From NCBI GenBank assembly GCA_002254845.1, contig NKPT01000009.1, positions 1 to 64,000 of the forward strand: DNA of 64,000 bases. Direction: 5' to 3'. Under the pieces are notes generated by a model. That model saw only the letters and a program-made list of their open reading frames with translations. It did not search any database and was not told where the DNA came from. Positions 1 to 64,000 of this stretch are shown here, piece by piece (position 1 is the stretch's first letter; every line of letters starts with the position of its first letter). Source of the stretch: Chloracidobacterium sp. CP2_5A. Lineage in GTDB: Bacteria > Acidobacteriota > Blastocatellia > Chloracidobacteriales > Chloracidobacteriaceae. The translations under genes were made by a program, and so were the position numbers.

Positions 1-486
1 GAAGAGCGCCCCGTCCGCATCGCGCCTATTCTGTGCACGTCTTTCCACGCGCTTTACGCCGCGGATGAGGGCGAGCGCCGGGCGGCGCGCGCCGACTACG
101 AAGCGTTCATCCAGGCGCTTCGCGCGACGCTCGCGGACAGCCCCTGCCGCGCCGCGCTGCTTGTCGGCGGCGACTTGGCGCACGTCGGCCCCAAGTTCGG
201 CGACGCCTTTGACGCCCAAGCCAAGGCGAGCGAGCTGGAGCGCGCTGACACAGAATTGCTCGAATATGTCGCCGCCGGCGACAGCCAGGCCCTGCTCGCC
301 CACATCGCGCGCGATGCGGACGCGCGGCGCATCTGCGGATTTCCGCCGCTGATGGCGTACCTTGACGCGCTGCCGGCGTTTGGGCCAACGGAAGGGCGGG
401 CGCTGCATTACGAGCAGTGGCAGGAGCGCCCGACTCGCTCAGCCGTCACGTACGGCGTGGTTGCGACGTGGCGAAAGAAAAAATAA
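1..486 (+). CDS. MEMO family protein (AmmeMemoRadiSam system protein B), 3' part
   Basis: The reading frame is open from the first base, so the N-terminus lies outside the window; 161 residues are visible. The motif GGDLAHVGPKFGD followed about 60 residues later by CGFPPLMAYL is characteristic of the MEMO family, a dioxygenase-like fold that in bacteria often travels with an AMMECR1 protein and a radical SAM enzyme. The protein ends in a basic WRKKK tail 5 bases before the CCA end of a convergent tRNA. The AMMECR1 and radical SAM partners, if present, must lie upstream of the window; the radical SAM gene at 15650 is of another type. The family's biochemical role in bacteria is not settled, so I give no function. 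Confidence 0.82.
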   Translation, partial: EERPVRIAPILCTSFHALYAADEGERRAARADYEAFIQALRATLADSPCRAALLVGGDLAHVGPKFGDAFDAQAKASELERADTELLEYVAAGDSQALLAHIARDADARRICGFPPLMAYLDALPAFGPTEGRALHYEQWQERPTRSAVTYGVVATWRKKK

Positions 487-491
487 AGGCA

Positions 492-568
<77 letters not shown>

Positions 569-599
569 GCGAAGCTCGCCCGGATGGGCTGGGAAGCCG

Positions 600-628
600 A
601 AGCTAGCAAACTCCCTGATGCGCGTCAA
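600..628 (-). promoter_or_regulatory. sigma-70 promoter of tRNA-Val(CAC)
   Basis: On the minus strand TTGACG (628-623) and TAGCTT (605-600) are separated by exactly 17 bases, and transcription would start roughly 25 bases before the mature tRNA end. The -35 box is five of six to consensus, the -10 box four of six. Confidence 0.6.
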
Positions 629-683
629 TTCGCTCGCTCCCGCGGCGCGGCGCGCCAACGCCAATCAGCCTGACTCAAACGCT

Positions 684-1742
684 ATGGAAACACGCACCCT
701 GCGCTGCATCCTGACCGGACTTGGCAACATCGGCCGGTCGTTTCTGGCTATGCTTCCGGCGCGCGCCGCCTATCTGCGCGAGCGTTATGGCCTCGCCCTG
801 CGCTTTGTCGCTGTCGCTGACTCTTCCGGCTGCATTGCTTGTGAACAGGGTCTTGATCCTATCGCCATTGTCGCCTGCAAGCGTGACAAGCGGGGCGTTG
901 TCGAGCTGGCCGGCGGCGACATCCGCATCACTGAGATGACCGCGGCGGCGCAGCGGCTTCCAGCCGACCTGCTGCTGGAAGCGACGCCGACCGACATCCG
1001 CGCGGGGCAGCCGGGGCTCGACTTGATTCGCGCCGCGCTGCAGCGGGGCGTCCATGTGGTCATGGCGAGCAAAGGCGCGCTGGTCGTGGCGTTTGACGAG
1101 CTGGCCCGGATGAGCGACTGGTCGGGCGACCGCCGAGCGCCCCGGCTGCGCTTCAGCGGCGCGGTCGCCGGCGCGCTGCCTAGCGTCAACATCGGCTGGC
1201 GCGACTTGGCCGGGGGCGAGATTCGCTCGATAGAAGCCGTTCTCAATGGCACAACACAGGTCATGCTAACCCTGATGAGCGAGGGGAAGGATTATGCCGC
1301 GGCGCTCGCCGAGGCGCAGCGCATCGGCATCGCCGAGCCAGACCCAACGCTTGATGTCGAGGGCTGGGACGCCGCGAACAAGCTGCTCATCCTGTCTAAT
1401 GCGGTCTTGCGCCAGCCGACGCGGCTTTCCGATATTGCCGTCGAAGGCATCACGCGCGTGACGCCGGATGACATTCAGCGCGCCCGGCGCAATGGCGGCA
1501 ATCTTATTCTCCTGGCTAAGGCGGAGCGCGGCGCGGATGGACGCTACGACCTGAGCGTGCGCCCGACCAGCGTGCCAGCCGACCATCCGCTGGCGCGGCT
1601 CGGGATGCAGGAAGCCGGGATCGTCTATCAAAGCGACATCTTCGGACGAACGACCGCCTTTAGCCTGGAGGATGGCCCGACGGGGACCGCCGCCGCCATG
1701 CTGCGCGACATTCTGTCCATCGCGCCCGAAATCGCGGCGTGA
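684..1742 (+). CDS. hom: Homoserine dehydrogenase
   Basis: Reduces aspartate semialdehyde to homoserine with NAD(P)H, the branch point to threonine, methionine and isoleucine; cytosolic. The N-terminal Rossmann motif GLGNIG, the catalytic-domain signature VLNGTTQVMLTLM and the block GIAEPDPTLDVEGWDAANK match homoserine dehydrogenases. At 352 residues it ends after the catalytic domain, so it lacks the C-terminal ACT domain that gives threonine feedback inhibition in many bacteria. The frame is open further upstream to 618, but the ATG at 684 opens directly into the Rossmann fold, so I take that start. It is monocistronic in this view: a divergent tRNA lies upstream and a 183-base gap follows. 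Threonine regulation, if any, would have to act elsewhere. Confidence 0.92.
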   Translation: METRTLRCILTGLGNIGRSFLAMLPARAAYLRERYGLALRFVAVADSSGCIACEQGLDPIAIVACKRDKRGVVELAGGDIRITEMTAAAQRLPADLLLEATPTDIRAGQPGLDLIRAALQRGVHVVMASKGALVVAFDELARMSDWSGDRRAPRLRFSGAVAGALPSVNIGWRDLAGGEIRSIEAVLNGTTQVMLTLMSEGKDYAAALAEAQRIGIAEPDPTLDVEGWDAANKLLILSNAVLRQPTRLSDIAVEGITRVTPDDIQRARRNGGNLILLAKAERGADGRYDLSVRPTSVPADHPLARLGMQEAGIVYQSDIFGRTTAFSLEDGPTGTAAAMLRDILSIAPEIAA

Positions 1743-1925
1743 GCGGCCGCCCCGGTAGTCAAGCCGAAGCCCCTGGGCTTTCGCAAGGCAACGCTGGCTT
1801 ATTCAGCCGCTTCGTAAGCTTACGTCCATCGCTCGGCGACTGACTTTCATAAAGTCTTCATCCAGGGCGCTTAGCGTCTGCCAAAGGCGCCAGAATCCAA
1901 ATGACAGGAGGCTCTTTCCATACCG

Positions 1926-2438
1926 ATGGCTTACAGAGCGGCCGCTTGGCTTTTTCTTCTCGGATTTTTTATTTTCGCGCTCGTTCCCGTCACCCGCGCC
2001 GCTGATAGCCTCGTTGGCGGGCAATCGCAATCCTTCACGCTTGCGGATCAGTACAATCGTCCGCGCACCATCGCTTTTCCCACGACCAAGCCGCTGGTTC
2101 TCATGCTGGGCGACCGCGTCGGCTCGGAGCAAATCGAGCCTTGGGTTCGAGAGCTCTACCAGCGGTATGGCGACAGCATCGAGATTCAGGGCGTGGCGAT
2201 CTTGCGCGGCGTGCCCGGCCCTATCCGGCCCATCGTCCGCAGCCAGCTTCGCAGTCGCGCGCCCAAAAGCGTGCTTCTGGACTGGGGCGGCGCCGTGGCT
2301 GATATGTATCGCTGCCAGAGCGATGTCTGTAACGTCATCGTGCTTGACCGACAAGGTCGCATCGCAACCATTGTTCGCGGGAGCGCGTCAGCGGAGCGGT
2401 GCCGCGCCGTGTGCCAAACTCTCGACCGAATTTGCTAG
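1926..2438 (+). CDS. Secreted thioredoxin-fold protein without CxxC
   Basis: 170 residues. Residues 1-26 form a signal peptide (positively charged start, hydrophobic stretch to about 21, then RAA). The rest looks like a redoxin/thioredoxin fold: strand LVLMLGD, helix, strand EIQGVAIL, a loop VPGPIRPIV, and strand NVIVLDRQGRI. The usual active-site CxxC after the first strand is absent (GDRVGSEQ). Instead five cysteines sit at 130, 135, 159, 163 and 170, all in the C-terminal quarter, suggesting structural disulphides or a relocated redox site. An AGGAGG at 1906-1911, 14 bases before the ATG, supports the start. Neighbours give no hint. Function unknown; periplasmic location is inferred. Confidence 0.65.
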   Translation: MAYRAAAWLFLLGFFIFALVPVTRAADSLVGGQSQSFTLADQYNRPRTIAFPTTKPLVLMLGDRVGSEQIEPWVRELYQRYGDSIEIQGVAILRGVPGPIRPIVRSQLRSRAPKSVLLDWGGAVADMYRCQSDVCNVIVLDRQGRIATIVRGSASAERCRAVCQTLDRIC

Positions 2439-2549
2439 CGCGCTTTTCACGCCGGCGCGCAAGCGGCCGGCAGAGGCCAGGCGCTCGGGTTGGCTAAAGG
2501 AAGTTGGCTCAGGGAAAAGGCGCGCTCCGCGTCGCCTGAAAGCGGTCGC

Positions 2550-4163
2550 TCACTTCCCCTTGGCCGGCGGCGCCACCTGCGCCCCTGCCACCAGCCAGCG
2601 CCGGTCGCGCTTGATGAAGCGATACGCGACGCGCGTTGTATCGTTGAGGCTCGCCCCAGTCAGGCGATGGCGACCGGTCAGCGTCCGGTCGGCGATTGCC
2701 GTAGCGGTTGCGCCTTTGGCGTCGAGCTGAACCTGCGGCGCTTTGTGGGTCATCGAAAGCTCCGCGTAAGTTTCCCAAAGCTTAGCCATATCGCTGACGG
2801 CGCGCTCGGCCGTCTCCTCGCGGCGGCCATAGTACGGGCGAAGCGTCGCGTCGAAATAAGTTAGGTAGTGATCGACTTGCTGCGCGGTGAAAGCCTGCGC
2901 CAGGCCGTCCAGCGCCGCCAGAATGGCTTCCTGGCTGGTTTGGTTTTCCGCTTGCGGCTGATTGGGACGCGACGCGATGCGCGGCGCGGCGGCTTCCGGC
3001 GCCTGCGCGGCGGGCTGGGGCGCGACATAGGTCTTCCAGATGCCAAGGCCGCCGATGCCGACGGCAATCGCGCCGGCGGCGAGCCAAGGCAGCCACCGGC
3101 GGCGACGCTGGTCTGCGGGCGGCGGCGCGGCCGCTTCCGGCGCGGGCTCGGAAGGCTTGGGCGCGGCCGGCGGCGCGGTCGCGGGTCGCTTCGGCAGCTC
3201 TGGCGCTGGCGGGGCGGTTTCAGCGTCACAGCGCGCTTTGGCGGCAGGCGGCGGGGCGGGCGCTTCGAGCGGGCTTGGCGGCGCGGCGACGGTCCGGGAC
3301 GCCGGCGACGCCGCCGGCGGGCGGTTGACTTCAAGCTGTCCCTTACGCAGCAGCGCCCCCTCGGCGTCGGCGACGGCCGGCGCATGCACCCAAATGTCGC
3401 CGCCGCTCGGTTGCTCGCAGTCGAAAATTTCTGAAAACCAGTGAGTGAAGTCGCCGGCCACGCCAAAGCGCGACCAACTCGGAATGATGTGGTAGGCGCT
3501 CGGCGGCGCGCCGACGCCGCAGGCGTAAAACAGCCCTTTTTCGTTACGGAAAAACCGGCGCAGGTTGTAGTCGAAGTGAACCCGAATGAGCCTTGGCAGG
3601 TATCGCTGGTGCAGCTCGCGCGCCTGAATCGGAGCGACCAAGGCGATGCCGTCCGGCGCGACCGTAACCGCCGGCGCGGCATCCGTCGCCGCGGCCGGCA
3701 GCGAATCTTCCCGAACAACCGTCGGCGCTCCCGATGCGGCGCTAGTCGCGCTGGCGGCTATGACGGGCGCGGGCGAGCGCTCAATCGGCTCGCGGCAGGT
3801 CGGGCACTGCCGACGCTGCGTAACGAATGTAACCCGCAGCAGGCGGCACGCATGGGGCAAGGCTTCGCCTTCCACGGAAGCGCCGCAACCGGGACAGCGC
3901 GGATGGGCAGGCGCCTCGCGAGGCCAATAGGTCATGAGCTCGCAGGCCTGACACAGGCGGAGCGTCGCGTCTGGCGCTTGGCAATAGGGGCAGGCGTCTG
4001 GACGCTCGACCTGCCGCATGTCCCAGTAGAGGTCGCAGGCGGGGCAATAGCCGGTGACGCCTTCGAGTCGCAGTCCGTGGCCGGCCGGGCAGACTTGCTC
4101 GACGGCGTCAGGCGCGAAGGGAAAGCGCGCGGCGTGCTGCGCGCACCAGACAGTTGGCGGCAT
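2550..4163 (-). CDS. Zinc-ribbon, single-TM protein with NTF2-like C-terminal domain
   Basis: 537 residues in four parts. Residues 1-125 hold a run of Cys pairs (CPAC, CPYC, CQAC, CPGC, CPTC) typical of several consecutive zinc ribbons. Residues about 180-275 form a cysteine-poor globular part with many aromatic residues (HFDYNLRRFF, HIIPSWSRFG). A long Pro/Ala linker follows, then one transmembrane helix near 370-390 after a basic RRRRW stop. The C-terminal 120 residues (HYLTYFDATLRPYYGRRE, ADRTLTG, FIKRDRRWLV) look like a nuclear-transport-factor-2/SnoaL-like fold. By charge rule the ribbons should be cytoplasmic and the C-terminal domain periplasmic. It is the last gene of the HDAC-YkgJ operon (20 bases after the preceding stop). 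Function unknown. Confidence 0.75.
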   Translation of the reverse strand: MPPTVWCAQHAARFPFAPDAVEQVCPAGHGLRLEGVTGYCPACDLYWDMRQVERPDACPYCQAPDATLRLCQACELMTYWPREAPAHPRCPGCGASVEGEALPHACRLLRVTFVTQRRQCPTCREPIERSPAPVIAASATSAASGAPTVVREDSLPAAATDAAPAVTVAPDGIALVAPIQARELHQRYLPRLIRVHFDYNLRRFFRNEKGLFYACGVGAPPSAYHIIPSWSRFGVAGDFTHWFSEIFDCEQPSGGDIWVHAPAVADAEGALLRKGQLEVNRPPAASPASRTVAAPPSPLEAPAPPPAAKARCDAETAPPAPELPKRPATAPPAAPKPSEPAPEAAAPPPADQRRRRWLPWLAAGAIAVGIGGLGIWKTYVAPQPAAQAPEAAAPRIASRPNQPQAENQTSQEAILAALDGLAQAFTAQQVDHYLTYFDATLRPYYGRREETAERAVSDMAKLWETYAELSMTHKAPQVQLDAKGATATAIADRTLTGRHRLTGASLNDTTRVAYRFIKRDRRWLVAGAQVAPPAKGK

Positions 4164-4183
4164 GGCGATAACTTCCCTCCGAC

Positions 4184-4867
4184 TTAGCGACGCCCCTCGC
4201 GATAACCGCGTTGGCGCGCCGCGGCGGCGTCTGATGTCGGCGACGGTGTCGGCGACTGACCTTCTTCTTCGGATGCCAGCTTGGCAAGCCAGAGCGGAAT
4301 TGGAAGCCAGACGGACGGCGCGCCGTAGGCCGCTTCATCAAGCGCCGCGACCTGCCGTTCGACCGCCCGTTGCGTGCCGGTTTCGGGCAGGTCCTCCCAC
4401 CGCTCATAGCAGCCGTGCTGGATGCAGGCCGCGGGCTTAGCCTTCCAGTGGACGAGACATCCGACGCCGCGCTCAAACAGCGGGCAGGCGTAGGTCTTTT
4501 CAAAGGCGTCGCCGGTTTCCGTCAGCCCGTACCGCGCGACGGCGACGCGCGCCCGCGCAATGACTTCGCGCGCTTTCTCCGGCCCGCGCTTCGCGCTCTG
4601 GCGCAGCGTCGCCAGCATCGCCTCGGCTTCGAGCCGCGCGATGTTGACATTGACAAACTGCGCGTCGGCGCAGCAGGGCGTCGGGCAGCCGGCGCAATCG
4701 GCCGCCAAATGGCCATAAGCTCGGCCAATGTAGCGCGCAAACCGCTGCTTGAGGCGGCGCAGTCGCGCCAGCGCCGTCGCTTTTTCAAGCGTTCCGCCCG
4801 CTGGCGGGCGCGGACGCTGCGCCGCAAGTCGTTGCCGGATGCGCCATCGCGCGGCAGCCCGCTTCAT
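4184..4867 (-). CDS. YkgJ-like Cys-cluster protein
   Basis: 227 residues. A first cluster CAGCPTPCC near residue 58 and a second CPLFERGVGCLVHWKAKPAAC...HGC near 128-152 match the YkgJ/UPF0153 family, whose conserved cysteines are thought to bind zinc or an iron-sulphur cluster. The last 30 residues are low-complexity and the first 25 strongly basic. The ATG lies 3 bases after the stop of the histone-deacetylase-like gene, and a zinc-ribbon membrane protein follows 20 bases on, so the three are probably one transcript. The role of the family is not established; a part in metal or cofactor handling is a guess. Confidence 0.75.
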   Translation of the reverse strand: MKRAAARWRIRQRLAAQRPRPPAGGTLEKATALARLRRLKQRFARYIGRAYGHLAADCAGCPTPCCADAQFVNVNIARLEAEAMLATLRQSAKRGPEKAREVIARARVAVARYGLTETGDAFEKTYACPLFERGVGCLVHWKAKPAACIQHGCYERWEDLPETGTQRAVERQVAALDEAAYGAPSVWLPIPLWLAKLASEEEGQSPTPSPTSDAAAARQRGYREGRR

Positions 4868-4870
4868 AGG

Positions 4871-5869
4871 TTAGGCCTCTAGAGCTTGGCTTGTCGCGCC
4901 GGTCTGGTCAGCAAGGGTCTGGTCGGCAAGCGCCGCGGCATGGCGGCAAACCGCTCCCGGCAGGGCGGTCAGGTTATAGCCGCCCTCCAAGACGGAAACA
5001 AGCCGTCCGGCGCAGTAGGTATCCGCCACATCCTTGACGAGCCGGGTCAGATGCGCGAAGTCGGCATCCGTCAGGTTGAGATTGCCCAGCGGATCGTCCG
5101 CATGAGCGTCAAAGCCGGCCGAAATCAGCACGAAATCCGGGCGAAACCGATCCGTGATCGCCGCCAGGCCGGCTTCAAACGCCTGCCGATGCGCGGCGGC
5201 GGATGTCCCGGCCGCAAGCGGAATGTTTAGCGTGTAGCCTTCGCCCGCGCCCGCGCCGCGCTCCCACTGGCTGCCTGTGCCGGGATAGTGCGGAAACTGG
5301 TGCGTCGAGAAGAAAAAAACCGATGGATCGGCGTAAAAAATTTCCTGCGTGCCGTTGCCATGGTGAACGTCCCAATCCACAATGAGAACGCGCTCGAAGC
5401 CCAGGCGCTGGGCATGACGAGCGGCAATGGCCACATTGTTGAATAAGCAAAAACCCATGGCGCGGCTCGCGGTCGCGTGATGGCCTGGCGGGCGGATGAC
5501 GGCGAGCGCCCGGCGAGCGCCGCCGCGGCCGACAGCCTCGACGGCGGCCAACGCCGCGCCAGCCGCGTAAAGCGCCGCTTCGTAAGAGCCGGACGAAACA
5601 ACGGTGTCTGGGTCCAGCGCCACCCGCTGCCGGCGCTGGCGCGCCATCGCGCAGGCGTCCGCCACCCGCGCAATGTGCTCCGGCGTATGGACGCGGGTCA
5701 GCTCCTCGCTCGACGCGACGCGGGGCGCGCCGCGCTCAATAGCCGCTCGCAGCGCCGCGTCGCTTTCGAGCGCGCGGACAATCGCTGTCACGCGCGCCGC
5801 CGTCTCCGGGTGCGCGCCCGTATCGTGCTGGGCATGGGGCGCGGGGGCGAAAATCCAGGCGGCTGACAT
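4871..5869 (-). CDS. Histone deacetylase-like (class II) amidohydrolase
   Basis: 332 residues from the ATG at 5869. Hydrolyses acyl-lysine or acyl-polyamine amide bonds with a zinc ion. All hallmark residues are present: RPPGHH (HH130-131), the zinc ligands D167 and H169 in DWDVHHGNG, the third ligand D254 in [13 protein letters not shown], and the transition-state tyrosine Y298 in EGGYNL. The opening [17 protein letters not shown] motif ([13 protein letters not shown]) is typical of the bacterial acetoin-utilisation/acetylpolyamine branch. The frame continues 43 codons upstream, but no ribosome site distinguishes those starts and the family begins near the chosen one. It heads a minus-strand operon with a YkgJ-like and a zinc-ribbon protein and is divergent from a MocR regulator 164 bases away. 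Substrate unknown. Confidence 0.9.
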
Positions 5870-6033
5870 GGCGAGGTCTGGCGGGCAGCCCATCGAGCCA
5901 ACAAGCGCCTGGCTCAAGTGGCTGGCATAAAAAAATGAATTGGCTGTTTTCTCAGCGTTGCCGCGCCATAAGATGATGCGCCAAGCGGCAAAAATCAATC
6001 CATCCTTTCAGATCCCCGACGAGTCACGACGGC

Positions 6034-7572
6034 ATGCGCTTCACCCTCGACCACCATTCCAAAACGCCGGTGTATCTGCAAATCAAGCAGACGGTTTTGG
6101 CGGCGATCCGCGACGGCAAGCTGTCGCCGGGCGCGCGCTTGCCGGCGACGCGCGAGCTGGCGCAGGCGCTGGGCGTCAACCGGAGCACGGTGGCGATGGC
6201 CTACGACGAGTTGCTGGCGGACGGGGCGGTGGAATCCTTTGTCGGGCGCGGCACGTTTGTCGCCCGCCAGAAACTGGCGGAGGTCGCGCCGCTCGAGGGC
6301 CGCGCCGCGCGCCGGACGCCATTGCGCAAGATGGTGTGGGAAGGCGTGTTTTCCGAACGCGCGCAGAGTCCGGTCGTCGAGTCGCTGCTGGACCTCTATC
6401 AAGTCAGCACGCTGCGCGATGTCATTTCCTTCTCCGGCTCGTTTCCAGACGCCGCGTCGTTTCCGACTCGCGATTTTCGCAACTCGCTGCACTTTGCCGA
6501 GCGGACGCTGGGAGACGAGGTCTATCGCTATGGCCCGGTCGCCGGGTACGAGCGACTGCGCGATTATCTGGCGCAGCGGATGCGCGAAAGCGGCGCGGAT
6601 GTCACGACTGAAAACGTCATCGTGACCAGTGGCTCGCAGCAGGCCCTTGACCTCATCGCGCGCGCCCTGATTTCGCCTGGCGACGCCGTGGCGATTGAAA
6701 ACCCGACCTATCCGGGCGCGATGACCGCCTTCGCGCTGGCGGGGGCGCGGCTGCTGTCGATTCCGGTGGATGAGGACGGCTTGTGCGTGGATGTCTTGGA
6801 AAACGTGCTCAAGGTGCAGCGCCCCAAGCTGGTCTACGTCGTGCCGAGCTTTCAGAATCCGACCGGCGCGTGCCTGAGCTGGGAGCGTCGCCGCCGGCTG
6901 CTCGCCTTGGCGCGGCAGCATAACTTGCCGATTGTCGAGGACGACTACGGCTCGCACCTGCGCTTCGATGGCGATCCGCTCCCGCATCTCAAGGCGCTGG
7001 ACGACACCGAGCACGTCATTTATGTCAGCAACTTTTCCAAGAGTCTCCTGCCGGGCCTGCGCATTGGGTGGTGCGCGGCGGCGCGACCGGTGATTGCGCG
7101 CCTGACGGCGTTCAAGCAGAACAGCGACATCACCACCTCGCCCCTGCTGCAATCGGCGCTGTGGGACTTTTGCCGGCGCAAGCGTTACGAGGCGCACCTG
7201 GAGCGGATCCGGCCCATTTATCGCGCGCGCCGCGACATGATGCTGGAGCATTTGCGGGACGACTTCCCGTCGGGGACGGTCTGGACAACGCCCGCCGGAG
7301 GCTTGTTCTTGTGGGTGACGCTGCCGGCGGCGCTGGATGCCACCGAGCTGCTTTACCAAGCGCGTCAACAGGGCGTTGTCTTCAGCCGCGGGCGGCTGTT
7401 TTACAGCGATAACCCCAAGCGGAACACGCTGCGCCTCAGTTACGGCCACGTCTCGCTTGAGCAAATCGAACGCGGGATGCGGGTCATTGGCTCGACGGCC
7501 AAAGCGATGTTGAGCCGGGTGGCCAGCCGCGCGGCCGAGCGCTTTCACAGCCAGACGGTGCCGCTGGTATGA
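6034..7572 (+). CDS. MocR/PdxR-family transcriptional regulator
   Basis: 512 residues: an N-terminal GntR winged helix (about 10-78, with SPGARLPATRELAQALGVNR and GRGTFV) fused to a fold-type I aminotransferase domain. The PLP-binding lysine is K336 in SNFSKSLLPGLRIGW, and the upstream VEDDYGSHLRF and PSFQNPTG motifs are intact. MocR proteins sense PLP-linked metabolites and control vitamin B6 or amino-acid genes. It stands between a divergent HDAC operon and a co-directional branched-chain aminotransferase 105 bases on; either could be a target. The start is the first ATG in frame with the winged helix. Confidence in family is high, in regulon low. Confidence 0.9.
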   Translation: MRFTLDHHSKTPVYLQIKQTVLAAIRDGKLSPGARLPATRELAQALGVNRSTVAMAYDELLADGAVESFVGRGTFVARQKLAEVAPLEGRAARRTPLRKMVWEGVFSERAQSPVVESLLDLYQVSTLRDVISFSGSFPDAASFPTRDFRNSLHFAERTLGDEVYRYGPVAGYERLRDYLAQRMRESGADVTTENVIVTSGSQQALDLIARALISPGDAVAIENPTYPGAMTAFALAGARLLSIPVDEDGLCVDVLENVLKVQRPKLVYVVPSFQNPTGACLSWERRRRLLALARQHNLPIVEDDYGSHLRFDGDPLPHLKALDDTEHVIYVSNFSKSLLPGLRIGWCAAARPVIARLTAFKQNSDITTSPLLQSALWDFCRRKRYEAHLERIRPIYRARRDMMLEHLRDDFPSGTVWTTPAGGLFLWVTLPAALDATELLYQARQQGVVFSRGRLFYSDNPKRNTLRLSYGHVSLEQIERGMRVIGSTAKAMLSRVASRAAERFHSQTVPLV

Positions 7573-7677
7573 CGCGCTCGCTCGCGTTACGGCCGGCGCG
7601 TCATTAATTGAAGCGCTCAGCCGGTTGAACTCTGTAGATTGGTTAGAGTCACTTCATATTCAAGGGAGACGCCATCT

Positions 7678-8646
7678 ATGCGCCATCGTGAAGTCGCTTT
7701 TTTCGAGGGAAGCTTCGTGCCGCTCGCCGAAGCCAACATCAACGTCATGACGCATGCGTTTAATTACGGCACAGCCGTTTTTGAAGGCATTCGCGGCTAC
7801 TGGAACGCTGATGACGAGGAGCTTTATCTGTTTCGCCCGCGCGATCACTTCGCTCGGCTCATACAGAACGCTTCGCTCCTCAAGATGAAATTGCCCTATG
7901 ACGCGGATGCGTTATGCGACCTGGCCGTTGAGCTTATCCAGCGCAATGGCTACCGCGAGGATGTGTATATTCGCCCGCTGGCCTACAAAACCGCGCGTCA
8001 AATTGGCACGAAGCTCTCCCCTGGCGACGATTTCACGATGTTTGTCGTGCCGATGCGCGACTACGTGGATACCAGTCGCCCGCTCGCGGTCAGCGTGTCA
8101 TCGTGGCGGCGGGTTGAAGACAACGCCATCCCGGCGCGCGGAAAAATCTGCGGCGCCTATGTCAACTCCGCGCTGGCGGCGACGGAAGCTCGCGACAACG
8201 GCTATGACGAAGCGATCGTCCTCAACGCGCACGGCAAGGTGGCGGAAGGCGCGGCGATGAACATCTTCATCGCGCGGAACAGCAAGCTCGTGACGACGCC
8301 AATTTATGCCGACATTCTGGAAGGCATCACGCGCCACACGGTCGTGGAGCTGGCCCGGTGGGAGCTGGGCGTGGAAACCGACTTCCGCCCAATTGACCGC
8401 TCCGAGCTATACATCGCCGATGAGGCGTTCTTCTGCGGCACGGGCGCGCAAATTGCCGCGATTGGCTCCGTGGATCGGCGCTTGGTTGGCACCGGCCAAG
8501 CTGGGCCGATAACGCGGCGCTTGCAAGCGATCTACGGCGACGTAACGCGGGGCCGCATCGGGCACTACCGCAAGTGGCTACTGTCCTGCCGGGTGACGTC
8601 CCGTTCGCTTGAAAGCGCTTCCTGCCTGGCCGGCGTTGGCGACTAG
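7678..8646 (+). CDS. ilvE: Branched-chain amino acid aminotransferase
   Basis: 322 residues, class IV PLP enzyme that exchanges amino groups between leucine, isoleucine, valine and 2-oxoglutarate. Recognised by INVMTHAFNYGTAVFEGIRGYW near the start, the PLP lysine K156 in RGKICGAYVNS, the EGAAMNIF motif, and the late motif DILEGITRHTVVELA; the GTGAQIAAIGSVDRR block closes the fold. The ATG at 7678 follows AAGGGAGA at a proper distance; an upstream in-frame TTG/GTG region to 7639 is not needed. The C-terminal end (after RGRIGHYRKWL) is about 25 residues longer than usual and of low similarity. It fits with the acyl-CoA dehydrogenase and methylmalonyl-CoA epimerase genes further on as part of branched-chain metabolism. 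Confidence 0.92.
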   Translation: MRHREVAFFEGSFVPLAEANINVMTHAFNYGTAVFEGIRGYWNADDEELYLFRPRDHFARLIQNASLLKMKLPYDADALCDLAVELIQRNGYREDVYIRPLAYKTARQIGTKLSPGDDFTMFVVPMRDYVDTSRPLAVSVSSWRRVEDNAIPARGKICGAYVNSALAATEARDNGYDEAIVLNAHGKVAEGAAMNIFIARNSKLVTTPIYADILEGITRHTVVELARWELGVETDFRPIDRSELYIADEAFFCGTGAQIAAIGSVDRRLVGTGQAGPITRRLQAIYGDVTRGRIGHYRKWLLSCRVTSRSLESASCLAGVGD

Positions 8647-8688
8647 CGCGCTCTTCAAGCCAGCGAAGCGATTCCAGGAACGACTGTG

Positions 8689-8727
8689 AAGCCGCGCCGC
8701 CCAGCCTTTCGGCGGCGCGATCGGCTT
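8689..8727. terminator. Hairpin between convergent genes
   Basis: CGCGCCGCC (8693-8701) pairs with GGCGGCGCG (8711-8719) over a nine-base loop, and AAGCC/GGCTT flanks extend it. It lies exactly between the stops of ilvE and the convergent membrane-protein gene, so it could terminate both. No clear U run follows on either strand. Confidence 0.5.
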
Positions 8728-10391
8728 TACAGTTCACCGCCGAGCTCATCCCCGCGCCGCCGGAAGCCGTAGGCCAGCAGCCCGCCGCCGACCGCGCCGG
8801 CGGTCAGCGTCCCAAACAGCCACCAGCGAACGGAAATCGGCTGCCGCTCGCGCGGCTGGCGCGGCATCCAGACAACCCACGGCCGCCCGACGTAGAAAAC
8901 CTCGAAATTGAGCGCCCACAGGGGCGAGTCGTCCGCCCACTCCGGGGCGAGGCCAAACAAGCAGTAGGTGTTCGTGTCGTCGTAGGGTCCGGGCCGAAAC
9001 CAGCAGGCCAGGTCGCGCGCCGACGGATTCACTGGATCGACCAGTTCAAACGGTCGCGCCAACAGCGCGCTTTCCCGAAAGTAAAACCCCGGATCGGTCG
9101 CCCAAAAGTGCGGCGTCAAGCACCGCTCTAGAAAGAACCGCTGGTGGTCAAGGCTCAGACCCAGCGCCTGGACGCTCAGTCCCGCCGTCACAACGACAAC
9201 GGCGGCCCAGCGCATCAACGCGCGCTGCGGCAGGAAGGCGAACGTCAGCGACCACAGCGGCAGAATCGGCAACAGGTAGCGCGGCCCCCAGCACCAGTCG
9301 CCGCCGTAAAACGAAATGCATCCCAGAAAAGCGACCAGCGCGACCGACGCCGCCAGCGTCATCCGCGCCACCATCGGCGCTTCAGCGCGCAACCCGGCGT
9401 AGCCGAAGAGGGCGAGCGCAATCGGCGGGCTATACCACAAAACGCCCTTGCCGGGGCTGATGAGCAGTCCTGGTATGCCGTAGAGCGGATTGCCCCAGAA
9501 GGACGGATGGCCTGGAATGTCAAACTTGCCGGTGTTGAGCGGGTGCCCAAAGCGCAGCGCGTTGTAAAGGCCGAACACGATTAGCCCGACGCCGCAGGCG
9601 ACGCTAAACGCCGCGACGCGTTGCAGCGACGCCCGCCCGGTCGCCGTTTTCCCAAACGCCGTCCAGAGCTGCGCCAGCCAAGGGCGCAAGTCGCTGATCA
9701 GCGGCGGCCACGTCACGCTCACGCGCGAACACATCAGCGCCAGAAACGGCCAGAGCAACGCCAGATGCTCTACGAAGTTCACCAACCAGCCAGCGCAGAG
9801 TCCGCCGGCGACGGCGTAATCGACCGACTGCCGCCGGGCGCTGCGGTAGGCGCACCACGCCGCGCACAAGACGAAAAACGCCTGCTGCGCGTTGTCAAAC
9901 GTTGTCGTCGCTCCAATAAAAGTCAGCGTGGCGAAGGCGTTGACAAGCGTCCAGAGCGCGGCCCGCCCGGCTGTCACGCCCAAATCCAGCAGGAAGAAAA
10001 ACAGAACGACGGCCAGCCCGGCCGCGACCAAGGCGGACGCGAGCGAGAACAAAAACCGCTGGCGCTCGCCCTTCCAGTCGTCGCCGAGCTGGCCCAGCGC
10101 CACCAGCGGCGCGCCCAGCGCTGACGCCGCCACGCCGTAGTGACTGTAAAGCCGTCCGTCGCGCCCGCGCACGCCAATCCAGGTCAGCATCGGATCGCGC
10201 AGGCTGGGCTTCCCAACTTCGACAAGGCTGCGCGCCACTTCAAAGCGGCACTGCCCGTCAATGATGTCTATGCGGCCGGGACTTGTCAGCACATACACGG
10301 CGCCGACCAGCAAAAACAGTCCCGTCGCAATCCAGAGCGAACAAGCTTTCACAAAGCGTTGACGAAGGAGACAACGAAATTGGCGTTGCAT
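8727..10391 (-). CDS. Polytopic membrane protein, GT-C glycosyltransferase-like
   Basis: 554 residues from the ATG at 10391 with about ten predicted transmembrane stretches (for example LWIATGLFLLVGAVYVL near the start, VAAGLAVVLFFFLLDLG, LIVFGLYNALRFG). The first periplasmic loop after helix 1 carries acidic residues (GRIDIIDGQ), and long aromatic-rich loops such as SFYGGDWCWGPRYLLP resemble mannosyl/arabinosyltransferases that use polyprenyl-phosphate sugars. The last helix ends in a short basic cytoplasmic tail. The frame is open upstream to 10544; an alternative ATG at 10424 would overlap the start of the divergent gene by two bases. Neither start has a clear ribosome site. Donor and acceptor unknown. 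Confidence 0.6.
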   Translation of the reverse strand: MQRQFRCLLRQRFVKACSLWIATGLFLLVGAVYVLTSPGRIDIIDGQCRFEVARSLVEVGKPSLRDPMLTWIGVRGRDGRLYSHYGVAASALGAPLVALGQLGDDWKGERQRFLFSLASALVAAGLAVVLFFFLLDLGVTAGRAALWTLVNAFATLTFIGATTTFDNAQQAFFVLCAAWCAYRSARRQSVDYAVAGGLCAGWLVNFVEHLALLWPFLALMCSRVSVTWPPLISDLRPWLAQLWTAFGKTATGRASLQRVAAFSVACGVGLIVFGLYNALRFGHPLNTGKFDIPGHPSFWGNPLYGIPGLLISPGKGVLWYSPPIALALFGYAGLRAEAPMVARMTLAASVALVAFLGCISFYGGDWCWGPRYLLPILPLWSLTFAFLPQRALMRWAAVVVVTAGLSVQALGLSLDHQRFFLERCLTPHFWATDPGFYFRESALLARPFELVDPVNPSARDLACWFRPGPYDDTNTYCLFGLAPEWADDSPLWALNFEVFYVGRPWVVWMPRQPRERQPISVRWWLFGTLTAGAVGGGLLAYGFRRRGDELGGEL

Positions 10392-10422
10392 CAGCGAGCT
10401 GGGCGCAAGTATATGCAAGCCC

Positions 10423-11973
10423 ATGAGGTTTGCCCATGTTTGCTTTCGCGCGCTTCGGCCGTTGGGGACGCGCCCGGCCGTGGCCGCTGGCTGCGCGCTG
10501 GCCGCGACGCTGCCCCTCCTGACGACGCCCTTCCCGCCGACCACCGACCTGCCGCAACACGTCGCCCAGGTCCGGCTCTGGCTTGAAATCCTTCAGGAAA
10601 CGCCGCAACCGAACGGCGTCGCCTATGTCGTGCAGTGGTGGACGCCCTACAGCCTGGCCTATCTGGTCATGGGGGCGCTGTGGCAGGCGCTGCCGCCGGC
10701 GCGCGTCGGGCAAGCCATGCTGCTGACGCTAGCGCTGGCCTGGACGCTGACGATCCACTGGATCGCCGCCCGCCGCGGGCGATCGGCCGCCGCCGCCGCG
10801 CTGGCGACGACCCTGTTTTTCAACCACGCGCTCTACTGGGGCTTTATGAGCTTTATGACCGGCTTTCCGTTGTTTTTGGCGTGGGCGCATGTGACGACGA
10901 CCGACGCGCCGCCGACGCGCCGGCGGCGGGCGCTGCTGGCCGGGCTGGCGGCGGCGCTCTACGCCGCGCACGCGCTGTGGTTCGCGCTGGCGCTGCTTTG
11001 GCTCGGCGCGGCGGGCGCGACGCGGCGGCGGCCGTGGCGGGCGCTCCTTGCCGAAGGCCTCTGGCTGTCGCCGCTCGCGGTCTTGGCCGCCGCGATGTAC
11101 GCCGGGATCGGCAGCGCCACCGCGCTCGTCTCGCACAAGACCGTCTGGACCGACCCGGCGGGACTCCGGCTATTGACCGGCTGGCTGCCGCGGGCGGTCT
11201 ATGGCGGCCTGTGCGGGCCGCTTGAGCCGCTGACGCTAACCATCCTTGGCGGCTGGCTATCCGCCGGCTTGATCAGGCACTGGGGACGGATACGGACGGC
11301 GACCGATCCGACCCTGCTTCTAGCGGGCGGCCTGTGTCTGGCGGCGGGGCTGCTGTTGCCGTATCAGTATCAATACACGATCGCTTTCGCCGAGCGCTGG
11401 ATGCCCGTCGCCGCCGTTTTGCTGCTGCTCGGCGCGCCGGCCCTGGATATGTCGGCCCCGGGCGGCGCGGAGGACGCCTGCGCAGGAGCGCTGCTGCGGG
11501 CGGGCGCGGCGCTCCTGTGCGTCGCGTTTTGCCTGTGGACAGCCGGCGTCTGGCGCGCGTTTGCCCGCGAGCATGTGTCCAGCTTGGAAGCGGCGCTGTC
11601 CGCGCTGCCGCCGCGCCCGCGCGTGGTTGGCCTCGATTTCGTCAAGGAAGTCCCCGGCTTTCGGGGTCGGCCGCTGATGCAGACGCCCGCCTACGCGCAG
11701 GTGACGCGGGGGGGCGGCTACAGCTTGTCGTTTGCGAAATTCCCGCAGAGCTTCGTTCGGTACGAAACCGATACCGTCGCGCGGTGGACGGACGGACTGG
11801 AGTGGTCGCCGGAGTCTTTGACGGAAACCGATCTGAACTACTTTGACTTTGTGCTGGCGGTCGGCGACCGCTGGGCGCACGAGCGGCTGCAAGCCAAGTT
11901 TCCGCAGCGGTTGCGCCGCCTGACCGACGCGAACCAGCCCTGGCGGCTGTACCGCATCCGTCCCGCGGAATGA
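10423..11973 (+). CDS. Polytopic membrane protein, GT-C-like
   Basis: 516 residues, about ten to twelve hydrophobic helices (VAAGCALAATLPLLTTP, AMLLTLALAWTLTIHW, ALLAGLAAALYAAHALWFAL and others). After the first helix comes PPTTDLPQHVAQ, an acidic loop placed like the catalytic Asp loop of GT-C glycosyltransferases. The C-terminal 100 residues are soluble (VVGLDFVKEVPGF, YDFVLAVGDR) and probably periplasmic. It starts head-to-head with another GT-C-like protein, 31 bases or less apart, so the two may share one promoter region and act on the same envelope polymer. No specific family recognised; function inferred only from topology. Confidence 0.6.
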   Translation: MRFAHVCFRALRPLGTRPAVAAGCALAATLPLLTTPFPPTTDLPQHVAQVRLWLEILQETPQPNGVAYVVQWWTPYSLAYLVMGALWQALPPARVGQAMLLTLALAWTLTIHWIAARRGRSAAAAALATTLFFNHALYWGFMSFMTGFPLFLAWAHVTTTDAPPTRRRRALLAGLAAALYAAHALWFALALLWLGAAGATRRRPWRALLAEGLWLSPLAVLAAAMYAGIGSATALVSHKTVWTDPAGLRLLTGWLPRAVYGGLCGPLEPLTLTILGGWLSAGLIRHWGRIRTATDPTLLLAGGLCLAAGLLLPYQYQYTIAFAERWMPVAAVLLLLGAPALDMSAPGGAEDACAGALLRAGAALLCVAFCLWTAGVWRAFAREHVSSLEAALSALPPRPRVVGLDFVKEVPGFRGRPLMQTPAYAQVTRGGGYSLSFAKFPQSFVRYETDTVARWTDGLEWSPESLTETDLNYFDFVLAVGDRWAHERLQAKFPQRLRRLTDANQPWRLYRIRPAE

Positions 11974-11994
11974 CGCTGCGGAGGCTTGCCCTTA

Positions 11995-12028
11995 GATTAC
12001 TCGCGCTGCTCGATTACTCGTACTGCTC
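11995..12028. repeat. 17-bp tandem duplication across a stop codon
   Basis: Two 17-base units (11995-12011 and 12012-12028) differ only at two central bases (cg versus ta). On the minus strand the upstream unit contains the last codons and TAA of the gene ending at 12014; the second unit repeats the same codons and TAA in the 3' flank. Confidence 0.8.
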
Positions 12029-12868
12029 GCGGCGACCGGGCGACGACTGGAAAGACTCCGGATAGTTGGCGCTCTCAATCAAGTTCAGACCCGACAGCGC
12101 CGGCGCGGACTCTTCCAGAATCTGCTTCGTGATTTCGATGTTGGCGAGCAGCTCGCCAAAATCCAGATCGGAGGCGACCGACCCATCCAGCGCCGTCATT
12201 GTCATGATGTGGTCGTTGATGAGGCTAAAGCGGTTCTCGATAGCCTGGAGCTGCGCTTCCACTCGGCTCACGCTGCGCTCGATTTCGCCAAAGGCCTTCA
12301 TCCGGCGCCGAAGCACGTCCAGGTTATGCTCAAGCAGCGGGCGAGTCGCGGCGTCGGCAGTCGCCAGTTGGCGCTCCGCCTGAGCAATTTGATTCTGAAT
12401 CGCCGTCCGGTTGATAGAGCGCAAGTGCGTTTTGCGCCGTCGGTAAACATCGAGCAGGTCAACAAACTGCTCCCACATGGTGTCGAGGCACTGGATGGAT
12501 TCCGGCAATCTGTCAAGCTTGGTGAATTTTAGGTAGTTTTCGTAAATCTTGCTTTTCTGGAAGCGCAAATACTCGACCATTTCGCGGTCGCGCGGCTCGA
12601 AGGCGCGAATCAGCTCCTCGCGCTGGCGGCGGCGCAAGATTTGACGCTGCCGCGCCGCTCGCCGCTCGACTAAGCGCCGGTAGGCCGTCATGGCCGGCAC
12701 GACGACTAGGTAGGCGGCTTCCAGCGCGGCCCCGGCCGCGAGCGGCGTCCAGTCCTGCGTGTAGGCCGCCGCCGACAAAAACAGTACCATCGTCCAGATG
12801 TTGTATGGCTCGCCGGCGGCTTCCTTGACGTAGTTGATTTTCGGGGTAATGGAGGTCAAAACACTCAT
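12014..12868 (-). CDS. Membrane-anchored coiled-coil protein of unknown function
   Basis: 284 residues from the ATG at 12868 (a TTG three codons earlier is possible). Residues about 20-60 hold two short hydrophobic segments (IWTMVLFLSAAAYT, LAAGAALEAAYLVVVPAM), after which a basic stretch (RRLVERRAARQRQILRRR) keeps the rest in the cytoplasm. Residues 85-230 are rich in heptad-like Leu/Ile with many charged residues, a probable coiled coil, including FGEIERSVSRVEAQLQAIENR. The C-terminus is acidic and polar. It is divergent to the SpoIIE-like protein and convergent with the GT-C-like gene. I do not recognise a family. Confidence 0.6.
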   Translation of the reverse strand: MSVLTSITPKINYVKEAAGEPYNIWTMVLFLSAAAYTQDWTPLAAGAALEAAYLVVVPAMTAYRRLVERRAARQRQILRRRQREELIRAFEPRDREMVEYLRFQKSKIYENYLKFTKLDRLPESIQCLDTMWEQFVDLLDVYRRRKTHLRSINRTAIQNQIAQAERQLATADAATRPLLEHNLDVLRRRMKAFGEIERSVSRVEAQLQAIENRFSLINDHIMTMTALDGSVASDLDFGELLANIEITKQILEESAPALSGLNLIESANYPESFQSSPGRREQYE

Positions 12869-12995
12869 GGCGCTCAACTCAAGTGCAGCCTAGCGAGTCG
12901 CTCGGTGGGAGTCTGGCAAAGTGTCGCACCATCGTAGTGGCATTTCAAGGCGTTCTCACACGACGAATCGCGCGGTTTTCAGAGGCTGCGCTGGT

Positions 12996-13024
12996 TTGAA
13001 AACCAAGACGGGCTTTCATAGAGT
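12996..13024 (+). promoter_or_regulatory. Candidate sigma-70 promoter
   Basis: TTGAAA (12996-13001) and TAGAGT (13019-13024) with a 17-base spacer, 54 bases before the ATG of the SpoIIE-like gene. Both boxes keep the most important positions. Confidence 0.45.
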
Positions 13025-13077
13025 GCGCCTACTTGTTGTCGCCGCGCTGCGCGCCGTCGCTTCCGCCGCTGACGCTC

Positions 13078-15525
13078 ATGATCGCTCCCTTTGACCAGTC
13101 GCTTTCCTCCACGAAAAGAAAAAGCCAAGCGCTGGTCTGGACCGGCTGGTCCGTGCTGTTGTCGCTGACGATATTCGCGCTGGGTAGCGGCCAGGCGTAC
13201 TCGCCGCCCATCGCTCGCCTGCGGGAGCGCGAGGCGCGAGCGCGAGCGGAGGAATTACTGAAGCGATTGCGACCGGCGAGCCTAGCGGAGCGGTCGCTGT
13301 CCGATTATCGCGTCGCGCAGCAATGCCAGCGCGATCAAGCTGATCAAGCGCGTTGGGAATTCGCCTTCCTCGCCCCTGATGATAGCCATCTCTATCGCCT
13401 GACATTGAGCCGGCGCGGCGACTTCCGCGCCTTCGCGCTTTATCGGCGGACGCCATTGACCGAGGCTGAGCCGCCCCTGGAAAGCGCGACCTTGCGCGCC
13501 TTGGTTGAAGCTTGGCGCGACTTCCTCGCGGCTGAGGCGAAGATTGCGCCGCCACTTGCGGATGAAGCGCCGGCGGTTGCCCGCGAAAGCCCCCTGCCGG
13601 GCCACGCCCGCGATGTGATTCGCCGCTGGAAAACCAATGACGAGACGTGGCCCTTTGTGGAGATCGCCTTTGAGGGGCAAGCCTTGCAGTCGCTGACGCT
13701 CGCTCAAGAGCCGCCGCCGCGCGAGTCGCCGCTGGACGGCGCGGCGCAGGCGATTACGGTCTTGCTGCTCGCGATCGCGCTCTGGCTGCCATGGCTCGTC
13801 CTGTTTATCCGGGGCGCGTTACGGCGCGAAATGGGGTCGCTCACGGTCTTGGTTGTGAGCGGCGCCCTGGCGGCGTGCCTGGCGATCTGGCTGCTCCTGC
13901 TTTTGGGATTCGCGCTACTGGCGCCGTTTGCTTGGGGCAATCCGTCCATCTCCGAAGTCGAGTTTGCCAGCCTGCCCGATGTCACGTACCGGCTAAGCGT
14001 CTTCCTCCTGACGCTTGCGACGACTGGCGTCGCGTCGCTAGCGATTGCTGGACTCGGGCTGGTGTCGCTGGCGGTGACGGAGTCATACGACTGGAAGCGC
14101 CAGCGCCAACTGCTGGGCGATATTTATCGCCTCTCGCGCCGGAAGCACTGGCCGCCGCCCCACGTGGCGCGACTGTACGGGGGCGCGTTCGCGCTGGCGC
14201 TATGGATTTTGGCGATTGAGACCGGCGTCGCGGGCCAGTCCGGGCACCCCGCGCTGCCTTGGCATGAGTTTTCGGCTTGGTCGCAGTCGTTGGCGCTTGG
14301 GCATCTGCCGGGGTGGAAAATCTGGGGCGAGTGCTTCTGCGGCCTCTGGCTGGTGACCGTCTGGCTGACGCCAATGCTGGCTTTTGCCCGTAACCGGCTC
14401 TCGGATCGCTCGGCGGCCCTCGCTGTGGGATGTCTCCTCGGACTGGCGGGCTTTCCTTTCGTCGCGCAGTCCTGGGCGGCGGCGGCGGGTTACGCGCTCC
14501 TCGTCGCCGCGCTCCTGTGGACGCTCCTACGCTATGGCTGGCTGGCGGTCGTTTTTGCGTATCTCCTCATTGGCGGCTTCTTCCCGCTGCTTTGGTCGTT
14601 GCGCTTTCCAGGCGGCTTTGAGCCGGACTTTCTGGCCGGCGGCATCGTGGCGGCGCTGCCGATGGCGCTGGCCTGGCGATATCGCCAACCGCCGCGCCAA
14701 GGGCGAAACGAAGCCTTCGATTTGGCCCCAAGCTACGTCCGCAATCGGTTGCGGCTTGAGCGGTGGCGCGAGGAGCGAGACGTGCGGTGGCTCATTCACG
14801 GCAATCTGCTCCCGCCTTCCGGCTTTCGGGATGAGCGCCGGCGACTGGTCGCCGAATACGCCCACTTGCCCGAACAGGGGCGCGAGTGGTTTGTCGCGCT
14901 GCCGCTCGACGATGAGCGGATCGGCGTCGCGATTGGCGAAGTGAGCGGGCAAGAGTTGCAGGCCTCGCTGCTGATGGCGACCGTGCTGGCGGCTATCAAG
15001 TCAAAGGCGGCGCGCTATGCGGATTGTCCGGCGCGGGTCGTTGAGCGGCTCAATGACTTCCTATCGCCCCGCCTCCGCGAGGTTGATTCGGAAGTACGCC
15101 TCGTTTATGGCGTTGCCGATTTTCGCTCCGGCGAATTCGCCTTCTGCAACGCGGGTTATGTCGCGCCGATCGCTCTGCCGGCGGCGGAGGCGTCATCGCC
15201 CATCTCGCTCAGCCAAGCGGTCAATCCGCCGCTGGACGGGCTAACCGACCTGCGGTTCGCTGCCCAGACCGTCCGCTTGGCGCGCGGCAGCCGCTTGATT
15301 CTTATGAGCGATTGGGTGGGCGAGTTATGCGAGCTAGCTCCGGACGCCGAGGCTCTGCTGAAAAAAAACGCCCAACTGCTGGCCGCCTTCGGGTCGCTTC
15401 CAGCGCAGGAGCTTCCAGGCGCCATCATCCGGGAGGGGCGCGAGCGACTCCGGCAGCAGCTTGCCGATCCGTCAGCGAAGACAATGCCGGATGTTGAAAT
15501 GACGGTCATCTGCATCGAGTTTTGA
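13078..15525 (+). CDS. Large membrane protein with SpoIIE/PP2C-type phosphatase-like domain
   Basis: 815 residues. After helix 1 (about 18-37) comes an extracytoplasmic domain of about 170 residues, then a bundle of roughly eight to ten helices (220-540), then a cytoplasmic SpoIIE-like domain (about 570-815). The fold is recognisable from GVAIGEVSGQELQASLLMA, FAFCNAGYVAP and the terminal TVICIEF strand. Three metal or active positions depart from the family: the GD motif is GE (E621), the late DG motif is DW (D745-W746), and the terminal acidic pair is D805-V-E807. Active PP2C enzymes need these aspartates for two metals, so activity may be weak, different or lost. A TTG at 13033 could add 15 residues, but the ATG is preferred. 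A radical SAM gene follows 124 bases downstream. Confidence 0.75.
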   Translation: MIAPFDQSLSSTKRKSQALVWTGWSVLLSLTIFALGSGQAYSPPIARLREREARARAEELLKRLRPASLAERSLSDYRVAQQCQRDQADQARWEFAFLAPDDSHLYRLTLSRRGDFRAFALYRRTPLTEAEPPLESATLRALVEAWRDFLAAEAKIAPPLADEAPAVARESPLPGHARDVIRRWKTNDETWPFVEIAFEGQALQSLTLAQEPPPRESPLDGAAQAITVLLLAIALWLPWLVLFIRGALRREMGSLTVLVVSGALAACLAIWLLLLLGFALLAPFAWGNPSISEVEFASLPDVTYRLSVFLLTLATTGVASLAIAGLGLVSLAVTESYDWKRQRQLLGDIYRLSRRKHWPPPHVARLYGGAFALALWILAIETGVAGQSGHPALPWHEFSAWSQSLALGHLPGWKIWGECFCGLWLVTVWLTPMLAFARNRLSDRSAALAVGCLLGLAGFPFVAQSWAAAAGYALLVAALLWTLLRYGWLAVVFAYLLIGGFFPLLWSLRFPGGFEPDFLAGGIVAALPMALAWRYRQPPRQGRNEAFDLAPSYVRNRLRLERWREERDVRWLIHGNLLPPSGFRDERRRLVAEYAHLPEQGREWFVALPLDDERIGVAIGEVSGQELQASLLMATVLAAIKSKAARYADCPARVVERLNDFLSPRLREVDSEVRLVYGVADFRSGEFAFCNAGYVAPIALPAAEASSPISLSQAVNPPLDGLTDLRFAAQTVRLARGSRLILMSDWVGELCELAPDAEALLKKNAQLLAAFGSLPAQELPGAIIREGRERLRQQLADPSAKTMPDVEMTVICIEF

Positions 15526-15649
15526 TGCCAGGCGACCGGCGGGGCGGCACGCGAAGCCCTTGCCGTCGGCAGGTCAAAACAAGTACCTTGGCCCGCTAGG
15601 CGCTTAGCTAACAAGCCGCGCTCGGACCTTTTCCCGGAGATGCCGCCCC

Positions 15650-16819
<1,170 letters not shown>

Positions 16820-16881
16820 GGCCGGCGCAAAAGCTCGCTTGCTTTCCCCCAAGATGGCGCGAATGTTTCGAGGTTGCCGCT

Positions 16882-16901
16882 ATTTCTAGGCATTTCTAGG
16901 T
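16882..16901. repeat. Short 10-bp tandem repeat
   Basis: ATTTCTAGG occurs twice in a row with a one-base spacer in the 276-base gap between the radical SAM gene and the next minus-strand gene. I see no other structure in the first half of that gap. Confidence 0.4.
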
Positions 16902-17049
16902 CGCCGCGAGCGCCGCCCTTCCCAAACGCGCTGACTTAGAAAGGCCTAGCGGGTTGGCGTCACGGCTGTCCCTGGGCGGCTACATCTTGCGGAAAGCGGA
17001 CTGGCGCGGCACCTCGCGTAGAGACGCAAAGTCGCGGCGCCGAGAGGAA

Positions 17050-17067
17050 CGCGGCGTTTCCGCCGCG
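17050..17067 (-). terminator. GNRA-loop hairpin after the 17096-17911 gene
   Basis: On the minus strand CGCGGCG-GAAA-CGCCGCG forms a perfect seven-pair stem with a GAAA tetraloop, 28 bases after the stop codon at 17096, followed by TTCCTCTC. Plausible terminator for the DJ-1 operon; the U run is poor. Confidence 0.5.
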
Positions 17068-17095
17068 GACAGGGCGTAGATTATTGTCTCAGCTT

Positions 17096-17911
17096 TTACC
17101 ACGCTGCAGCTTTGGCGCGCTCGCGCGCCTGAATCGTCGCCGGGCGCGGGCTTTCGTCGGACAGCTCGCGGTCAAGCGCCTCGAGGCATTGCCGAGCGGC
17201 CGCGCAAATAGGCGATTTTCCCTGAGCGACGCGGCGGGTCAGGGTGTCATACAGATTGTCGAACTGGTCGTCCGACACCTGTTCTTCCGATGTGACAACC
17301 AGGCTTTGCGCCATCAGGTCGGCAATTCGGCGTTGCTCGCCCGCCGGGAAGCGCCTTAGAACTTCTAAAAAGCCGTCCACGTCTGAAGCGATCAGCTCCG
17401 CGTAGAATGTTCCCAGCAACTCCGCCGCCTCGCCGACGCACCGCCCGGCCGCCGCGAACAGGGGCTGGCGCAGGGTTTGGTCGCCGCGCTTGCACAGCGT
17501 AATCGCATACTCGATGACATCGTCGTCATCCGTCGGATCGGCCAGGCGCGCGTCCAACGCCGCCAAAACAACATCCCGGTTGCGGGCGTAATCCTCGTCC
17601 AAAGCCGCCAGCAAGTAGGCAACGGCGACGGCCCGCCTGCCGGTCGCGCGCGCCTGCTCATCTAACAACGCCCGCCGGACGGCATTACGGTCGTAGTACT
17701 CAAGCTCCTCGGCGTCGGCGTAGTCGTCCGCCAACAACTCGCTCAACAGCGGGTTCTCCGCGGCTTCCTTCGCGGCGACCGTGTCCGTCGCCAAGCGGGG
17801 CGGCGCGGAGGACAGCGGGCTTGTCCGGATCTGAAGCCAGACATAGCCGCCGACCGCGAGCAGTCCGGCGGCTAGCGCCCCAAACAGCAAACGTTTTGGC
17901 ACGGATTCCAT
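17096..17911 (-). CDS. Membrane-anchored acidic helical protein, unknown
   Basis: 271 residues from the ATG at 17911. One N-terminal transmembrane helix (LLFGALAAGLLAVGGYVWL, about 8-27) with basic flank inside, then a mostly helical, acidic periplasmic region (ELLADDYADAEELEYYDR, DARLADPTDDDDVIEYAI). The pattern of paired helices around 95-230 could be HEAT-like, but I see no clear repeat consensus. The upstream open frame to 18172 overlaps the DJ-1 gene and is not coding-like. It starts 28 bases after the DJ-1 stop and is probably cotranscribed with it. Function unknown. Confidence 0.6.
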   Translation of the reverse strand: MESVPKRLLFGALAAGLLAVGGYVWLQIRTSPLSSAPPRLATDTVAAKEAAENPLLSELLADDYADAEELEYYDRNAVRRALLDEQARATGRRAVAVAYLLAALDEDYARNRDVVLAALDARLADPTDDDDVIEYAITLCKRGDQTLRQPLFAAAGRCVGEAAELLGTFYAELIASDVDGFLEVLRRFPAGEQRRIADLMAQSLVVTSEEQVSDDQFDNLYDTLTRRVAQGKSPICAAARQCLEALDRELSDESPRPATIQARERAKAAAW

Positions 17912-17939
17912 ACAACAGCCGCTCCCGGAGGGTTTGACT

Positions 17940-18506
17940 TCAAACAGCCGGCGACGCCACCAACATGGACTCCGCCAACCGCCGCGCGGTCGCTTCGTCC
18001 GCCAAATGGGCGACCAACGCCAGCGCGAACTCGAAAGCCGTGCCGGGGCTGCGGCTGGTGATGAGGCGACCGTCCGCCGCGACGCGCCGCTCAACGTACT
18101 CGCCGCCGGCCTCCGCCAGTCGGTCGCGGACGCTTGGATGCGAAGTAAACGTCTTGCCCTGCAGCAGCCCAAACGCCGCCAGCGCCATCGGCGCGGCGCA
18201 AATCGCCGCTGCCCAGCCGCCCTGTTCGGCGACGTCTTGCGTCAGCTTGGCCACCCGCGCGTCATCGCGGAGATGGATGGCGCCGGGCAGACCGCCGGGC
18301 AACGCCACGGCGTCAAAGCGCTCTTCCAGCGCCGCGTCCAGCGTCGTATCAGCGACGACCGAAATGCCGTGGGAGCCGGTGACGGCACGGTTGTCGGTCA
18401 GCGAGGCGGTCACGACAGCGATGTCGGCGCGACGCAGGACATCCACGACGATGACGGCTTCCATTTCCTCGAAGCCTTCGGCAAGAGGAACCAGAACCTT
18501 CGGCAT
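17940..18506 (-). CDS. DJ-1/PfpI family protein
   Basis: 188 residues, the single-domain length of the family. The nucleophile is C103 in AAICAAPMAL on the tight elbow, and the conserved acidic residue is in EGFEEMEAV (E10-E16). The GG of VALPGGLPGA and the late HPSV motif also match the YajL/DJ-1 branch rather than PfpI proteases. Such proteins protect against oxidative or carbonyl stress, acting as glyoxalase or thiol-protecting proteins; the precise reaction is debated. It is the first gene of a two-gene minus-strand operon and divergent from endonuclease III. Confidence 0.88.
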   Translation of the reverse strand: MPKVLVPLAEGFEEMEAVIVVDVLRRADIAVVTASLTDNRAVTGSHGISVVADTTLDAALEERFDAVALPGGLPGAIHLRDDARVAKLTQDVAEQGGWAAAICAAPMALAAFGLLQGKTFTSHPSVRDRLAEAGGEYVERRVAADGRLITSRSPGTAFEFALALVAHLADEATARRLAESMLVASPAV

Positions 18507-18636
18507 AAGCTATCAGTCTTTAGGGGAATGGGCGAGTCAGAAACAGGCTGTTTCGGAATCGAGCGGATGGCGCTATGCTGAACTCAATTCCCCTGAAAGT
18601 CAAGCGGTTTCCCGCGCGCCTCGCCTGCGCCGAGCC

Positions 18637-19389
18637 ATGCCAAAATCAATGCCCCGCGCCACGGACGAGTTGGGTCTGTCCGCTCAACGCCGCCGCATGC
18701 AAGCCGTCATCCGGCGACTACGCCGGGCCTACCCCGACGCCCGCTGTTCACTCAACTACACGACGCCGCTCGAGCTGCTGGTCGCCACCATCCTTTCCGC
18801 GCAGTGCACGGATGAGCGGGTCAATCTCGTCACGAAAGACCTCTTTCAAAAATACCGGTCGGCGGCGGATTACGCCCAAGCCGACCTGGAGACGCTTCAG
18901 GCGGACATCCGCTCGACGGGTTTTTACCGCAACAAAGCCAAGGCGTTGCAAGGGATGGGCCAGCGGCTGGTTGAAGCGTTTGGCGGCGAAGTCCCGCGCG
19001 CGATGGACGACCTCCTGACCTTGCCGGGCGTCGCCCGCAAGACGGCGAACGTGGTGTTGGGCAACGCCTTCGGGCAAGCGCCGGGCGTGGTCGTGGATAC
19101 GCATGTGAGGCGCCTCTCTGCGCGGCTGGGCTTTTCCAACGCGCCGACGCCGGAAAAAATCGAGCGCGACCTGATGGCGATGACGCCGCGCCGGCACTAC
19201 GTCATGCTGCCGCACTGGCTGATTTTTCACGGCCGGGCCGTCTGTCGGGCGCGGGGGCCCCGCTGCGGCGAGTGCGTCCTCGCCGACCTCTGCCCCGCGG
19301 CGGGCGCGTCGCAGTCGGCGCGGACGCCGCCACGCGAGAGCCGGCGTCAAGCTGCGGGGCGCGGCGTCAAGCCGGCGCGCTCGACATAG
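18637..19389 (+). CDS. nth: Endonuclease III
   Basis: 250 residues. Base-excision repair glycosylase/AP lyase for oxidised pyrimidines. The helix-hairpin-helix LPGVARKTANVVL carries the catalytic lysine K135, and the catalytic aspartate is D154 in VVVDTHVRRL. A [4Fe-4S] site follows with exact family spacing: C203-x6-C210-x2-C213-x5-C219. The core ends near 220; the last 30 residues are an Arg/Ala-rich tail not seen in Escherichia coli Nth. The frame is open far upstream through the DJ-1 gene, but the ATG at 18637 (or 18649) precedes the first helix of the fold. Confidence 0.93.
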   Translation: MPKSMPRATDELGLSAQRRRMQAVIRRLRRAYPDARCSLNYTTPLELLVATILSAQCTDERVNLVTKDLFQKYRSAADYAQADLETLQADIRSTGFYRNKAKALQGMGQRLVEAFGGEVPRAMDDLLTLPGVARKTANVVLGNAFGQAPGVVVDTHVRRLSARLGFSNAPTPEKIERDLMAMTPRRHYVMLPHWLIFHGRAVCRARGPRCGECVLADLCPAAGASQSARTPPRESRRQAAGRGVKPARST

Positions 19390-19398
19390 CTTCCCGCA

Positions 19399-20583
19399 TT
19401 ATCGCCGCTCGCGTTGGCGCTGCTGCCAATAGACCACGCCGCCGCCGAGCATCAACAGCAACGCCTCGCCGGGAATGACGATCGGTCGCTCCTGAACGAC
19501 CACATTCGCCGGCGGGCGAATGGTCGCCTGCGTCGTCGCCGGGACAATCGCCGGACTCGTCTCAAAGACGCGCTGCTCGCGCTCAGTGTGGAAATAGACG
19601 GTCAAAAAGGTGTCGCCGGACGGCTGGAATTCCGGCTGCGTCGGCGCCAGCACCCGTTTGGCCCAGTCGGCGGCCGGCACGCGATCGGCAAAGGGGACGG
19701 CGGCCGGCTCGAACAAGACGACATTATCAGCGCGCACTTCCTTACGCTCGTCGCTTGCGATAAACACCTTGAAGTTACGGTACCGCGGAGCGTTTTCGGC
19801 CGCCGGAATCGGCGGCGGGCAAGCCAGCGGCACAATTGGCCGCTCCGTCGTAAACGACACGACAAAAGGTTGAATCGAGGCTTGTTCATCGTAGCCGAGC
19901 GAGACATCGGGGATATCCGTCCGCGCCGTGACCACTACCCACGTCGCCTTCTCATCCAGATGCGGCTTGGCCCAAGCAAGAAACGCCTCTGACAACTGGA
20001 TGGGCTTTTCCGGCTTGGGCGGCTTGGTCGGATCAAAGGGGATTTCTTCGGGATCGCGCATCACCGCCTTCTGAAGCGCTGTGACGAGTTGCGCCTTTGT
20101 GGCGCGCGGTAAGGTTTCGATGCCCGACTCGACGACGCGCCGGGCCACCACCACCTGACCGGGCTGCGGCTTGGGCAACCCGCTCGGCTTGACGACCGGC
20201 TTTGGCTTGAGCCACTCCCACAACCAAAACGCCAGCTTCCAGCGCAGCTTGGTCTCGATGATGGTCGGCGCAAGGTATTCGCTCAGGCGCAGAAAAATCT
20301 GTGGCCCGGCGGCCGCCAACTGGATGTCGCTTGGAAACGGCATCGCCCACGCGAAGGCCTCGCCCCGAAAGCGAATCGCCGGCTCAAAAATGACGGTTTC
20401 GCGCTTGGTGGCCGGGTCGTAGTAAATCAGCAGCCGGTCTTCAGCGTAGTTGAATGGCGCGTTGTCGCGCGTCACCACGCCGCCCGCTTGCACGTCGCCC
20501 ATCCACAGGGTCGCGCCAAGCCACAGCAGTCCCAATCCAAAAGCGGCCGCCGGCAACCGCCGAATAAGCTGGATGAAGCTCAT
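19399..20583 (-). CDS. DUF2330 domain-containing membrane protein
   Basis: 394 residues. Signal sequence (residues 1-35), then the typical DUF2330 opening: GGVVTRDNAPFNYAEDRLLIYYDP, VIFEPAIRFRGEAFAWAMPFP. A Pro/Lys-rich insertion (KPKPVVKPSGLPKP) lies near 125-150. The C-terminus has one transmembrane helix (GEALLLMLGGGVVYW) followed by the basic tail QRQRERR, so the protein is anchored with its bulk outside the cytoplasm. The ATG overlaps the OPT transporter stop (ATGA), strong evidence of translational coupling in an M28-OPT-DUF2330 operon. The family has no assigned function. Confidence 0.82.
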   Translation of the reverse strand: MSFIQLIRRLPAAAFGLGLLWLGATLWMGDVQAGGVVTRDNAPFNYAEDRLLIYYDPATKRETVIFEPAIRFRGEAFAWAMPFPSDIQLAAAGPQIFLRLSEYLAPTIIETKLRWKLAFWLWEWLKPKPVVKPSGLPKPQPGQVVVARRVVESGIETLPRATKAQLVTALQKAVMRDPEEIPFDPTKPPKPEKPIQLSEAFLAWAKPHLDEKATWVVVTARTDIPDVSLGYDEQASIQPFVVSFTTERPIVPLACPPPIPAAENAPRYRNFKVFIASDERKEVRADNVVLFEPAAVPFADRVPAADWAKRVLAPTQPEFQPSGDTFLTVYFHTEREQRVFETSPAIVPATTQATIRPPANVVVQERPIVIPGEALLLMLGGGVVYWQQRQRERR

Positions 20584-22889
20584 GATTTCATTACAATCCG
20601 AGACGACCGCGCAATGCGGTACAAGACAACGCCAAGCGCCAAAAACGCCGCCACCGCCCACAGGTCGGAAAAGCGTCCATGCTCAAGCGCCGGGAAGCGT
20701 TCCGCGACGTTGAGCTGTGCCGCCGCCGCGCCGGCGACGACCGTCAGCGCCGCCAACAGCAACCCGCCAATTGAGCCGCCGGCGATGAGCCCGGAGCTGA
20801 ACAACACCCCGCTCCCAGCTTCCGCTTCGGCTTCCGAAGCGGCGCCATCCGCTTGCCGGTCAACCAGCCACCGGATCAAGCCGCCCACAAAAATCGCCGC
20901 CGACGTGGAAAACGGCAGGTACAGCCCGACGGCGAACGGCAACGCCGCGACGCCGCAGAGTTCCATCGTGATGGAAATAAACATCCCCAACAGCACCAGC
21001 CCCCACGGAAGCTTCTGCGTGAGAATGCCGTCAATAATCAGCTTCATCAGGCTGGCTTTCGGCGCGGAATAGGGCAAATCACGCTTCTCAAGGCGGTAAT
21101 GGGCCTGGCCAGCGGCGTCCACGAGATACTCCGCCACAGCCTCCCCTTCGCCGACGCTGACCACCGTGTAAGTTTGGTCATCCAGCCCGCGCATCACGCC
21201 GGTCGGCGTCCCGCCGACGGGTCCGGCGGCTTCGACGAGCTTTTTGGTTTCGATGCCGCCCACGCCGGGGTCAATCGCGAAGCGGATTTGCCCGGCCTCG
21301 TTGACCAAGTAGCGTCCGGGCAAGAGTCCGGCAATTGGCTCCGTCACGCTGTGGACGCGATAAGTCTTCCCCGCCAGCGCAACCGTTTCGTCGCCAGTTG
21401 TTTTCGACACGTAACTCGGCGCTTCCTTGGGAAAGTAGATAGTGTTGGAGTCGTTGAGAAACGAAAGCACCCAACCGACGGCTAGCGCCGAAGTCGTGAC
21501 GCCGATGACCAGACCGATTTGCTGCTGCCGAGGCGTCGCTCCAACGAGAAACCCGGTCTTCAAATCCTGCGAGGTCGCGCCGCCAATCGCGGCGGCGATG
21601 CAGACAACCGCGCCGACCGAGAGCGCCACGACGCGGGCTTCAATGCCGACCTTGCCGATAACCAGAAAAATCAGGCAGGTGAGCAAAATCGTCGCCACGG
21701 TCATCCCGGAAATCGGGTTCGAGGACGAGCCGATTTCGCCGGTAATCCGCGACGACACCGTCACGAAGAAAAAGCCAAAGGCGATGATCATCCCGGCGGC
21801 GAGGACGCTGAAGCCAAGCTCTGCCGCGGTAAAATAAATGACGGCGCTGAGGATGATCCACAGCAGCCCGGCCCCGCCCAGGACAAGGTTCATCGGCAGG
21901 TCGTTTTCCGTTCGCGCCACGCCAGTTTCGCCCGCCGCCTTGAAGCCGCCGACGCTGGCCCGAAAAGCCGACAGGATCATCGGCAGAGAGCGCGCCAAAC
22001 TGATGATGCCGCCGGTCGCCACCGCGCCGGCCCCGATGTAGAGTACAAAGTTGGTCCGCGCGTCGCCGGGCGACATCCCGGCAATGAGCTTTGTCGCCGG
22101 GAACAGCGGCTCGGTCAGCCCGCTCCCAAAGAACACGATGGTCGGGATCAGCACGAGGTACGACATCGCCCCGCCCGCCAGCATGATGCCGGCGACGCGC
22201 GGCCCGATGATGTAGCCGACGCCCATCAGCTCCGGCGACACCTCGGCGCTGATGGTCGCGCCCGGCAGAGCTTTCCCCAGCGCCTTTTCGGGGTACTCCT
22301 TCCACAGGTGCAGTCCCGACATCAAGAACTTGTACAGCAGCGCCAGCCCGAACCCGCCGAAGACTAGCTTGGCCTGGCTGCCCCCTTTTTCGCCTACAAT
22401 CAGCACCTCGGCGCAGGCCGTGCCTTCCGGGTAGGTCAGCTTCCCATGCTCCTTGACGATGAGCGCGCGCCGCAGCGGAATCATCAGCAGCACGCCCAGC
22501 CAGCCGCCCGTGAGCGCCGTTAGGGTCGTCCGCGATAGGTCGAGCGAATAGCCCATCAGCAGCAGCGCCGGAACGGTAAACACCACCCCGGCGGCGACCG
22601 ACTCGCCCGCCGAGCCGACCGTTTGCGTCATGTTGTTTTCGAGAATCGAGCTTTTGCCGAGCGCCCGGAAAATCGTAATCGAGAGCACGGCAATCGGAAT
22701 GGACGCCGAAACGGTCAGCCCGACCTTGAGCGCCAGATAGACCGACGAAGCCCCAAAGACAATCCCCAAAATGACGCCAACTAACACGCTGCGCAGCGTG
22801 AACTCCGGCAGGACTTCGTCGTTGGCGACGAAAGGATGAAAGCCTGTCGCCGCCGGAGCTTCGAGCCGTGTCGCCATAGTTTGTTCCAT
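20580..22889 (-). CDS. OPT family oligopeptide transporter
   Basis: 769 residues with about 14-16 transmembrane helices. The N-terminal block PEFTLRSVLVGVILGIVFGASSVYLALKVGLTVSASIPIAV and the motif LTYPEGTACAEVL (split here for quotation from a longer block) are hallmarks of the bacterial OPT branch, which imports small peptides with protons. A soluble loop of about 130 residues (500-630, with HSVTEPIAGLLPGRY and LDDQTYTVVSVGEGEA) interrupts the helices and is not usual in the family. Alternative start ATG at 22877. It lies 8 bases after the M28 peptidase stop and overlaps the DUF2330 start, suggesting coupled peptide digestion and uptake. Confidence 0.9.
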   Translation of the reverse strand: MEQTMATRLEAPAATGFHPFVANDEVLPEFTLRSVLVGVILGIVFGASSVYLALKVGLTVSASIPIAVLSITIFRALGKSSILENNMTQTVGSAGESVAAGVVFTVPALLLMGYSLDLSRTTLTALTGGWLGVLLMIPLRRALIVKEHGKLTYPEGTACAEVLIVGEKGGSQAKLVFGGFGLALLYKFLMSGLHLWKEYPEKALGKALPGATISAEVSPELMGVGYIIGPRVAGIMLAGGAMSYLVLIPTIVFFGSGLTEPLFPATKLIAGMSPGDARTNFVLYIGAGAVATGGIISLARSLPMILSAFRASVGGFKAAGETGVARTENDLPMNLVLGGAGLLWIILSAVIYFTAAELGFSVLAAGMIIAFGFFFVTVSSRITGEIGSSSNPISGMTVATILLTCLIFLVIGKVGIEARVVALSVGAVVCIAAAIGGATSQDLKTGFLVGATPRQQQIGLVIGVTTSALAVGWVLSFLNDSNTIYFPKEAPSYVSKTTGDETVALAGKTYRVHSVTEPIAGLLPGRYLVNEAGQIRFAIDPGVGGIETKKLVEAAGPVGGTPTGVMRGLDDQTYTVVSVGEGEAVAEYLVDAAGQAHYRLEKRDLPYSAPKASLMKLIIDGILTQKLPWGLVLLGMFISITMELCGVAALPFAVGLYLPFSTSAAIFVGGLIRWLVDRQADGAASEAEAEAGSGVLFSSGLIAGGSIGGLLLAALTVVAGAAAAQLNVAERFPALEHGRFSDLWAVAAFLALGVVLYRIARSSRIVMKS

Positions 22890-22897
22890 CCAGTTTG

Positions 22898-24580
22898 TTA
22901 TGACTTCTTTGAACGCTGAAACGCCTCGCCGGGCAGCCAGTCGGGCATCGCCGGGTCCTCGGCGACGACGCCGACAATAAGCAGCGCAAACTGCGCGTGC
23001 TGCGCCGCGCCGCGAAAATCCCAGTCGTCCTGAATGACATCCGTCGGCTGGTGGTAGTCGCGCCGCAGGTAAGTCTCAAACCGCTCCTTGCCCCAGTCGG
23101 CGGGCTTGCCCTCGATCTCGACGCCGAAGTTGAGCGACAGGCAGGGCACGCCAGCCTTGGCAAAGCAAAAGTGGTCGGAGCGGAAAAACGAGCCGTTTTG
23201 CGGGAAGGGGTCGGGCTTCATCGTCAGCCCCTCGAGCTTGGCTAGGGCGTCAATCGTTTTACCGAGCGTCGAGCGTTCCGCGCCGAGCGGGACGAAGTCG
23301 CGCGTCCGACCAAAAACATTGACTTCATCGAGGTTGACGTTGGCGGCGGTCTTCTCAAGCGGCGCCAGCGGGCGCTCGCAGTAGTACTGCGCGCCCAGCA
23401 GACCCTGCTCTTCGGCCGTCACCGCCAAAAACAACACCGACCGGCGCGGTCGCCACGCCGACTTCGCCAGCGCCTCCGCCATCGCCAGCAGCGCCGCCGT
23501 GCCGGAAGCGTTATCGAGCGCGCCGTGATAGACCAGCCGCTTGCCCGTCGGCGGGTCGTCCTTGACGCCGAAGTGGTCGTAGTGCGCCGTCACGACGACG
23601 CATTCCTCGCGGAGCTTCTCGTCGCGGCCCGGCAGCAGACCGACGACGTTCGGCGATTCCAGCGTCGTCACTTCGCTTTTCAAATCAAGCGACAGCGTGA
23701 CATCCAGCGGCACGGGGCGAAAATCGCGCCGCTCCGCCTGCTCGATCAGCGCCGCGAGGCTCTTGCCGGACAGCTTGGCGATGCGCACCGCCGCGTCGTC
23801 GGTAATCCACGACTTGAGGGCCACCACCGGCGGCGAGTCGGCGTCGCGGACCAGCTCCGACCGCGCGCCCGTGTTCGAGCTTTGCACGACTTGCCACGGG
23901 TAGGTGGCGCTTTCGGTCGTGTGAATGAGCAACACGCCGCGCGCGCCCTGCCGAGCGGCTTCCTCGAACTTATACGTCCAGCGCCCGTAGTAGGTCAGCG
24001 TTCGCCCCTGGAAAATGTTCGGGTTGCGCAGCCCCGGATCGTTGACGAGCAGCATGACGACTTTGCCGCGCGCGTCCACATCCTTGTAGTCGTTCCAGTC
24101 GTACTCCGGCGCGACAATGCCGTAGCCGGCGAAAATGACCGGCGCGTTGTCCAGCTTGACTTCCGGGAGGCACTCGCCCGATTGGGCGGTGAACTCCGTT
24201 CCGTAATCCAGCTCGACCTGTCCGCCATTGGCGGCGCGCAGCGTCATCGTGGTCGGCTGGGCGCGCAGGTTGACGATGGGCACATTTTGGAAGTACGAGC
24301 CGTTGACGGGTTCCAGCCCGTAGGTCTGAAACTGCGCGGCGATGTACTTAGCGGCCAGCAGCCCGCCGCGCGCGCCTGGGGCGCGGCCTTCAAACAGATC
24401 GTCGGAAAGCAGCTCGGTGTGGGCGCGCAGCGCGGCGGGCTGAATGCGGGCTATCGCCGCCCGGAGATCATCGGGGACAACCACCGGCGCCGCGCCGGAG
24501 CTTTTCGGCAACTGCGCGCCGACCTGCGCGACCAGCCACAGCAGCCACCAGGCCGCGGCCCAGCGATGGAGCGTTTTCAT
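22898..24580 (-). CDS. Secreted M28-family metallopeptidase
   Basis: 560 residues from the ATG at 24580. Residues 1-22 are a signal peptide (WAAAWWLLWLVAQVGAQ). A PA-like domain sits around 160-280, inserted before the catalytic core. The two-zinc ligands are visible: H in VTAHYDHFG, D in GALDNASGTAAL, the catalytic E and next E in VTAEEQGLLGAQYY, D in NVNLDEVNVFG, and H in FRSDHFCFAKAGVPCL. Members are aminopeptidases of the periplasm or outside. First gene of the operon with the OPT transporter (8-base gap) and DUF2330; divergent from a Ser/Thr kinase. The upstream frame to 24685 lacks a signal-like start and is rejected. Confidence 0.9.
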   Translation of the reverse strand: MKTLHRWAAAWWLLWLVAQVGAQLPKSSGAAPVVVPDDLRAAIARIQPAALRAHTELLSDDLFEGRAPGARGGLLAAKYIAAQFQTYGLEPVNGSYFQNVPIVNLRAQPTTMTLRAANGGQVELDYGTEFTAQSGECLPEVKLDNAPVIFAGYGIVAPEYDWNDYKDVDARGKVVMLLVNDPGLRNPNIFQGRTLTYYGRWTYKFEEAARQGARGVLLIHTTESATYPWQVVQSSNTGARSELVRDADSPPVVALKSWITDDAAVRIAKLSGKSLAALIEQAERRDFRPVPLDVTLSLDLKSEVTTLESPNVVGLLPGRDEKLREECVVVTAHYDHFGVKDDPPTGKRLVYHGALDNASGTAALLAMAEALAKSAWRPRRSVLFLAVTAEEQGLLGAQYYCERPLAPLEKTAANVNLDEVNVFGRTRDFVPLGAERSTLGKTIDALAKLEGLTMKPDPFPQNGSFFRSDHFCFAKAGVPCLSLNFGVEIEGKPADWGKERFETYLRRDYHQPTDVIQDDWDFRGAAQHAQFALLIVGVVAEDPAMPDWLPGEAFQRSKKS

Positions 24581-24744
24581 CACTCGCTCAACCTCGCGTT
24601 GAAGATGACGAACAGCGTTTGACGGAAGCTGAAAAGCAGCGTCATTCTTAGCGCTTAGCGCGCCGATTTCAATCCATATTTTCAAGTTGGGAAACGCGCG
24701 CTCACGGCTGACGGCTCACCGCCCGCTCGCTTTTGGAGGCGCCC

Positions 24745-26547
24745 ATGCAACCTGGCGCAATGCTTGGCCCGTACACCCTAGTCCGACTCTTAGGGCGCGG
24801 CGCTTTTGGTCAGGTATGGCTGGCCGAGCGGCGCACAGCGTTGGCCGTCACCCGCGTGGCGCTCAAAGCGCCCATCGCCGACAACGTTGACCTTGACGCC
24901 ATCCGCAAGGAAGCCGCCGTATGGGCGGAAGCCAGCGGGCACCCCAACGTCCTGCCGATTATCGAAGCCGATATCTACGATGGGCAGGTTGTCATCGTGA
25001 GCGAATACGCCCCGGACGGCTCGCTGGCGGAATGGATAGCGCGCCGGGGCGGGCGCGTAGCGCTGCCAGAGGCGGCCAGAATGCTCGACGGCGTTTTGGC
25101 CGGGCTTGAGCATCTTCATAACCGGCGCATTGTGCACCGCGACCTCAAGCCGGCGAACATTCTGCTCCAGGGCGATACGCCGCGCCTGGCCGACTTTGGC
25201 ATTGCGCGCGTCGCGCGCGCCACCTCGCATACGGGCCTCATCGCTGGGACGCCCGCCTACATGCCGCCCGAAGCTTTTGACGGCAGCCGCACGGAGCAGG
25301 GCGATCTGTGGGCGGCCGGGGTGATTTTTCAGCAACTGCTCACCGGCGGATTGCCGTTTCCGCAGCAAGACCTGACGACGCTCATGGGGGCGATCGTGAA
25401 CCGCGACCCCATGCCGCTCCCGGCGACGCTGCCGGCGGCCGTCCATCAGTTTGTCGCGACGGCGCTGTGTAAGAACCCGGCGCAGCGGTTTCAGACGGCG
25501 ACGGCGATGCGGCAAGCGCTGGCGCAAGCGACGGCCCGGCCGCCGCAGCCGGCGGCGGGCTGGACTACGGAGGGCGGGCCTGGGCCGGCGACGGATCGGC
25601 AGGCGGCGGCTTTCGCGTCCGCGCCGACGACTTGGCAGCCGCCGACTGGGCGGCCGGCGAGCGGCGCGTCGCTCATGGCAACGGCCGCTACGCTGCCGTT
25701 GCCGCCATCCCGCGCCGCCGGCCCGTCGCCAGCTTTGGCTGCCGAGCGGCGCAAACAAGGCTGGTGGTGGGTAGCCGCAGGCGCGGCCGTGACGCTCCTG
25801 CTGGGCGCGACACTGTTTCTGGCGCTGCTGACGTACTTCCACGGGCGGGCTTTTCAGCCCGCCGCCCCGGCCCCGCTCGCGCCCGTCGCCGATGCGCCCG
25901 TCGCCGATGCGCCCGCGCCAGTCGCGCCGCCGGCGGAGCCATCCGCGGAAGAAGCGCCGCCCGCGCCGGAATCGCTCGCGCCCGGCTCCGAGGGCGTGTA
26001 TGTCATCGGCTTTTCCTCTAAGACCCTGGAAGCCGCCGAGGCGAAGCGCGCCGACTATGCCAAGGCCGGCTTCCCATCCTTTGTGGTGAAGACGGATGAG
26101 TGGACGAACTTCGATCCCGGCTTTTACATTGTGGCGCTGGGCATTTACGCCACCGAAGCCGACGCCAAGGTCGTCGTGGCGCGCATCCGGGAAAAGGGAC
26201 TGAGCACTTACGCCAAGCCGTCGGGGCCGCCGCGTCAGTCGCCGGAAACGCCCATCAATCCAGAGGATGTCCCCGGCGATTTCCCGGAAGCCTCGCTGCG
26301 CGACCTGACGGAGGATGACCTCGCGGATCTGTCGCTCGAAGAGCTGCGCCTTATGCGCAATGAAATCCTGGCGCGACATGGCTATCGCTTCGCCGACCCA
26401 GGGCTGGCCGAGCATTTTAAGGCTCAGCCGTGGTACCATCCGACCGAAAACAGCGCGAGCGATAAGCTGACGCCGGTTGAGAAACGAAACATCGAGCGCA
26501 TTCGCCGGGCCGAAAAGGACGCCGAAAGCAAACCAAAAGCAAATTAG
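24745..26547 (+). CDS. Membrane Ser/Thr protein kinase with SPOR-like and YARHG-like tail
   Basis: 600 residues. A Hanks-type kinase domain fills 8-260: ATP lysine K41 in VALKAP, catalytic D133 in HRDLKPAN, D150 in ADFGIAR, and APE-like GTPAYMPPEA. A Pro/Ala linker leads to one transmembrane helix (about 340-366). Outside the membrane come a SPOR-like region (about 415-495: VYVIGFSSKTLEAAEAKRA, FYIVALGIYATEADAK) and a YARHG-type domain (about 515-585: LSLEELRLMRNEILARHGY, AQPWYHPT). SPOR domains bind denuded peptidoglycan, so the kinase may sense cell-wall state. GGAGG at 24735-24739 fits the ATG at 24745. Divergent from the M28 operon. Confidence 0.88.
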   Translation: MQPGAMLGPYTLVRLLGRGAFGQVWLAERRTALAVTRVALKAPIADNVDLDAIRKEAAVWAEASGHPNVLPIIEADIYDGQVVIVSEYAPDGSLAEWIARRGGRVALPEAARMLDGVLAGLEHLHNRRIVHRDLKPANILLQGDTPRLADFGIARVARATSHTGLIAGTPAYMPPEAFDGSRTEQGDLWAAGVIFQQLLTGGLPFPQQDLTTLMGAIVNRDPMPLPATLPAAVHQFVATALCKNPAQRFQTATAMRQALAQATARPPQPAAGWTTEGGPGPATDRQAAAFASAPTTWQPPTGRPASGASLMATAATLPLPPSRAAGPSPALAAERRKQGWWWVAAGAAVTLLLGATLFLALLTYFHGRAFQPAAPAPLAPVADAPVADAPAPVAPPAEPSAEEAPPAPESLAPGSEGVYVIGFSSKTLEAAEAKRADYAKAGFPSFVVKTDEWTNFDPGFYIVALGIYATEADAKVVVARIREKGLSTYAKPSGPPRQSPETPINPEDVPGDFPEASLRDLTEDDLADLSLEELRLMRNEILARHGYRFADPGLAEHFKAQPWYHPTENSASDKLTPVEKRNIERIRRAEKDAESKPKAN

Positions 26548-26553
26548 CCGACT

Positions 26554-26577
26554 GAGCCGCCGCCTTCAGCGGCGCTC
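26554..26577 (+). terminator. Hairpin after the kinase gene
   Basis: GAG-c-CGCCGC / GCGGCG-CTC with a five-base loop and one bulged C begins 6 bases after the kinase stop. The trailing TTGAGT is not a U run, so termination is only plausible. Confidence 0.4.
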
Positions 26578-26636
26578 TTGAGTCGCGCGTCCTGAACGGT
26601 CTATCGTTATGCTCCCCAGCCGTTTGGCGCTTCGCT

Positions 26637-26776
26637 GGCGATAGGCTCCGCCGTCCGGCGCATCCGCCCGCCCGACCGCCACTGAGCGAGGCGCGTTGTC
26701 GTGGACGGCGCTAGGCTCCGCCATCCGGCGCATCCGCCCGCCCGACCGCCACTGAGCGAGGTACGTTGTCGTGGAC
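26637..26776 (+). repeat. 70-bp tandem duplication spanning the spoVR start
   Basis: Two adjacent 70-base units, 26637-26706 and 26707-26776, differ at four positions only. Each ends in GTTGTCGTGGAC, so the GTG start and second codon of the SpoVR gene lie in unit 2 and an identical GTGGAC lies in unit 1 at 26701. The 70-base period puts the unit-1 start out of frame with SpoVR. Confidence 0.92.
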
Positions 26777-28183
26777 AAGGAATTAGCCGCTCTCGAACAG
26801 GCCTTGGAACGCATCTGGGCCATCGCCCGCGACTTCGGGCTAGACCCGTTTCCGGTTCACTTCGAGGTCGTCCCCGCGACAGTCATGTATGAGATTGGCT
26901 CATACGCCCTGCCAGGACGCTTCTCGCACTGGACGTTCGGCAAGGCCTACCACCGCATGAAAACCATGTATGACTTCGGCCTGTCGCGCATCTACGAAGT
27001 CGTCATCAACACGAATCCGGCCTACGGCTTTCTGCTAGAAACCAATTCGCCGCTTCAGAACAAGCTCGTCATGGCGCATGTGCTGGGCCACGTGGATTTC
27101 TTCAAAAACAACGCCTATTTCGCCCGCACCAACCGGCGAATGGTGGATGAAGTCAACCTGCATGCGGCGCGCATCGAGGAGTATGAGTTCCAGTACGGGC
27201 GCAAAACCGTCGAGACCTTCCTTGACGCGGTGCTCTCGATTGAGGAGCACATTGACCCGAACTTCCTGATTCGCAAGGAGCGCGACACGCCGTCCAATCC
27301 GAACAAGCAGCCCGGGCCGGTCAAGGAAAATCCCTTTGAAGACATTCTGCGGCTGGGCGAAAAGCCAGCGAGCGCCGAGCCCGAGCCGCCGAAGCGGAAG
27401 CCGGGCGAGCCGGCGTATCCCGAAAAAGATCTCGTTTGGTTCATTGCGACCCACTCGCCGACGCTTGAAGCCTGGCAGCGCGACGTGATGATGATGATTC
27501 ACGACGAAATGCTGTATTTTGTCCCGCAGATGCAGACGAAGATCATGAACGAAGGCTGGGCGAGCTACTGGCACTCGCGCATCATGCGCGAGCTATGCGA
27601 GGGCACGGACGACTTCGTTGAGTTCGCCGAGCTGCATGCCTCGGTCGTGTCGCCGCACAAGGGGCAGCTCAACCCGTACTATCTCGGTTACAAAATCTTT
27701 GAAGACATTGAGCGCCGCTGGGACCACCCGACGGACGAGGAGCGGGAGGCCTATGGCCGCCCCGGCGGGCAGGGGCGGGAAAAAATCTTCGAGGTGCGCG
27801 AAGTGGATAACGACGTGTCGTTTCTGCGCAACTACCTCACCGAGGCGCTGGTCGAGGAGCTTGACCTTTACATTTTCGAACTCGTGGACGAAGAGGAGTG
27901 GACGATCACGGAGAAGCGCTGGGAGCGCGTCCGCGACCAGTTGGTGACGAATATGACCAACTTCGGCTTTCCCTACATCGAGGTTACGGACGGCGATTAC
28001 AACCGCAACCGCGAGCTTTACCTGACGCATCGGTTTGAAGGCGCGGAGCTGGATTTGAAGTACGCCCGCAAGGTGCTGGAATACGTCCATCAGCTCTGGG
28101 GACGGACGGTTCATCTGGAAACGCGCGTGGATAACGAATCGCTGACGCTGCATTACGACGGCAGCAAGCACGACGAGGATTAG
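26771..28183 (+). CDS. SpoVR family protein
   Basis: 470 residues starting with GTG at 26771. Matches the SpoVR/YcgB family throughout: [28 protein letters not shown] (quoted in part), [12 protein letters not shown] with conserved His/Asp, [14 protein letters not shown], and [22 protein letters not shown]. In many bacteria SpoVR is encoded with the kinase PrkA (YeaG) and the VWA-like YhbH (YeaH) and takes part in stress or sporulation responses; neither partner is visible here. Upstream is a Hanks-type kinase, and ThiC follows 65 bases on. The ribosome site is weak (GCGAGG), and the start lies inside a tandem duplication, so the true start should be regarded as uncertain by a few codons. Confidence 0.88.
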
Positions 28184-28248
28184 AGCGCCGTCTCCTGACA
28201 TTCGGCGTCACGCGCCAAGCGCGAGTCAACCACTGGGAGGAAACCACC

Positions 28249-29601
28249 GTGCGCAGTGCATACCAGACGCTTCGCAGGCTCGCCCTGGAGGGCAAGATTA
28301 CCGAGGACATGATCGCCGTCGCCGAGGATGAGCGGCTCGACCCGGAATTCATCCGGCAGGGACTGGCCGAGGGGACGATTGTCATTCCGAAAAACATCCG
28401 CCGCGACTTTCGCCCGATTGGCATCGGCAAGGGCCTGCGCACGAAAGTCAACGCCAACATCGGCGCGTCGGGCTATCGCCAACTGCTCGAAGAGGAAATC
28501 GTCAAGCTGCGCGCGGCGGTGCAGTACGGCGCGGATAGCGTCATGGACCTGTCGACCGGCACGGACCTTGACCTCATCCGCGAAACGCTCATCCGCGAAA
28601 GCCCGCTCATGCTGGGGACGGTGCCGATTTACCAAGTCGCGTCGGAAGGCTCGATTCTGAAGATGGATCCGGAAGAGCTGTTCGCCGTCATCGAGAAGCA
28701 GGCCCAACAGGGCGTTGACTACATGACGGTGCACTGCGGCGTGACGAAGGAAACCGTCAAGAAGCTGCGCAACCACCAGCGTATCGAGGGCATTGTGAGT
28801 CGCGGCGGAGCGCTGCTGGCGGCCTACATCGAAGCGACGGGCAATGAAAATCCGCTTTACGAGCAATTCGACCGCCTGTGCGACATCTTTGCGCGGCATG
28901 ACGTGACCTTTTCGCTAGGCGACGGGCTGCGGCCGGGAGCGATCGGCGACGCGAGCGACCGCGGCCAGTTGGCGGAGCTGCTTGTGCTGGGCGAGCTTGT
29001 GGCGCGCGCAAGGGAAAAGGGCTGTCAGGTGATGGTGGAGGGGCCGGGACACGTCCCGCTCGACCAGATTGCAGCGAACGTGCAGCTTCAGAAGCGCGTT
29101 TGCGACGGCGCGCCGTTTTACGTCCTCGGGCCGCTCACCTGCGATGTCGCCCCGGGCTACGACCACATCACGGGCGCGATTGGCGGGGCGATTGCCGCCG
29201 GGGCCGGCACGGACATGCTGTGCTACGTGACCCCGGCCGAACACCTGCGCCTGCCCGACCGTCAGGACGTGATCGAGGGCGTTATCGCCACGCGCATCGC
29301 GGCCCATTCGGGCGATCTGGTCAAGGGCGTCAAGGGGGCCAAGGCGTGGAACGACCAGATGTCTCGCTACCGGAAGCAGCTTGACTGGGACGGGATGTTC
29401 CGGCTGGCGATGGACCCGGAGAAAGCGCGCCGCTACAAGGAAGAGTCCGAGGCGGCCAACGCCAAGGTCTGCTCCATGTGCGGCAGCTTGTGCTCGATCA
29501 ACATTGATAACGCCGCCATCGAGAAGTTTGCCCGCGAAAAGCCCGACACGTCGGAGAAGTTTTTCGCGGCGCGCCCGGCCGTCGCGGCCGCGGGGGATTG
29601 A
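28249..29601 (+). CDS. thiC: Phosphomethylpyrimidine synthase
   Basis: 450 residues. Converts aminoimidazole ribotide to hydroxymethylpyrimidine phosphate in thiamine synthesis through a [4Fe-4S]-dependent SAM radical reaction. Recognised by the blocks IGASGYRQLLEEEIVKL-type opening, GADSVMDLSTG, DYMTVHCGV, SRGGALLAAY, VMVEGPGHVPLDQI, and LGPLTCDVAPGYDHI. The cluster motif near the end is C408-SM-C411-GSL-C415, one residue shorter than the CX2CX4C of the long enterobacterial enzyme; the length also fits the short ThiC subgroup. GTG start with GGGAGG 8 to 13 bases upstream. No TPP riboswitch is seen in the 65-base leader, so regulation by thiamine is not evident. Confidence 0.93.
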   Translation: MRSAYQTLRRLALEGKITEDMIAVAEDERLDPEFIRQGLAEGTIVIPKNIRRDFRPIGIGKGLRTKVNANIGASGYRQLLEEEIVKLRAAVQYGADSVMDLSTGTDLDLIRETLIRESPLMLGTVPIYQVASEGSILKMDPEELFAVIEKQAQQGVDYMTVHCGVTKETVKKLRNHQRIEGIVSRGGALLAAYIEATGNENPLYEQFDRLCDIFARHDVTFSLGDGLRPGAIGDASDRGQLAELLVLGELVARAREKGCQVMVEGPGHVPLDQIAANVQLQKRVCDGAPFYVLGPLTCDVAPGYDHITGAIGGAIAAGAGTDMLCYVTPAEHLRLPDRQDVIEGVIATRIAAHSGDLVKGVKGAKAWNDQMSRYRKQLDWDGMFRLAMDPEKARRYKEESEAANAKVCSMCGSLCSINIDNAAIEKFAREKPDTSEKFFAARPAVAAAGD

Positions 29602-29623
29602 AGCGCGCCGCTCGAAAAGGCGC

Positions 29624-29652
29624 TTGACAGCCATCGGCGTCCCGCCTAATGT
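29624..29652 (+). promoter_or_regulatory. sigma-70 promoter of the tRNA-Val/tRNA-Asp unit
   Basis: A consensus TTGACA (29624-29629) and TAATGT (29647-29652) are separated by 17 bases; a transcript would start near 29659, about 20 bases before tRNA-Val. This is the best promoter in the window and shows canonical housekeeping sigma recognition. Confidence 0.8.
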
Positions 29653-29681
29653 GGCTGTTCCCCGACGCCGGGCGCGGTCAC

Positions 29682-29756
29682 GGGCGGTTAGCTCAGTGGT
29701 AGAGCATCGGTCTTACAAACCGGGGGTCACTGGTTCGAGCCCAGTACCGCCCACCA
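29682..29756 (+). tRNA. tRNA-Val (anticodon UAC)
   Basis: Acceptor GGGCGGT/ACCGCCC, regular D stem GCTC/GAGC, anticodon stem TCGGT/ACCGG with loop CTTACAA (anticodon TAC), T arm ACTGG-TTCGAGC-CCAGT, and encoded ACCA. It shares its acceptor with tRNA-Val(CAC) at 492-568 but has a normal D arm. Confidence 0.95.
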
Positions 29757-29808
29757 CGTCGGAGCGCGGGCAGGCGCGCGCGGCGATGACGTTGGGGAAG
29801 GAATCTGC

Positions 29809-29885
<77 letters not shown>

Positions 29886-29901
29886 CCTTCATCAGTCAGG
29901 G

Positions 29902-29940
29902 AAAAAGCCGTTCTTCGTTGCCTGGAGGACGGCTTTTCAG
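29902..29940 (+). terminator. Intrinsic terminator of the tRNA unit
   Basis: AAAAGCCGT (29903-29911) pairs with ACGGCTTTT (29929-29937) over a 17-base loop and continues into a T-rich CAGCTTTT, 17 bases after tRNA-Asp. Because the arm is A-rich on one side and T-rich on the other it could work in both directions. moaC begins 29 bases later. Confidence 0.7.
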
Positions 29941-29968
29941 CTTTTCGCGCCGTCGGCCAGTTTTATCC

Positions 29969-30445
29969 ATGCCGCTGAGTCACGTTGACGAAACCGGGCG
30001 AGCGACAATGGTGGATGTCGCCGAAAAGCCGCCCACTGATCGGACGGCCGTCGCTTCGGGGGCGATTTACATGCGGCCCGAAACCCTCGACGCGATTCGG
30101 GCGCGCTCGACGCCCAAGGGCGACCCGCTCGAAACGGCGCGGCTGGCGGGCATCCTGGCCGCCAAGCAAACCGACCGGCTCATCCCGCTCTGTCATACGC
30201 TCCCGCTCGCGCATGTCGGCGTCGAGCTGACGCTTGCGGCCGACCACATCGCCATTACGGCGACGGCGCGGGCGCGGGCGAGCACCGGCGTCGAAATGGA
30301 AGCTCTCACAGCCGTCAGCGTGGCGGCGCTCACGCTCTTCGATATGTGCAAAGCGATTGACCGGACGATGCGGATTACCGACATTCAGGTGCGGTCAAAA
30401 ACCGGCGGACAGTCGGACTGGAACGCTTCGGCCGCGGAAGCCTAA
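29969..30445 (+). CDS. moaC: Cyclic pyranopterin monophosphate synthase
   Basis: 158 residues, the usual length. Converts 3',8-cyclo-dihydro-GTP made by MoaA to cyclic pyranopterin monophosphate in molybdenum cofactor synthesis. Almost every family motif is present: [15 protein letters not shown] at the start, [44 protein letters not shown] with the catalytic Asp, and KTGGQSDW. The ATG at 29969 opens directly into the LSHVDE motif; longer reading to 29918 runs into the terminator hairpin. No other mo-cofactor gene is in the window; a CheR-like methyltransferase follows after 3 bases. Confidence 0.95.
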
Positions 30446-30448
30446 ATC

Positions 30449-31294
30449 ATGCCCGTCAAAAAGCGAAATCCGGCTAACCCGCATCTGCCGCAGCTTGAGG
30501 TCGCGCTGGCCAACGTCTATGGCTGGGCGGCGAACATCTCGCTGCGGGCAGCCCTGCAAGCTGTCGTCACGGATAAGTCGCGCCGCCTGCTGTTTGACGA
30601 GATGACGTACTGCCGCGTGGCCGCCCAGTCGCCCGGCGAGCTGCACTCCGTGGCGGAAGAAATCGCGCTGGGCGAGACGAGCTTTTTCCGCGAGCCGGAG
30701 CAGTTTCGCGCCCTGTGGCGGATGGCGCTGCCGGAACTCATCGAGAAGCGCGCTGGCGCGAAGCGGCTGCGCCTGTGGAGCGCCGGCTGCTCGACGGGCG
30801 AGGAGCCGTTCTCGCTGGCGATGATTCTGGAAGACCTGCTCGGCGACGCTCCCGACTGGCGCGTGGAGATTTTGGCCGTGGATTTACGCAGCAAGGCGCT
30901 GCTGCAGGCCAGCCAAGGGCGCTATCATCCGCTCCAGCTTCGCAACCTCGACCCATCCCTGCGCGAGCGTTTCTTTCAAGGCGTCTATGCGCCGGACGCC
31001 CCGCCGGGCGAGCTTGACCGGCGCTTGCGGCGTAACCTTCGGCTGCGCCACGCCAACCTCTACGACCCGCACCTGTGGCAACACCTGCCGGGGCCGTTTG
31101 ATGTCATTGTGTGCAGCAACGTGCTCACCCACATGCACTACACGGCCATTCAGCAGACGACAGCGCGCATTCAGCAGGCGCTCGCGCCAGGGGGGTACTT
31201 GCTGACGGGTAGCGTGGAGGCCGGACTCGTCGCGCAGCCGCGCCTGCGCGCTTCGCAGACCTTGCCGAGCGGCTTCTTTCAGCGTCTTGAATAA
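30449..31294 (+). CDS. CheR-type protein-glutamate methyltransferase
   Basis: 281 residues. SAM-dependent methylation of glutamates on chemoreceptors or related proteins. The N-terminal helical domain leads into ETSFFREPEQF, and the SAM site is LRLWSAGCSTGEEPFSLAM (about 107-125) followed by EILAVDLRSKALLQASQGRY; the late PFDVIVCSNVLTHM motif is also typical (usual form CRNVLIYF). The Asn-Tyr/Phe motif is altered to SNVLTHMHY. There is no CheB, CheA or receptor gene nearby, and the gene follows moaC by 3 bases, an unusual pairing. It may act on a target other than a chemoreceptor. Confidence 0.85.
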   Translation: MPVKKRNPANPHLPQLEVALANVYGWAANISLRAALQAVVTDKSRRLLFDEMTYCRVAAQSPGELHSVAEEIALGETSFFREPEQFRALWRMALPELIEKRAGAKRLRLWSAGCSTGEEPFSLAMILEDLLGDAPDWRVEILAVDLRSKALLQASQGRYHPLQLRNLDPSLRERFFQGVYAPDAPPGELDRRLRRNLRLRHANLYDPHLWQHLPGPFDVIVCSNVLTHMHYTAIQQTTARIQQALAPGGYLLTGSVEAGLVAQPRLRASQTLPSGFFQRLE

Positions 31295-31329
31295 AGGCAA
31301 GCGGACTGGGCGCGGCTCGCTCAGGGGGC

Positions 31330-32613
31330 TTACTCGTAGCGCAGCGCCTCGGCTGGATCGAGCCGCGCCGCGCGCAGGGCCGGCAGGAAGCCCGACAACA
31401 GCCCTACCGCGACTGAAATGCCGAATCCCGCGCCCACTGCCCACAGCGGCACCAGCGATGGAATGCTCGGCGCGAAGGTCGTCAGCGCCGCGCTCAGCCC
31501 CATCCCGATCCCAATGCCCAGCGCCCCGCCGATAACTGACAGCACCACCGCTTCGACCAGAAACTGCGTTAGGACATCCCGCCGCCGAGCGCCAATCGCT
31601 CGGCGCGTCCCGATCTCCTTGGTGCGCTCCGTGACCGACACCAGCATGATGTTCATGACGCCGATGCCGCCGACAATCAGGCTGACCGACGCCAGCGAAA
31701 CCGCGATGACGCCCAAGGCCGACGTGATGCTGTCAAAGGTGGCGAAGATGGCGTCCGGCGTGCTGATGCCAAAGTTATCCGGTTGCTCGGACCGTACCCG
31801 GCGGCGGCGGCGCAGCAGCTCCCTGATTTCATCCCGCATCGCTTCCAGCTGACCTTCGCGGGCATGCGCGATGATCGTAATCCCGCGCTCGCGCAGCAGC
31901 TCCGGGTAACGCTGCGCCAGATTCGCGTAGGGAATGATAATCTGCCGGTCTTCCGGCGTATCGCCGAAAATGCCCGTCGGCCCCTTCTCGACCACGCCAA
32001 TCACGCGATACGGGCGCCCCTCAAACTCCACCATCTCGCCCAGCGGGCTGCGGTCGCCAAACAACTGCTGGGCCGCCACAGGTCCCAAAAGAGCGACATC
32101 AAGCTTTCGGTCATGCTCTTCCGGCGTGAAAAAGCGCCCCATCCGCAGGTTCAGCCATCGCACTTCCGGGTAATTCGCCCATACGCCAAAGGCGATCGGG
32201 CGGGTTGCTTCCTGCCCCTTGTACTTGAGCCGATACTGCGTCGCGCTGGGCCCAAAGCTCCCGACGACCAACTGCGGCGTCGCCGCCCGCGCCGACGGGA
32301 GCTTCGCGACCGCCGCCGCGTCCTCTTCCGTCAAGGGCTTGCGCTGACGCTCGTCGGGCGTCAGCCGGGAAAAGCGCGGGCCGATGGAGTCAAACCGACT
32401 CACGTAAAGCACTTCCGGGCCGACCTGGGCGGCCAGCTTCGCCGTCCGATCCTTGACGCCGGTTAGCACGGATGACACCGCGATGACCGTCGCCGTCCCG
32501 ACCAGCACGCCCAGCATGGTCAGCAGCGACCGCAGTCGGTTGGCCCATATGTTGGCGATTGCCAGGCGAAGGTTCTCAAGTAGCTGTTGCACGGCGGCAA
32601 GCTTCCTCTTCAT
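31330..32613 (-). CDS. MacB-type ABC transporter permease
   Basis: 427 residues. N-terminal helix in IWANRLRSLLTMLGVLVGTATVIAV, a periplasmic MacB core domain (about 60-260), then three C-terminal helices with the FtsX-like block VGGIGVMNIMLVSVTERTKEIGTRRAIGAR (quoted in part) and the terminal ARLDPAEALRYE. Such permeases drive mechanotransmission in efflux or lipoprotein-release systems together with a MacB/LolD ATPase and often a MacA-like adaptor. Neither partner is adjacent; the gene instead follows a SPOR/YCF48 protein by 5 bases on the same strand. The start at 32613 (MKRKL) is chosen because it falls just after the upstream stop. Confidence 0.88.
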   Translation of the reverse strand: MKRKLAAVQQLLENLRLAIANIWANRLRSLLTMLGVLVGTATVIAVSSVLTGVKDRTAKLAAQVGPEVLYVSRFDSIGPRFSRLTPDERQRKPLTEEDAAAVAKLPSARAATPQLVVGSFGPSATQYRLKYKGQEATRPIAFGVWANYPEVRWLNLRMGRFFTPEEHDRKLDVALLGPVAAQQLFGDRSPLGEMVEFEGRPYRVIGVVEKGPTGIFGDTPEDRQIIIPYANLAQRYPELLRERGITIIAHAREGQLEAMRDEIRELLRRRRRVRSEQPDNFGISTPDAIFATFDSITSALGVIAVSLASVSLIVGGIGVMNIMLVSVTERTKEIGTRRAIGARRRDVLTQFLVEAVVLSVIGGALGIGIGMGLSAALTTFAPSIPSLVPLWAVGAGFGISVAVGLLSGFLPALRAARLDPAEALRYE

Positions 32614-32618
32614 TTGGG

Positions 32619-34307
32619 TTATGGGCGATAGCGCAGCACCGTGCCGCCCTGGCCGACCGCCCAGCCGGTTTGCGCGTCGAGGAAAAAGGCGGCGTAGATC
32701 TGCGTTCCGACTAGGGTTTTTTCCTCGCGCCAAGTGCGGCCGCCATCGCGCGTGATCCAGATGCCGACTTCATAGGGCGGCGCCGAGCCGTCGCGCGTCA
32801 GCAACGCGCCCATTGTCCAGCCTGTGCGCTCATCGAGAAAGTGCGTCACGTGAAAGCCCGGCACCGCCGTCCGTCGCTCGCTCCAGGTCGCGCCGCCGTC
32901 ATTCGTCAAGTGTAGCGTCACGAACCGCGCGTCGCCCCGGTAAAGCTCTGAGACGACAAAACCGCGCCGGGCGTCAATAAACCGCATCGAGGTGATATCC
33001 GCCGCCGTGGCCGCGAAGGGAATCGGGCAGCGCGTCCAGGTCATCCCGCCGTCCTGGGTAAAAAACACCCCGGCCGGACGCGCCACGCCGCGCCCGAAGA
33101 AGGTGCCGGCAACCCAGCCCCGGCGCTCATCGAGAAACTGCGCCTGGGTGAAGGTCAGCACCGCGTCCGGCAGCCCTTCGGGACGAGCGATAGCGCGCTG
33201 CAGTCCCTCGCAGGGAACCCAGGTCGCGCCGCCATCCGTCGTGCGGAAGACCGAGCTGTAGTTGCCGACGGCATATCCGACCTGCTCGTTGACAAACCAC
33301 AGCGCGCGCGCATCAAGCTCGGCCAGCGCCCGCCAAACCCGCCCGCCATCGTCCGTATGCAGAATCGCCGGCTCGATGCCATCCGCGCGCGGGTCAAGGC
33401 CGCAAGTGCCGCCAACCGCCGCCCAGCCGATCTTGGCGTTCAAAAAGAAAAGTCCCGAGACGTTGGCCTTTGTGCCCGTCACCTGCTCAACCCAGCGGCG
33501 CCCGCCGTCTTCCGTGTGCAAGATGACGCCCCGGCGACCGCCCACCCAGCCGGTTTCGCGGCTCACGAAGTGGGCGCAGTGCAGGTCGGCGCGCGTTGGC
33601 GTGCTGAGTCGCGCCCACGGCGACGGATCGACGCGAAGCTCGCTCTCCTCCAAGAGCGGAGGCGCGGCAAGGCCGTCGAGCAGTAGCGCCGGACGCTCCG
33701 CGCGCCAAGGCAGGCGTCGCCCGGGGAGCGGCGGCGGCGTGGCCGGCATCTCGTCGAGGCCGGCGGGCGGCCCGTCGCTCGGCTGAGCGGCGTCAGGCGC
33801 GGGCGCGATCCGGGTCGGCGGCGCGGAGGATGAGACGGGCGGCGACGGCTTGCCCTTTGGCTTGATCACCATGACGGGCGGCGGCAGCGCGCCCGCCGTT
33901 CCAGGCAAGACCGGCGGCAGCGGGCGACTGCCGGCCGAAGCTTCTGCCGCAGGCCGCGCCGGCAGGTCCGGGGCGCGGGTGAGCGGCGCGTCCGCCGGCC
34001 CGTCATAGGCCGTGATAAAAGCGTCGCGGACGCCAATGGCCCGCGCGTAGCGCTGGGCATCGGCCGGCGTCGCGAAGCGCCCGACCCGAACCCGGTAAAA
34101 CGTTCCCTGGGGAAGCTCAACCTTCACGTAGTAGGCGGCCGCGCCGCGCGAGCGGTAAGCGGCGACGGTTTCGCGGGCCACCGTCTCATCATTCACCGAC
34201 GCCACCTGAACCGTGCGCGAGCGCTCCTGGCCGGTCACGGTCGTCAGCCAGAGCAGCAGCGCGCCAATCAAGGCGCATCCGGTTGTCATACCAGTTTTTA
34301 CGGTCAT
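32619..34307 (-). CDS. Exported SPOR + YCF48/BNR-repeat protein
   Basis: 562 residues from the ATG at 34307. Signal peptide (about 1-27, ALIGALLLWLTTVTGQ). Residues about 30-105 form a SPOR-like domain (RTVQVASVNDETVARETV, GTFYRVRVGRFATPADAQ). A Pro-rich linker follows, then six to seven BNR/YCF48 repeats in a beta-propeller (for example GVILHTEDGGRRW, SVFRTTDGGATWV, TLHLTNDGGATWS, GIWITRDGGRTWR). YCF48 assists photosystem II assembly in oxygenic phototrophs, but in other bacteria the repeats are generic beta-propellers. SPOR would place it on septal or denuded peptidoglycan. Cotranscribed with a MacB-type permease 5 bases on; function unknown. Confidence 0.82.
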   Translation of the reverse strand: MTVKTGMTTGCALIGALLLWLTTVTGQERSRTVQVASVNDETVARETVAAYRSRGAAAYYVKVELPQGTFYRVRVGRFATPADAQRYARAIGVRDAFITAYDGPADAPLTRAPDLPARPAAEASAGSRPLPPVLPGTAGALPPPVMVIKPKGKPSPPVSSSAPPTRIAPAPDAAQPSDGPPAGLDEMPATPPPLPGRRLPWRAERPALLLDGLAAPPLLEESELRVDPSPWARLSTPTRADLHCAHFVSRETGWVGGRRGVILHTEDGGRRWVEQVTGTKANVSGLFFLNAKIGWAAVGGTCGLDPRADGIEPAILHTDDGGRVWRALAELDARALWFVNEQVGYAVGNYSSVFRTTDGGATWVPCEGLQRAIARPEGLPDAVLTFTQAQFLDERRGWVAGTFFGRGVARPAGVFFTQDGGMTWTRCPIPFAATAADITSMRFIDARRGFVVSELYRGDARFVTLHLTNDGGATWSERRTAVPGFHVTHFLDERTGWTMGALLTRDGSAPPYEVGIWITRDGGRTWREEKTLVGTQIYAAFFLDAQTGWAVGQGGTVLRYRP

Positions 34308-34444
34308 GGCTCGTTTTTGGCTGAAGCGAGAAGCCCTGGCTGGGTAGCTGCCAGCGCGCGCTGGCGAAGCCGTGAAAACATTAGGAAAAGGCGATGACAA
34401 AGGCGTTGCCCGTTAATCAGTTACAAACTTGAGCCAGGCGCGGC

Positions 34445-34473
34445 TTGCCGTCCCCACCGCGGATGATTATGGT
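34445..34473 (+). promoter_or_regulatory. Candidate promoter before nuoN
   Basis: TTGCCG (34445-34450) and TATGGT (34468-34473), 17-base spacer, about 57 bases before the nuoN ATG in the 222-base divergent gap. Confidence 0.4.
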
Positions 34474-34529
34474 GCGCCGGGCGCGGCCGTTGATCGCTCG
34501 CCTGATTCATTCGCCCTGACTCATCCGCG

Positions 34530-36014
34530 ATGCCCGTCAATCCAGACATCAACTATACCGCAGTTCTCCCTGAAATTTGCCTTGTGGCGACGGGCCTCGG
34601 CGTCATGCTCTACGACGCCTTCGCCAAGGAGACCCGGAAGTGGGCCGGCCCGCTCGCTCTCGCGGGCATCCTGGCGGCGACGTATGCCGTATGGCGCTGG
34701 GCTGACCTGCCGCCTGGCGCGAGCTTCAACGGCATGCTTGTCACCGACCCGATGCGCGCCGCCTTCGCCTTCGTCTTCCTTTTTGTGGCAGCGCTCTCGG
34801 TCTTGTTGGCGATGCCGATGCTCAGCGGCCAGTCCAAGAGTGGTGGCGAATATTTCGCGCTTCTCATCTTCGGAACCGTGGGCATGCTGCTCGTCGGCGG
34901 GGCCGGCGACCTCGCCATGCTGTTTTTAGGCATTGAAATTCTTTCCATCGCCTCCTATGCCCTGGCCGGCTTTCGCCGCCACGACCTGCGGTCAAACGAA
35001 GCGTCCGTCAAGTATTTCATCCTTGGCTCGTTCTCGACGGGCTTCCTGGTCTATGGCATGGCGCTGGTCTATGGCGCGACCCGGACAACCAACCTAACCA
35101 CCATCCGGCTGGTCATCGAAAATGGCGGCTTGACCTCGGAAAGCCTGGCGCTGACCGGCGCAGCCCTGATGCTGGTCGGGCTGTGCTTTAAGGCGGCGGC
35201 CGCGCCGTTTCACCTCTGGGCGCCGGACGTTTACCACGGCGCGCCCACGCCGGTGACGGCTTTCATGGCCGCTGGCCCAAAAGCGGCGGCGTTTGTCGCC
35301 ATGCTGCGGGTTTTTGTCGGGATGTTTCCGCCCGACGCCTTCTCGCTCCATCAAGCCTGGACGCTGACGCTCATCGTCGCGGCGACGCTCTCGATGGTCA
35401 TCGGCAACGCCGTCGCCATCGCGCAGGACGACATCAAGCGCTTGCTGGCGTATTCCTCGGTCGCGCATGCGGGCTACGCCTTGATGGGCGTCATTGTCGG
35501 CGATTGGAAGGCGACGGCGTTTTACTTGATCTGCTACGCGACAATGACGCTTGGCGCGTTCGCGGTCGTGGCCTACGTCGCGCGTCAGGACGACGACCGC
35601 ACCGACATCCAAGACTACGCCGGGCTTGGCGCGCAAGCGACGGGCGCGGCCGTGGCGTTGGCTATCTTCCTGCTCGCCTTGGGCGGGCTGCCGCTCACGG
35701 CCGGCTTCATGGGCAAGCTCGTTCTTTTTCGAGAGGTCTGGCAGGGCGGCTACCCGTGGCTGGCGGTGGTGGCCATTCTCAACAGCGCGGTGTCGCTCTA
35801 CTATTACTTGCGCCCTGTCATGACCATGTTTTTCCAGGAAAGCCAATCGCCCGACGACGATTTGCCGGAGCTCCCCTGGCCGCTTGCCACGGCGTTGTCG
35901 GTGGCGCTGGCGGCGGTTATTTACATCGGCGTTTTCCCGGAACCGCTTCTGGCCGGACTCAAGCGCGAGCCGCCCGCTGGGAAAGCCGCGCTGCCGCCTG
36001 TCCTGAAGCGGTAA
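34530..36014 (+). CDS. nuoN: NADH-quinone oxidoreductase subunit N
   Basis: 494 residues, about 14 transmembrane helices, the MrpD-like antiporter subunit of respiratory complex I that carries one proton channel. The core KAAAAPFHLWAPDVYHGAPTPV, with the broken-helix region and conserved Lys, and the block DDIKRLLAYSSVAHAGYAL identify NuoN rather than NuoM or NuoL. LPLTAGFMGKLVLF is the second antiporter-like motif. It stands alone: nuoL and nuoM do not precede it, and nuoA-nuoB are 11 kb away on the other strand, so the complex I genes are dispersed in this genome. Convergent with uvrA. Confidence 0.93.
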   Translation: MPVNPDINYTAVLPEICLVATGLGVMLYDAFAKETRKWAGPLALAGILAATYAVWRWADLPPGASFNGMLVTDPMRAAFAFVFLFVAALSVLLAMPMLSGQSKSGGEYFALLIFGTVGMLLVGGAGDLAMLFLGIEILSIASYALAGFRRHDLRSNEASVKYFILGSFSTGFLVYGMALVYGATRTTNLTTIRLVIENGGLTSESLALTGAALMLVGLCFKAAAAPFHLWAPDVYHGAPTPVTAFMAAGPKAAAFVAMLRVFVGMFPPDAFSLHQAWTLTLIVAATLSMVIGNAVAIAQDDIKRLLAYSSVAHAGYALMGVIVGDWKATAFYLICYATMTLGAFAVVAYVARQDDDRTDIQDYAGLGAQATGAAVALAIFLLALGGLPLTAGFMGKLVLFREVWQGGYPWLAVVAILNSAVSLYYYLRPVMTMFFQESQSPDDDLPELPWPLATALSVALAAVIYIGVFPEPLLAGLKREPPAGKAALPPVLKR

Positions 36015-36083
36015 CCGGTGGCGCCTGACGCTAACCGCCGGAGCTAACTGCCGGACTCGCGCCCCCGACCCGGTCAGCCCGCG

Positions 36084-38966
36084 CTAGCCGGCCGCGAGGA
36101 GCGGACGCAAGAACCGTCCCGTATGCGACGCCTCAACCGCCGCGATCGCTTCCGGCGGGCCGGCGGCGACCACTTCGCCACCGGCCGCCCCGGCCTCCGG
36201 ACCTAGATCAATCACCCAGTCCGCGGCCTTAATCACATCCAGGTTGTGCTCGATGACCAGCAACGACGCCCCATTCGCTAAAAGCCGCTCAAACACGCCC
36301 AGCAAGACCGCGACATCGGCGAAGTGCAGGCCCGTCGTCGGCTCGTCGAAAATAAACAGCCCGCTGGAAGCCTGGCCCTCGGCGATATGCGCCGCCAGCT
36401 TGAGCCGCTGCGCCTCGCCGCCGGAAAGCGTCGTCGCGGGCTGCCCCAGACGCAAATAGCCAAGCCCCACATCGTCCAGCGCGCGCAGTCGCTCGGTCAG
36501 CTTCCGAACGCCGTCAAAATGCGCGATGGCTTCGCGGATGGTGAGCTGTAAGACCTCGCGGATGTTTTTCCCGCGAAAGCGAATGTTCAGCGTCTCGGGC
36601 GCGAAGCGAGCGCCGTTGCAGGTTTCGCAGGGCAACTCGACATCGGCGAGAAACTGCATCTCGATAGTCACGGTTCCCGCGCCCTGGCAGGCTTCGCAGC
36701 GCCCGCCCGGCACGTTGAACGAAAAATGTCCCGGCCCAAAGCCGGCGCGCCTTGCCTCATCGGTGTGCGCGAAGACCTCCCGAATCGCGTCAAAGGCCTT
36801 GATGTAGGTGGCCGGATTTGACCGCGACGACCGCCCAATTGGCGACTGATCAACCACGATGGTCTGCGCGATCCGCTCGTGACCTTCTATCGAGGCGCAG
36901 ACGGCCGCCGCCGCTTCCGGCGAAGCGAGCGCCCGGCATAAGACCTCGTGAACCAGCGTGGACTTGCCCGACCCGGAAACGCCTGTAACGCACGTCAGAA
37001 CGCCAAGCGGGATGTCCGCGTCAACTTGCTTGAGGTTGTGGACGGATGCGCCGCGCAGACGAATCGCCCGCTCCCAGGCGCGGCGTTTCGCGGGGATCGG
37101 AATCCGCCGGTCGCCGCGCAGATAGGCTGCCGTCAGCGAGCGTTGGTCCTGAAGCAGGGCGTCATACGGCCCCTGGAACACGACTTCCCCGCCCTGCTCG
37201 CCCGCGCCGGGACCGATGTCCACAATGTAATCCGCCGCGCGAATGGTCGTTTCATCGTGCTCCACCACAACGACCGTATTGCCGCCGTCGCGCAGGCGCT
37301 CCAGCGTCGCCACCAGCCGCGCCGTGTCGCGCGGATGCAGGCCGACGCTCGGCTCATCCAAGACGTAAAGCGCCCCGGTCAGCGCCGCGCCAAGGTGCGT
37401 GGCGAGCTGGATGCGCTGCGACTCGCCGCCGGATAGCGTCGAAGCCAGCCGGTCAAGCGTCAGATAGCCCAGGCCAACCTCGCTCATGAAACGCAGCCGA
37501 CTCGTAATCTCGTCAAGCAAGCGAGCGGCAATCGCGCGGCCTTCTGGCGTCAGTCGGTCAGGCAGCGCCGCCAGCCAATCCAGGGCTTCCCGAATGGAAA
37601 GGCGAACAATCGACGGCAAATCGCGCCCGCCAACTCGGACAGCCCGCGCTTCCGGGCGCAACCGGCTGCCGCCGCAGTCCGGGCAGGTCGCGTAGCCGCG
37701 ATATTTCGCCAACAACGCCCGGACATGCAACTTGCGCTTTTTCGTTTCAAGCTGGCCGAAGACGCCCCGAACGCCGCTCCACGGCCCCTGCGGCTCGCCT
37801 TCAATAATGAGCTGTTTCTGGTCATCCGTCAGATGCCGAAAAGGCGCTCCCCAGGGAATGTTGTGCCGTTGACAGACCGCGCGCAGCCTGTGTTTGGCCC
37901 AGTCGAGCTGCGGCTTTTCAAAGGGCTCCACCGCGCCGTCGGCGAGCGACCGTCCGGCGTCGGGGATGACCTTAGCCATCTCCACGCCAATGACGCTGCC
38001 AAACCCCTGGCAGGCCGGGCAAGCTCCATAGGGGCTATTGAAACTGAAGAGCATCGGATCGGGCATCGGATAGGCCAGTTGGCAGGCCTTGCAGGCGAAA
38101 CGCTCCCCGAAGCGCATTACCGCCGGCGTCGGGCTGACCACGTGAATCGCCATGTCGCCGTGACCTTCCCGAAAGGCCATCTCGACGGAGTCCGTCAGCC
38201 GCGCCGCCATATCCGGCCGCGCCGTCAGCCGGTCGGCAATAACTTCAACGCCTTCCAGCGCGGCGCGGGGAAAGTCATCCGGCGCGTTCAGCTCGATGAC
38301 TTGCCCATCCGCGAGCAAGCGCCGAAACCCGCGCTGCATCAAGCTCATCAGACGCGCGACGACCTCCACCCGCGCCGCCGCCGCGCTTTTCTTGCGCGGG
38401 CGCTTCGGCGCGGCGTCCGGCGGACAGCCGCCCGCCGGGGGCGGCGCGACTGGAAACGTCACGTAAAACCGCGCGCCGTCAGGCAGGGATAACGCCTCCT
38501 CAACCACCGACTGCGGCGTATCGCGGCGCACGCGCCCGCCGCACCGATAGCAATGCATCTCGCCGACGCGGGCGTAGAGCAGCCGCAGATAATCGTAAAT
38601 TTCCGTTTGCGTGGCGACGGTCGAGCGCGGCTGGCGCGTCTGATTTTTCTGCTGGACGGCTATCGCCGGGCAGATGCCCGAGATCTCGTCCACGTCCGGC
38701 TTCGGCAACCGCTCCAGAAACTGTCGCGCGTAGGCTGACAGCGACTCGACATAGCGGCGATAGCCTTCCGCATAGAGCGTGTCAAAGGCCAGCGACGACT
38801 TCCCCGACCCGCTCACGCCGGTCACGACCGTCAGCTTTTCATAGGGGATGGAAACCGTGATGTTTTTGAGGTTGTGAACGCGCGCGCCGCGCGCGACGAG
38901 CGGCTCGTCCGCGGTCGCTGACAAGCTGGCTGGAGCGGCGACCAGCGGGGCGGCGGCACCCGGCAT
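36084..38966 (-). CDS. uvrA: UvrABC system protein A
   Basis: 960 residues. DNA-damage recognition ATPase of nucleotide excision repair. Two ABC cassettes: Walker A GVSGSGKSS near 50 and GVSGSGKST near 645, signatures TLSGGESQRIQLA and TLSGGEAQRLKLA, and the zinc fingers CYRCG...CKAC-type near 145 and CEACQGAGTV...CETCNG in the second half. YEKLTVVTGVSGSG and QKNQTRQPRSTVAT are diagnostic. A Lys/Pro/Ala-rich insertion (near 190-210, GGCPPDAAPKRPRKKSAAAA) is not in Escherichia coli UvrA. ATG at 38966; a longer frame to 39068 overlaps msrA. It lies 7 bases after the msrA stop, so msrA-uvrA are cotranscribed. Confidence 0.95.
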   Translation of the reverse strand: MPGAAAPLVAAPASLSATADEPLVARGARVHNLKNITVSIPYEKLTVVTGVSGSGKSSLAFDTLYAEGYRRYVESLSAYARQFLERLPKPDVDEISGICPAIAVQQKNQTRQPRSTVATQTEIYDYLRLLYARVGEMHCYRCGGRVRRDTPQSVVEEALSLPDGARFYVTFPVAPPPAGGCPPDAAPKRPRKKSAAAARVEVVARLMSLMQRGFRRLLADGQVIELNAPDDFPRAALEGVEVIADRLTARPDMAARLTDSVEMAFREGHGDMAIHVVSPTPAVMRFGERFACKACQLAYPMPDPMLFSFNSPYGACPACQGFGSVIGVEMAKVIPDAGRSLADGAVEPFEKPQLDWAKHRLRAVCQRHNIPWGAPFRHLTDDQKQLIIEGEPQGPWSGVRGVFGQLETKKRKLHVRALLAKYRGYATCPDCGGSRLRPEARAVRVGGRDLPSIVRLSIREALDWLAALPDRLTPEGRAIAARLLDEITSRLRFMSEVGLGYLTLDRLASTLSGGESQRIQLATHLGAALTGALYVLDEPSVGLHPRDTARLVATLERLRDGGNTVVVVEHDETTIRAADYIVDIGPGAGEQGGEVVFQGPYDALLQDQRSLTAAYLRGDRRIPIPAKRRAWERAIRLRGASVHNLKQVDADIPLGVLTCVTGVSGSGKSTLVHEVLCRALASPEAAAAVCASIEGHERIAQTIVVDQSPIGRSSRSNPATYIKAFDAIREVFAHTDEARRAGFGPGHFSFNVPGGRCEACQGAGTVTIEMQFLADVELPCETCNGARFAPETLNIRFRGKNIREVLQLTIREAIAHFDGVRKLTERLRALDDVGLGYLRLGQPATTLSGGEAQRLKLAAHIAEGQASSGLFIFDEPTTGLHFADVAVLLGVFERLLANGASLLVIEHNLDVIKAADWVIDLGPEAGAAGGEVVAAGPPEAIAAVEASHTGRFLRPLLAAG

Positions 38967-38973
38967 AACCCGG

Positions 38974-39516
38974 CTATGACTTGACCTTGTCAAGGAAACG
39001 CTGGCGAAACTTGGCGACTTTGGGGGCGACAACCGCCATACAGTACGGCTGATACGGGTTTCGCGCAAAGTAATCCTGATGATAGCTCTCCGCCGGATAG
39101 AAATTTCGCAGCGGCTCGATTTCGGTCACGATGGGCGCGTCAAACGCCTTTTGGGCGGTCAGCTCCGCGACTACGGCTTCGGCCGTCGCCCGCTGCTCGG
39201 GCGTCAGGTAGTAGATGCCAGAACGGTACTGCGTGCCGACATCCGCGCCCTGCCGGTTGAGCGTCGTCGGATCATGGATGGCGAAAAACACATTGAGCAC
39301 ATCGCGGTAGCTTATAAGCCGCGGGTCAAAAGTGACTTCCACGACTTCCGCATAGCCGGTTTCCCCAGAGCACACCTGCCGATAGGTCGGATTGGGCGTC
39401 TGCCCGTTGGCATAGCCGGAAACCACTTTCTCAACGCCGCGCATGGCGAGATACACGGCTTCCAGACACCAGAAACAGCCGCCGGCTAGAACGGCGACCT
39501 CGCGCGGTTCGGTCAT
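38974..39516 (-). CDS. msrA: Peptide methionine sulfoxide reductase A
   Basis: 180 residues. Reduces methionine-S-sulfoxide in proteins. The catalytic cysteine is C14 in [12 protein letters not shown], followed by [28 protein letters not shown] (quoted in part), with further family motifs [23 protein letters not shown] and [15 protein letters not shown]. The start overlaps the stop of the upstream cation-efflux gene by 4 bases and uvrA follows after 7, so a stress-repair operon CDF-msrA-uvrA is likely. No msrB is seen. Confidence 0.95.
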
Positions 39517-40433
39517 ACGGACACTTCCCCTGCATTCGGAGCGTTGGCGGCGGGCTCGGCGGGCTCAAGGTGAATCGTGACGTGGGCGATCCCGTAGGCC
39601 CGCCGAATCCGCTCCTCCAGAAGGTCGCTGGTCGCATGGGCGCGGCGCAAGTCATTGTGCCGAAAAACAAGCGTGAGTTCGGCAAAGCCATACGCGCCAC
39701 GCCCCCGCGACCGGACGCGCAGGACATCCACGACATCAAGATCCTGGCGGGCGAGCGCGATGAGGGCGTTGCCATCCACGGCGGCAGCGTCCATGAGGTC
39801 GTCAATCGCCGTCATCAAGACATGGTACGCGCCCCAGCCAACCGCCGCGACGACAACCAAGGCGATGACGGGGTCGAGCCAAGCCCAGCCGAGCCGCATG
39901 CCGACAAGGCCGGCCAGCACGCCCAGCGTGACATACACATCGCTCAGCGTATGCTGCGCGTCCGCCAGCAGAAAGGCGCTCCCAAGCCGGCGCCCGGCGC
40001 GGCGCTCATGCCAGACGACCCACAGGTTGACGATGAGCGCGCCAACCATCACGGCAAAGGTCAGGGGGGTCGGGGCGACCGGCGCGACCGTCCCCGACCA
40101 GAGGCGAAGCGCGGCTTCGCGGCCAATTTCGTAGGACAGGAGGCCCATCAGCGCGGCGACGACAAAGGCGCCAATCGGCTCCAGCTTGGCATGGCCGTAG
40201 GGGTGTTCGCGGTCGGGCGGCTTAGCCGCGGCGCGAATGAGCCAGACGCCGACAAGGTTGTTGACCGCGTCGGTGAGCGAATGGGCGGCGTCGCCGAGAA
40301 TAGCCAGCGAGCCGGCCTGCCAGCCGACAAGAGCCTTGGCGGCCACCACGAGCAGGTTGGCGACCAGGAGCGTCCAGAGAACGCGCCGGACAGCGACCGA
40401 AGCAAGCGCGGCTTGGGTGTCCTCGGCAGCCAT
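39513..40433 (-). CDS. Cation diffusion facilitator (CDF) family transporter
   Basis: 306 residues. Six transmembrane helices in the first 210 residues and a ferredoxin-like cytoplasmic domain (225-295). The HxxxD metal sites are [13 protein letters not shown] in helix II and [12 protein letters not shown] in helix V, which usually favour zinc, iron or manganese efflux against protons. [15 protein letters not shown] is the second family motif. First gene of the operon with msrA and uvrA (4-base overlap). Metal specificity cannot be read with certainty. Confidence 0.92.
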
Positions 40434-40450
40434 AGCGGGCGTATGAAGTC

Positions 40451-40469
40451 ACGTCCGCGGCGCGGACGT
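40451..40469. promoter_or_regulatory. Perfect 8-bp inverted repeat
   Basis: ACGTCCGC (40451-40458) and GCGGACGT (40462-40469) around GGC, 18 bases upstream of the CDF start codon. It could be an operator of the CDF operon or a terminator of the preceding minus-strand gene. The rest of this 214-base gap shows nothing I recognise. Confidence 0.35.
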
Positions 40470-40647
40470 CCAGAATGAGCCGGTCACAGCGCCAAATTCC
40501 AGCGCCAATTCCGCGAATCTTTTCAAGGCGCGGCTCGCCGCAATGACGCTCGCGCCGGAATAAGCGAAGGCCGGAAGGTCGCGCTCCTTGGCCGCCGGAT
40601 GAAGCGGGCGACGACAAGCCGGCCCATCCCTTCCAAAACTGGGCGCT

Positions 40648-41055
40648 TCAGGCGCTGCGCTCGACGAGCGGCGAAACGGCAGCGGCGGCCGCGCGCCGCA
40701 ACGGGAACATCGCCACCCGCGACATATCCGGCTCGGCCGGCGACTTCGCCGGAGCAAACCGCGTTGTCACCAGATGCTCCAGCGCCTGCAAAGCCGGGCG
40801 CGCGCTGGACACTCCGGACAGTTTCCATAACAGCGTCCGCCGCGCCGTATTGAATGCCGTCAGCACGGTCGGCAGCTCGTCGCGGCCGCCGGTCAGGGTA
40901 TAGCGCAAGTCGGCGTCGTCCGCCGTGAAGCGCGCAACCGGCCCCAATGCGACTGGTCGCCAGCGCAGCTCTCCGCGCCGGGTGCGCTCTTCCAGTTGAG
41001 CGACGCCTTCGGCGGCCAGCCGAACAACCGATACGTATGCGATTTCATCAGCCAT
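40648..41055 (-). CDS. Hypothetical protein
   Basis: 135 residues from the ATG at 41055, which follows a good AGGAG ribosome site. Mixed alpha/beta composition: AYVSVVRLAAEGVAQLEERTRRGELRW (start), a central FTADDADLRYTLTG, and a helical LPTVLTAFNTARRTLLWKL. No Cys, no membrane segment and no signal peptide. The C-terminus is Ala/Arg-rich and low in complexity. Divergent from the thiolase gene with a 92-base gap. I do not recognise a family. Confidence 0.6.
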   Translation of the reverse strand: MADEIAYVSVVRLAAEGVAQLEERTRRGELRWRPVALGPVARFTADDADLRYTLTGGRDELPTVLTAFNTARRTLLWKLSGVSSARPALQALEHLVTTRFAPAKSPAEPDMSRVAMFPLRRAAAAAVSPLVERSA

Positions 41056-41147
41056 GCCGCGCTCCTGAAAAACAGCCGTAGTGCGTGAGACTTTGCCGAC
41101 GTATACTAATTGCGTGTCATTATTCCTTCTGCGAGAAATCATCCACA

Positions 41148-42329
41148 ATGCCTGCCTCCGTTATTCTTTCCGCTGTTCGGCTTCCGATTGGGAAGTTTCA
41201 GGGCTCGCTCAAGTCATTTGCCGCGCCGGCCCTTGGCTCGAAGGTCGTCCGCGCCGCTATTGAGCGGGCGGGGATTGACGCCATTCAGGTGGATGAGGTC
41301 GTTATGGGCTGCGTGCTGCAAGCCGGGCTGGGCCAAAATCCGGCGCGGCAAGCGGCGCTCGGCGCGGGACTCCCGCCGGCCGCGGCGGCGCTCACGGTCA
41401 ATCAGGTGTGCGGCTCGGGGCTGCGCGCCGTCATGCTGGCGGCGCAAGCGATTCAAGCCGGCGACGCCGAGTTTGTTGTCGCCGGGGGGATGGAGTCCAT
41501 GACCAACGCCCCCTACGTCCTGCCGAAAGCCCGCGAGGGCTACCGCATGGGACACGGCGAAATCGTGGACGTCATGATTCACGATGGACTGTGGTGCGCG
41601 TTTGAGAACTGGCACATGGGCTGTACGGCGGAGGTGGTCGCCGAGCGTTACCGCGTCTCCCGCGAAGCGCAGGACGCCTTCGCCGCCGACTCGCAGGCCA
41701 AGGCGATCGCCGCCCAGCAAGCCGGGGCGTTTCGGGCGGAAATCGAGCCGGTGACCATCCCGCAGCGGAAAGGCGATCCGGTCGTCTTTACCGAAGACGA
41801 AGGCCCGCGCGCCGACACCACAGTGGCGACGCTGGCCAAGCTCAGACCGGCCTTTCAACCCGATGGCACGGTGACGGCGGGCAACGCCTCGACCATCAAC
41901 GATGGCGCGGCAGCGGTCGTCGTCGCTTCCGAGGCGCAGGCCGAGCGCCTGGGGCGACAGCCGCTGGCCCGCATTGTCGCGCAGGCTATGAGCGGGATCG
42001 AGCCGAAGCTGATTATGATGGCTCCGGTTGAAGCAACCCGGCGCGTTTTGGCCAAGGCTGGCTGGCGGGCGGACGACGTGGACTTGTTCGAGTTCAACGA
42101 AGCGTTCGCCGCGCAGGCGATTGCCGTCACGCGGGAAGTCGGGGCCGATCCGGCGAAAGTCAATGTCAACGGCGGCGCGATTGCGCTGGGGCACCCGATC
42201 GGGGCCAGCGGCGCGCGCGTCCTGGTCACGCTGCTGCATGCGATGCAGGCGCGTCAGGTCAAGCGCGGCGTCGCGGCCCTTTGCCTGGGCGGCGGCAATG
42301 CCGTCGCGCTGGCTGTCGAGCGCGACTGA
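41148..42329 (+). CDS. Acetyl-CoA C-acetyltransferase (thiolase)
   Basis: 393 residues. Condenses or cleaves acetoacetyl-CoA and related 3-ketoacyl-CoA. The acyl-accepting cysteine is C88 in [11 protein letters not shown], the catalytic His is in [17 protein letters not shown], and the last catalytic Cys is in [14 protein letters not shown]. In that last motif the usual GGGxG is GGGNA. Other motifs: [26 protein letters not shown]. The length and the NAPY motif fit the biosynthetic/degradative AtoB group. The ATG at 41148 aligns with family starts. An AtuA-like gene follows 61 bases on and is probably cotranscribed. Confidence 0.93.
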
Positions 42330-42390
42330 AAACAGCGTCGCCAGCTCCATCCGCGGCTCCGCGCCGGAGCGGAAAGCCAGAGCGTACGAT

Positions 42391-42735
42391 ATGCGAGTCA
42401 AACTATTCGAGATTGCCCACGCCCGGTCGGGCGACAAAGGCGACACGTCCAACATTGGGCTACTGGCGCGCCGCCCTGAATTTTATCCAGTCCTGCGCGA
42501 GCAGGTCACGCCGGAGCGCGTCAAGGCGCACTTTGCCGACCTTTGCCAGGGCGATGTGGAGCGCTACGAGCTGCCTAACCTTGAAGCCCTCAACTTCCTG
42601 CTCCACAAGGCGCTCGGCGGCGGCGGCACCGTATCGCTGCGGAGCGACGCGCAAGGCAAGACCTACAGCACGGCTTTGCTGCGAATGGAAATCGAGTTGC
42701 CGGAAACGATGGCCGAGCTGATCGGGCGAAGCTAG
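42391..42735 (+). CDS. AtuA C-terminal-domain-like small protein
   Basis: 114 residues. The motif ARSGDKGDTSNIGLLARRPEFYPVLREQVT (quoted in pieces: ARSGDKGDTSNIG, RPEFYPVLREQ) and the later PNLEALNFLLHKALGGGGT match the stand-alone version of the C-terminal domain of AtuA, a protein of acyclic terpene and leucine/isovalerate catabolism in Pseudomonas. Its biochemical job is not known. It follows a thiolase gene, which agrees with a role in acyl-CoA metabolism. The ATG is set by the conserved start (MRVKLFEIAHARSGD); the longer open frame to 42028 is a shadow of the thiolase. Confidence 0.8.
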   Translation: MRVKLFEIAHARSGDKGDTSNIGLLARRPEFYPVLREQVTPERVKAHFADLCQGDVERYELPNLEALNFLLHKALGGGGTVSLRSDAQGKTYSTALLRMEIELPETMAELIGRS

Positions 42736-42820
42736 GCGCGGCGCGCCAGGACGCGATGCGCCGCGCTGGGCGCTTTCAGGCGACTGACTCAGCGGACGGC
42801 GGGCACAAGGCGCCCGGCTG

Positions 42821-42829
42821 TGTTATGCT
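42821..42829 (+). promoter_or_regulatory. Extended -10 promoter candidate
   Basis: TGTTATGCT has the TGn-TATGCT form of an extended -10 element, 33 bases before the ATG of the five-gene cluster. No good -35 box is visible, as often with this type. Confidence 0.4.
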
Positions 42830-42861
42830 CGCATTACATTCCTGATGTCTCAACTGCATCC

Positions 42862-44352
42862 ATGAATCGGTTCACCACGCTTGAAGCCTTCGTTGTCGGC
42901 GTTGAAGACAGCGCTACGCTTCTGAAGCTTTATATTGAGCGGATTCGTCGAGCGCCGCACCATCCGGCGTATCACCTTGCGGTGTGCGAGCACACGGATG
43001 AGCTTCTCACAGCCACGCGCGACTTGCGCCGCGCGGCGGGCGATGTGCCGCCCGCGCTTCTCGAAGGCATCGAAGCCCTGCTAGCGCTAGCCGAAGCGGC
43101 GGCGGCGCTGGCGCTGCGCTTGTCCGGCTTCGCCCCGGAGCGACTCGTCGCCGGACTCGATGGGCTTTCGCAAGCGACCTCCTGTTTCGTGGACGTGGTT
43201 CGGTCGTTCAGCGGCGAGACGCTCGGCCCGGATGTCTCGCTGGCGGGGCATATCACGCAGCGGCTTCAGACCCTGCTGTCCGCCGAAGCGCCATCCGCGA
43301 CGAGCGCCACGACCACCCAACACGCGCGCCGCATCACTACCGAGGTCACATTCGATGGCCACGAGGACCCGTTTGACGACCTTGCCGTGGATACGGACGA
43401 TGACTTTCTCGATGACGTGATTGGAAGCCTGGAAGGGGCGTTTGACGCGGCAGTTCACTCCGCCACAGCCGAACTCCCCGCGCCCGAAGGGTTCTGGCAG
43501 GATAGAGCGACCGAGTTCAGCATTCCGCCCGAAGTGCGCCAGCTTTTCACGGAAATTGCCGCCGGCTACACGCAGCCCATCAAGGACTTCATCGCGGAGC
43601 TACGCAAAGGCGGCTTTGCGCGCGACTGGCTCGTGGCCTGTCGCCCGGCGGTGGCGAGCCTGCGCCGGGCGTCCGAGTCGATTGATTTCACCGACCTGAG
43701 CAGCCGGCTGGAACGACTCGAATCCGCTCTGCTTCAAGATCACAACGAGAGCGACCGTCGCCGCTATGGGCGACACTGGAAGCTGCGCGTTCTGAGCGCC
43801 TACGCCGATCTGGAGACGTATCTTCCCAACGCGTTCCTGATACCGCCGGCGGCCACGTCGTCGGAAAGCATCATTGTGAACACGCTGCTCAAGCAGGTTG
43901 CGGGCGTCGGACAGCGGACGATCCAAAAGCTTTTCGCGGCCGGCATGTCGCGCATTGAAAGCTACGCGACTGGACTGCCCAGCGACATCGCCTTGGCGGC
44001 CGGCATCAAGCGAGCGCTCGCCGAGCGCATCTGCGAGCGGGTTCAGGCCTATCTCCGCGCCCGCGAGACAACGGACGCTGACCTTCAAGCGCGCCTGATC
44101 GCTCTCGTTGAAGAGCTGAAGCAACGCCAGTTTGAGTTCAAGCGGGCGACGCTTGAAGAGTGGTACCGCCGCTCGGACTCCACTGAAAAGAAGCGCTGCC
44201 GCAAGGCGCGCCAGGAAGTCATGTGGCGCATCAACATCGCGCTGGTTGAACTCGATCAGCTCGACACGCTACACGAAATCAGGAATGCGATTTTTGATAA
44301 GCGCATTTCACGGCTGGAAGAGCTAACGAAAGCGTTTCCCAAGCAGCGATGA
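42862..44352 (+). CDS. Unknown helical protein with HhH-like segment, head of a five-gene cluster
   Basis: 496 residues, soluble, nearly all alpha-helical. An Ala/Leu-rich N-terminal half (about 20-130), an acidic low-complexity hinge near 170-205 (DGHEDPFDDLAVDTDDDFLDD), then a helical domain. Near 340-398 the pattern QVAGVGQRTIQKLFAAGM...LAAGIKRALAERICERV resembles two helix-hairpin-helix motifs (GVG and AGI turns), which bind DNA or serve as interaction modules. The end is a charged helix (RSDSTEKKRCRKARQEVMW). A TTG/GTG region to 42820 is open, but the ATG at 42862 sits properly after the extended -10. The stop overlaps the next start by 4 bases. No family recognised. Confidence 0.7.
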   Translation: MNRFTTLEAFVVGVEDSATLLKLYIERIRRAPHHPAYHLAVCEHTDELLTATRDLRRAAGDVPPALLEGIEALLALAEAAAALALRLSGFAPERLVAGLDGLSQATSCFVDVVRSFSGETLGPDVSLAGHITQRLQTLLSAEAPSATSATTTQHARRITTEVTFDGHEDPFDDLAVDTDDDFLDDVIGSLEGAFDAAVHSATAELPAPEGFWQDRATEFSIPPEVRQLFTEIAAGYTQPIKDFIAELRKGGFARDWLVACRPAVASLRRASESIDFTDLSSRLERLESALLQDHNESDRRRYGRHWKLRVLSAYADLETYLPNAFLIPPAATSSESIIVNTLLKQVAGVGQRTIQKLFAAGMSRIESYATGLPSDIALAAGIKRALAERICERVQAYLRARETTDADLQARLIALVEELKQRQFEFKRATLEEWYRRSDSTEKKRCRKARQEVMWRINIALVELDQLDTLHEIRNAIFDKRISRLEELTKAFPKQR

Positions 44353-45020
44353 GCCTCACTCGCCGCCAAACCATCCTGTTTGTTGGGTCTGACGCGGAAA
44401 TAGCGCAGCTAATTGAAAAGACGCTTTCCGTCGCCGGTTACCAGGTCGAGGTCGCGCCCAACCCCGAAGCGGCGTGCGCGCGCAGCGATCTGTCGCCGAC
44501 GCTCGTCATTGTGGATACGGCCCCAGGCGTGGGCGAGCTGGCCGCCGCGCGCCTCATGCGCGAGCGCTGGATCACAACGCCCATCATCGCTTTGACGCGC
44601 CTGCCAGATGAGGTTCTCTCGCGCGCGATGGAGCGCCTTCGACTTTCGTCGCTCGTTAAGCCGGTCACGCCGGCCCTCCTGCTGGCCACCGTCGCCGATG
44701 AGATTGACTGGGAGCAAAATCAGGGCGCGCGCGTCACCTCGCCGCTGGAGTCGCTCGACATCAGTGACGATCTCGTTTTTTTTCTCGGCGACCGGCGGCT
44801 CGCGCCCCCGCTCAACGCGATCTACCGGCGGACGGACGAGTTGGAGGCGGCGCTGGGAAACGCTGGGCTGTCGCCATCCAATATGGCGCTCTTTGAGTTG
44901 TTTGATGGCCAGAGCACCCTCGCCGACATCATCGACAACCTGCCGCACATCGAGCCGAAAATTTTGCTTCTGGCAAGCTACCTCGCGCGGGTCGGATGGC
45001 TGACTCAAGTTACAGACTAG
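44349..45020 (+). CDS. Receiver-like protein with winged-helix-like C-terminal domain
   Basis: 223 residues. Residues 7-120 follow the response-regulator receiver fold: phospho-acceptor position D56 (VIVDTAPG), T83 and K104 (LVKPVTP) are kept. The acidic pair that binds Mg next to D56 is replaced (FVGSDAE: G13-S14, only D15 remains), so phosphorylation may not occur. Residues about 140-223 form a second domain with the pattern LFELFDGQSTLADIIDNLP...LLLASYLARVGWL, like PqqD/DUF4388-type winged helices found in gliding and developmental regulators. Starts inside the stop of the upstream gene (ATGA). No histidine kinase is nearby. Confidence 0.78.
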   Translation: MSLTRRQTILFVGSDAEIAQLIEKTLSVAGYQVEVAPNPEAACARSDLSPTLVIVDTAPGVGELAAARLMRERWITTPIIALTRLPDEVLSRAMERLRLSSLVKPVTPALLLATVADEIDWEQNQGARVTSPLESLDISDDLVFFLGDRRLAPPLNAIYRRTDELEAALGNAGLSPSNMALFELFDGQSTLADIIDNLPHIEPKILLLASYLARVGWLTQVTD

Positions 45021-45072
45021 CTCTCGCCGAAGGAGAGTTGGTCGCGGGCTTCTCAGCGAGTATGATGGCGAT

Positions 45073-45321
45073 ATGATTCAGAAGGTTGACGTTATTCTCT
45101 GGTCAAGGGAAGTCGAGCTGCGCGGGCTGCCGCGCGCGCTTGAAGCCGAGTATGAAGCCCGCGGGGCGTTCTGGGTGACGCGCGGGTTGCGCTTGACGCG
45201 CAGCTTGTTTGAGCTGCTTGAAATTGAGCGCCCGGAACTCGAGTTTCGGAAATACGAAGTCCCACCCCCGCCGTCCGCCGGCGAGTCGGCTTCAGGCGCT
45301 GCCGAGGAAGCTTCCGTATGA
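45073..45321 (+). CDS. Small hypothetical protein
   Basis: 82 residues. N-terminal part is a compact alpha/beta segment (KVDVILWSREVELRGLPRALE), with a helix RSLFELLEIERPELEF, and a disordered, Pro/Ser/Ala-rich tail. No Cys, no membrane helix. The stop overlaps the following TPR gene start (ATGA), so it is translated from the cluster mRNA although 52 bases separate it from the preceding gene. No family recognised; the size suits an adaptor. Confidence 0.65.
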   Translation: MIQKVDVILWSREVELRGLPRALEAEYEARGAFWVTRGLRLTRSLFELLEIERPELEFRKYEVPPPPSAGESASGAAEEASV

Positions 45322-45632
45322 CGACGCCGCGGATCGAGTCGCTGCGCAAGATGCTGGCCGCGAACCCCAAGAATGCGATGGCGCATTATGGGCTAGCGAA
45401 CGAATACTGGAAGCTTTCCGACTATGCGGCCGTCGTCCGGCACCTTACCGCTTATCTCGAAGCTAGCGACGACCAGGGCGCCGGCTACCGGCTGCTTGGA
45501 CAGGCGCATCAACAGCTAGGCGACCGCGAAGCGGCCCGCGCGGCTTGGCGACAAGGACAGCAAGCCGCCGAGCGCCATGGCCATCCGACGATGGCGGCTG
45601 AAATCGGCGAGTTGATCGCCAACCTGGAGTAG
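45318..45632 (+). CDS. TPR-repeat protein
   Basis: 104 residues, about two and a half tetratricopeptide repeats: NPKNAMAHYGLANEYWKLSDYAAVVRHL and DQGAGYRLLGQAHQQLGDREAARAAW (quoted in part: AHYGLANEYWKLSDY, GYRLLGQAHQQLGDREA). Such short TPR proteins serve as protein-binding platforms. Cytoplasmic; no signal. It overlaps the stop of the 82-residue gene by 4 bases and precedes the membrane TPR gene by 2 bases. Confidence 0.82.
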   Translation: MTTPRIESLRKMLAANPKNAMAHYGLANEYWKLSDYAAVVRHLTAYLEASDDQGAGYRLLGQAHQQLGDREAARAAWRQGQQAAERHGHPTMAAEIGELIANLE

Positions 45633-45634
45633 CG

Positions 45635-46336
45635 ATGAGCGAGCCGGCGCCCCAAGCTGAGCCGCTCGCGCGGCGCCCTCGCCCGTGGCGGCGCTGGCTT
45701 ACGCTCGGCTTGGCTTTGGCTGGCGCGGTTGGCGGCGGCTATGCGTGGCTTGCGCGATCAAGCGGCGGCGAGGCTCAGGCCGAAGCGACGCTCCAGCGCA
45801 TCGCGTCCACGGTCGGACTGGCGCTTGACGGACAGCTCGCCAACTTGCCGGCAGCCAAGCCGGCGACCGTTCACCGCGGCGACCAGTCGGCGGATCATTG
45901 GCAGCTTCAGCTCAAGGCGACCCGGCAAAGTCTCGAACAGCAGCTTCTACGCCATCCGACGGCGGATGGCCATCGCGCCCTGGGACGCTTCTACCTTGCT
46001 GAGGGGCAGCCGCTAGCGGCGTTTGCCCACTTGCAACTCGCGCTTCAGCAGTTTCCCCGCGATGCGCGGCTACGCAGCGATCTCGGGCTGGCGCTCCTGG
46101 AAGCCGCCCGCGATGCGCCGGAAGCGGCCGCGGAGGCGCTCGACGCTTTTGCCGAGGCGCTGCGCCTTGATCCGGACTTGCTGGAAGCTCGCTACAACCG
46201 CGCCCGCGCGCTGGAGGCAACGGGCCGCCGAGCTGAGGCGCTGGACGCTTGGCGCGACTACGCAACGCGCGACCCGCAATCAGCCTGGGGCGCCCTCGCC
46301 CGCGATCGCATCGCGTTTCTCGAGCGCTACCCGTAG
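45635..46336 (+). CDS. Membrane-anchored TPR protein
   Basis: 233 residues. A basic N-terminus (RRPRPWRRW) precedes one transmembrane helix (LTLGLALAGAVGGGYAWL, about 25-43), so the rest should be periplasmic. Residues about 95-230 hold three to four TPRs (DGHRALGRFYLAEGQPLAAF, LRSDLGLALLEAARDA, LEARYNRARALEATGRRAEAL). Last gene of the cluster; a hairpin at 46413-46452 follows. It may link the cytoplasmic cluster proteins to the envelope. Confidence 0.78.
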   Translation: MSEPAPQAEPLARRPRPWRRWLTLGLALAGAVGGGYAWLARSSGGEAQAEATLQRIASTVGLALDGQLANLPAAKPATVHRGDQSADHWQLQLKATRQSLEQQLLRHPTADGHRALGRFYLAEGQPLAAFAHLQLALQQFPRDARLRSDLGLALLEAARDAPEAAAEALDAFAEALRLDPDLLEARYNRARALEATGRRAEALDAWRDYATRDPQSAWGALARDRIAFLERYP

Positions 46337-46412
46337 CTCGCTTTTCAAGCCGCCTCCGCATCAGCGTCGCGGTCGCCCTTCGCGGGATCTCGGCGCCCGC
46401 CTCCGCCGCTTT

Positions 46413-46452
46413 CCGCTTTTTGCAGACCCCGGCGACGCCGTTCGAAAAGCGG
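46413..46452. terminator. Bidirectional terminator candidate
   Basis: CCGCTTTT (46413-46420) pairs with AAAAGCGG (46445-46452) around a GC-rich 24-base loop, in the 146-base gap between the convergent TPR operon and nuoB. The T and A runs would serve each strand. Confidence 0.45.
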
Positions 46453-46482
46453 GCTACGCCTGCGCCGCCAGCGACGGGCCGC

Positions 46483-47004
46483 TTAGGCTACGGCTGACTT
46501 TTCCGGCTCAATGATTTCGTTGCCGCGACCAAAGAGAAACCGCGTGGGGTGGTCGCGCATGATTTTGTCCTGCAAGCGCATGAGGCCGTAAAGCAGCGCT
46601 TCCGGGCGCGGCGGGCAGCCCGGCACGTAGACATCCACCGGAATGACGCGGTCAACGCCTTGCAAAGTGGAGTAAGTGTTGAATGGCCCGCCTACGTTCG
46701 AGCATGAGCCCATCGAAATGACCCACTTCGGGTCGGGCATCTGCTCATAGACGCGGCGCACGACTGGCGCCATCTTGAGCGTGACCGTGCCGGCGACGAT
46801 GATCAGGTCGGATTGACGCGGGCTTGGACGAAACACGCCCGCGCCAAAGCGGTCCAAGTCGAATCGGGAAGCGCCCGTCGCCATCATTTCAATCGCGCAG
46901 CAGGCGAGCCCGAACGTCATCGGCCAGAGGGCCGACTTGCGCGCCCAGTTGAAAATGAAGTCAACCGACGAGAGAACCAAGCCCGGCGTTTCTTCGCGTA
47001 CCAT
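46483..47004 (-). CDS. nuoB: NADH-quinone oxidoreductase subunit B
   Basis: 173 residues. Carries the terminal iron-sulphur cluster N2 of complex I, next to the quinone site. The four ligands are C35 and C36 ([10 protein letters not shown]), C101 ([10 protein letters not shown]) and C130 ([15 protein letters not shown]), all intact. Follows nuoA with a 58-base gap. No nuoC or nuoD comes after it; the strand ends in a convergent gene, so the complex I operon is split after nuoB. Confidence 0.95.
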
Positions 47005-47062
47005 CGCTGATACCTTTCCTTTAGCTTAGCCTGAACCGCGCGCTGACGCCTTTCAGCTTCAA

Positions 47063-47479
47063 CTACACCCAATCCAGCGCGCCCTTGCGCCAGGCGTAGT
47101 AGTAGCCAACAACCAGAATGCCGATGAAAATAAACGCTTCAATCAGCCCGAACAGCGCTAATTGGTCGTAGATCACCGCCCAGGGGAAAAGGAAAATTGT
47201 TTCCACATCGAAGATGAGAAACAGCATAGCGATGACGTAGTAGCGCACGGAAATGCGCTCGCGCGCGTCGCTGACCGGGTCCACGCCGCACTCGTACGAC
47301 ATCATCTTCTCCGGGGTCATGACCGTGCGCCGCACGAAGCGCCCAACCGTCAAAGCGCCAATCGGTATCGCCAGCGCAACGGCAAACAGCAAGATGATCG
47401 GGATGTAACCCATGATCGGGCCGCGCGCGGGCGCGTCCGCAGCGGCTTGTTGTAAGAGGAAGAAGACGGTTGAAGACAT
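47063..47479 (-). CDS. nuoA: NADH-quinone oxidoreductase subunit A
   Basis: 138 residues, three transmembrane helices (YIPIILLFAVALAIPIGAL, YYVIAMLFLIFDVETIFLFPWAV, LIEAFIFIGILVVGYYYAW), membrane part of complex I beside the quinone tunnel. The loop motif KMMSYECGVDPVSDARERISVRYY is diagnostic, with the conserved Cys, and DVETIFLFPW likewise. ATG at 47479 chosen; an open extension to 47557 is polar and unlikely. It lies 117 bases after rplS on the same strand and may be read from the ffh promoter or its own. Confidence 0.94.
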   Translation of the reverse strand: MSSTVFFLLQQAAADAPARGPIMGYIPIILLFAVALAIPIGALTVGRFVRRTVMTPEKMMSYECGVDPVSDARERISVRYYVIAMLFLIFDVETIFLFPWAVIYDQLALFGLIEAFIFIGILVVGYYYAWRKGALDWV

Positions 47480-47596
47480 AGCGGGCGGACAATGCGCAAT
47501 CAGCGGGACGCCTTTCCGTAACCAAGCGCACGCTTGGCGGAGATCATCCCGGCTCATCGCCGAATGCGTCGCGCGTCAACCGCTTGGCGCGGGCGA

Positions 47597-48058
47597 TTAC
47601 TCAGTCGCGGGCGGCGCGTCGCTCGCCAGCGCGTCAACCGCCGGCGGTTCCGGTCGGTCAGCCGCGGCGACGGGCGCGGGCGGCGCGGCTTTCGCCCCGT
47701 CCTTCGCTTGGCGCGTGTCCAGCTCGCGGATGCGCGCCGCCTTGCCGCGCAGGTTGCGCAGGTAATACAGCTTCGCCCGGCGCACGCGCCCGCGCCGAAC
47801 CACCTCGATCTTGTCAATGCTCGGCGAGTGCAGCGGGAAAATGCGCTCGACGCCAATGCCGAAGCTGACCTTGCGGACGGTGAAGGTTTCGCGCGCGCCG
47901 CCATGCTTGCGGGCGATGACAATGCCCTCGAAAACCTGAATGCGCTCCTTTTCGCCTTCCTTGATCTTGACGTGGACGCGCACCGTATCCCCGGCGATAA
48001 AAGATGGGTGCTGACGCAGATACGCCTGCTCAACGGCCTGTAGGTCGGGTTTAATCAT
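47597..48058 (-). CDS. rplS: 50S ribosomal protein L19 with C-terminal extension
   Basis: 153 residues. The L19 core fills 1-118: [61 protein letters not shown] and [25 protein letters not shown]19 sits at the subunit interface. The usual length is about 115-120; here a 35-residue Ala/Pro-rich tail follows. Start MIKPDLQ at 48058 is set by similarity; it begins 19 bases after the trmD stop in the order rpsP-khpA-rimM-trmD-rplS. Confidence 0.95.
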
Positions 48059-48077
48059 TGAGTCGATTCCTCTCGCG

Positions 48078-48851
48078 CTATGGTGATGAGTTGCATTCCG
48101 CAGGCTGCGCCGCCGGCGCTGCCGCGCGCAGCAGTTCGGTGAGTAAGCGACGGTCGGTGTCATCCAACCGGGCGGGGTCGGTCAGCAGGTCCGGGCGATA
48201 GCGCAGGGTTTTACGCAATGCCGCCCGCCGGCGCCACAAATTCACTTCCGCGTGGTTGCCGGTCAGGAGCTCCGCCGGCACCGACCAGCCGCGGTACGTC
48301 GCCGGGCGGGTGTAAACGGGATAATCCAGCCGTCCGGTCTGAAACGATTCGTATTGAGCGGAGGTCGGGCTGCCCAGCGCATTTGGCAGCAGCCGAATAA
48401 CGGCGTCCATGACCACCATGGCGGCCGGCTCGCCGCCGCTTAGGATGTAGTCCCCTATCGAAAGCTCTTCCGTCGCCAGATGCTCGGCAACCCGCTCGTC
48501 CACTCCCTCATAGCGCCCGCAGATCAAGATGACCTGTGACTGCCGACTGAGACGAAGCGCCGCCGCCTGGTCGAAGCGTCGCCCCTGAGGCGTCAGCAAG
48601 ATAATGGACGGATCAGACTGGCGGTGGGTGAGCGACTCGACGGCGCGGAAAATCGGCTCTGGCTTGAGCACCATGCCATCTTCCCCGCCATAGGGGCGGT
48701 CGTCTACGACTTGGTGGCGATCATAAGTCCAGTCGCGCAAGTCGTGGATGCCGATTTCAACCTGCCGGCGCTCGCGGGCGCGACGGGCGATGCCATGCGC
48801 GAGGAAGCCGTCGAAGAAAGCCGGAAATATCGTGAGCACATCGAGCCGCAT
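48078..48851 (-). CDS. trmD: tRNA (guanine-N1)-methyltransferase
   Basis: 257 residues. Methylates G37 of tRNAs with a preceding G36, preventing frameshifting. SPOUT-fold motifs: [61 protein letters not shown] and [21 protein letters not shown]. The trefoil-knot SAM site is intact. 54 bases after rimM, 19 before rplS. Confidence 0.96.
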
Positions 48852-48905
48852 GGTCTGTTACGCCGAAGCCGCCGCGCGCGCCGGTCATCAGCCGCCTTTC
48901 CTCTC

Positions 48906-49460
48906 TCAATCCAATAGCCCTTCCGGCGGCGTGATCCGAATGCGCTTGGCGCTCACATCTACATCCGGGCAAATGGCGCGAGCGAATGGCACGAGGCGCT
49001 CCCGGCGCTCGCCACCAGGCTGCGCCTGCTCAATGACCAGAACGCCGCCGCCGTAGGGCGCGAAATCCACGACCGTTCCGACCGCTTCCCCATTCATCAG
49101 CTCGACGCGGCAGCCAATCAAATCATCGTAAAAAAACTCATCCTGGGGCGGCGTTACCCGCGCCGAGAGCGGCACGCACACTTGGTGGCCCGCCAGCGAC
49201 TCAACCTCATTGATGTGATTGAGACCGACAAACTTCAGAATGACGCTGCCCTTTCGAAACCAAGCCCGCTCAATCGCCGCGGCCCGCAGCGACCCGCGCG
49301 CTGGGCGCAGCCATACGCTCACGCCGGCGGCGAACCGTTCCGGGTAATCGCTGAGCGACGTGGCGATGACTTCGCCGCGCAAGCCGCGCGGGCGGCGAAT
49401 CGCCGCAATCGTGACCAGCTCCTCGCTGGGGGGCGGCGGGTGGCTCGCGAACGCGCTCAT
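48906..49460 (-). CDS. rimM: Ribosome maturation factor RimM
   Basis: 184 residues. Binds S19 and aids 30S head assembly. The N-terminal beta-barrel has VTIAAIRRPRGLRGEVIA and FRKGSVILKFVGLNHINEVESLAGHQV (quoted in part); the PRC-barrel half has DEFFYDDLIGCRVELMNGEAVGTV and ERLVPFARAICPDVDV. The ATG overlaps the khpA stop by 4 bases (ATGA), so the two are translationally coupled. Confidence 0.95.
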   Translation of the reverse strand: MSAFASHPPPPSEELVTIAAIRRPRGLRGEVIATSLSDYPERFAAGVSVWLRPARGSLRAAAIERAWFRKGSVILKFVGLNHINEVESLAGHQVCVPLSARVTPPQDEFFYDDLIGCRVELMNGEAVGTVVDFAPYGGGVLVIEQAQPGGERRERLVPFARAICPDVDVSAKRIRITPPEGLLD

Positions 49461-49696
49461 TCGACCACCTCAAGCGACACGCGGCGGGAGATCGTCGCGC
49501 CGACGGCTGATAGCAGGCTGCGCATCGCCGTGATGGTGCGCCCGTGGCGGCCGATGATCTTCCCGACATCCGCCGGATCAACCTTCAGCTTCACCGCCAG
49601 CGCGTTCCCATGCGCCTCGACCGACGCCGAGACCGCTTCGGGCGCATCCGCCAGCGCGCGCGCTATGTGTTCTGTCAAACGAGCCACATCCGCCAC
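49457..49696 (-). CDS. khpA: KH-domain RNA-binding protein KhpA
   Basis: 79 residues from GTG at 49696. Single KH domain with the GxxG loop in VGKIIGRHGRTITAMRSLL; partner of KhpB/Jag in controlling cell-size or sRNA functions in some bacteria. Frames from TTG 49711, GTG 49702, 49696 and 49687 are all possible and none is ATG. GAGG seven bases before 49696 favours that start; alignment to family members (LTEHIARALADAPEAV) would also allow 49687 (76 residues). Located between rpsP and rimM, its usual place. Confidence 0.9.
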   Translation of the reverse strand: MADVARLTEHIARALADAPEAVSASVEAHGNALAVKLKVDPADVGKIIGRHGRTITAMRSLLSAVGATISRRVSLEVVE

Positions 49697-49764
49697 AGTC
49701 ACGCCTCGCAAGGACGCGCCGCGCCAAAGACGGCGACGCGTCGTTCAGTCAAGCTTTTAGTTAG

Positions 49765-50037
49765 TTAAGCGTTCGGCGTTGGCGCCGCGGTCGCCTCGGC
49801 CGCGCGCCGCGCCCGCGCAATCAGGGACTTCACCGTATCGGACGGCTGCGCCCCGCACTTCATCCAGTAGTCCACCCGGTCAAGCTTCACAACGAGCTGC
49901 TCCGGGTCGGTTAGCGGATTGCGGTAGCCGAGAATCTCGATAAAGCCGCCATCGCGCTTCGAGCGTTTTTCAGTCACGACGATTCGATAGAACGGCCGCC
50001 GATGCGTGCCGCGGCGCGTTAGACGAATGGAAAGCAC
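49765..50037 (-). CDS. rpsP: 30S ribosomal protein S16
   Basis: 90 residues. VLSIRLTRRGTHRRPFYRIVV at the start, RDGGFIEILGYRNPL and LVVKLDRVDYWMKCGAQPSDTVKSL follow the family in full. The GTG start at 50037 is fixed by a strong GGAGG eight bases upstream and by similarity, so the longer open frame to 50253 is rejected. S16 helps central-domain folding of 16S rRNA. 79 bases after ffh. Confidence 0.95.
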   Translation of the reverse strand: MLSIRLTRRGTHRRPFYRIVVTEKRSKRDGGFIEILGYRNPLTDPEQLVVKLDRVDYWMKCGAQPSDTVKSLIARARRAAEATAAPTPNA

Positions 50038-50045
50038 CGTTATTT

Positions 50046-50050
50046 CCTCC
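50046..50050 (-). promoter_or_regulatory. Shine-Dalgarno site that fixes the rpsP start
   Basis: GGAGG on the minus strand, 8 bases before the GTG at 50037. It decides in favour of the short S16 reading. Confidence 0.8.
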
Positions 50051-50116
50051 ACCACACTGTTGAAAAAAAGTGTATTCCCTAATGCGCGCTGGCAGCGCCA
50101 GCCTGCCAACCACGCA

Positions 50117-51598
50117 TCACTTCCGCTTCTTTTTCTTTTTCGGAGGCGTGTGCTGCTTGCTGCGCTTTCCGCCGCCAAAGCCGCCGCCAAAGCCCGTCCC
50201 CCCGCGCGGGGCGGGCGGAAGCATGCCCCCCAGTCCGCCGCCAAAGCCGCCAAACAGCCCGCTCATGCCGCCAAACAAGCCGCCGCGCGTCATCTGCTGC
50301 ATCATCTGGCGCATCGTCGCAAACTCATTGAGAAGGTCCTCGACCTTGCGCGCGGTCGTGCCGCTGCCCTTGGCCACGCGCTTGCGCCGCGATGGGCTCT
50401 TGGCAAGCAAGGTGTGATCCTCGCGCTCCTGTTTGGTCATCGAGTTGATGATGGCTTCGGTTTCCTTGAGCTTCCGCTGCATCATCTGGGACTGCTGAGG
50501 CGTCAGGCGCAGATTCATTCCGCCGAGCAAACCGTCGGGGAGCATGCCAAGCAACTTGTCAAGCGAGCCGAGCTTGCCGACCTGCCGCAACTGGGCGCGG
50601 TAGTCCTCCAGCGTGAAGCGGTTTTCGAGCATCCGCTGCTGGAGACGCAGCGCCTCGGCTTCATCCACATCCTGCTGAACCTTCTCGATCAGCGACAAGA
50701 CATCGCCCATGCCCAGGATGCGCTGCGCGATGCGGTCGGGGTAAAACGGCTCCAGCGCGTCGTATTTTTCCCCAACGCCCACGAATTTGACCGGCTGACC
50801 TATCAGGCTGCGGATGGAGAGCGCCGCCCCGCCGCGCGCGTCGCCGTCCATTTTCGAGAGCACGACGCCGGTCAGCCCAATGCGCTCGTGAAACTCCGTC
50901 GCGCTCCGCGCCGCGTCTTGCCCAATCATGGCGTCGGCGACGAAAAGCGTCTCGACGGGGTTGAGTTCCGCCTTGAGCTGCGCCAGCTCGGTCATCAACT
51001 CGTCATCAATGTGTAGCCGCCCGGCTGTATCCACCAGCAGCGTATCGAAGCCGCGTAACTGAGCGTCGCGGTAGGCGGCGCGCGCCAGCGCCAGCGGATC
51101 ATTCGTCGCGGGGTCTTCATACACCGGAATGCCAATCGCCTTGCCAATCACAGACAACTGGTCGCGCGCCGCGGGGCGATAAACGTCCACCGAGACAAGC
51201 AGCGGGTGACGCTTGCGCTGGCGGGCGAAAAAGCGCGCAATCTTGCCGGTCGAGGTCGTTTTGCCGGAGCCCTGCAGCCCCACCATTAGGATGACGTTCG
51301 GGTTCTGATGATTGAAAGTCACGTCCGCGGCGTCGCCGCCAAGCAGCTCAACCATCTCGTCAAAGACAATTTTGACGACCTGCTGCGCCGGCGAGAGCGC
51401 ATCCCAGACTTGCTGCCCAATCGCCTTTTCCTTGACCCGCTCGATGAACTGCTTGACGACGCCGTAGTTGACATCCGCTTCAAGCAGCGCCACGCGGATG
51501 TCGCCCATGGCCGCGTTGATGTGCGCTTCAGTGAGCTTGCTCTCTCCGCGTAGCGTCTTGAGCGTCTTTTTGAGTTTTTCCGAAAGCGTCTCAAACAT
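50117..51598 (-). CDS. ffh: Signal recognition particle protein Ffh
   Basis: 493 residues. GTPase that, with 4.5S RNA, targets nascent membrane proteins to FtsY. The N domain is followed by the G domain (G1 GLQGSGKTT at 107-115, DTAGRLHIDDELM, TKMDGDARGG-type SKMDGDARGGAAL) and the M domain (about 330-440, with SPSRRKRVAKGSG as the RNA-binding helix-turn). The last 55 residues are very Gly/Phe-rich (GGMSGLFGGFGGGLGG) and end in a Lys-rich KKKKKRK tail, longer than usual. First gene of the operon to rplS. Confidence 0.96.
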   Translation of the reverse strand: MFETLSEKLKKTLKTLRGESKLTEAHINAAMGDIRVALLEADVNYGVVKQFIERVKEKAIGQQVWDALSPAQQVVKIVFDEMVELLGGDAADVTFNHQNPNVILMVGLQGSGKTTSTGKIARFFARQRKRHPLLVSVDVYRPAARDQLSVIGKAIGIPVYEDPATNDPLALARAAYRDAQLRGFDTLLVDTAGRLHIDDELMTELAQLKAELNPVETLFVADAMIGQDAARSATEFHERIGLTGVVLSKMDGDARGGAALSIRSLIGQPVKFVGVGEKYDALEPFYPDRIAQRILGMGDVLSLIEKVQQDVDEAEALRLQQRMLENRFTLEDYRAQLRQVGKLGSLDKLLGMLPDGLLGGMNLRLTPQQSQMMQRKLKETEAIINSMTKQEREDHTLLAKSPSRRKRVAKGSGTTARKVEDLLNEFATMRQMMQQMTRGGLFGGMSGLFGGFGGGLGGMLPPAPRGGTGFGGGFGGGKRSKQHTPPKKKKKRK

Positions 51599-51676
51599 CA
51601 GCGATCCCCCGCGTCGGCGCCCAGCAAGTCCCTGAGCGGATGGTCAGCGTTCGTTTCTCCGCAAAGGAAAGCTGTA

Positions 51677-51705
51677 AGGTTAGCGCCTCGCCCTGGAGGC
51701 GTCAA
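51677..51705 (-). promoter_or_regulatory. sigma-70 promoter of the ffh-rplS operon
   Basis: Minus strand TTGACG (51705-51700), 17-base spacer, TAACCT (51682-51677), about 70 bases before the ffh ATG. Confidence 0.6.
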
Positions 51706-51866
51706 GCTGGCCGAAATATCAACTGACATTCGACTTTGAACGAGCGAGACGGGCGGCGCGCTCGGCATCCGGCGGGATTGGCTGGGCAGCGGCGCGGCGA
51801 CTCGCTACACTGTCATTCCCCTTGGCGTCAAAACCGAGCTTCGGCTCGGCATCTCGTCAGCCAGCT

Positions 51867-51884
51867 CGCCTTTTGCAAAAGGCG
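51867..51884. repeat. 18-bp perfect palindrome
   Basis: CGCCTTTTGCAAAAGGCG is its own reverse complement, 132 bases before the patatin ATG. A dyad with no loop is more like a protein-binding site than a terminator. Confidence 0.5.
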
Positions 51885-52016
51885 TAGCGCTAGCCGCTTT
51901 GAGATCGTCGCGGACAGCGCCCCGCTCAGGCGCGCCGTCCAGAGCGGTCCAGCTCGCGCCCGCCCCAAAGCGGCGACGTCGCCCCGGAAAGCGCGCTTGG
52001 CTTTCGCTTCCCGCAT

Positions 52017-52766
52017 ATGTCCCGCTGGCTTTCGCCCTCCAGTATCGGTCTTGCGCTCAGCGGCGGCGGCCCGCGCGGGCTCGCTCATATTGGCGTCATC
52101 AAGGCGCTTGACGCCCATGGCATCGCTCCCGCCTTCATTGCCGGAACAAGCGCTGGGAGCATCGTCGGCGCGATGCTAGCGGCGGGCTTGTCCTGGCGCG
52201 AGATGCGCGACATCGCGGCTTCCACTTTTTGGCCTGAGCTGTTTGACGGCGACCGCCTCGAGCGGTTCTGCGCTCAGCACCTGCCGGCCACCTTCGAGGA
52301 GCTAGAGCGCCCGTTTGTCGCCATCGCCGGCGAGTGGCCGTCGCGTCGGCTGGTTGTCCTCCGGGAGGGCGACTTGCCGAGCGCTATCAGCGCCAGCTGC
52401 GCGCTGCCGGGCGCCCGGCGCCCTGTCATCCGCGAGGGTCTTTCCCTGCTCGACGGCGGACTGGCCTGTCCGCTGCCTTCCGTCCCGGCGCGGGAGATGG
52501 GAGCGACCCACGTTGTGGCCTCCGACGTGCTGGGCATCGCTTCCGTTTTGCGCGCCGTCGGCGTGGAACCGACCGCGCCCGCCGTCAGGCGGTTTTTCCC
52601 CCATCACTATCGCCGGGCGCTCGACGCGGCGGATACGCTCATTGCGCCGGCGATTCCGCTGTACGGACTGCTGCCCGTCGGAAGCGGTCGTCTTGACGCC
52701 GTCATCGCCGCCGGGGAAGCCGCCGCTCATGCCGCGCTCAGTCAGCGACTCCGGCGTAGCGCCTAA
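52017..52766 (+). CDS. Patatin-like phospholipase
   Basis: 249 residues. Cytoplasmic serine acyl hydrolase of the RssA/YlbK type. The oxyanion loop is SGGGPRGLAHIGV (15-27), the nucleophile S45 in AGTSAGS, and the dyad aspartate D146 in LLDGGLA; all are intact. The ATG at 52017 precedes the first strand (SIGLALSGGG) and I see no signal peptide. Substrate may be a phospholipid or another acyl ester. Convergent with the DPP-IV gene. Confidence 0.92.
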   Translation: MSRWLSPSSIGLALSGGGPRGLAHIGVIKALDAHGIAPAFIAGTSAGSIVGAMLAAGLSWREMRDIAASTFWPELFDGDRLERFCAQHLPATFEELERPFVAIAGEWPSRRLVVLREGDLPSAISASCALPGARRPVIREGLSLLDGGLACPLPSVPAREMGATHVVASDVLGIASVLRAVGVEPTAPAVRRFFPHHYRRALDAADTLIAPAIPLYGLLPVGSGRLDAVIAAGEAAAHAALSQRLRRSA

Positions 52767-52823
52767 CGCTCGCCAAGCAGACGCCCCGCGACCGCGCGAC
52801 AAGCCCGCCCAGCTGCGCGCCGC

Positions 52824-55136
52824 TCACAGGTGCCGCTCGATGAAGGCTAGCATTCGCCCGTAAAGGTGCTTGACGCGGTAGGGCGTCACGACGCCGTGCC
52901 GCGACTGCGGATAGGCCAAAAACTCGAACGGGCGATCCGCTTTCTGTAAGGCGTCTATGAGCTGCACCGAGTTGCGCGGGTGCACGTTGTCATCCATCAA
53001 CCCGTGAATCAGCAACAGCGGGCCACGCAACCGCTCGGCCGCGGACACGACCGAGCTCCGCTCGTAGCCTTCCGGATTGTCCTGCGGCAGCTTCATGTAA
53101 CGCTCCGTATAAATCGAATCGTAATTGCGCCAATCGGTCACTGGCGCGCCCGCGATGCCGCACTTGAACGCCGCGCTGTGCGTCAGCGCGTAGGCCGTCA
53201 TATAGCCGCCATAGCTCCAGCCCCACAGGCCAATTCGGTCGCCGTCCACAAAGGGAAGCGTCTTTAGGTACGCGACGCCATCTTCCAAATCGCGCAGCTC
53301 TAGCTCGCCCAGCCTGCCGTAAACCGCAGCCATCGAGCGCATGCCCTTGCCGCTGGCCGAACGGTTGTCGCACACCCACACCAAATAGCCCCGCTGCGCC
53401 AACAGCTGATGCCACAGCATGCGCTGCCCGCCCCACCGATCCACGACTGACTGCGCGCCAGGGCCGCTGTAGGCGTAGCACCATACCGCATACTTCTTCC
53501 GCGGATCGAAATCCGGCGGGCGCAGCAGCATCGCTTCCATCTGGAAGCCGTCGCGCGTCTTAACTTGCCGAAATTCCGGCGGCGTCACGCCGTACTCGGC
53601 CGCCAGCGCGCGCGCTTCGGCATTGTCCGCCACGACGCGCAGCAGCGAGCCGTCCGCGCGGCGCAAGCTGATTTGCGGCGGCGTGGCCGCTGCGCTCGAC
53701 GTATCGAAGTAGGCCGTGCAGTCGGCGTTGAAGTCCGCTTCATGCGTCCCTTCCATCTGGCTCAGGCGCGTTAGCCCCGTGCCGTCCAGCCTGACGCGGT
53801 AAATATGGTTGGCGATGGGCGAATGGGCGGCGGCAGCGAAATACGCCATGCCGTCGGCGACGCCGTATAACTCGCGCACGTCCCACTCGCCCTGCGTCAC
53901 GGCGCGCAGGCGCTTGCCGTCGGCCGCGTGGCGATATAGATGCCGAAAGCCTGTCTCGTCACTCTGCCAGAGAAACGACCCGTCCGGCAGGAACGTCGGC
54001 AGCTCGACCACTTCCACCCAGGCAGTTGAGCTCGCCTCGCGTAGCAGGCGCTCCGGGGCATCGGGGCGCGGCAGAGACGGCAGGCTTTCCAGCAGGCGCA
54101 CCGTCGTCGCGGCGAGGTCAAGGAACGTCTGCCGCCGGTTCTGAACCTCAAACAACAGCCGATTGGCGTCGCGCGGATGCCAGCCGACGCGGGTTACGAT
54201 CCGGTCGTCGGCCGGATAGGCTTCCAGATTGACTTCCGCCCGCTCGCCGTCGCAGGTGACGACATGCAGCGAGACCAGCGGGTTGGGGTCGCCGGCCTGC
54301 GGATAATGGGTTTTCTCAACCCGCTGCCGAAACGGCAGGTCATCAGCGAGGACGTGAACCGGCACGGCCGTGTCGTCCAGGCGCAGGTAAGCGAGCAGCG
54401 TGCCCGACGCATTCCACCAGTAGCCGCGCCGCTTTCCGCGCCCATAAACCTCCTCTTCGTAAACCCAGTCGAGAACGCCGTTGAAAACGCTGGTCGAGCC
54501 GTCCTGCGTCAGGCGGCGCTCAGTCGGCGGCTCGGCTTCAAGGTCAATAAGAAACAGGTCGTGGTTCCGAACCAAGCTGACGCGCTTCCCATCGGGGCTG
54601 AAGTCGTATTCCTCTTCAGCGGCGTCGGGCGAGTCGGTCAGTCGCCGGGCGCGATTGGCGGTGAAATCGTAGAGATACAGATCGTTGTCGGCGCCGATGA
54701 GCGCGCGCCGGAAGTCCGCGTCGAAGACGACTGAGCGGAGTCCGGCAGCCGTCCGCGCGCCGTCCGGCGACATTCCGGCGGCTTCCAGCGCCTGCCGCAT
54801 CGCCGCCGGGTCATGGAAGGGCGCGCGCTTGCCGGTCATCGCCTCAACGCGCACCGCTTCAGACTGGCGAGTCTGCGCGTTGGTTTCAAACGCTAGGTAA
54901 TGCTTGTTGTCTGGCAGCCAGACAAGGCGCGGCAGGCTGCCCGTGAAGTTCACCCTCTGAACGGGGTCAAAAAGCGATTCCAGGGTCAGTTGCTTGGCGG
55001 CTTTCTGGCGAGCCGCCAGAGCTGGCTGAGCCAATGACGGCATTAGCGAAGCCAGCGTCAGCAAAGCCAGAAAGGCGGACAGCAGGACGCCAAGCCGCCC
55101 GCCGGATGCGGCCGCTGGTCGTCGAGGGCGCTTCAT
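52824..55136 (-). CDS. Secreted dipeptidyl-peptidase IV (S9B) family
   Basis: 770 residues from the ATG at 55136, which has AAGGAG 8 bases before. Signal peptide 1-43 (LGVLLSAFLALLTLASLMPSLAQPALA). The N-terminal beta-propeller spans about 60-500, the hydrolase domain 520-770. The serine nucleophile S641 is in GLWGWSYGGYMTAY, the Asp in LLIHGLMDDNVH, and the His in YPQSRHGV. The DPP-IV marker motif VYEEEVYGR-type DWVYEEEVYG, whose Glu pair binds the substrate amino group, is present (LDWVYEEEVYGRG). Cleaves X-Pro dipeptides from peptides. Works logically with the M28/OPT operon. Confidence 0.93.
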   Translation of the reverse strand: MKRPRRPAAASGGRLGVLLSAFLALLTLASLMPSLAQPALAARQKAAKQLTLESLFDPVQRVNFTGSLPRLVWLPDNKHYLAFETNAQTRQSEAVRVEAMTGKRAPFHDPAAMRQALEAAGMSPDGARTAAGLRSVVFDADFRRALIGADNDLYLYDFTANRARRLTDSPDAAEEEYDFSPDGKRVSLVRNHDLFLIDLEAEPPTERRLTQDGSTSVFNGVLDWVYEEEVYGRGKRRGYWWNASGTLLAYLRLDDTAVPVHVLADDLPFRQRVEKTHYPQAGDPNPLVSLHVVTCDGERAEVNLEAYPADDRIVTRVGWHPRDANRLLFEVQNRRQTFLDLAATTVRLLESLPSLPRPDAPERLLREASSTAWVEVVELPTFLPDGSFLWQSDETGFRHLYRHAADGKRLRAVTQGEWDVRELYGVADGMAYFAAAAHSPIANHIYRVRLDGTGLTRLSQMEGTHEADFNADCTAYFDTSSAAATPPQISLRRADGSLLRVVADNAEARALAAEYGVTPPEFRQVKTRDGFQMEAMLLRPPDFDPRKKYAVWCYAYSGPGAQSVVDRWGGQRMLWHQLLAQRGYLVWVCDNRSASGKGMRSMAAVYGRLGELELRDLEDGVAYLKTLPFVDGDRIGLWGWSYGGYMTAYALTHSAAFKCGIAGAPVTDWRNYDSIYTERYMKLPQDNPEGYERSSVVSAAERLRGPLLLIHGLMDDNVHPRNSVQLIDALQKADRPFEFLAYPQSRHGVVTPYRVKHLYGRMLAFIERHL

Positions 55137-55180
55137 GAGCATTCTCCTTGGGTTGGCGCGATGCCTTGATGTTTCGCCAT

Positions 55181-55209
55181 GCCTTACGCGATGTCCGCCA
55201 GTTGCGCAA
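55181..55209 (-). promoter_or_regulatory. Candidate promoter of the DPP-IV gene
   Basis: Minus strand TTGCGC (55209-55204), 17 bases, TAAGGC (55186-55181), 45 bases before the start codon. Confidence 0.4.
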
Positions 55210-55271
55210 CCCCATTGGGCTAGAAACGAGACGGCTTGGCCGGTCGCGCCGATTCCGGCAAACTGTCGCGC

Positions 55272-56039
55272 ATGATTGTCGCCGAGGGACTGGTCAAAGT
55301 TTACCGCGACCGCAAGCGCGGCGAGGTTCGCGCCGTGGACGGCGTAAGCTTTACGGTTCACGCCGGCGAAATCTTCGGACTACTGGGCGCCAACGGCGCG
55401 GGCAAAACCACGACGCTGCGCATGTTGGGAACGCTGCTTCAGCCGACCGACGGCACAGCCTACGTGGCGGGCTTTGACGCCCGGCTGGAGCCGGAAAAGG
55501 TGCGCGCCCACATCGGCTTTCTCTCGACGACGACGGCGCTTTATGGCCGTCTGACCGTCCGCGAAATGGCGGAATACTTCGGGCGGCTGCATGGTCTCGA
55601 CGAAGCCACGCTGCGGACGCGCATCAAAAGCGTCTTCACGACGCTCGGCATGCACGAGTTCGCCGAGGCGCGCTGCGACACGCTCTCGACCGGACAAAAG
55701 CAACGCGCCTCGATTGCCCGCTCTATCCTTCACGAGCCTCCGGTCATGATTTTTGACGAGCCGACAACAGGACTCGACGTGATGACCTCGCGCACGATTG
55801 TGGGCTTTATTCGGCGCTGTCGGAACGAGGGGCGCGCGGTGATCTTTTCAACGCACGTCATGAGCGAGGCCGAACGGCTCTGCGACCGGATTGGCGTCAT
55901 CCATGCGGGACGACTGGTCGCCGTCGGCACGCTCGCCGAACTCCGCCAGCAAACCGGCGCGACCTTCCTGGAAGAAGTGTTCTTGCGGCTGGTCGCGCCC
56001 GATGAAGCCGACGAGGGAAGGAGAAAAAATGGAGAATGA
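55272..56039 (+). CDS. ABC transporter ATP-binding protein (NatA-like)
   Basis: 255 residues. Walker A GLLGANGAGKTTTL (37-50), signature TLSTGQKQRASIARSIL (a STGQ variant typical of NatA), Walker B PPVMIFDEPTTGLDVM, and the switch His in FSTHVMSEAERLCD. The C-terminus has a short regulatory extension. NatA works with NatB to export sodium or other cations; other substrates such as lipids or drugs are possible. ATG at 55272 chosen; it overlaps the permease gene by 11 bases. Upstream gap is shared with the divergent DPP-IV gene. Confidence 0.92.
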   Translation: MIVAEGLVKVYRDRKRGEVRAVDGVSFTVHAGEIFGLLGANGAGKTTTLRMLGTLLQPTDGTAYVAGFDARLEPEKVRAHIGFLSTTTALYGRLTVREMAEYFGRLHGLDEATLRTRIKSVFTTLGMHEFAEARCDTLSTGQKQRASIARSILHEPPVMIFDEPTTGLDVMTSRTIVGFIRRCRNEGRAVIFSTHVMSEAERLCDRIGVIHAGRLVAVGTLAELRQQTGATFLEEVFLRLVAPDEADEGRRKNGE

Positions 56040-57282
56040 GGAACGGAGAATAAAGACGACCGCGCCCCGCCCGCCGGCCCAGCCGCGATCCTGGCAGCGC
56101 ATCGGCTGCGTCTATGCCAAGGAGATGCGCGAAACCTTGCGCGACAAGCGGGTTTTATTCGGCGTTTTCATTTCGCCGCTGCTGCTGACGCCGCTGCTGC
56201 TGGTCGTGATTGGCTACTTCGCCAATCGCAAGGCCGTCGAAGACAAGGCGGAGGTCCTCGCCGTCGCCCTGTCCGGCGCGCCCGCTGCGCTCCGCGCGGC
56301 CCTGGAGCGCGACGCTTCGCTCTCCGTCGTGGTGGCCGACAACGGCGGCGATCCGGCGGACGCGCTCGTGCAGCGGCGACGAGCGCGCGTCGCCTTGATC
56401 GCGCCGGCTGAAAGCGAGCAAATCCTCGCCGCCAACGGAACGCTTCCGCTGGAGCTCATCTTTGACCCATCTAACGAAAAGTCCATATCGGCGATGCGGC
56501 GCGTGCAGGATGCCCTTGACGAGTTCAATCGCGCCACGACCAGCGAGCGCTTGAAGCGGCTTAACTTGGATACTTCGCTGATCACGCCGACCACGCTGAG
56601 GAAGCGCAGCGTCGCTTCGGACAAAAACATTGGCGGCCTTATCCTCGGCGCGGTGCTGCCCTACCTCATCGTCCTGACGGCCGCGTTTGGCGGCATGACC
56701 AGCGCCTTCGATCTGGGCGCCGGGGAAAAAGAGCGCGGCACGATGGAAACGCTGCTGGTGTCGCCGGCCACGCGCACGGAAATCATCCTGGGCAAGACGC
56801 TAACCATCACCACGGTTAGCTTTGCCTCGGCGATCTTCACCATCATCGGCCTCGTTGGGTCATTTGTCATCGGGCTGAGTTACTTCGCGCAACTCACGCA
56901 GGGTAAAATCGCCATTTCCTACGCGGCCGTCGCCGTCATGACGCTCGTCACCCTGCCGCTGACGCTGTTTACCTCGTCGCTCTTGATGATTTTGTCGTCG
57001 TTCGCCCGCAACCAAAAGGAAGCGCAGTCATATTCCCTGCCCTTCGTGATGGTGGTTATTTTGCCCGCCTTGCTGTCGCTCTTTGTCGGCGACGAGAATC
57101 CGCTGGGCATGAGCGTCATTCCGCTGCTCAACTGCGCGCTGGCCATCAAGCAGGCGCTTTCCGGGTCGCTGACCCTCGGCTTCTTCGCGCTCACGTTCGT
57201 ATCGTCGGCCGTTTACGCGGCGATTGCCATTGCGGCGGGCACGGCGCTCTTCAACCGCGAGGAAATTCTATTTCGCTCCTAA
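56029..57282 (+). CDS. ABC transporter permease (NatB-like)
   Basis: 417 residues. N-terminal helix near 45-65 (FGVFISPLLLTPLLLVVIGYF), a large periplasmic domain (70-220), then five C-terminal helices (GGLILGAVLPYLIVLTAAF, FASAIFTIIGLVGSFVIGL and others). The block GEKERGTMETLLVSPATRTEIILGK is the ABC-2 coupling segment. It starts at the ATG preceded by GAAGGAG, inside the ATPase gene's last codons, so the pair is coupled. Confidence 0.92.
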   Translation: MENEERRIKTTAPRPPAQPRSWQRIGCVYAKEMRETLRDKRVLFGVFISPLLLTPLLLVVIGYFANRKAVEDKAEVLAVALSGAPAALRAALERDASLSVVVADNGGDPADALVQRRRARVALIAPAESEQILAANGTLPLELIFDPSNEKSISAMRRVQDALDEFNRATTSERLKRLNLDTSLITPTTLRKRSVASDKNIGGLILGAVLPYLIVLTAAFGGMTSAFDLGAGEKERGTMETLLVSPATRTEIILGKTLTITTVSFASAIFTIIGLVGSFVIGLSYFAQLTQGKIAISYAAVAVMTLVTLPLTLFTSSLLMILSSFARNQKEAQSYSLPFVMVVILPALLSLFVGDENPLGMSVIPLLNCALAIKQALSGSLTLGFFALTFVSSAVYAAIAIAAGTALFNREEILFRS

Positions 57283-57293
57283 CCTGAAGCCGA

Positions 57294-57323
57294 ACATGAA
57301 GCCGCCCGACATGAAGCCGCCCG
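57294..57323 (+). repeat. 15-bp tandem repeat after natB
   Basis: ACATGAAGCCGCCCG occurs twice in a row (57294-57308 and 57309-57323). In frame it reads MKPPD-MKPPA and stays open into the next gene. Confidence 0.7.
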
Positions 57324-57472
57324 CGCCACTCGGCGGAACAAACAATAGGCGGGAAGCGCTAGCGTTTGGGCGATGCGCCGTGCAATATGCAGCTTCCGTC
57401 GCGCAGGCGGCCTCAAGGCCTAAATTTTCCAAAGTCAATCCTCGCTGGTTGTCGCATGAAACTGGTCGTCCC

Positions 57473-57928
57473 ATGAAAATTGACCATCTCGGCATTGCCG
57501 TTGAATCTATTGAAAAAGCGCTGAGCTTCTACCAAACGGCGCTGGGTCTCGAGCTTGCCCACACTGAAGTTGTGGATGAGCAGGGCGTCCGGGTCGCCAT
57601 GCTGCCCATCGGCGAAAGCCGAATCGAACTCCTTGAGCCGACCGCTCCCGACACCCCCGTTGGCAAGTTTATCGCCAAGCGCGGCGGCGGCATTCACCAC
57701 ATCAGCCTCAACGTGGACGACCTCGAAGCCGCGCTCGGTCGCCTCAAGGCGCAGGGCATCCCGCTGATTGACGAGACGCCGCGCATCGGCGCGGAAGGCT
57801 GTCTCATCGCGTTTGTCCACCCGAAAGGCGCGGGCGGCGTACTGGTCGAGCTTTCCCAAAAGGCGACCCAGAGCATCGCTTCGGCGGAAGACTCGGCGGA
57901 AGCGCCGCCGCCGCTATCGGCGGGTTGA
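57473..57928 (+). CDS. Methylmalonyl-CoA epimerase
   Basis: 151 residues, glyoxalase/VOC fold. Interconverts (R)- and (S)-methylmalonyl-CoA in propionyl-CoA metabolism. Metal ligands: His in KIDHLGIAV, His in GIHHISLNVDD, Glu in GVLVELSQK, and the expected GxRVAMLPIGESRIELLEP block. The last 25 residues are a low-complexity tail. The start at MKIDHLG is set by the family, but an in-frame ATG at 57296 would add 59 residues. It fits the branched-chain amino acid and odd-chain degradation genes nearby. Confidence 0.92.
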   Translation: MKIDHLGIAVESIEKALSFYQTALGLELAHTEVVDEQGVRVAMLPIGESRIELLEPTAPDTPVGKFIAKRGGGIHHISLNVDDLEAALGRLKAQGIPLIDETPRIGAEGCLIAFVHPKGAGGVLVELSQKATQSIASAEDSAEAPPPLSAG

Positions 57929-58019
57929 CACTGAAAAACCTCGCGCGAAAACCGCGCGCGCTCGACTGGCGGTCTGCGTCAGAGAGCATTCATCGTTGAG
58001 AAATGACATCGTTGCCATC

Positions 58020-59162
58020 ATGAAAAAATCTCTTATTATCTTCGCTTTCGTGTGCTTTCTCGCCGGCGGCGCGCTGGTGGCTCAAAACTACCTGACCCGG
58101 CCCCAATCGCCCCTCACGCTCGCCACGGACGACATCAATAAATTTCTGGCCGACCTTCCGGCGGGCAACCTCGCCGGCCTGCGCGAGGATCCGAAGGGCA
58201 AGGAAGAGTTCCGCAAGCAGATTGCGCGCTCGCTCGCCATCGTCGCGGAAGCCGAGCAGCGCGGGCTGTTCCAAAAGCCTGAAGTCAAAAGCCAGCTTGA
58301 CATCGCCTACGCGCAGATTGTCGGCGAGATGTGGAATCGTCGCCCGGAAGCCAAGGAAAAGCCAATTGGCAAGGGAGACATCGAGGCTTTTTACCGCGAG
58401 CGTCCGACGGCGTTTGAAGACTTCCTGACGCAGAATCCGCAGTTTCGCCAAGCTCCTAAAATGGATGAGCTCAAGGAAAAATACGGCGAGTTTCAGGTTG
58501 CCCGCCTGCGCGGCGAGGCCGCCGGCGTCAACAAGACCGCCGCCTTTCAGCTTCAGTGGCGACTGCTTCAGGCCAACATTGTCGGCAATGAAATCATTGG
58601 CAAGCTTCAGGAGTCGGCGAAGGCTTCGGCTGAGGAAATCGAGGCTTACTACAAAGCGCACCCGGAAGAGTTTGAGGAATACAAAGCCAGCCACATTTTG
58701 ATTTCCACCACCCAGCCGCCCGCATCGCCCGACGGGAAAACGCCTGCCAAGGCGTTGACGGAAGCCGAAGCGCGCGCCAAAGCCGAAGGTCTGATCAAGC
58801 AGCTTCAAGGGGGCGCCGATTTTGCCAAGCTGGCGGAGCAATATTCCGACGACCCTGGCTCGAAGAAGCAGGGCGGCGACCTCGGTTACTTCCGCGAAGG
58901 CATGATGGTGGCGCCATTCTTCGAGGGCGTGAAGGCGCTTCAGGTGGGGAGCTTTTCCGCTGCGCCGGTGCAGACGCAGTTTGGCTTTCACATCATCAAG
59001 TTGCTTGACAAGCGCCCGAAGCCGCTTGACGAGCCGACCAAGCGCGAAGTCGGGGAAAAGCTCCGCCAGCGCAAGGTCGAAAACAAGCTGGATGAGCTTG
59101 TGGCCCGCTACGGCATTGTCGTTCCAAGCGATTTCACCGTTCCCCCCGCGCCCGCTTCATAA
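58020..59162 (+). CDS. Exported parvulin-type peptidyl-prolyl isomerase
   Basis: 380 residues. Signal sequence or anchor 1-22 (KKSLIIFAFVCFLAGGALVAQ). A helical SurA-like chaperone part (30-215) precedes a parvulin domain (about 225-335): YKASHILIST, a Lys/Ala-rich insertion, FAKLAEQYSDDPGSKKQGGDLGYF, MVAPFFEGVKALQVGSFS and TQFGFHIIKLLDKR. All core parvulin motifs are there. Likely folds exported proteins in the periplasm. 91 bases after the epimerase. Confidence 0.93.
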   Translation: MKKSLIIFAFVCFLAGGALVAQNYLTRPQSPLTLATDDINKFLADLPAGNLAGLREDPKGKEEFRKQIARSLAIVAEAEQRGLFQKPEVKSQLDIAYAQIVGEMWNRRPEAKEKPIGKGDIEAFYRERPTAFEDFLTQNPQFRQAPKMDELKEKYGEFQVARLRGEAAGVNKTAAFQLQWRLLQANIVGNEIIGKLQESAKASAEEIEAYYKAHPEEFEEYKASHILISTTQPPASPDGKTPAKALTEAEARAKAEGLIKQLQGGADFAKLAEQYSDDPGSKKQGGDLGYFREGMMVAPFFEGVKALQVGSFSAAPVQTQFGFHIIKLLDKRPKPLDEPTKREVGEKLRQRKVENKLDELVARYGIVVPSDFTVPPAPAS

Positions 59163-59203
59163 GCTCGCTATAAACTCGCCGCCCATAGGAGGCTTGCCCT
59201 GCC

Positions 59204-60388
59204 ATGCAGTTCAACGAGGAACATCAGCTTTTCCGCAAAACGCTCCGCGACTTCATCGAGAAGGAAATCTCGCCCCACGTGGACCAGTGGGAGAAAGACG
59301 GCATCTGGCCGGCCCACGAAGTGCTCAAGAAAATGGGCGATTTGGATTTTCTGGGCGTCAACTACCCGACGGAGTATGGCGGGCTGGGGCTGGATTACTG
59401 GTACAACGTCATCCGCGCCGAGGAGCTTGGGCGCATTCCCTGCGGCGGCGTGCCGATGGGGATTACGGTGCACACGGATATGTGCACCCCGGCGCTGGCT
59501 GAATTCGGCTCCCACGAGCTCAAGAAGCGCTTTCTGGAACCAGCCATTCGCGGGACGCAGGTCGGCGCCATCGCCGTCTCGGAACCTGACGCCGGCTCGG
59601 ACGTGGCCCGCATTCGGACGCGCGCCGAATCCGATGGCGACCATTACGTCATCACCGGAAACAAGATGTGGATTACCAACGGCACGCAGGCCGACTGGAT
59701 CTGCCTGCTGGCGCGCACCTCGCCCGGCGAGTCGTTCGAGGGCATGTCGCTCATCATGGTGCCGACCGACACGCCCGGCTTTATCGTCAGCCGCAAGATC
59801 GAGAAGCTCGGCAACTGGTCGTCAGACACGGCGGAACTCGCCTTCGAGGGCTTGCGCGTGCCGAAGGCGTTTCGCATCGGGGAGGAGGGACAGGGCTTCC
59901 GGCTCCAAATGCAGCAATTCCAGAAAGAGCGGCTGATTGCGGCCGTGACGTGCTACGCCGGGGCGGAGCGCATTGTGGAAATCACAAAAAACTACCTCAA
60001 GACGCGCAAGACCTTTGGCAAGCCGCTCATTGACAATCAGTATATTCAGTTCCGACTCGCGGAAGTGGTCACGGAAATCGAGTGCCTGCGGCAACTTTGC
60101 TACCACTGCACGGAAAAGCTCATCGCCGGGCAGGACATGACGCGCGAAGCCTCGATGGCGAAGCTCAAGGGCGGACAGCTCGTCCGGCTGGCCGCCGATG
60201 TCTGCCTGCAATTTCACGGCGGCATGGGCTACACCGAGGAATACCCGCTGGCGCGCTACTTCCGCGACACGCGGCTTTTCCCGATTGGCGGCGGCGCGGA
60301 CGAAATCATGATGGGCATTATCGCCAAGTACGAGGGCTTCTACAGCGAGCGCCCGCGCGCCGCCTCGACGAAATCGGCAACCGCTTAG
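59204..60388 (+). CDS. Acyl-CoA dehydrogenase, isovaleryl/citronellyl-CoA type
   Basis: 394 residues, FAD enzyme with EYGGLGLDYWYNVIRAEELG, AIAVSEPDAGSDVARIRTRA and the terminal GGMGYTEEYPLARYFRDTRL. At the place of the usual catalytic Glu (YEGTSEI in short/medium-chain enzymes) the sequence is IGGGADEIM, without that Glu. A Glu is present in FQKERLIAAV, at the position used by isovaleryl-CoA and long-chain enzymes. The IGGGADEIM ending is typical of the AtuD (citronellyl-CoA) group. Substrate specificity, branched acyl-CoA, is inferred. 41 bases after the parvulin; an AGGAGG sits upstream of the ATG. Confidence 0.92.
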   Translation: MQFNEEHQLFRKTLRDFIEKEISPHVDQWEKDGIWPAHEVLKKMGDLDFLGVNYPTEYGGLGLDYWYNVIRAEELGRIPCGGVPMGITVHTDMCTPALAEFGSHELKKRFLEPAIRGTQVGAIAVSEPDAGSDVARIRTRAESDGDHYVITGNKMWITNGTQADWICLLARTSPGESFEGMSLIMVPTDTPGFIVSRKIEKLGNWSSDTAELAFEGLRVPKAFRIGEEGQGFRLQMQQFQKERLIAAVTCYAGAERIVEITKNYLKTRKTFGKPLIDNQYIQFRLAEVVTEIECLRQLCYHCTEKLIAGQDMTREASMAKLKGGQLVRLAADVCLQFHGGMGYTEEYPLARYFRDTRLFPIGGGADEIMMGIIAKYEGFYSERPRAASTKSATA

Positions 60389-60425
60389 AAACGACGCCAG
60401 CGCGCGACCGGCAGCCAAAAACGCA

Positions 60426-60466
60426 ATCAAGGGGGGCGACTTCGGCCTGAAGTCGCCCCCCTTGAT
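60426..60466. terminator. 18-bp perfect stem hairpin between convergent genes
   Basis: ATCAAGGGGGGCGACTTC (60426-60443) pairs perfectly with 60449-60466 around the loop GGCCT. No U run follows, but the position between two stops suggests a bidirectional transcription barrier. Confidence 0.7.
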
Positions 60467-60484
60467 CCGGTTGAAGCTTCCGGC

Positions 60485-61660
60485 TTAGCCCCGAAAATCC
60501 GGCAGGATCATGTTCCGGTCGCCTGGCGCGGGGTTGCGCATCCAATCCTGCATCCGGCGGGCGACATCCGGGTTGCCGTTCGCGCCGAGGTAGTTTAGGT
60601 GTTGCCGCACGCCAAACCCTTCGCGGACGAAGTTCACGAAGTCGCCGACGTTGCCGCGCCCGAAGGCCTCGCGGTTTGCGCCGAAGTACTGGCTAACGAT
60701 GTCGGTTTGGTGGGCGATGGAAGTCACATTGACCGCCGCCGGGAAGTCATTGGCATTCGCCGCGCCGCCCAGCGTCATGACGTGCACGCGCGCCAGCATT
60801 TGATTGGCGGCGGCTTGCCCGCGCTGTTGCGTTAGATGCCGCTCAACCAGCCGGAGCGCTTCCGCGCTGATGGCCGCGCCCTGGCTATAGCCAACCACCC
60901 GGACAGGGCTGTTCGGGTAGCTTTCCAGTTGCGCCAAAATCATATTGGCTTGCGTCTGGGCTGCAGGCGGATTCTGAAGCGCGTTTCGCTTGGTCCAGTC
61001 GGCGGTGGAAGGATTGACGGTCGCTTCGGCAAGATAGCGCGTCGTCCGACCTAAGATGAACGCCTCCCGGTTGACCGGGTTCAGCCCGATGGCGAGTCGC
61101 GCCGGCAAGGGCAGGCTGTTGTAATCCGCCTCGGCGCGCGCCCGCGCCTGGCGCGCCTGATGCGCCAGCGTCACGCCGGCGGCCGCCGCCGGATCGGAGT
61201 TGTTATAGACCATTTCGACCGGACGCCCGGTCACGCGGGAGACTTCCTGCGCGAGACTCGTCGCGCCTGAAAACGGCGTCGCGATGCCGTTAACGACAAT
61301 CACTGGCGGCGCGGCGTTGGGGTCAGCGCCGGGAGACGTCACGCGAAACGCCGCGCCGTTGAGGCGACTGTCGGCCGCCAGCGGAGAGACGCGCGGCGGC
61401 GCAGCCGGATTGGCGCGCGCTCCGGTAAGTGGACCGGTTGGGAAGAGACGAGTTGGCGCGGCGGCTGGCGGCGCGGCGGCGGCTAGGATTTGTCCCTTGC
61501 GCAGCGTGCCCGCCATCTGAAGCTCGGAGAGCCGGACGGCATTGGCGGGCGCGCTAGCGCCGCTGGCCGGCGGCGCGGGTGTCGCGCGGGGCGAGTTGGT
61601 CGTCGAGGGAATCGCGCGGGCGAGAGAGCGCGTCGCTTGAGGCTGAATCCGATTCGTCAT
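60485..61660 (-). CDS. Lipase-like alpha/beta hydrolase with Pro/Ala-rich N-terminus
   Basis: 391 residues. Residues 1-110 are Pro/Ala/Thr-rich and probably disordered, with no signal peptide. A hydrolase-like core follows: strand PPVIVVNGIATPF (oxyanion region), the GxSxG elbow GYSQG in VRVVGYSQGAAISAEAL, strand VHVMTLGGAANANDFPAAV, an Asp in ADIVSQYFG-type HQTDIVSQYF, and a late HLNYLGANG His. The domain resembles cutinase/PE-PPE-type esterases. Substrate and export route are unknown. Minus strand, after a 133-base gap from the kinase gene. Confidence 0.65.
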   Translation of the reverse strand: MTNRIQPQATRSLARAIPSTTNSPRATPAPPASGASAPANAVRLSELQMAGTLRKGQILAAAAPPAAAPTRLFPTGPLTGARANPAAPPRVSPLAADSRLNGAAFRVTSPGADPNAAPPVIVVNGIATPFSGATSLAQEVSRVTGRPVEMVYNNSDPAAAAGVTLAHQARQARARAEADYNSLPLPARLAIGLNPVNREAFILGRTTRYLAEATVNPSTADWTKRNALQNPPAAQTQANMILAQLESYPNSPVRVVGYSQGAAISAEALRLVERHLTQQRGQAAANQMLARVHVMTLGGAANANDFPAAVNVTSIAHQTDIVSQYFGANREAFGRGNVGDFVNFVREGFGVRQHLNYLGANGNPDVARRMQDWMRNPAPGDRNMILPDFRG

Positions 61661-61793
61661 AACAGCGGGCCCTTTGGCAAGCTGCGCCCCCGCCGATACG
61701 CGGCAGGGGTTACAGGCTGAGTCGTTGTTTTTCTAGTTATCGAAACCCGCCTTGAATTGTTGCGCCTGCAGCCGGCGGAAAATTTTCGCCGAC

Positions 61794-63869
61794 TTAACGC
61801 CGGTAACGCCGGAGGTTGTCGGAGAGCTTTCGATAGTCCTTGTTTTTTGGATCAAGCCGAGCCGCCTGCTCGGCAGCCTCGGCAGCTTCGACATACCGCT
61901 TTTCCAAAAACGCGATCACTGCAATCTGAGCGTGGACCGAGGCGCGGACCTTGTTGTTACCGACAGCGTCATCCTGCTGGATTTTTTCGACTTGCTCGCG
62001 CGCCAAAGCGTACCGCTTTCGCTCGACGAAGATGCTGGCAAGGGTCAGCCGCGGGCCAACCTCGAGGCTTTTACGCGTTGAGGCGACCAACGCCGCGCGC
62101 GCTTCCAGCTCCGCCTCATCAAGACGCGAGGCAAACTTCTTTCGGTTCAAGAAGTACTGATCGGCGTAAATCTGCGCCAGCGCGGCATGAGCGTAACAGA
62201 CATATTCCGACTCCGGGTTGAGCTCGAGGCAGCGCATCTGTCCCGCAATCGCTTCGTCTTCCTTGCCCTGCCGATACTTCAGCACGCCCAGGTTCTGGTG
62301 CGCCGGGCCGTAGTTGGGATGCGACTTCAACACGCCATACACAATATCCTCCGACTCGACGAAACGCTCTTGCTCAAATAGAATTTCAGCCTTCTCGATA
62401 CGGAGTTCCGGCGAAGCCGGGTTCGCGACGAGCTGCTCCTCGACGAGTCGCAGCGCCCCGGCAAAGTCGCCCGCCTCGCGCAAGCGGCGCGACTCGCGCA
62501 GCGTGACGGCGACATCCGTCTGGACTGGCAATAGCGCGTCGCCGCGAGTCGGCTCGCTCTCCGACGACGGGCGGAAAGCATAGAGCGCAGTGCCGACAGC
62601 CAGCGCCAAAAGCGCGATGCCGGCCAGCCCAAGCAAGCCGCCAATCAGCCAAATACCGGCCCTTGACTTGCCCAGCGCGGGCAGCGCCAGCTGCGCCGCT
62701 GGCGTCGGATGGGTTGACGCGACATCCGGGCCGGAGCAAGCGAGCGACGGCCCGAATCCCGGCGCGATCGGCGCCATCGACGGCGGCGCGGGCGGCAGGC
62801 CAAAGAGATCGCCCCGCGCTGACGGAGACGGCTGCGTATCCGCGGGCGAGCGAGCGCCAGCGGTGGCGATGGTCGCTCCTTGATAATGTGTCGGCGGACT
62901 CGACGCCGCCGTCCCTTGCGCGTCATCCGCCGCCGGCAGGGCCTTTTCAAGCCGCGCGACAAAAGCGCCAGCTGAAGCCGGGCGATGCGCCGGCCACCGC
63001 GCCAGCCCCTGCCGAACGACCTCTTCCAGGCCGGGCGGCACGGAAATATGCGGCGCGGCGACCGCCATCGGGCGCGGCGAATCCGAGAGTCTCGCCACCA
63101 TCTGGGCCTGCATCGAGTCGCCTGGAAAAGCCAGCGCGCCAGCGAGCATTTCATAGGTCACCAGGGCCAGCGAGTAGACATCGGAGCGGGCGTCGAGCGG
63201 CTCGCCCATGGCTTGCTCGGGCGACATGTACTGCGGCGTCCCGACCACCAGCCCAACCTGCGTCACCGGGACAACGCTTTCCGCGCCGCCGACGACCTTG
63301 GCAATGCCGAAATCCACGACCTTCACGCGGTCGCCGTCCATGATCATGATGTTGTCCGGCTTGAGGTCGCGGTGAATAACGCCTAACTGGTGGGCGGCAT
63401 CCAACGCCGAGGCGATCTGGCGCGCCAGGGCGACCGCGCGCGCCGGCGGCAAAGGGCCCTGCTTTTGTAGCAGCCGGGCGAGCGACTGTCCCTGGATGTA
63501 CTCCATCGCTAGAAAGGCTAGCCCCGATTCAGTCACGCCGAAATCATGAATGACCACCGCGTTGGGGTGGTTGATCATGGCGGCGAGCTTGGCCTCGCGC
63601 AGAAAGCGCTGCCCGGCATCAGCGCTCGAGGCGTCCGGGCGCAACACTTTGACGGCATCTACGCGGCCCAGCAAGCGATGTCGCGCGCAATACACGCTGC
63701 CCATGCCGCCTTCGCCCAGCTTGGACAGGATTTCGTAGCGCCCGGCCAGGGCTTGCCCGATCAAGGGGTCGCCCAGCGCGGCGGCGGCGCTGACCAGCGT
63801 CGCGCCGTCGCGCGGACAGAATTTGGCATCCTCCGGGTATTGGGTGGCGCAAGTCGGGCATTGTTTCAT
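61794..63869 (-). CDS. Zinc-ribbon Ser/Thr protein kinase with C-terminal TPRs
   Basis: 691 residues. N-terminal short zinc ribbon (C4, C7, C18; the fourth ligand may be D21 in CPRDG). Hanks-type kinase 44-300: GEGGMGSVY loop, ATP lysine K74, catalytic D168 in HRDLKPDN, D186 in VDFGIAK and GTPQYMSPEQA. A Pro/Ser/Ala linker, one transmembrane helix (about 408-430, WLIGGLLGLAGIALLALAV), and a periplasmic TPR region (450-690) with YGPAHQNLGVLKYRQGKEDEA and ARLDPKNKDY. This zinc-ribbon/kinase/TPR order is common in Acidobacteriota. Target unknown. Confidence 0.9.
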   Translation of the reverse strand: MKQCPTCATQYPEDAKFCPRDGATLVSAAAALGDPLIGQALAGRYEILSKLGEGGMGSVYCARHRLLGRVDAVKVLRPDASSADAGQRFLREAKLAAMINHPNAVVIHDFGVTESGLAFLAMEYIQGQSLARLLQKQGPLPPARAVALARQIASALDAAHQLGVIHRDLKPDNIMIMDGDRVKVVDFGIAKVVGGAESVVPVTQVGLVVGTPQYMSPEQAMGEPLDARSDVYSLALVTYEMLAGALAFPGDSMQAQMVARLSDSPRPMAVAAPHISVPPGLEEVVRQGLARWPAHRPASAGAFVARLEKALPAADDAQGTAASSPPTHYQGATIATAGARSPADTQPSPSARGDLFGLPPAPPSMAPIAPGFGPSLACSGPDVASTHPTPAAQLALPALGKSRAGIWLIGGLLGLAGIALLALAVGTALYAFRPSSESEPTRGDALLPVQTDVAVTLRESRRLREAGDFAGALRLVEEQLVANPASPELRIEKAEILFEQERFVESEDIVYGVLKSHPNYGPAHQNLGVLKYRQGKEDEAIAGQMRCLELNPESEYVCYAHAALAQIYADQYFLNRKKFASRLDEAELEARAALVASTRKSLEVGPRLTLASIFVERKRYALAREQVEKIQQDDAVGNNKVRASVHAQIAVIAFLEKRYVEAAEAAEQAARLDPKNKDYRKLSDNLRRYRR

Positions 63870-63957
63870 GAGTTAGGTCAAGTTCATGGGTCAGGCAAGG
63901 CTTCGGGCGAGGAATCAGGCGCCCGCTGTCAGGGCGCGAGCGCCGCCTCGGAAAAGC

Positions 63958-64000
63958 TTACCCGAAGAAGACGCGCGCTGTCTCGTACAACTCATCATCC
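63958..64000 (-). CDS. C-terminal end of an off-window gene
   Basis: On the minus strand an open frame enters at the window edge and stops at 63958 with residues DDELYETARVFFG. Only 13 residues are visible, so no identity can be given; it may simply be a chance frame. Confidence 0.3.
   Translation of the reverse strand, partial: DDELYETARVFFG

Follow-up and report, generated by a model that had tools for sequence, protein, structure and literature searches.

A clade-specific SpoIIE/RsbU-type PP2C protein with a glutamate-substituted active site in the Chloracidobacterium family: a candidate membrane-anchored pseudophosphatase-like switch

The window analysed here, a stretch of 64,000 nucleotides from Chloracidobacterium sp. 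CP2_5A, carries on its forward strand at positions 13078–15525 a gene for a membrane-anchored SpoIIE/RsbU-type PP2C protein of 815 amino acids, in which the active site is substituted with glutamate. The substituted residues are invariant among the full-length orthologues, which form a single clade and are under purifying selection. The protein is most readily understood as a membrane-anchored pseudophosphatase-like switch whose pocket probably still holds a metal ion, a reading to which a probability of about 0.55 is assigned.

Results

The frame at 13078–15525 is uninterrupted, and the ATG at 13078 is consistent with the start of most orthologues. A Pfam search with the whole protein showed that SpoIIE (PF07228) was the sole match above the curated cut-off (residues 611–795; 68 bits against a cut-off of 25), and in a profile search across the host genome (3.41 Mb in 385 contigs) the protein scored 72.1 bits, which places it in the PF07228 family. 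This match alone would lead to the annotation of the protein as a phosphatase. The linker helix and the PP2C domain occupy residues 546–815 (14713–15522, forward strand, as are all features of the gene given below). The AlphaFold2 model of the domain, built from an alignment (A3) of 46 sequences (the window protein and 45 of the 54 references), had a mean pLDDT of 92.2 and a pTM of 0.89. The top solved match of the model was Rv1364c (3ke6; Z 23.8, rmsd 2.6, 218 residues aligned), and SiaA (6k4e; Z 23.1, rmsd 3.0, 237 aligned), Pseudomonas aeruginosa RssB (3eq2; Z 22.5, rmsd 2.8, 238 aligned) and SpoIIE (5ucg; Z 21.6, rmsd 2.7, 210 aligned) also matched. An earlier, sequence-only reading of this DNA had claimed a PP2C-type core and named alignment to the SpoIIE profile as the check; the core was borne out by that alignment as well as by the domain model and the solved-structure matches. 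The model has the PP2C beta-sandwich fold with acids at or beside strand ends (model residues 58, 76, 200 and 262), a helix ahead of the domain and further helices where the switch would lie. E603 is predicted to start a strand, E621 to lie near the end of one, D745 to come just after one and E807 to stand directly before the last, so that in the model these four residues sit where PP2C ligands are expected.

In SpoIIE, one Mn ion is described as being held by D628, D746 and D795, and a putative second metal site, M2, as involving D610, D628 and G629 (PMC3517971, PMC5468089). The register of the corresponding motifs in the window protein was checked by HMM-based alignment, MAFFT and structural alignment ranges. 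The results showed that motif GGD[FY][YF]D of the canonical paralogues aligns with G601-R602-E603-W604-F605, indicating that the equivalent of the M2 ligand D610 is also Glu; this residue, E603 (14884–14886), is Glu in 9/9 orthologues and Asp in 57/57 other domains in which the column is filled. Motif GDVSG corresponds to G620-E621-V-S-G, with E621 (14938–14940) replacing the bridging ligand D628 (Glu in 9/9, Asp in 58/58 filled others), and motif [ST]DG to S-D745-W746 (D745-W746 at 15310–15315), in which the SpoIIE ligand D746 is kept and the next Gly is changed to Trp (D-W in 9/9, D-G in 58/58 filled others). The last motif, DD[IM]T, is V806-E807-M-T (V806-E807 at 15493–15498). Here the M1 ligand D795 is lost, the first place being V, V, V, T, T, A, V, M and I across the nine orthologues, and the adjacent acid is always Glu (9/9; D-D in 57/57 filled others). 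When the model is structurally aligned with SpoIIE 5ucg_A, its final residue, 815 (domain residue 270), falls on residue 804, which would put V806 on D795 and E807 one residue later if the final strand is ungapped.

The sequence-only reading had described replaced catalytic acids, and translation and alignments confirmed them: G620-E621 and D745-W746 are present where it had placed them, although it had overlooked the change to E603 in the first motif. It had also taken D805-V806-E807 as the final acidic group. The three residues do occur at these positions, but the canonical DD aligns to V806-E807, and residue 805 varies among the nine orthologues (D, E, K, E, E, N, S, gap and gap), all of which have E807; the last motif was consequently read as V-E. 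At the places of SpoIIE D610, D628, D746 and D795, where a competent PPM phosphatase has Asp, the protein has E603, E621, D745 and V806, so that one of four is kept, and the Gly that should follow the Asp of the DG motif is Trp in all nine orthologues. Loss of D795 leaves the M1 site one canonical ligand short. Judged by sequence, the protein is a PF07228 member of PP2C fold that departs from the canonical PPM pattern and has the signature of a PP2C pseudophosphatase, namely the fold with lost metal ligands (the D795 equivalent gone, two others changed to Glu).

When 58 relatives were searched, eight genomes other than the window's own had a full-length orthologue (six of the genus, two of the family). 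The nine orthologues therefore all belong to one family and cover 7/7 genus genomes and 2/3 other family members; family genome G009 gave short domain matches only and no full-length orthologue. Identity to the window protein ranged from 31 to 78%. Across 396 genomes of the phylum the score fell from 1024.6 bits (G007) to 112.1 bits (G264) on leaving the family, and a scan of wider genome contigs with six peptides of this one protein returned two loci, both already in the relatives set. Every one of the nine orthologues has E603, E621, D745, W746, E807 and T809. In a comparison of 69 distinct domain sequences, all nine orthologues read E, E, D, W, x, E at the six active-site columns; among the 60 non-orthologue domains, 54 had all six columns filled and every one of these read D-D-D-G-D-D, the other six being partial, canonical where filled and outside the 54/54. 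The non-orthologue domains came from one phylum only. They had been picked either for their resemblance to the orthologues or as PF07228 matches of the host genome, a choice that would have tilted the comparison set towards near variants. The uniform pattern in the orthologues, set against the canonical pattern in the others, indicates that the changes are not due to chance. Sequencing or assembly error was ruled out, since nine genomes agree in these residues.

In a tree of 63 domains (duplicate rows L014 and L050–L055 and partial rows L009, L030, L044 and L045 omitted), the nine orthologues made up one side of a branch with an SH-aLRT of 100, the deeper placement not being resolved by the tree. 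The orthologue stem measured 2.03 changes per column, against a median of 0.52 for end branches. Nei-Gojobori dN/dS in the PP2C region was 0.204, 0.199, 0.141, 0.116, 0.181 and 0.138 in six pairs, a seventh pair being saturated in dS, and was higher in the membrane part (0.20–0.53). Invariant columns numbered 60/270 in the PP2C part compared with 15/215 and 32/330 in the other parts. The long stem, the low dN/dS and the invariant columns point to a burst of change that gave way to strong constraint, the course expected when a new function arises. Taken together, the clade-wide invariance, the origin as one clade on a long stem and the purifying selection indicate that the active-site change is a remodelling fixed across the clade rather than decay, and the domain looks stably repurposed.

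Ahead of the PP2C domain, hydropathy predicts an N-terminal transmembrane helix at approximately residues 18–36 (13129–13185; positions 44–62 of the 841-codon open frame). The secondary structure of the model predicts a periplasmic alpha/beta domain at approximately residues 44–215 (13207–13722), and hydropathy and model helices a multi-helix membrane part at approximately residues 216–545 (13723–14712). Pfam returned nothing at E 10 for 181 amino acids of the periplasmic domain, and none of eight N-terminal pieces gave a Pfam match above the curated cut-off. Simple hydropathy of the nine orthologues gave one N-terminal segment and 8–11 more, one of which falls within the PP2C domain in two orthologues. 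The full-length model, which is of low confidence (mean pLDDT 64.7, membrane part poor), begins with an N-terminal helix and continues with an alpha/beta domain, predicted to contain two helix-and-strands units, and a membrane part made of helices. The ten membrane helices and the periplasmic domain of the sequence-only reading are plausible, but the helix count is not exact. Within the membrane part of the orthologues, residues 335–381 (14080–14220) include the invariant E335, D338, W339, D348, R351, R354 and E381; such charged and aromatic residues are unusual for plain anchors and may belong to a cytoplasmic loop or a signal path.

The layout itself is shared with canonical proteins. Alignment A2 comprises 11 canonical relatives, all full-length, drawn from the host genome, from the family and class, and from further families of the phylum. 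A profile-profile comparison of alignment A1 with A2 by hhalign extended over 748 columns (probability 100, E 5.9e-45), starting at the N-terminal helix and running across the membrane part into the PP2C domain. The protein accordingly has the layout of the membrane sensor PP2C proteins of Acidobacteriota (N-terminal helix, periplasmic domain, multi-helix part and C-terminal PP2C domain), although hydropathy is less uniform in the 11 canonical proteins, with 5–10 segments and only 5 in L096 and in L088, the latter from the own genome. The suggestion that this is an uncommon sensor form did not hold: since canonical relatives share it, the form is ordinary for the phylum, and it is the remodelled site that is unusual.

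The gene is preceded by a coiled-coil gene (12014–12877) and followed by a radical SAM gene (15650–16819), an arrangement kept in 5/7 genus genomes, the window included. At the other four orthologue loci (G003, G006, G007 and G008) the neighbours differ: thiolase, RlmN-like, histidine kinase, TPR and Fur genes were seen there and, by reading, genes for a glutamate-synthase-like and a TPR-like protein. The absence of the coiled-coil and radical SAM genes from these four loci implies that neither is a fixed partner, and both were dropped as candidate operon partners. The radical SAM protein encoded directly downstream is 91–96% identical in four other genus genomes, in which the PP2C protein is 58–78% identical. 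The coiled-coil-like protein (reverse strand), which has no Pfam match above the curated cut-off, is 88–90% identical in four other genus genomes. Further upstream, two membrane-like proteins are encoded in opposite directions by open reading frames that overlap at their 5' ends (8727–10544, reverse strand; 10423–11973, forward strand); neither has a Pfam match at 0.01, and four other genus genomes carry both, with one of the two standing at a contig edge in G002. A Hanks-type Ser/Thr kinase, recognised by reading of kinase motifs, is encoded at 24733–26547, near the PP2C gene though not next to it.

The host genome gave 19 matches to PF07228. Among the 18 others, 15 are SpoIIE-type domains with ordinary motifs and three (L017–L019) are weaker and look like other PP2C types. 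The genome also has six HATPase_c_2 matches, four of them over the cut-off, and four STAS proteins, suggesting that partner switching probably exists in this organism; presumably it is handled by the canonical paralogues. By coordinates, paralogue L003 on contig C52 adjoins a HATPase_c_2/STAS pair. No link of the HATPase_c_2 or STAS proteins of the genome to the PP2C gene at 13078–15525 was found.

Discussion

The results are consistent with a clade-specific gene in the Chloracidobacterium family that derives from a membrane PP2C sensor phosphatase and is under functional constraint. In the architecture proposed, an alpha-helical linker would connect the periplasmic alpha/beta domain and some ten membrane helices to a PP2C domain of SpoIIE/RsbU type in the cytoplasm, in which two M2-side Asp residues are Glu, the M1 ligand D795 is gone with an acid one residue later, and the Gly of the DG motif is Trp. 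We infer that the pocket most likely still holds a metal ion and that ordinary two-metal (Mn) phosphoserine hydrolysis is most likely lost or very weak. Outside signals may alter the state of the linker or dimer, and the domain may bind or release a phosphoprotein or a STAS-type partner.

SpoIIE/RsbU-type domains are reported to be switched via alpha-helical linkers and switch helices that place a metal-binding carbonyl (PMC5468089, PMC12143880). For PP2C, a review of PHLPP describes mutation of any metal-coordinating residue as enough to abolish activity (PMC13358185), and the pseudophosphatases PHLPP2 and TAB1 are reported to keep a single metal, at M2 (PMC12002173). Combined with the loss of D795, these accounts favour a pseudophosphatase-like switch, and the presence of 15 other, canonical SpoIIE-type domains in the genome was also counted in favour of this reading. 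The lack of a fixed partner gene among the neighbours counts against it. In addition, a mere binding module would not need to keep four acidic places acidic, a feature that fits an altered enzyme at least as well.

All four places carry an acid in 9/9 orthologues, with one acid shifted by a residue. This speaks for continued metal binding and makes an altered enzyme possible. The protein might then be a working PP2C-type hydrolase whose metal site has moved: the longer Glu side chains, with E807 standing in for D795, would hold the metals in an altered geometry or favour a different metal, and the enzyme would dephosphorylate a substrate of its own. On this view, the di-metal site would have been rebuilt from Asp to E-E-D-E, its last ligand now lying one residue further on, and a membrane sensor output shared across the family would have acquired a different metal choice or chemistry. 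The strong constraint on the PP2C domain and the complete, untruncated fold agree with such an enzyme, but one M1 ligand is shifted in register, the DG Gly is a bulky Trp, and the literature searches yielded no characterised active PP2C with this ligand set; we regard this alternative as less likely than the switch. The sequence-only reading had offered pseudophosphatase or changed metal use, and these are still the right pair of hypotheses, with the clade-wide invariance supporting a functional remodelled site and not simple loss.

A PP2C fold with a changed reaction, removing something other than a phosphomonoester in the manner of the deAMPylase SidD, is unlikely: the remodelled pocket is conserved in the clade and the structural matches include SidD (6rre_F, Z 16.2; function according to the entry title), but ordinary phosphatases match more strongly and neither the sequence nor the neighbourhood holds a pointer to a nucleotide substrate. 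A decaying former phosphatase, its domain without present function, would account for the lost canonical ligand but is so improbable, given intact frames, identical substitutions in 9/9 orthologues and a PP2C-region dN/dS of 0.12–0.20, that decay or a pseudogene was ruled out. Depending on which of the two leading readings proves right, the protein would be either a new pseudophosphatase switch of bacteria or an enzyme whose metal use is altered. In literature coverage that was mostly open-access and judged from titles and the beginnings of abstracts, no report of a glutamate-substituted SpoIIE-type domain was found.

Comparison with known systems

SpoIIE of Bacillus subtilis (5ucg, 5mqh) has a C-terminal PP2C domain of the same Pfam family, an alpha-helical switch region and, according to PMC5468089, ten membrane segments ahead of the domain. 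However, D610, D628 and D795 of SpoIIE are replaced in the window protein, identity in the structural alignment is 16%, and SpoIIE has a central regulatory domain where the window protein has a periplasmic one; the shared Pfam name says nothing about sporulation for the latter. The canonical membrane PP2C proteins of Acidobacteriota (L088–L098) have the same layout and length (open frames of 836–935 codons), but all 11 keep GGD, GD, DG and DD, the invariant positions of A2 including D632, D635, D650, D778, G779, D830 and D831 (A2 alignment numbering). The RsbU domain of Rv1364c (3ke6) is the best match among solved proteins in both sequence and structure; unlike the window protein, it has canonical ligands in the aligned part (GGD, GD) and belongs to a different multi-domain protein.

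Among proteins with altered sites, metazoan PHLPP2 and TAB1 likewise have changed metal ligands, with one metal left at M2 as reported in PMC12002173, and TAB1 (2pop_A) matches the domain model with Z 17.0 over 217 residues; their substitutions are nevertheless different (for example C799 in PHLPP2), and they are eukaryotic and of unrelated layout. By analogy, the closest functional precedent for a pseudophosphatase-like switch is Escherichia coli RssB, a SpoIIE-class PP2C fold with lost catalytic ligands (8t85; Z 18.0 over 175 residues), which is described in PMC7226468 as an adaptor without active-site residues or phosphatase activity whose role is protein binding. RssB is fused to a receiver domain, and its PP2C part is reported to be C-terminally truncated (PMC12143880), whereas the window protein is membrane-bound and has a full-length domain with acids at four places. 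The known departures compared here (RssB, TAB1 and PHLPP2) are losses of various kinds, and the ligand set is intact in all 54 of the other domains that have the six columns filled; the invariant exchange of Asp for Glu, with acidity kept, is a natural test of how far a PP2C metal site can change.

Follow-up and report, generated by a model that had tools for sequence, protein, structure and literature searches.

The stretch of DNA analysed here (the window, 64,000 nucleotides) comes from contig G000:C58, a Chloracidobacterium MAG contig (Acidobacteriota). Chloracidobacterium is a phototrophic hot-spring bacterium. Five genes, here called P1 to P5, follow one another on the plus strand (Table 1). 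A sequence-only reading of the window had described them as one transcript of unknown function. Its coordinates and junctions, including the ATGA overlaps and the 2-base gap, were all correct; a gap of 52 bases between P2 and P3 was absent from it. Our results also confirm the HhH domain (with a match under the Pfam cut-off), the receiver devoid of the acidic pair, the soluble TPR protein and the membrane TPR protein that it named, the last with a single transmembrane helix. Values of dN/dS for P1-P5 ranged from 0.03 to 0.29 (15 pairwise comparisons, three congeners). Thus, it can be concluded that all five genes are protein-coding and under purifying selection, and that none of them is decaying. 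We found no paper on the P1-P5 cluster in the literature.

Table 1. Genes, protein regions and candidate promoter of the P1-P5 locus; positions are those of the window, residues those of the protein.
Feature	Location	Strand	Remarks
Candidate extended -10, TG-T-TATGCT (TGTTATGCT)	42821-42829	+	33 bases before P1 start
P1	42862-44352	+	496 aa
P1 N-terminal five-helix bundle	residues 3-140		AF2 model
P1 disordered linker	residues 142-220		carries invariant DPFD motif
P1 putative pseudo-HPt bundle	residues about 216-330 (223-325 in AF2 model)		AF2 model and profile match
P1 HhH_5, RadA N-domain type	residues about 334-400		Pfam and PDB profile
P1 long coiled C-terminal helices	residues 405-490		AF2 model
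P2	44349-45020	+	223 aa; ATGA overlap with P1
P2 pseudo-receiver	residues 6-120		receiver profile
P2 C-terminal helical domain	residues 125-223		common to PATAN-receiver proteins
P3	45073-45321	+	82 aa
P4	45318-45632	+	104 aa; ATGA overlap with P3
P5	45635-46336	+	233 aa; 2-base gap after P4

The cluster had been assigned a single upstream promoter. A sigma-70 scan, however, gave no site upstream of P1, and what stands of that claim is the extended -10 element TGTTATGCT, in which the TG and the positions T1, A2 and T6 are invariant in an alignment of six Chloracidobacterium genomes, while the spacer around it is otherwise poorly conserved. The 12-mer around the element occurs only once in the window when up to one mismatch is allowed, and the scan does not list the element because it has no -35 match. 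The same scan returned a single 9/12 site, located between P2 and P3, which was rejected as a second promoter since it is not conserved across genomes. One upstream promoter at TGTTATGCT is therefore a plausible prediction for the cluster.

The first gene encodes a protein of several parts, for which an AF2 model was obtained (pLDDT 73). HHH_5 (PF14520) is the sole Pfam domain of P1 (E 4e-5, 24.4 bits, slightly under the 27-bit cut-off), and a distant homologue (G111) reaches 36.5 bits with HHH_5. Among PDB sequences, RadA gives the best match (E 1.7e-6), and Foldseek also lists RadA chains, at probability 1.00. P1 shares the HhH core with the N-terminal HhH_5 of RadA/Rad51, but it has no ATPase and the domain stands in another context.

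The region preceding the HhH domain was compared by hhalign with an alignment built on 29 HPt domains that occur in the same genomes. Residues 216-330 matched it with a probability of 78-82 percent and a score of 33-35 over 102-104 columns, which indicates remote homology in pairwise profile mode and is not a database E-value. In comparison, 40 column-shuffled controls gave at most a probability of 1.9 percent and a score of 17, and the N-terminal bundle, the HhH domain and the coiled coil of P1 gave 2 percent or less. No Hpt match in P1 was obtained in a Pfam hmmscan. PDB was also searched independently with a P1 family profile (A1), and the P1 domain of CheA (1tqg, 2ld6) aligned to the same residues, weakly (E 0.5-0.8). 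CheA P1 domains were also among the best Foldseek matches of the model, e.g., 3kyi/3kyj, which is the P1 domain of CheA3 bound to CheY6 (TM 0.78 on the target, the output being silent on which of the two bundles was matched); no Foldseek match had E < 0.001, the best being 0.034.

The column of the phospho-His holds no histidine in 26/26 members of the P1 family (it is alanine in the P1 of the window), and there is no LKG motif in the bundle. P1 is most likely a pseudo-HPt protein, as judged from its sequence. It resembles HPt domains (PF01627; the P1 domain of CheA) in the profile and probable fold of residues 216-330, and differs from them in that the phospho-His is missing in all 26 members, there is no LKG, and the bundle is embedded in an HhH/coiled-coil protein. 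The earlier label "HhH-like" thus captured the HhH domain but not the putative pseudo-HPt bundle in front of it. Hpt domains that lack the His are rare; one survey put their share of all Hpt domains at 0.9 percent (PMC12632262). An internal duplication as the origin of the two bundles of P1 was rejected, as their profiles are without similarity. It should be added, as a point against the scaffold discussed below, that the actual partner of P1 may be a receiver in some other protein.

Members of the P1 family occur in 13/297 genomes of the phylum Acidobacteriota, and homologues stand as lone genes in distant families. A tree of the family resolves groups A to D, of which group A is the one with the P1-P4 cluster. 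In group B, found in many genomes from several genera of the class, the gene is followed by genes for a pentapeptide-repeat protein and a bactofilin (PF04519). The core of these proteins, pseudo-HPt-HhH-coil, is as in P1, whereas the Pro-rich N-terminus and the cytoskeletal neighbours of group B are not shared by the P1 cluster. The bactofilin beside group B points to a role of the family in spatial organisation. In group C, the family member is the C-terminal part of a larger protein (about 1,230 residues).

These groups differ in the HhH hairpin. Most members of group A retain its G-x-G (GVGQ), while group C has none of the hairpin glycines (IPEINEK) and group B only half of them (PEVGKV), with the rest of the domain kept, which suggests a protein-protein role for the HhH. 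This pattern, together with the lack of any other DNA-related gene in the cluster and the bactofilin beside group B, argues against the idea that P1 associates mainly with the nucleoid or DNA, in which case its HhH_5 would bind DNA and its bundles would bring P2-P4 to the chromosome, e.g., for segregation or transcription control. Such a role, which we consider rather unlikely, would account for the HHH_5 match, for RadA being found by both the PDB sequence search and Foldseek, and for the hairpin retained in most of group A; the HhH could indeed mean DNA binding, and this counts against a docking scaffold.

We then consider the neighbourhood of P1. The order P1-P2-P3-P4 was found in 7/7 Chloracidobacterium genomes. 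In G004 it has survived an IscB-type insertion that separates P3 from P4. A genome of another genus of the family (G009) has an intact P1-P2-P3-P4, followed by DinB-like, MoxR-type AAA and VWA genes, and in a third genus (G007) P1-P4 are split over two contig ends, consistent with that order. Since the same gene order is found in other genomes, the arrangement is not due to chance. Outside the family, P4 directly follows P1 in G017 (other family, same class), with P2 and P3 missing, and in G011 (other family, same taxonomic order) P1 comes after an AtuA-like gene and P2-P4 do not adjoin it. P1 homologues with no P2 neighbour occur in G011, G017 and the families f23 and f39, which also counts against the scaffold discussed below.

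P3 is a small alpha/beta protein (bb-a-b-a-b) with many invariant residues and a fairly confident AF2 model (pLDDT 82). It matched nothing in Pfam, NCBIfam or PADLOC, and no significant relative was found by sequence or PDB fold. It is present in 9/39 genomes, all of the same family, a count that leaves out two further matches (E about 0.08-0.09, with an internal stop) treated as noise. P4 is a soluble TPR protein of about 2.5 repeats (2-3) and the most constrained of the five (dN/dS 0.03-0.09). Its family occurs in 24/30 relatives and is mostly unlinked to P1, which holds for most of the class. In genomes without P1, P4 family genes stand beside genes of acyl-CoA dehydrogenase and E1 type in some cases and beside unrelated genes in others, which gave no clear lead to the function of P4. 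P5 has one N-terminal transmembrane helix (about 22-40) followed by TPRs. Among 13 genomes, its full-length relatives are limited to the genus Chloracidobacterium, and in G005 it is separated from the cluster by 1.65 Mb and placed beside a Mpl/MurC-type gene and near mraW/fts-type genes (names assigned from the sequences by eye). P5 is the loosest member of the cluster.

The conserved unit is thus one of four genes, P1-P4, and its spread is nested, with P1 the widest, then P1 with P4, then P2 and P3, and finally P5. A five-gene unit, as proposed in the sequence-only reading, has to be given up: P5 is genus-specific and unlinked in G005, the P4 family is widespread and unlinked, and P1 homologues stand alone elsewhere. 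Homologues with unrelated neighbours, which that reading took as a sign against it, do occur for P5, for the P4 family and for the lone P1 homologues, but the P1-P4 order itself is kept across genera. The separable P5 and the widespread P4 family would fit adjacency devoid of joint function, P1-P4 being inherited neighbours like the upstream thiolase and AtuA-like genes, with P4 a housekeeping TPR protein present there by chance. An AtuA-like gene also adjoins P1 in G011, G009 and G007. However, ATGA overlaps join P1 to P2 and P3 to P4, P4 comes directly after P1 in the distant G017 even though P2 and P3 are absent there, P3 occurs only where the cluster occurs, and the insertion in G004 left the order undispersed. 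Mere inheritance side by side is thus unlikely.

The second protein of the unit, P2, matches the receiver model of Pfam (PF00072) with E 1.3e-5 and 25.7 bits, under the 30.2-bit cut-off, and its family profile matches PDB receivers at 1e-9. The acidic pair DD is replaced by G13 and S14, while D56, T83 and K104 are retained; R84 stands at T+1, and S101 at K-3, where the aromatic is lost. DD is absent in 9/9 aligned orthologues, and D56 and K104 are invariant. A receiver without any one of the five residues DD, D, T and K is defined as a pseudo-receiver (PMC12632262), and by this definition P2, as predicted from its sequence, is one.

The orthologues of P2 in the sister genera (G009, G007) are longer, with 542-544 residues. 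They consist of a PATAN-type N-domain, the pseudo-receiver, the helical domain that P2 also has, and a small-GTPase-like C-domain, in this order; DUF4388 (PATAN) is recognised in their paralogues. The C-domain lacks the P-loop lysine of GTPases, matches one GTPase of the same genus with an hhalign probability of 70 percent, and has Arf proteins as top PDB matches, weakly (E 0.045 and above). It is probably a degenerate small-GTPase-like domain. In their N-domain, receiver and helical domain the long orthologues are like the PATAN (DUF4388)-receiver proteins of Acidobacteriota, from which the P2 of Chloracidobacterium differs in having neither the N-domain nor the pseudo-GTPase-like C-domain. 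Comparison with the long orthologues indicates that Chloracidobacterium P2 has lost both end domains and retained only the middle. The earlier view that no member has a recognisable full-length family goes too far, since P1 has a bundle apparently derived from HPt and P2 appears to be the remnant of a PATAN-receiver-pseudoGTPase protein.

With D, T and K retained, residual phosphorylation of P2 is possible, which is a point against a purely structural scaffold. A live, unusual phosphorelay, in which D56 of P2 would be phosphorylated without DD, or in which H44 in the N-terminal bundle of P1 would be the phospho-site, is nevertheless very unlikely. H44, in helix 2 of the five-helix bundle, does not vary in 13 rows of group A, and D56, T83 and K104 are kept; however, the loss of both metal-binding acids, the Arg at T+1 and the lost K-3 aromatic are marks of pseudo-receivers (PMC12632262), and the P1 N-terminal bundle reached only 2 percent against HPt. 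No LKG follows H44, and this residue is not His in group D. A relay through H44 was rejected as the main reading on these grounds. A known anti-phage defence system was rejected, since none of the five proteins matched a PADLOC model.

In phosphorelays, HPt domains and receivers are natural docking partners. Here, co-conserved neighbours carry both folds, each lacking a residue required for its chemistry, and selection on both is purifying. This is most simply read as an interface retained for assembly. We tentatively propose that P1-P4 may form a small, cytoplasmic, non-catalytic scaffold built from HPt:receiver parts with TPR adaptors, for which we infer the P1:P2 contact, the roles of P3 and P4, and the output. 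P2 would dock on the pseudo-HPt bundle of P1 as a receiver does on HPt, without phosphotransfer, the HhH domain and the coiled C-terminus would oligomerise or anchor P1, and P4, with P3, would recruit client proteins, P5 being an optional membrane partner. What survives of the earlier "scaffolded signalling module" is thus a pseudo-receiver beside a pseudo-HPt bundle with TPR adaptors, in a P1-P4 order kept across genera, though not as a five-gene unit. The "envelope-linked" part of that proposal had P5, the loosest member, as its sole ground and is dropped.

Pseudo-receivers are common, and their working is mostly unknown. The recruiting step proposed for P4 has a parallel in Myxococcus xanthus, where the pseudo-receiver of FrzS recruits the TPR protein SgmX at the pole (PMC11580455; reviewed in PMC12632262). 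Both systems combine a pseudo-receiver with a TPR protein and follow a coiled-coil/scaffold logic, a likeness in working that does not imply homology. Unlike P2, FrzS has no phospho-Asp and contains a coiled coil of its own, and unlike in P1-P4, no HPt-like partner has been described for FrzS/SgmX, which drives type IV pili. A role in polarity had been suggested for the cluster, and its grounds are this analogy and the bactofilin neighbour of group B. A motility-polarity role is unlikely, because Chloracidobacterium isolates are described as non-motile (PMC8245765).

A wider reading, which we regard as doubtful, concerns the whole family. P1 would belong to an undescribed Acidobacteriota family (pseudo-HPt, HhH and coiled coil) that has radiated into several complexes with their own partner sets: in group A the partners would be P3, P4 and the PATAN/pseudo-receiver/pseudo-GTPase protein, in group B the pentapeptide protein and bactofilin, and group C is fused to the protein of about 1,230 residues. 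In each complex, dead folds of two-component proteins and GTPases would act as the docking parts of a scaffold linked to the cytoskeleton.

If the docking scaffold of P1-P4 is true, P1 and P2 would offer a clean example from nature of a phosphorelay interface that outlived its chemistry and was retained for assembly, with a third probable dead switch, the pseudo-GTPase, fused to the P2 orthologue in the sister genera. The P1/P2 pair gives a short list of proteins on which this idea could be tested directly.

The DNA around the five-gene cluster (P1–P5) was compared among related genomes, and the features located are collected in the table. Upstream of P1, a small gene for an AtuA ferredoxin-like protein is found in four genera. 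At the other side, the end of the cluster in the window is convergent with nuoB, and in two genomes of a distant Acidobacteriota family (G078 and G066; loci L106 and L107) nuoA/nuoB lie head-to-head with a single P1 homologue. The nearness of nuo genes to the cluster and to these P1 homologues is possibly an old neighbourhood.

Within Chloracidobacterium, one genome (G004) carries an inserted IscB-type gene that separates P3 from P4, both of which are intact. P5, the membrane TPR protein, is absent from the cluster in G005, where short tandem repeats adjoin P4 and perhaps mark a rearrangement breakpoint.

Features located around the cluster and its relatives
Feature	Location	Remarks
AtuA ferredoxin-like protein	window 42397-42735	PF23544 match; after a thiolase
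IscB-type gene	L060:8915-10255 (G004), between P3 and P4	RRXRR Pfam 3e-69, HNH Pfam 1e-12
Short tandem repeats	L053:7000-7190 (G005), directly 3' of P4	one frame encodes FTGRNAR repeats
PATAN/receiver proteins	L114:6093-7826; L115:5880-7550; L111:4362-6206; L113:3064-4905	
Large conserved protein, about 1,230 residues	L037:7067-10756; also L045, L061, L062	
Paralogue B of P1	L038:4523-7852; likewise L043, L044, L048, L049, L050, L051, L059	Pro-rich, pseudo-HPt-HhH

In the four PATAN/receiver proteins, which belong to a wider Blastocatellia family, the receiver looks intact, and the C-terminal domain is pseudo-GTPase-like and has no P-loop lysine. The pseudo-HPt-HhH-coil domain of P1 also forms the C-terminus of the large conserved protein. 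In several genera of the class, genes for a pentapeptide-repeat protein and then a bactofilin lie downstream of paralogue B; the three form a conserved cytoskeletal gene set that is apparently undescribed.
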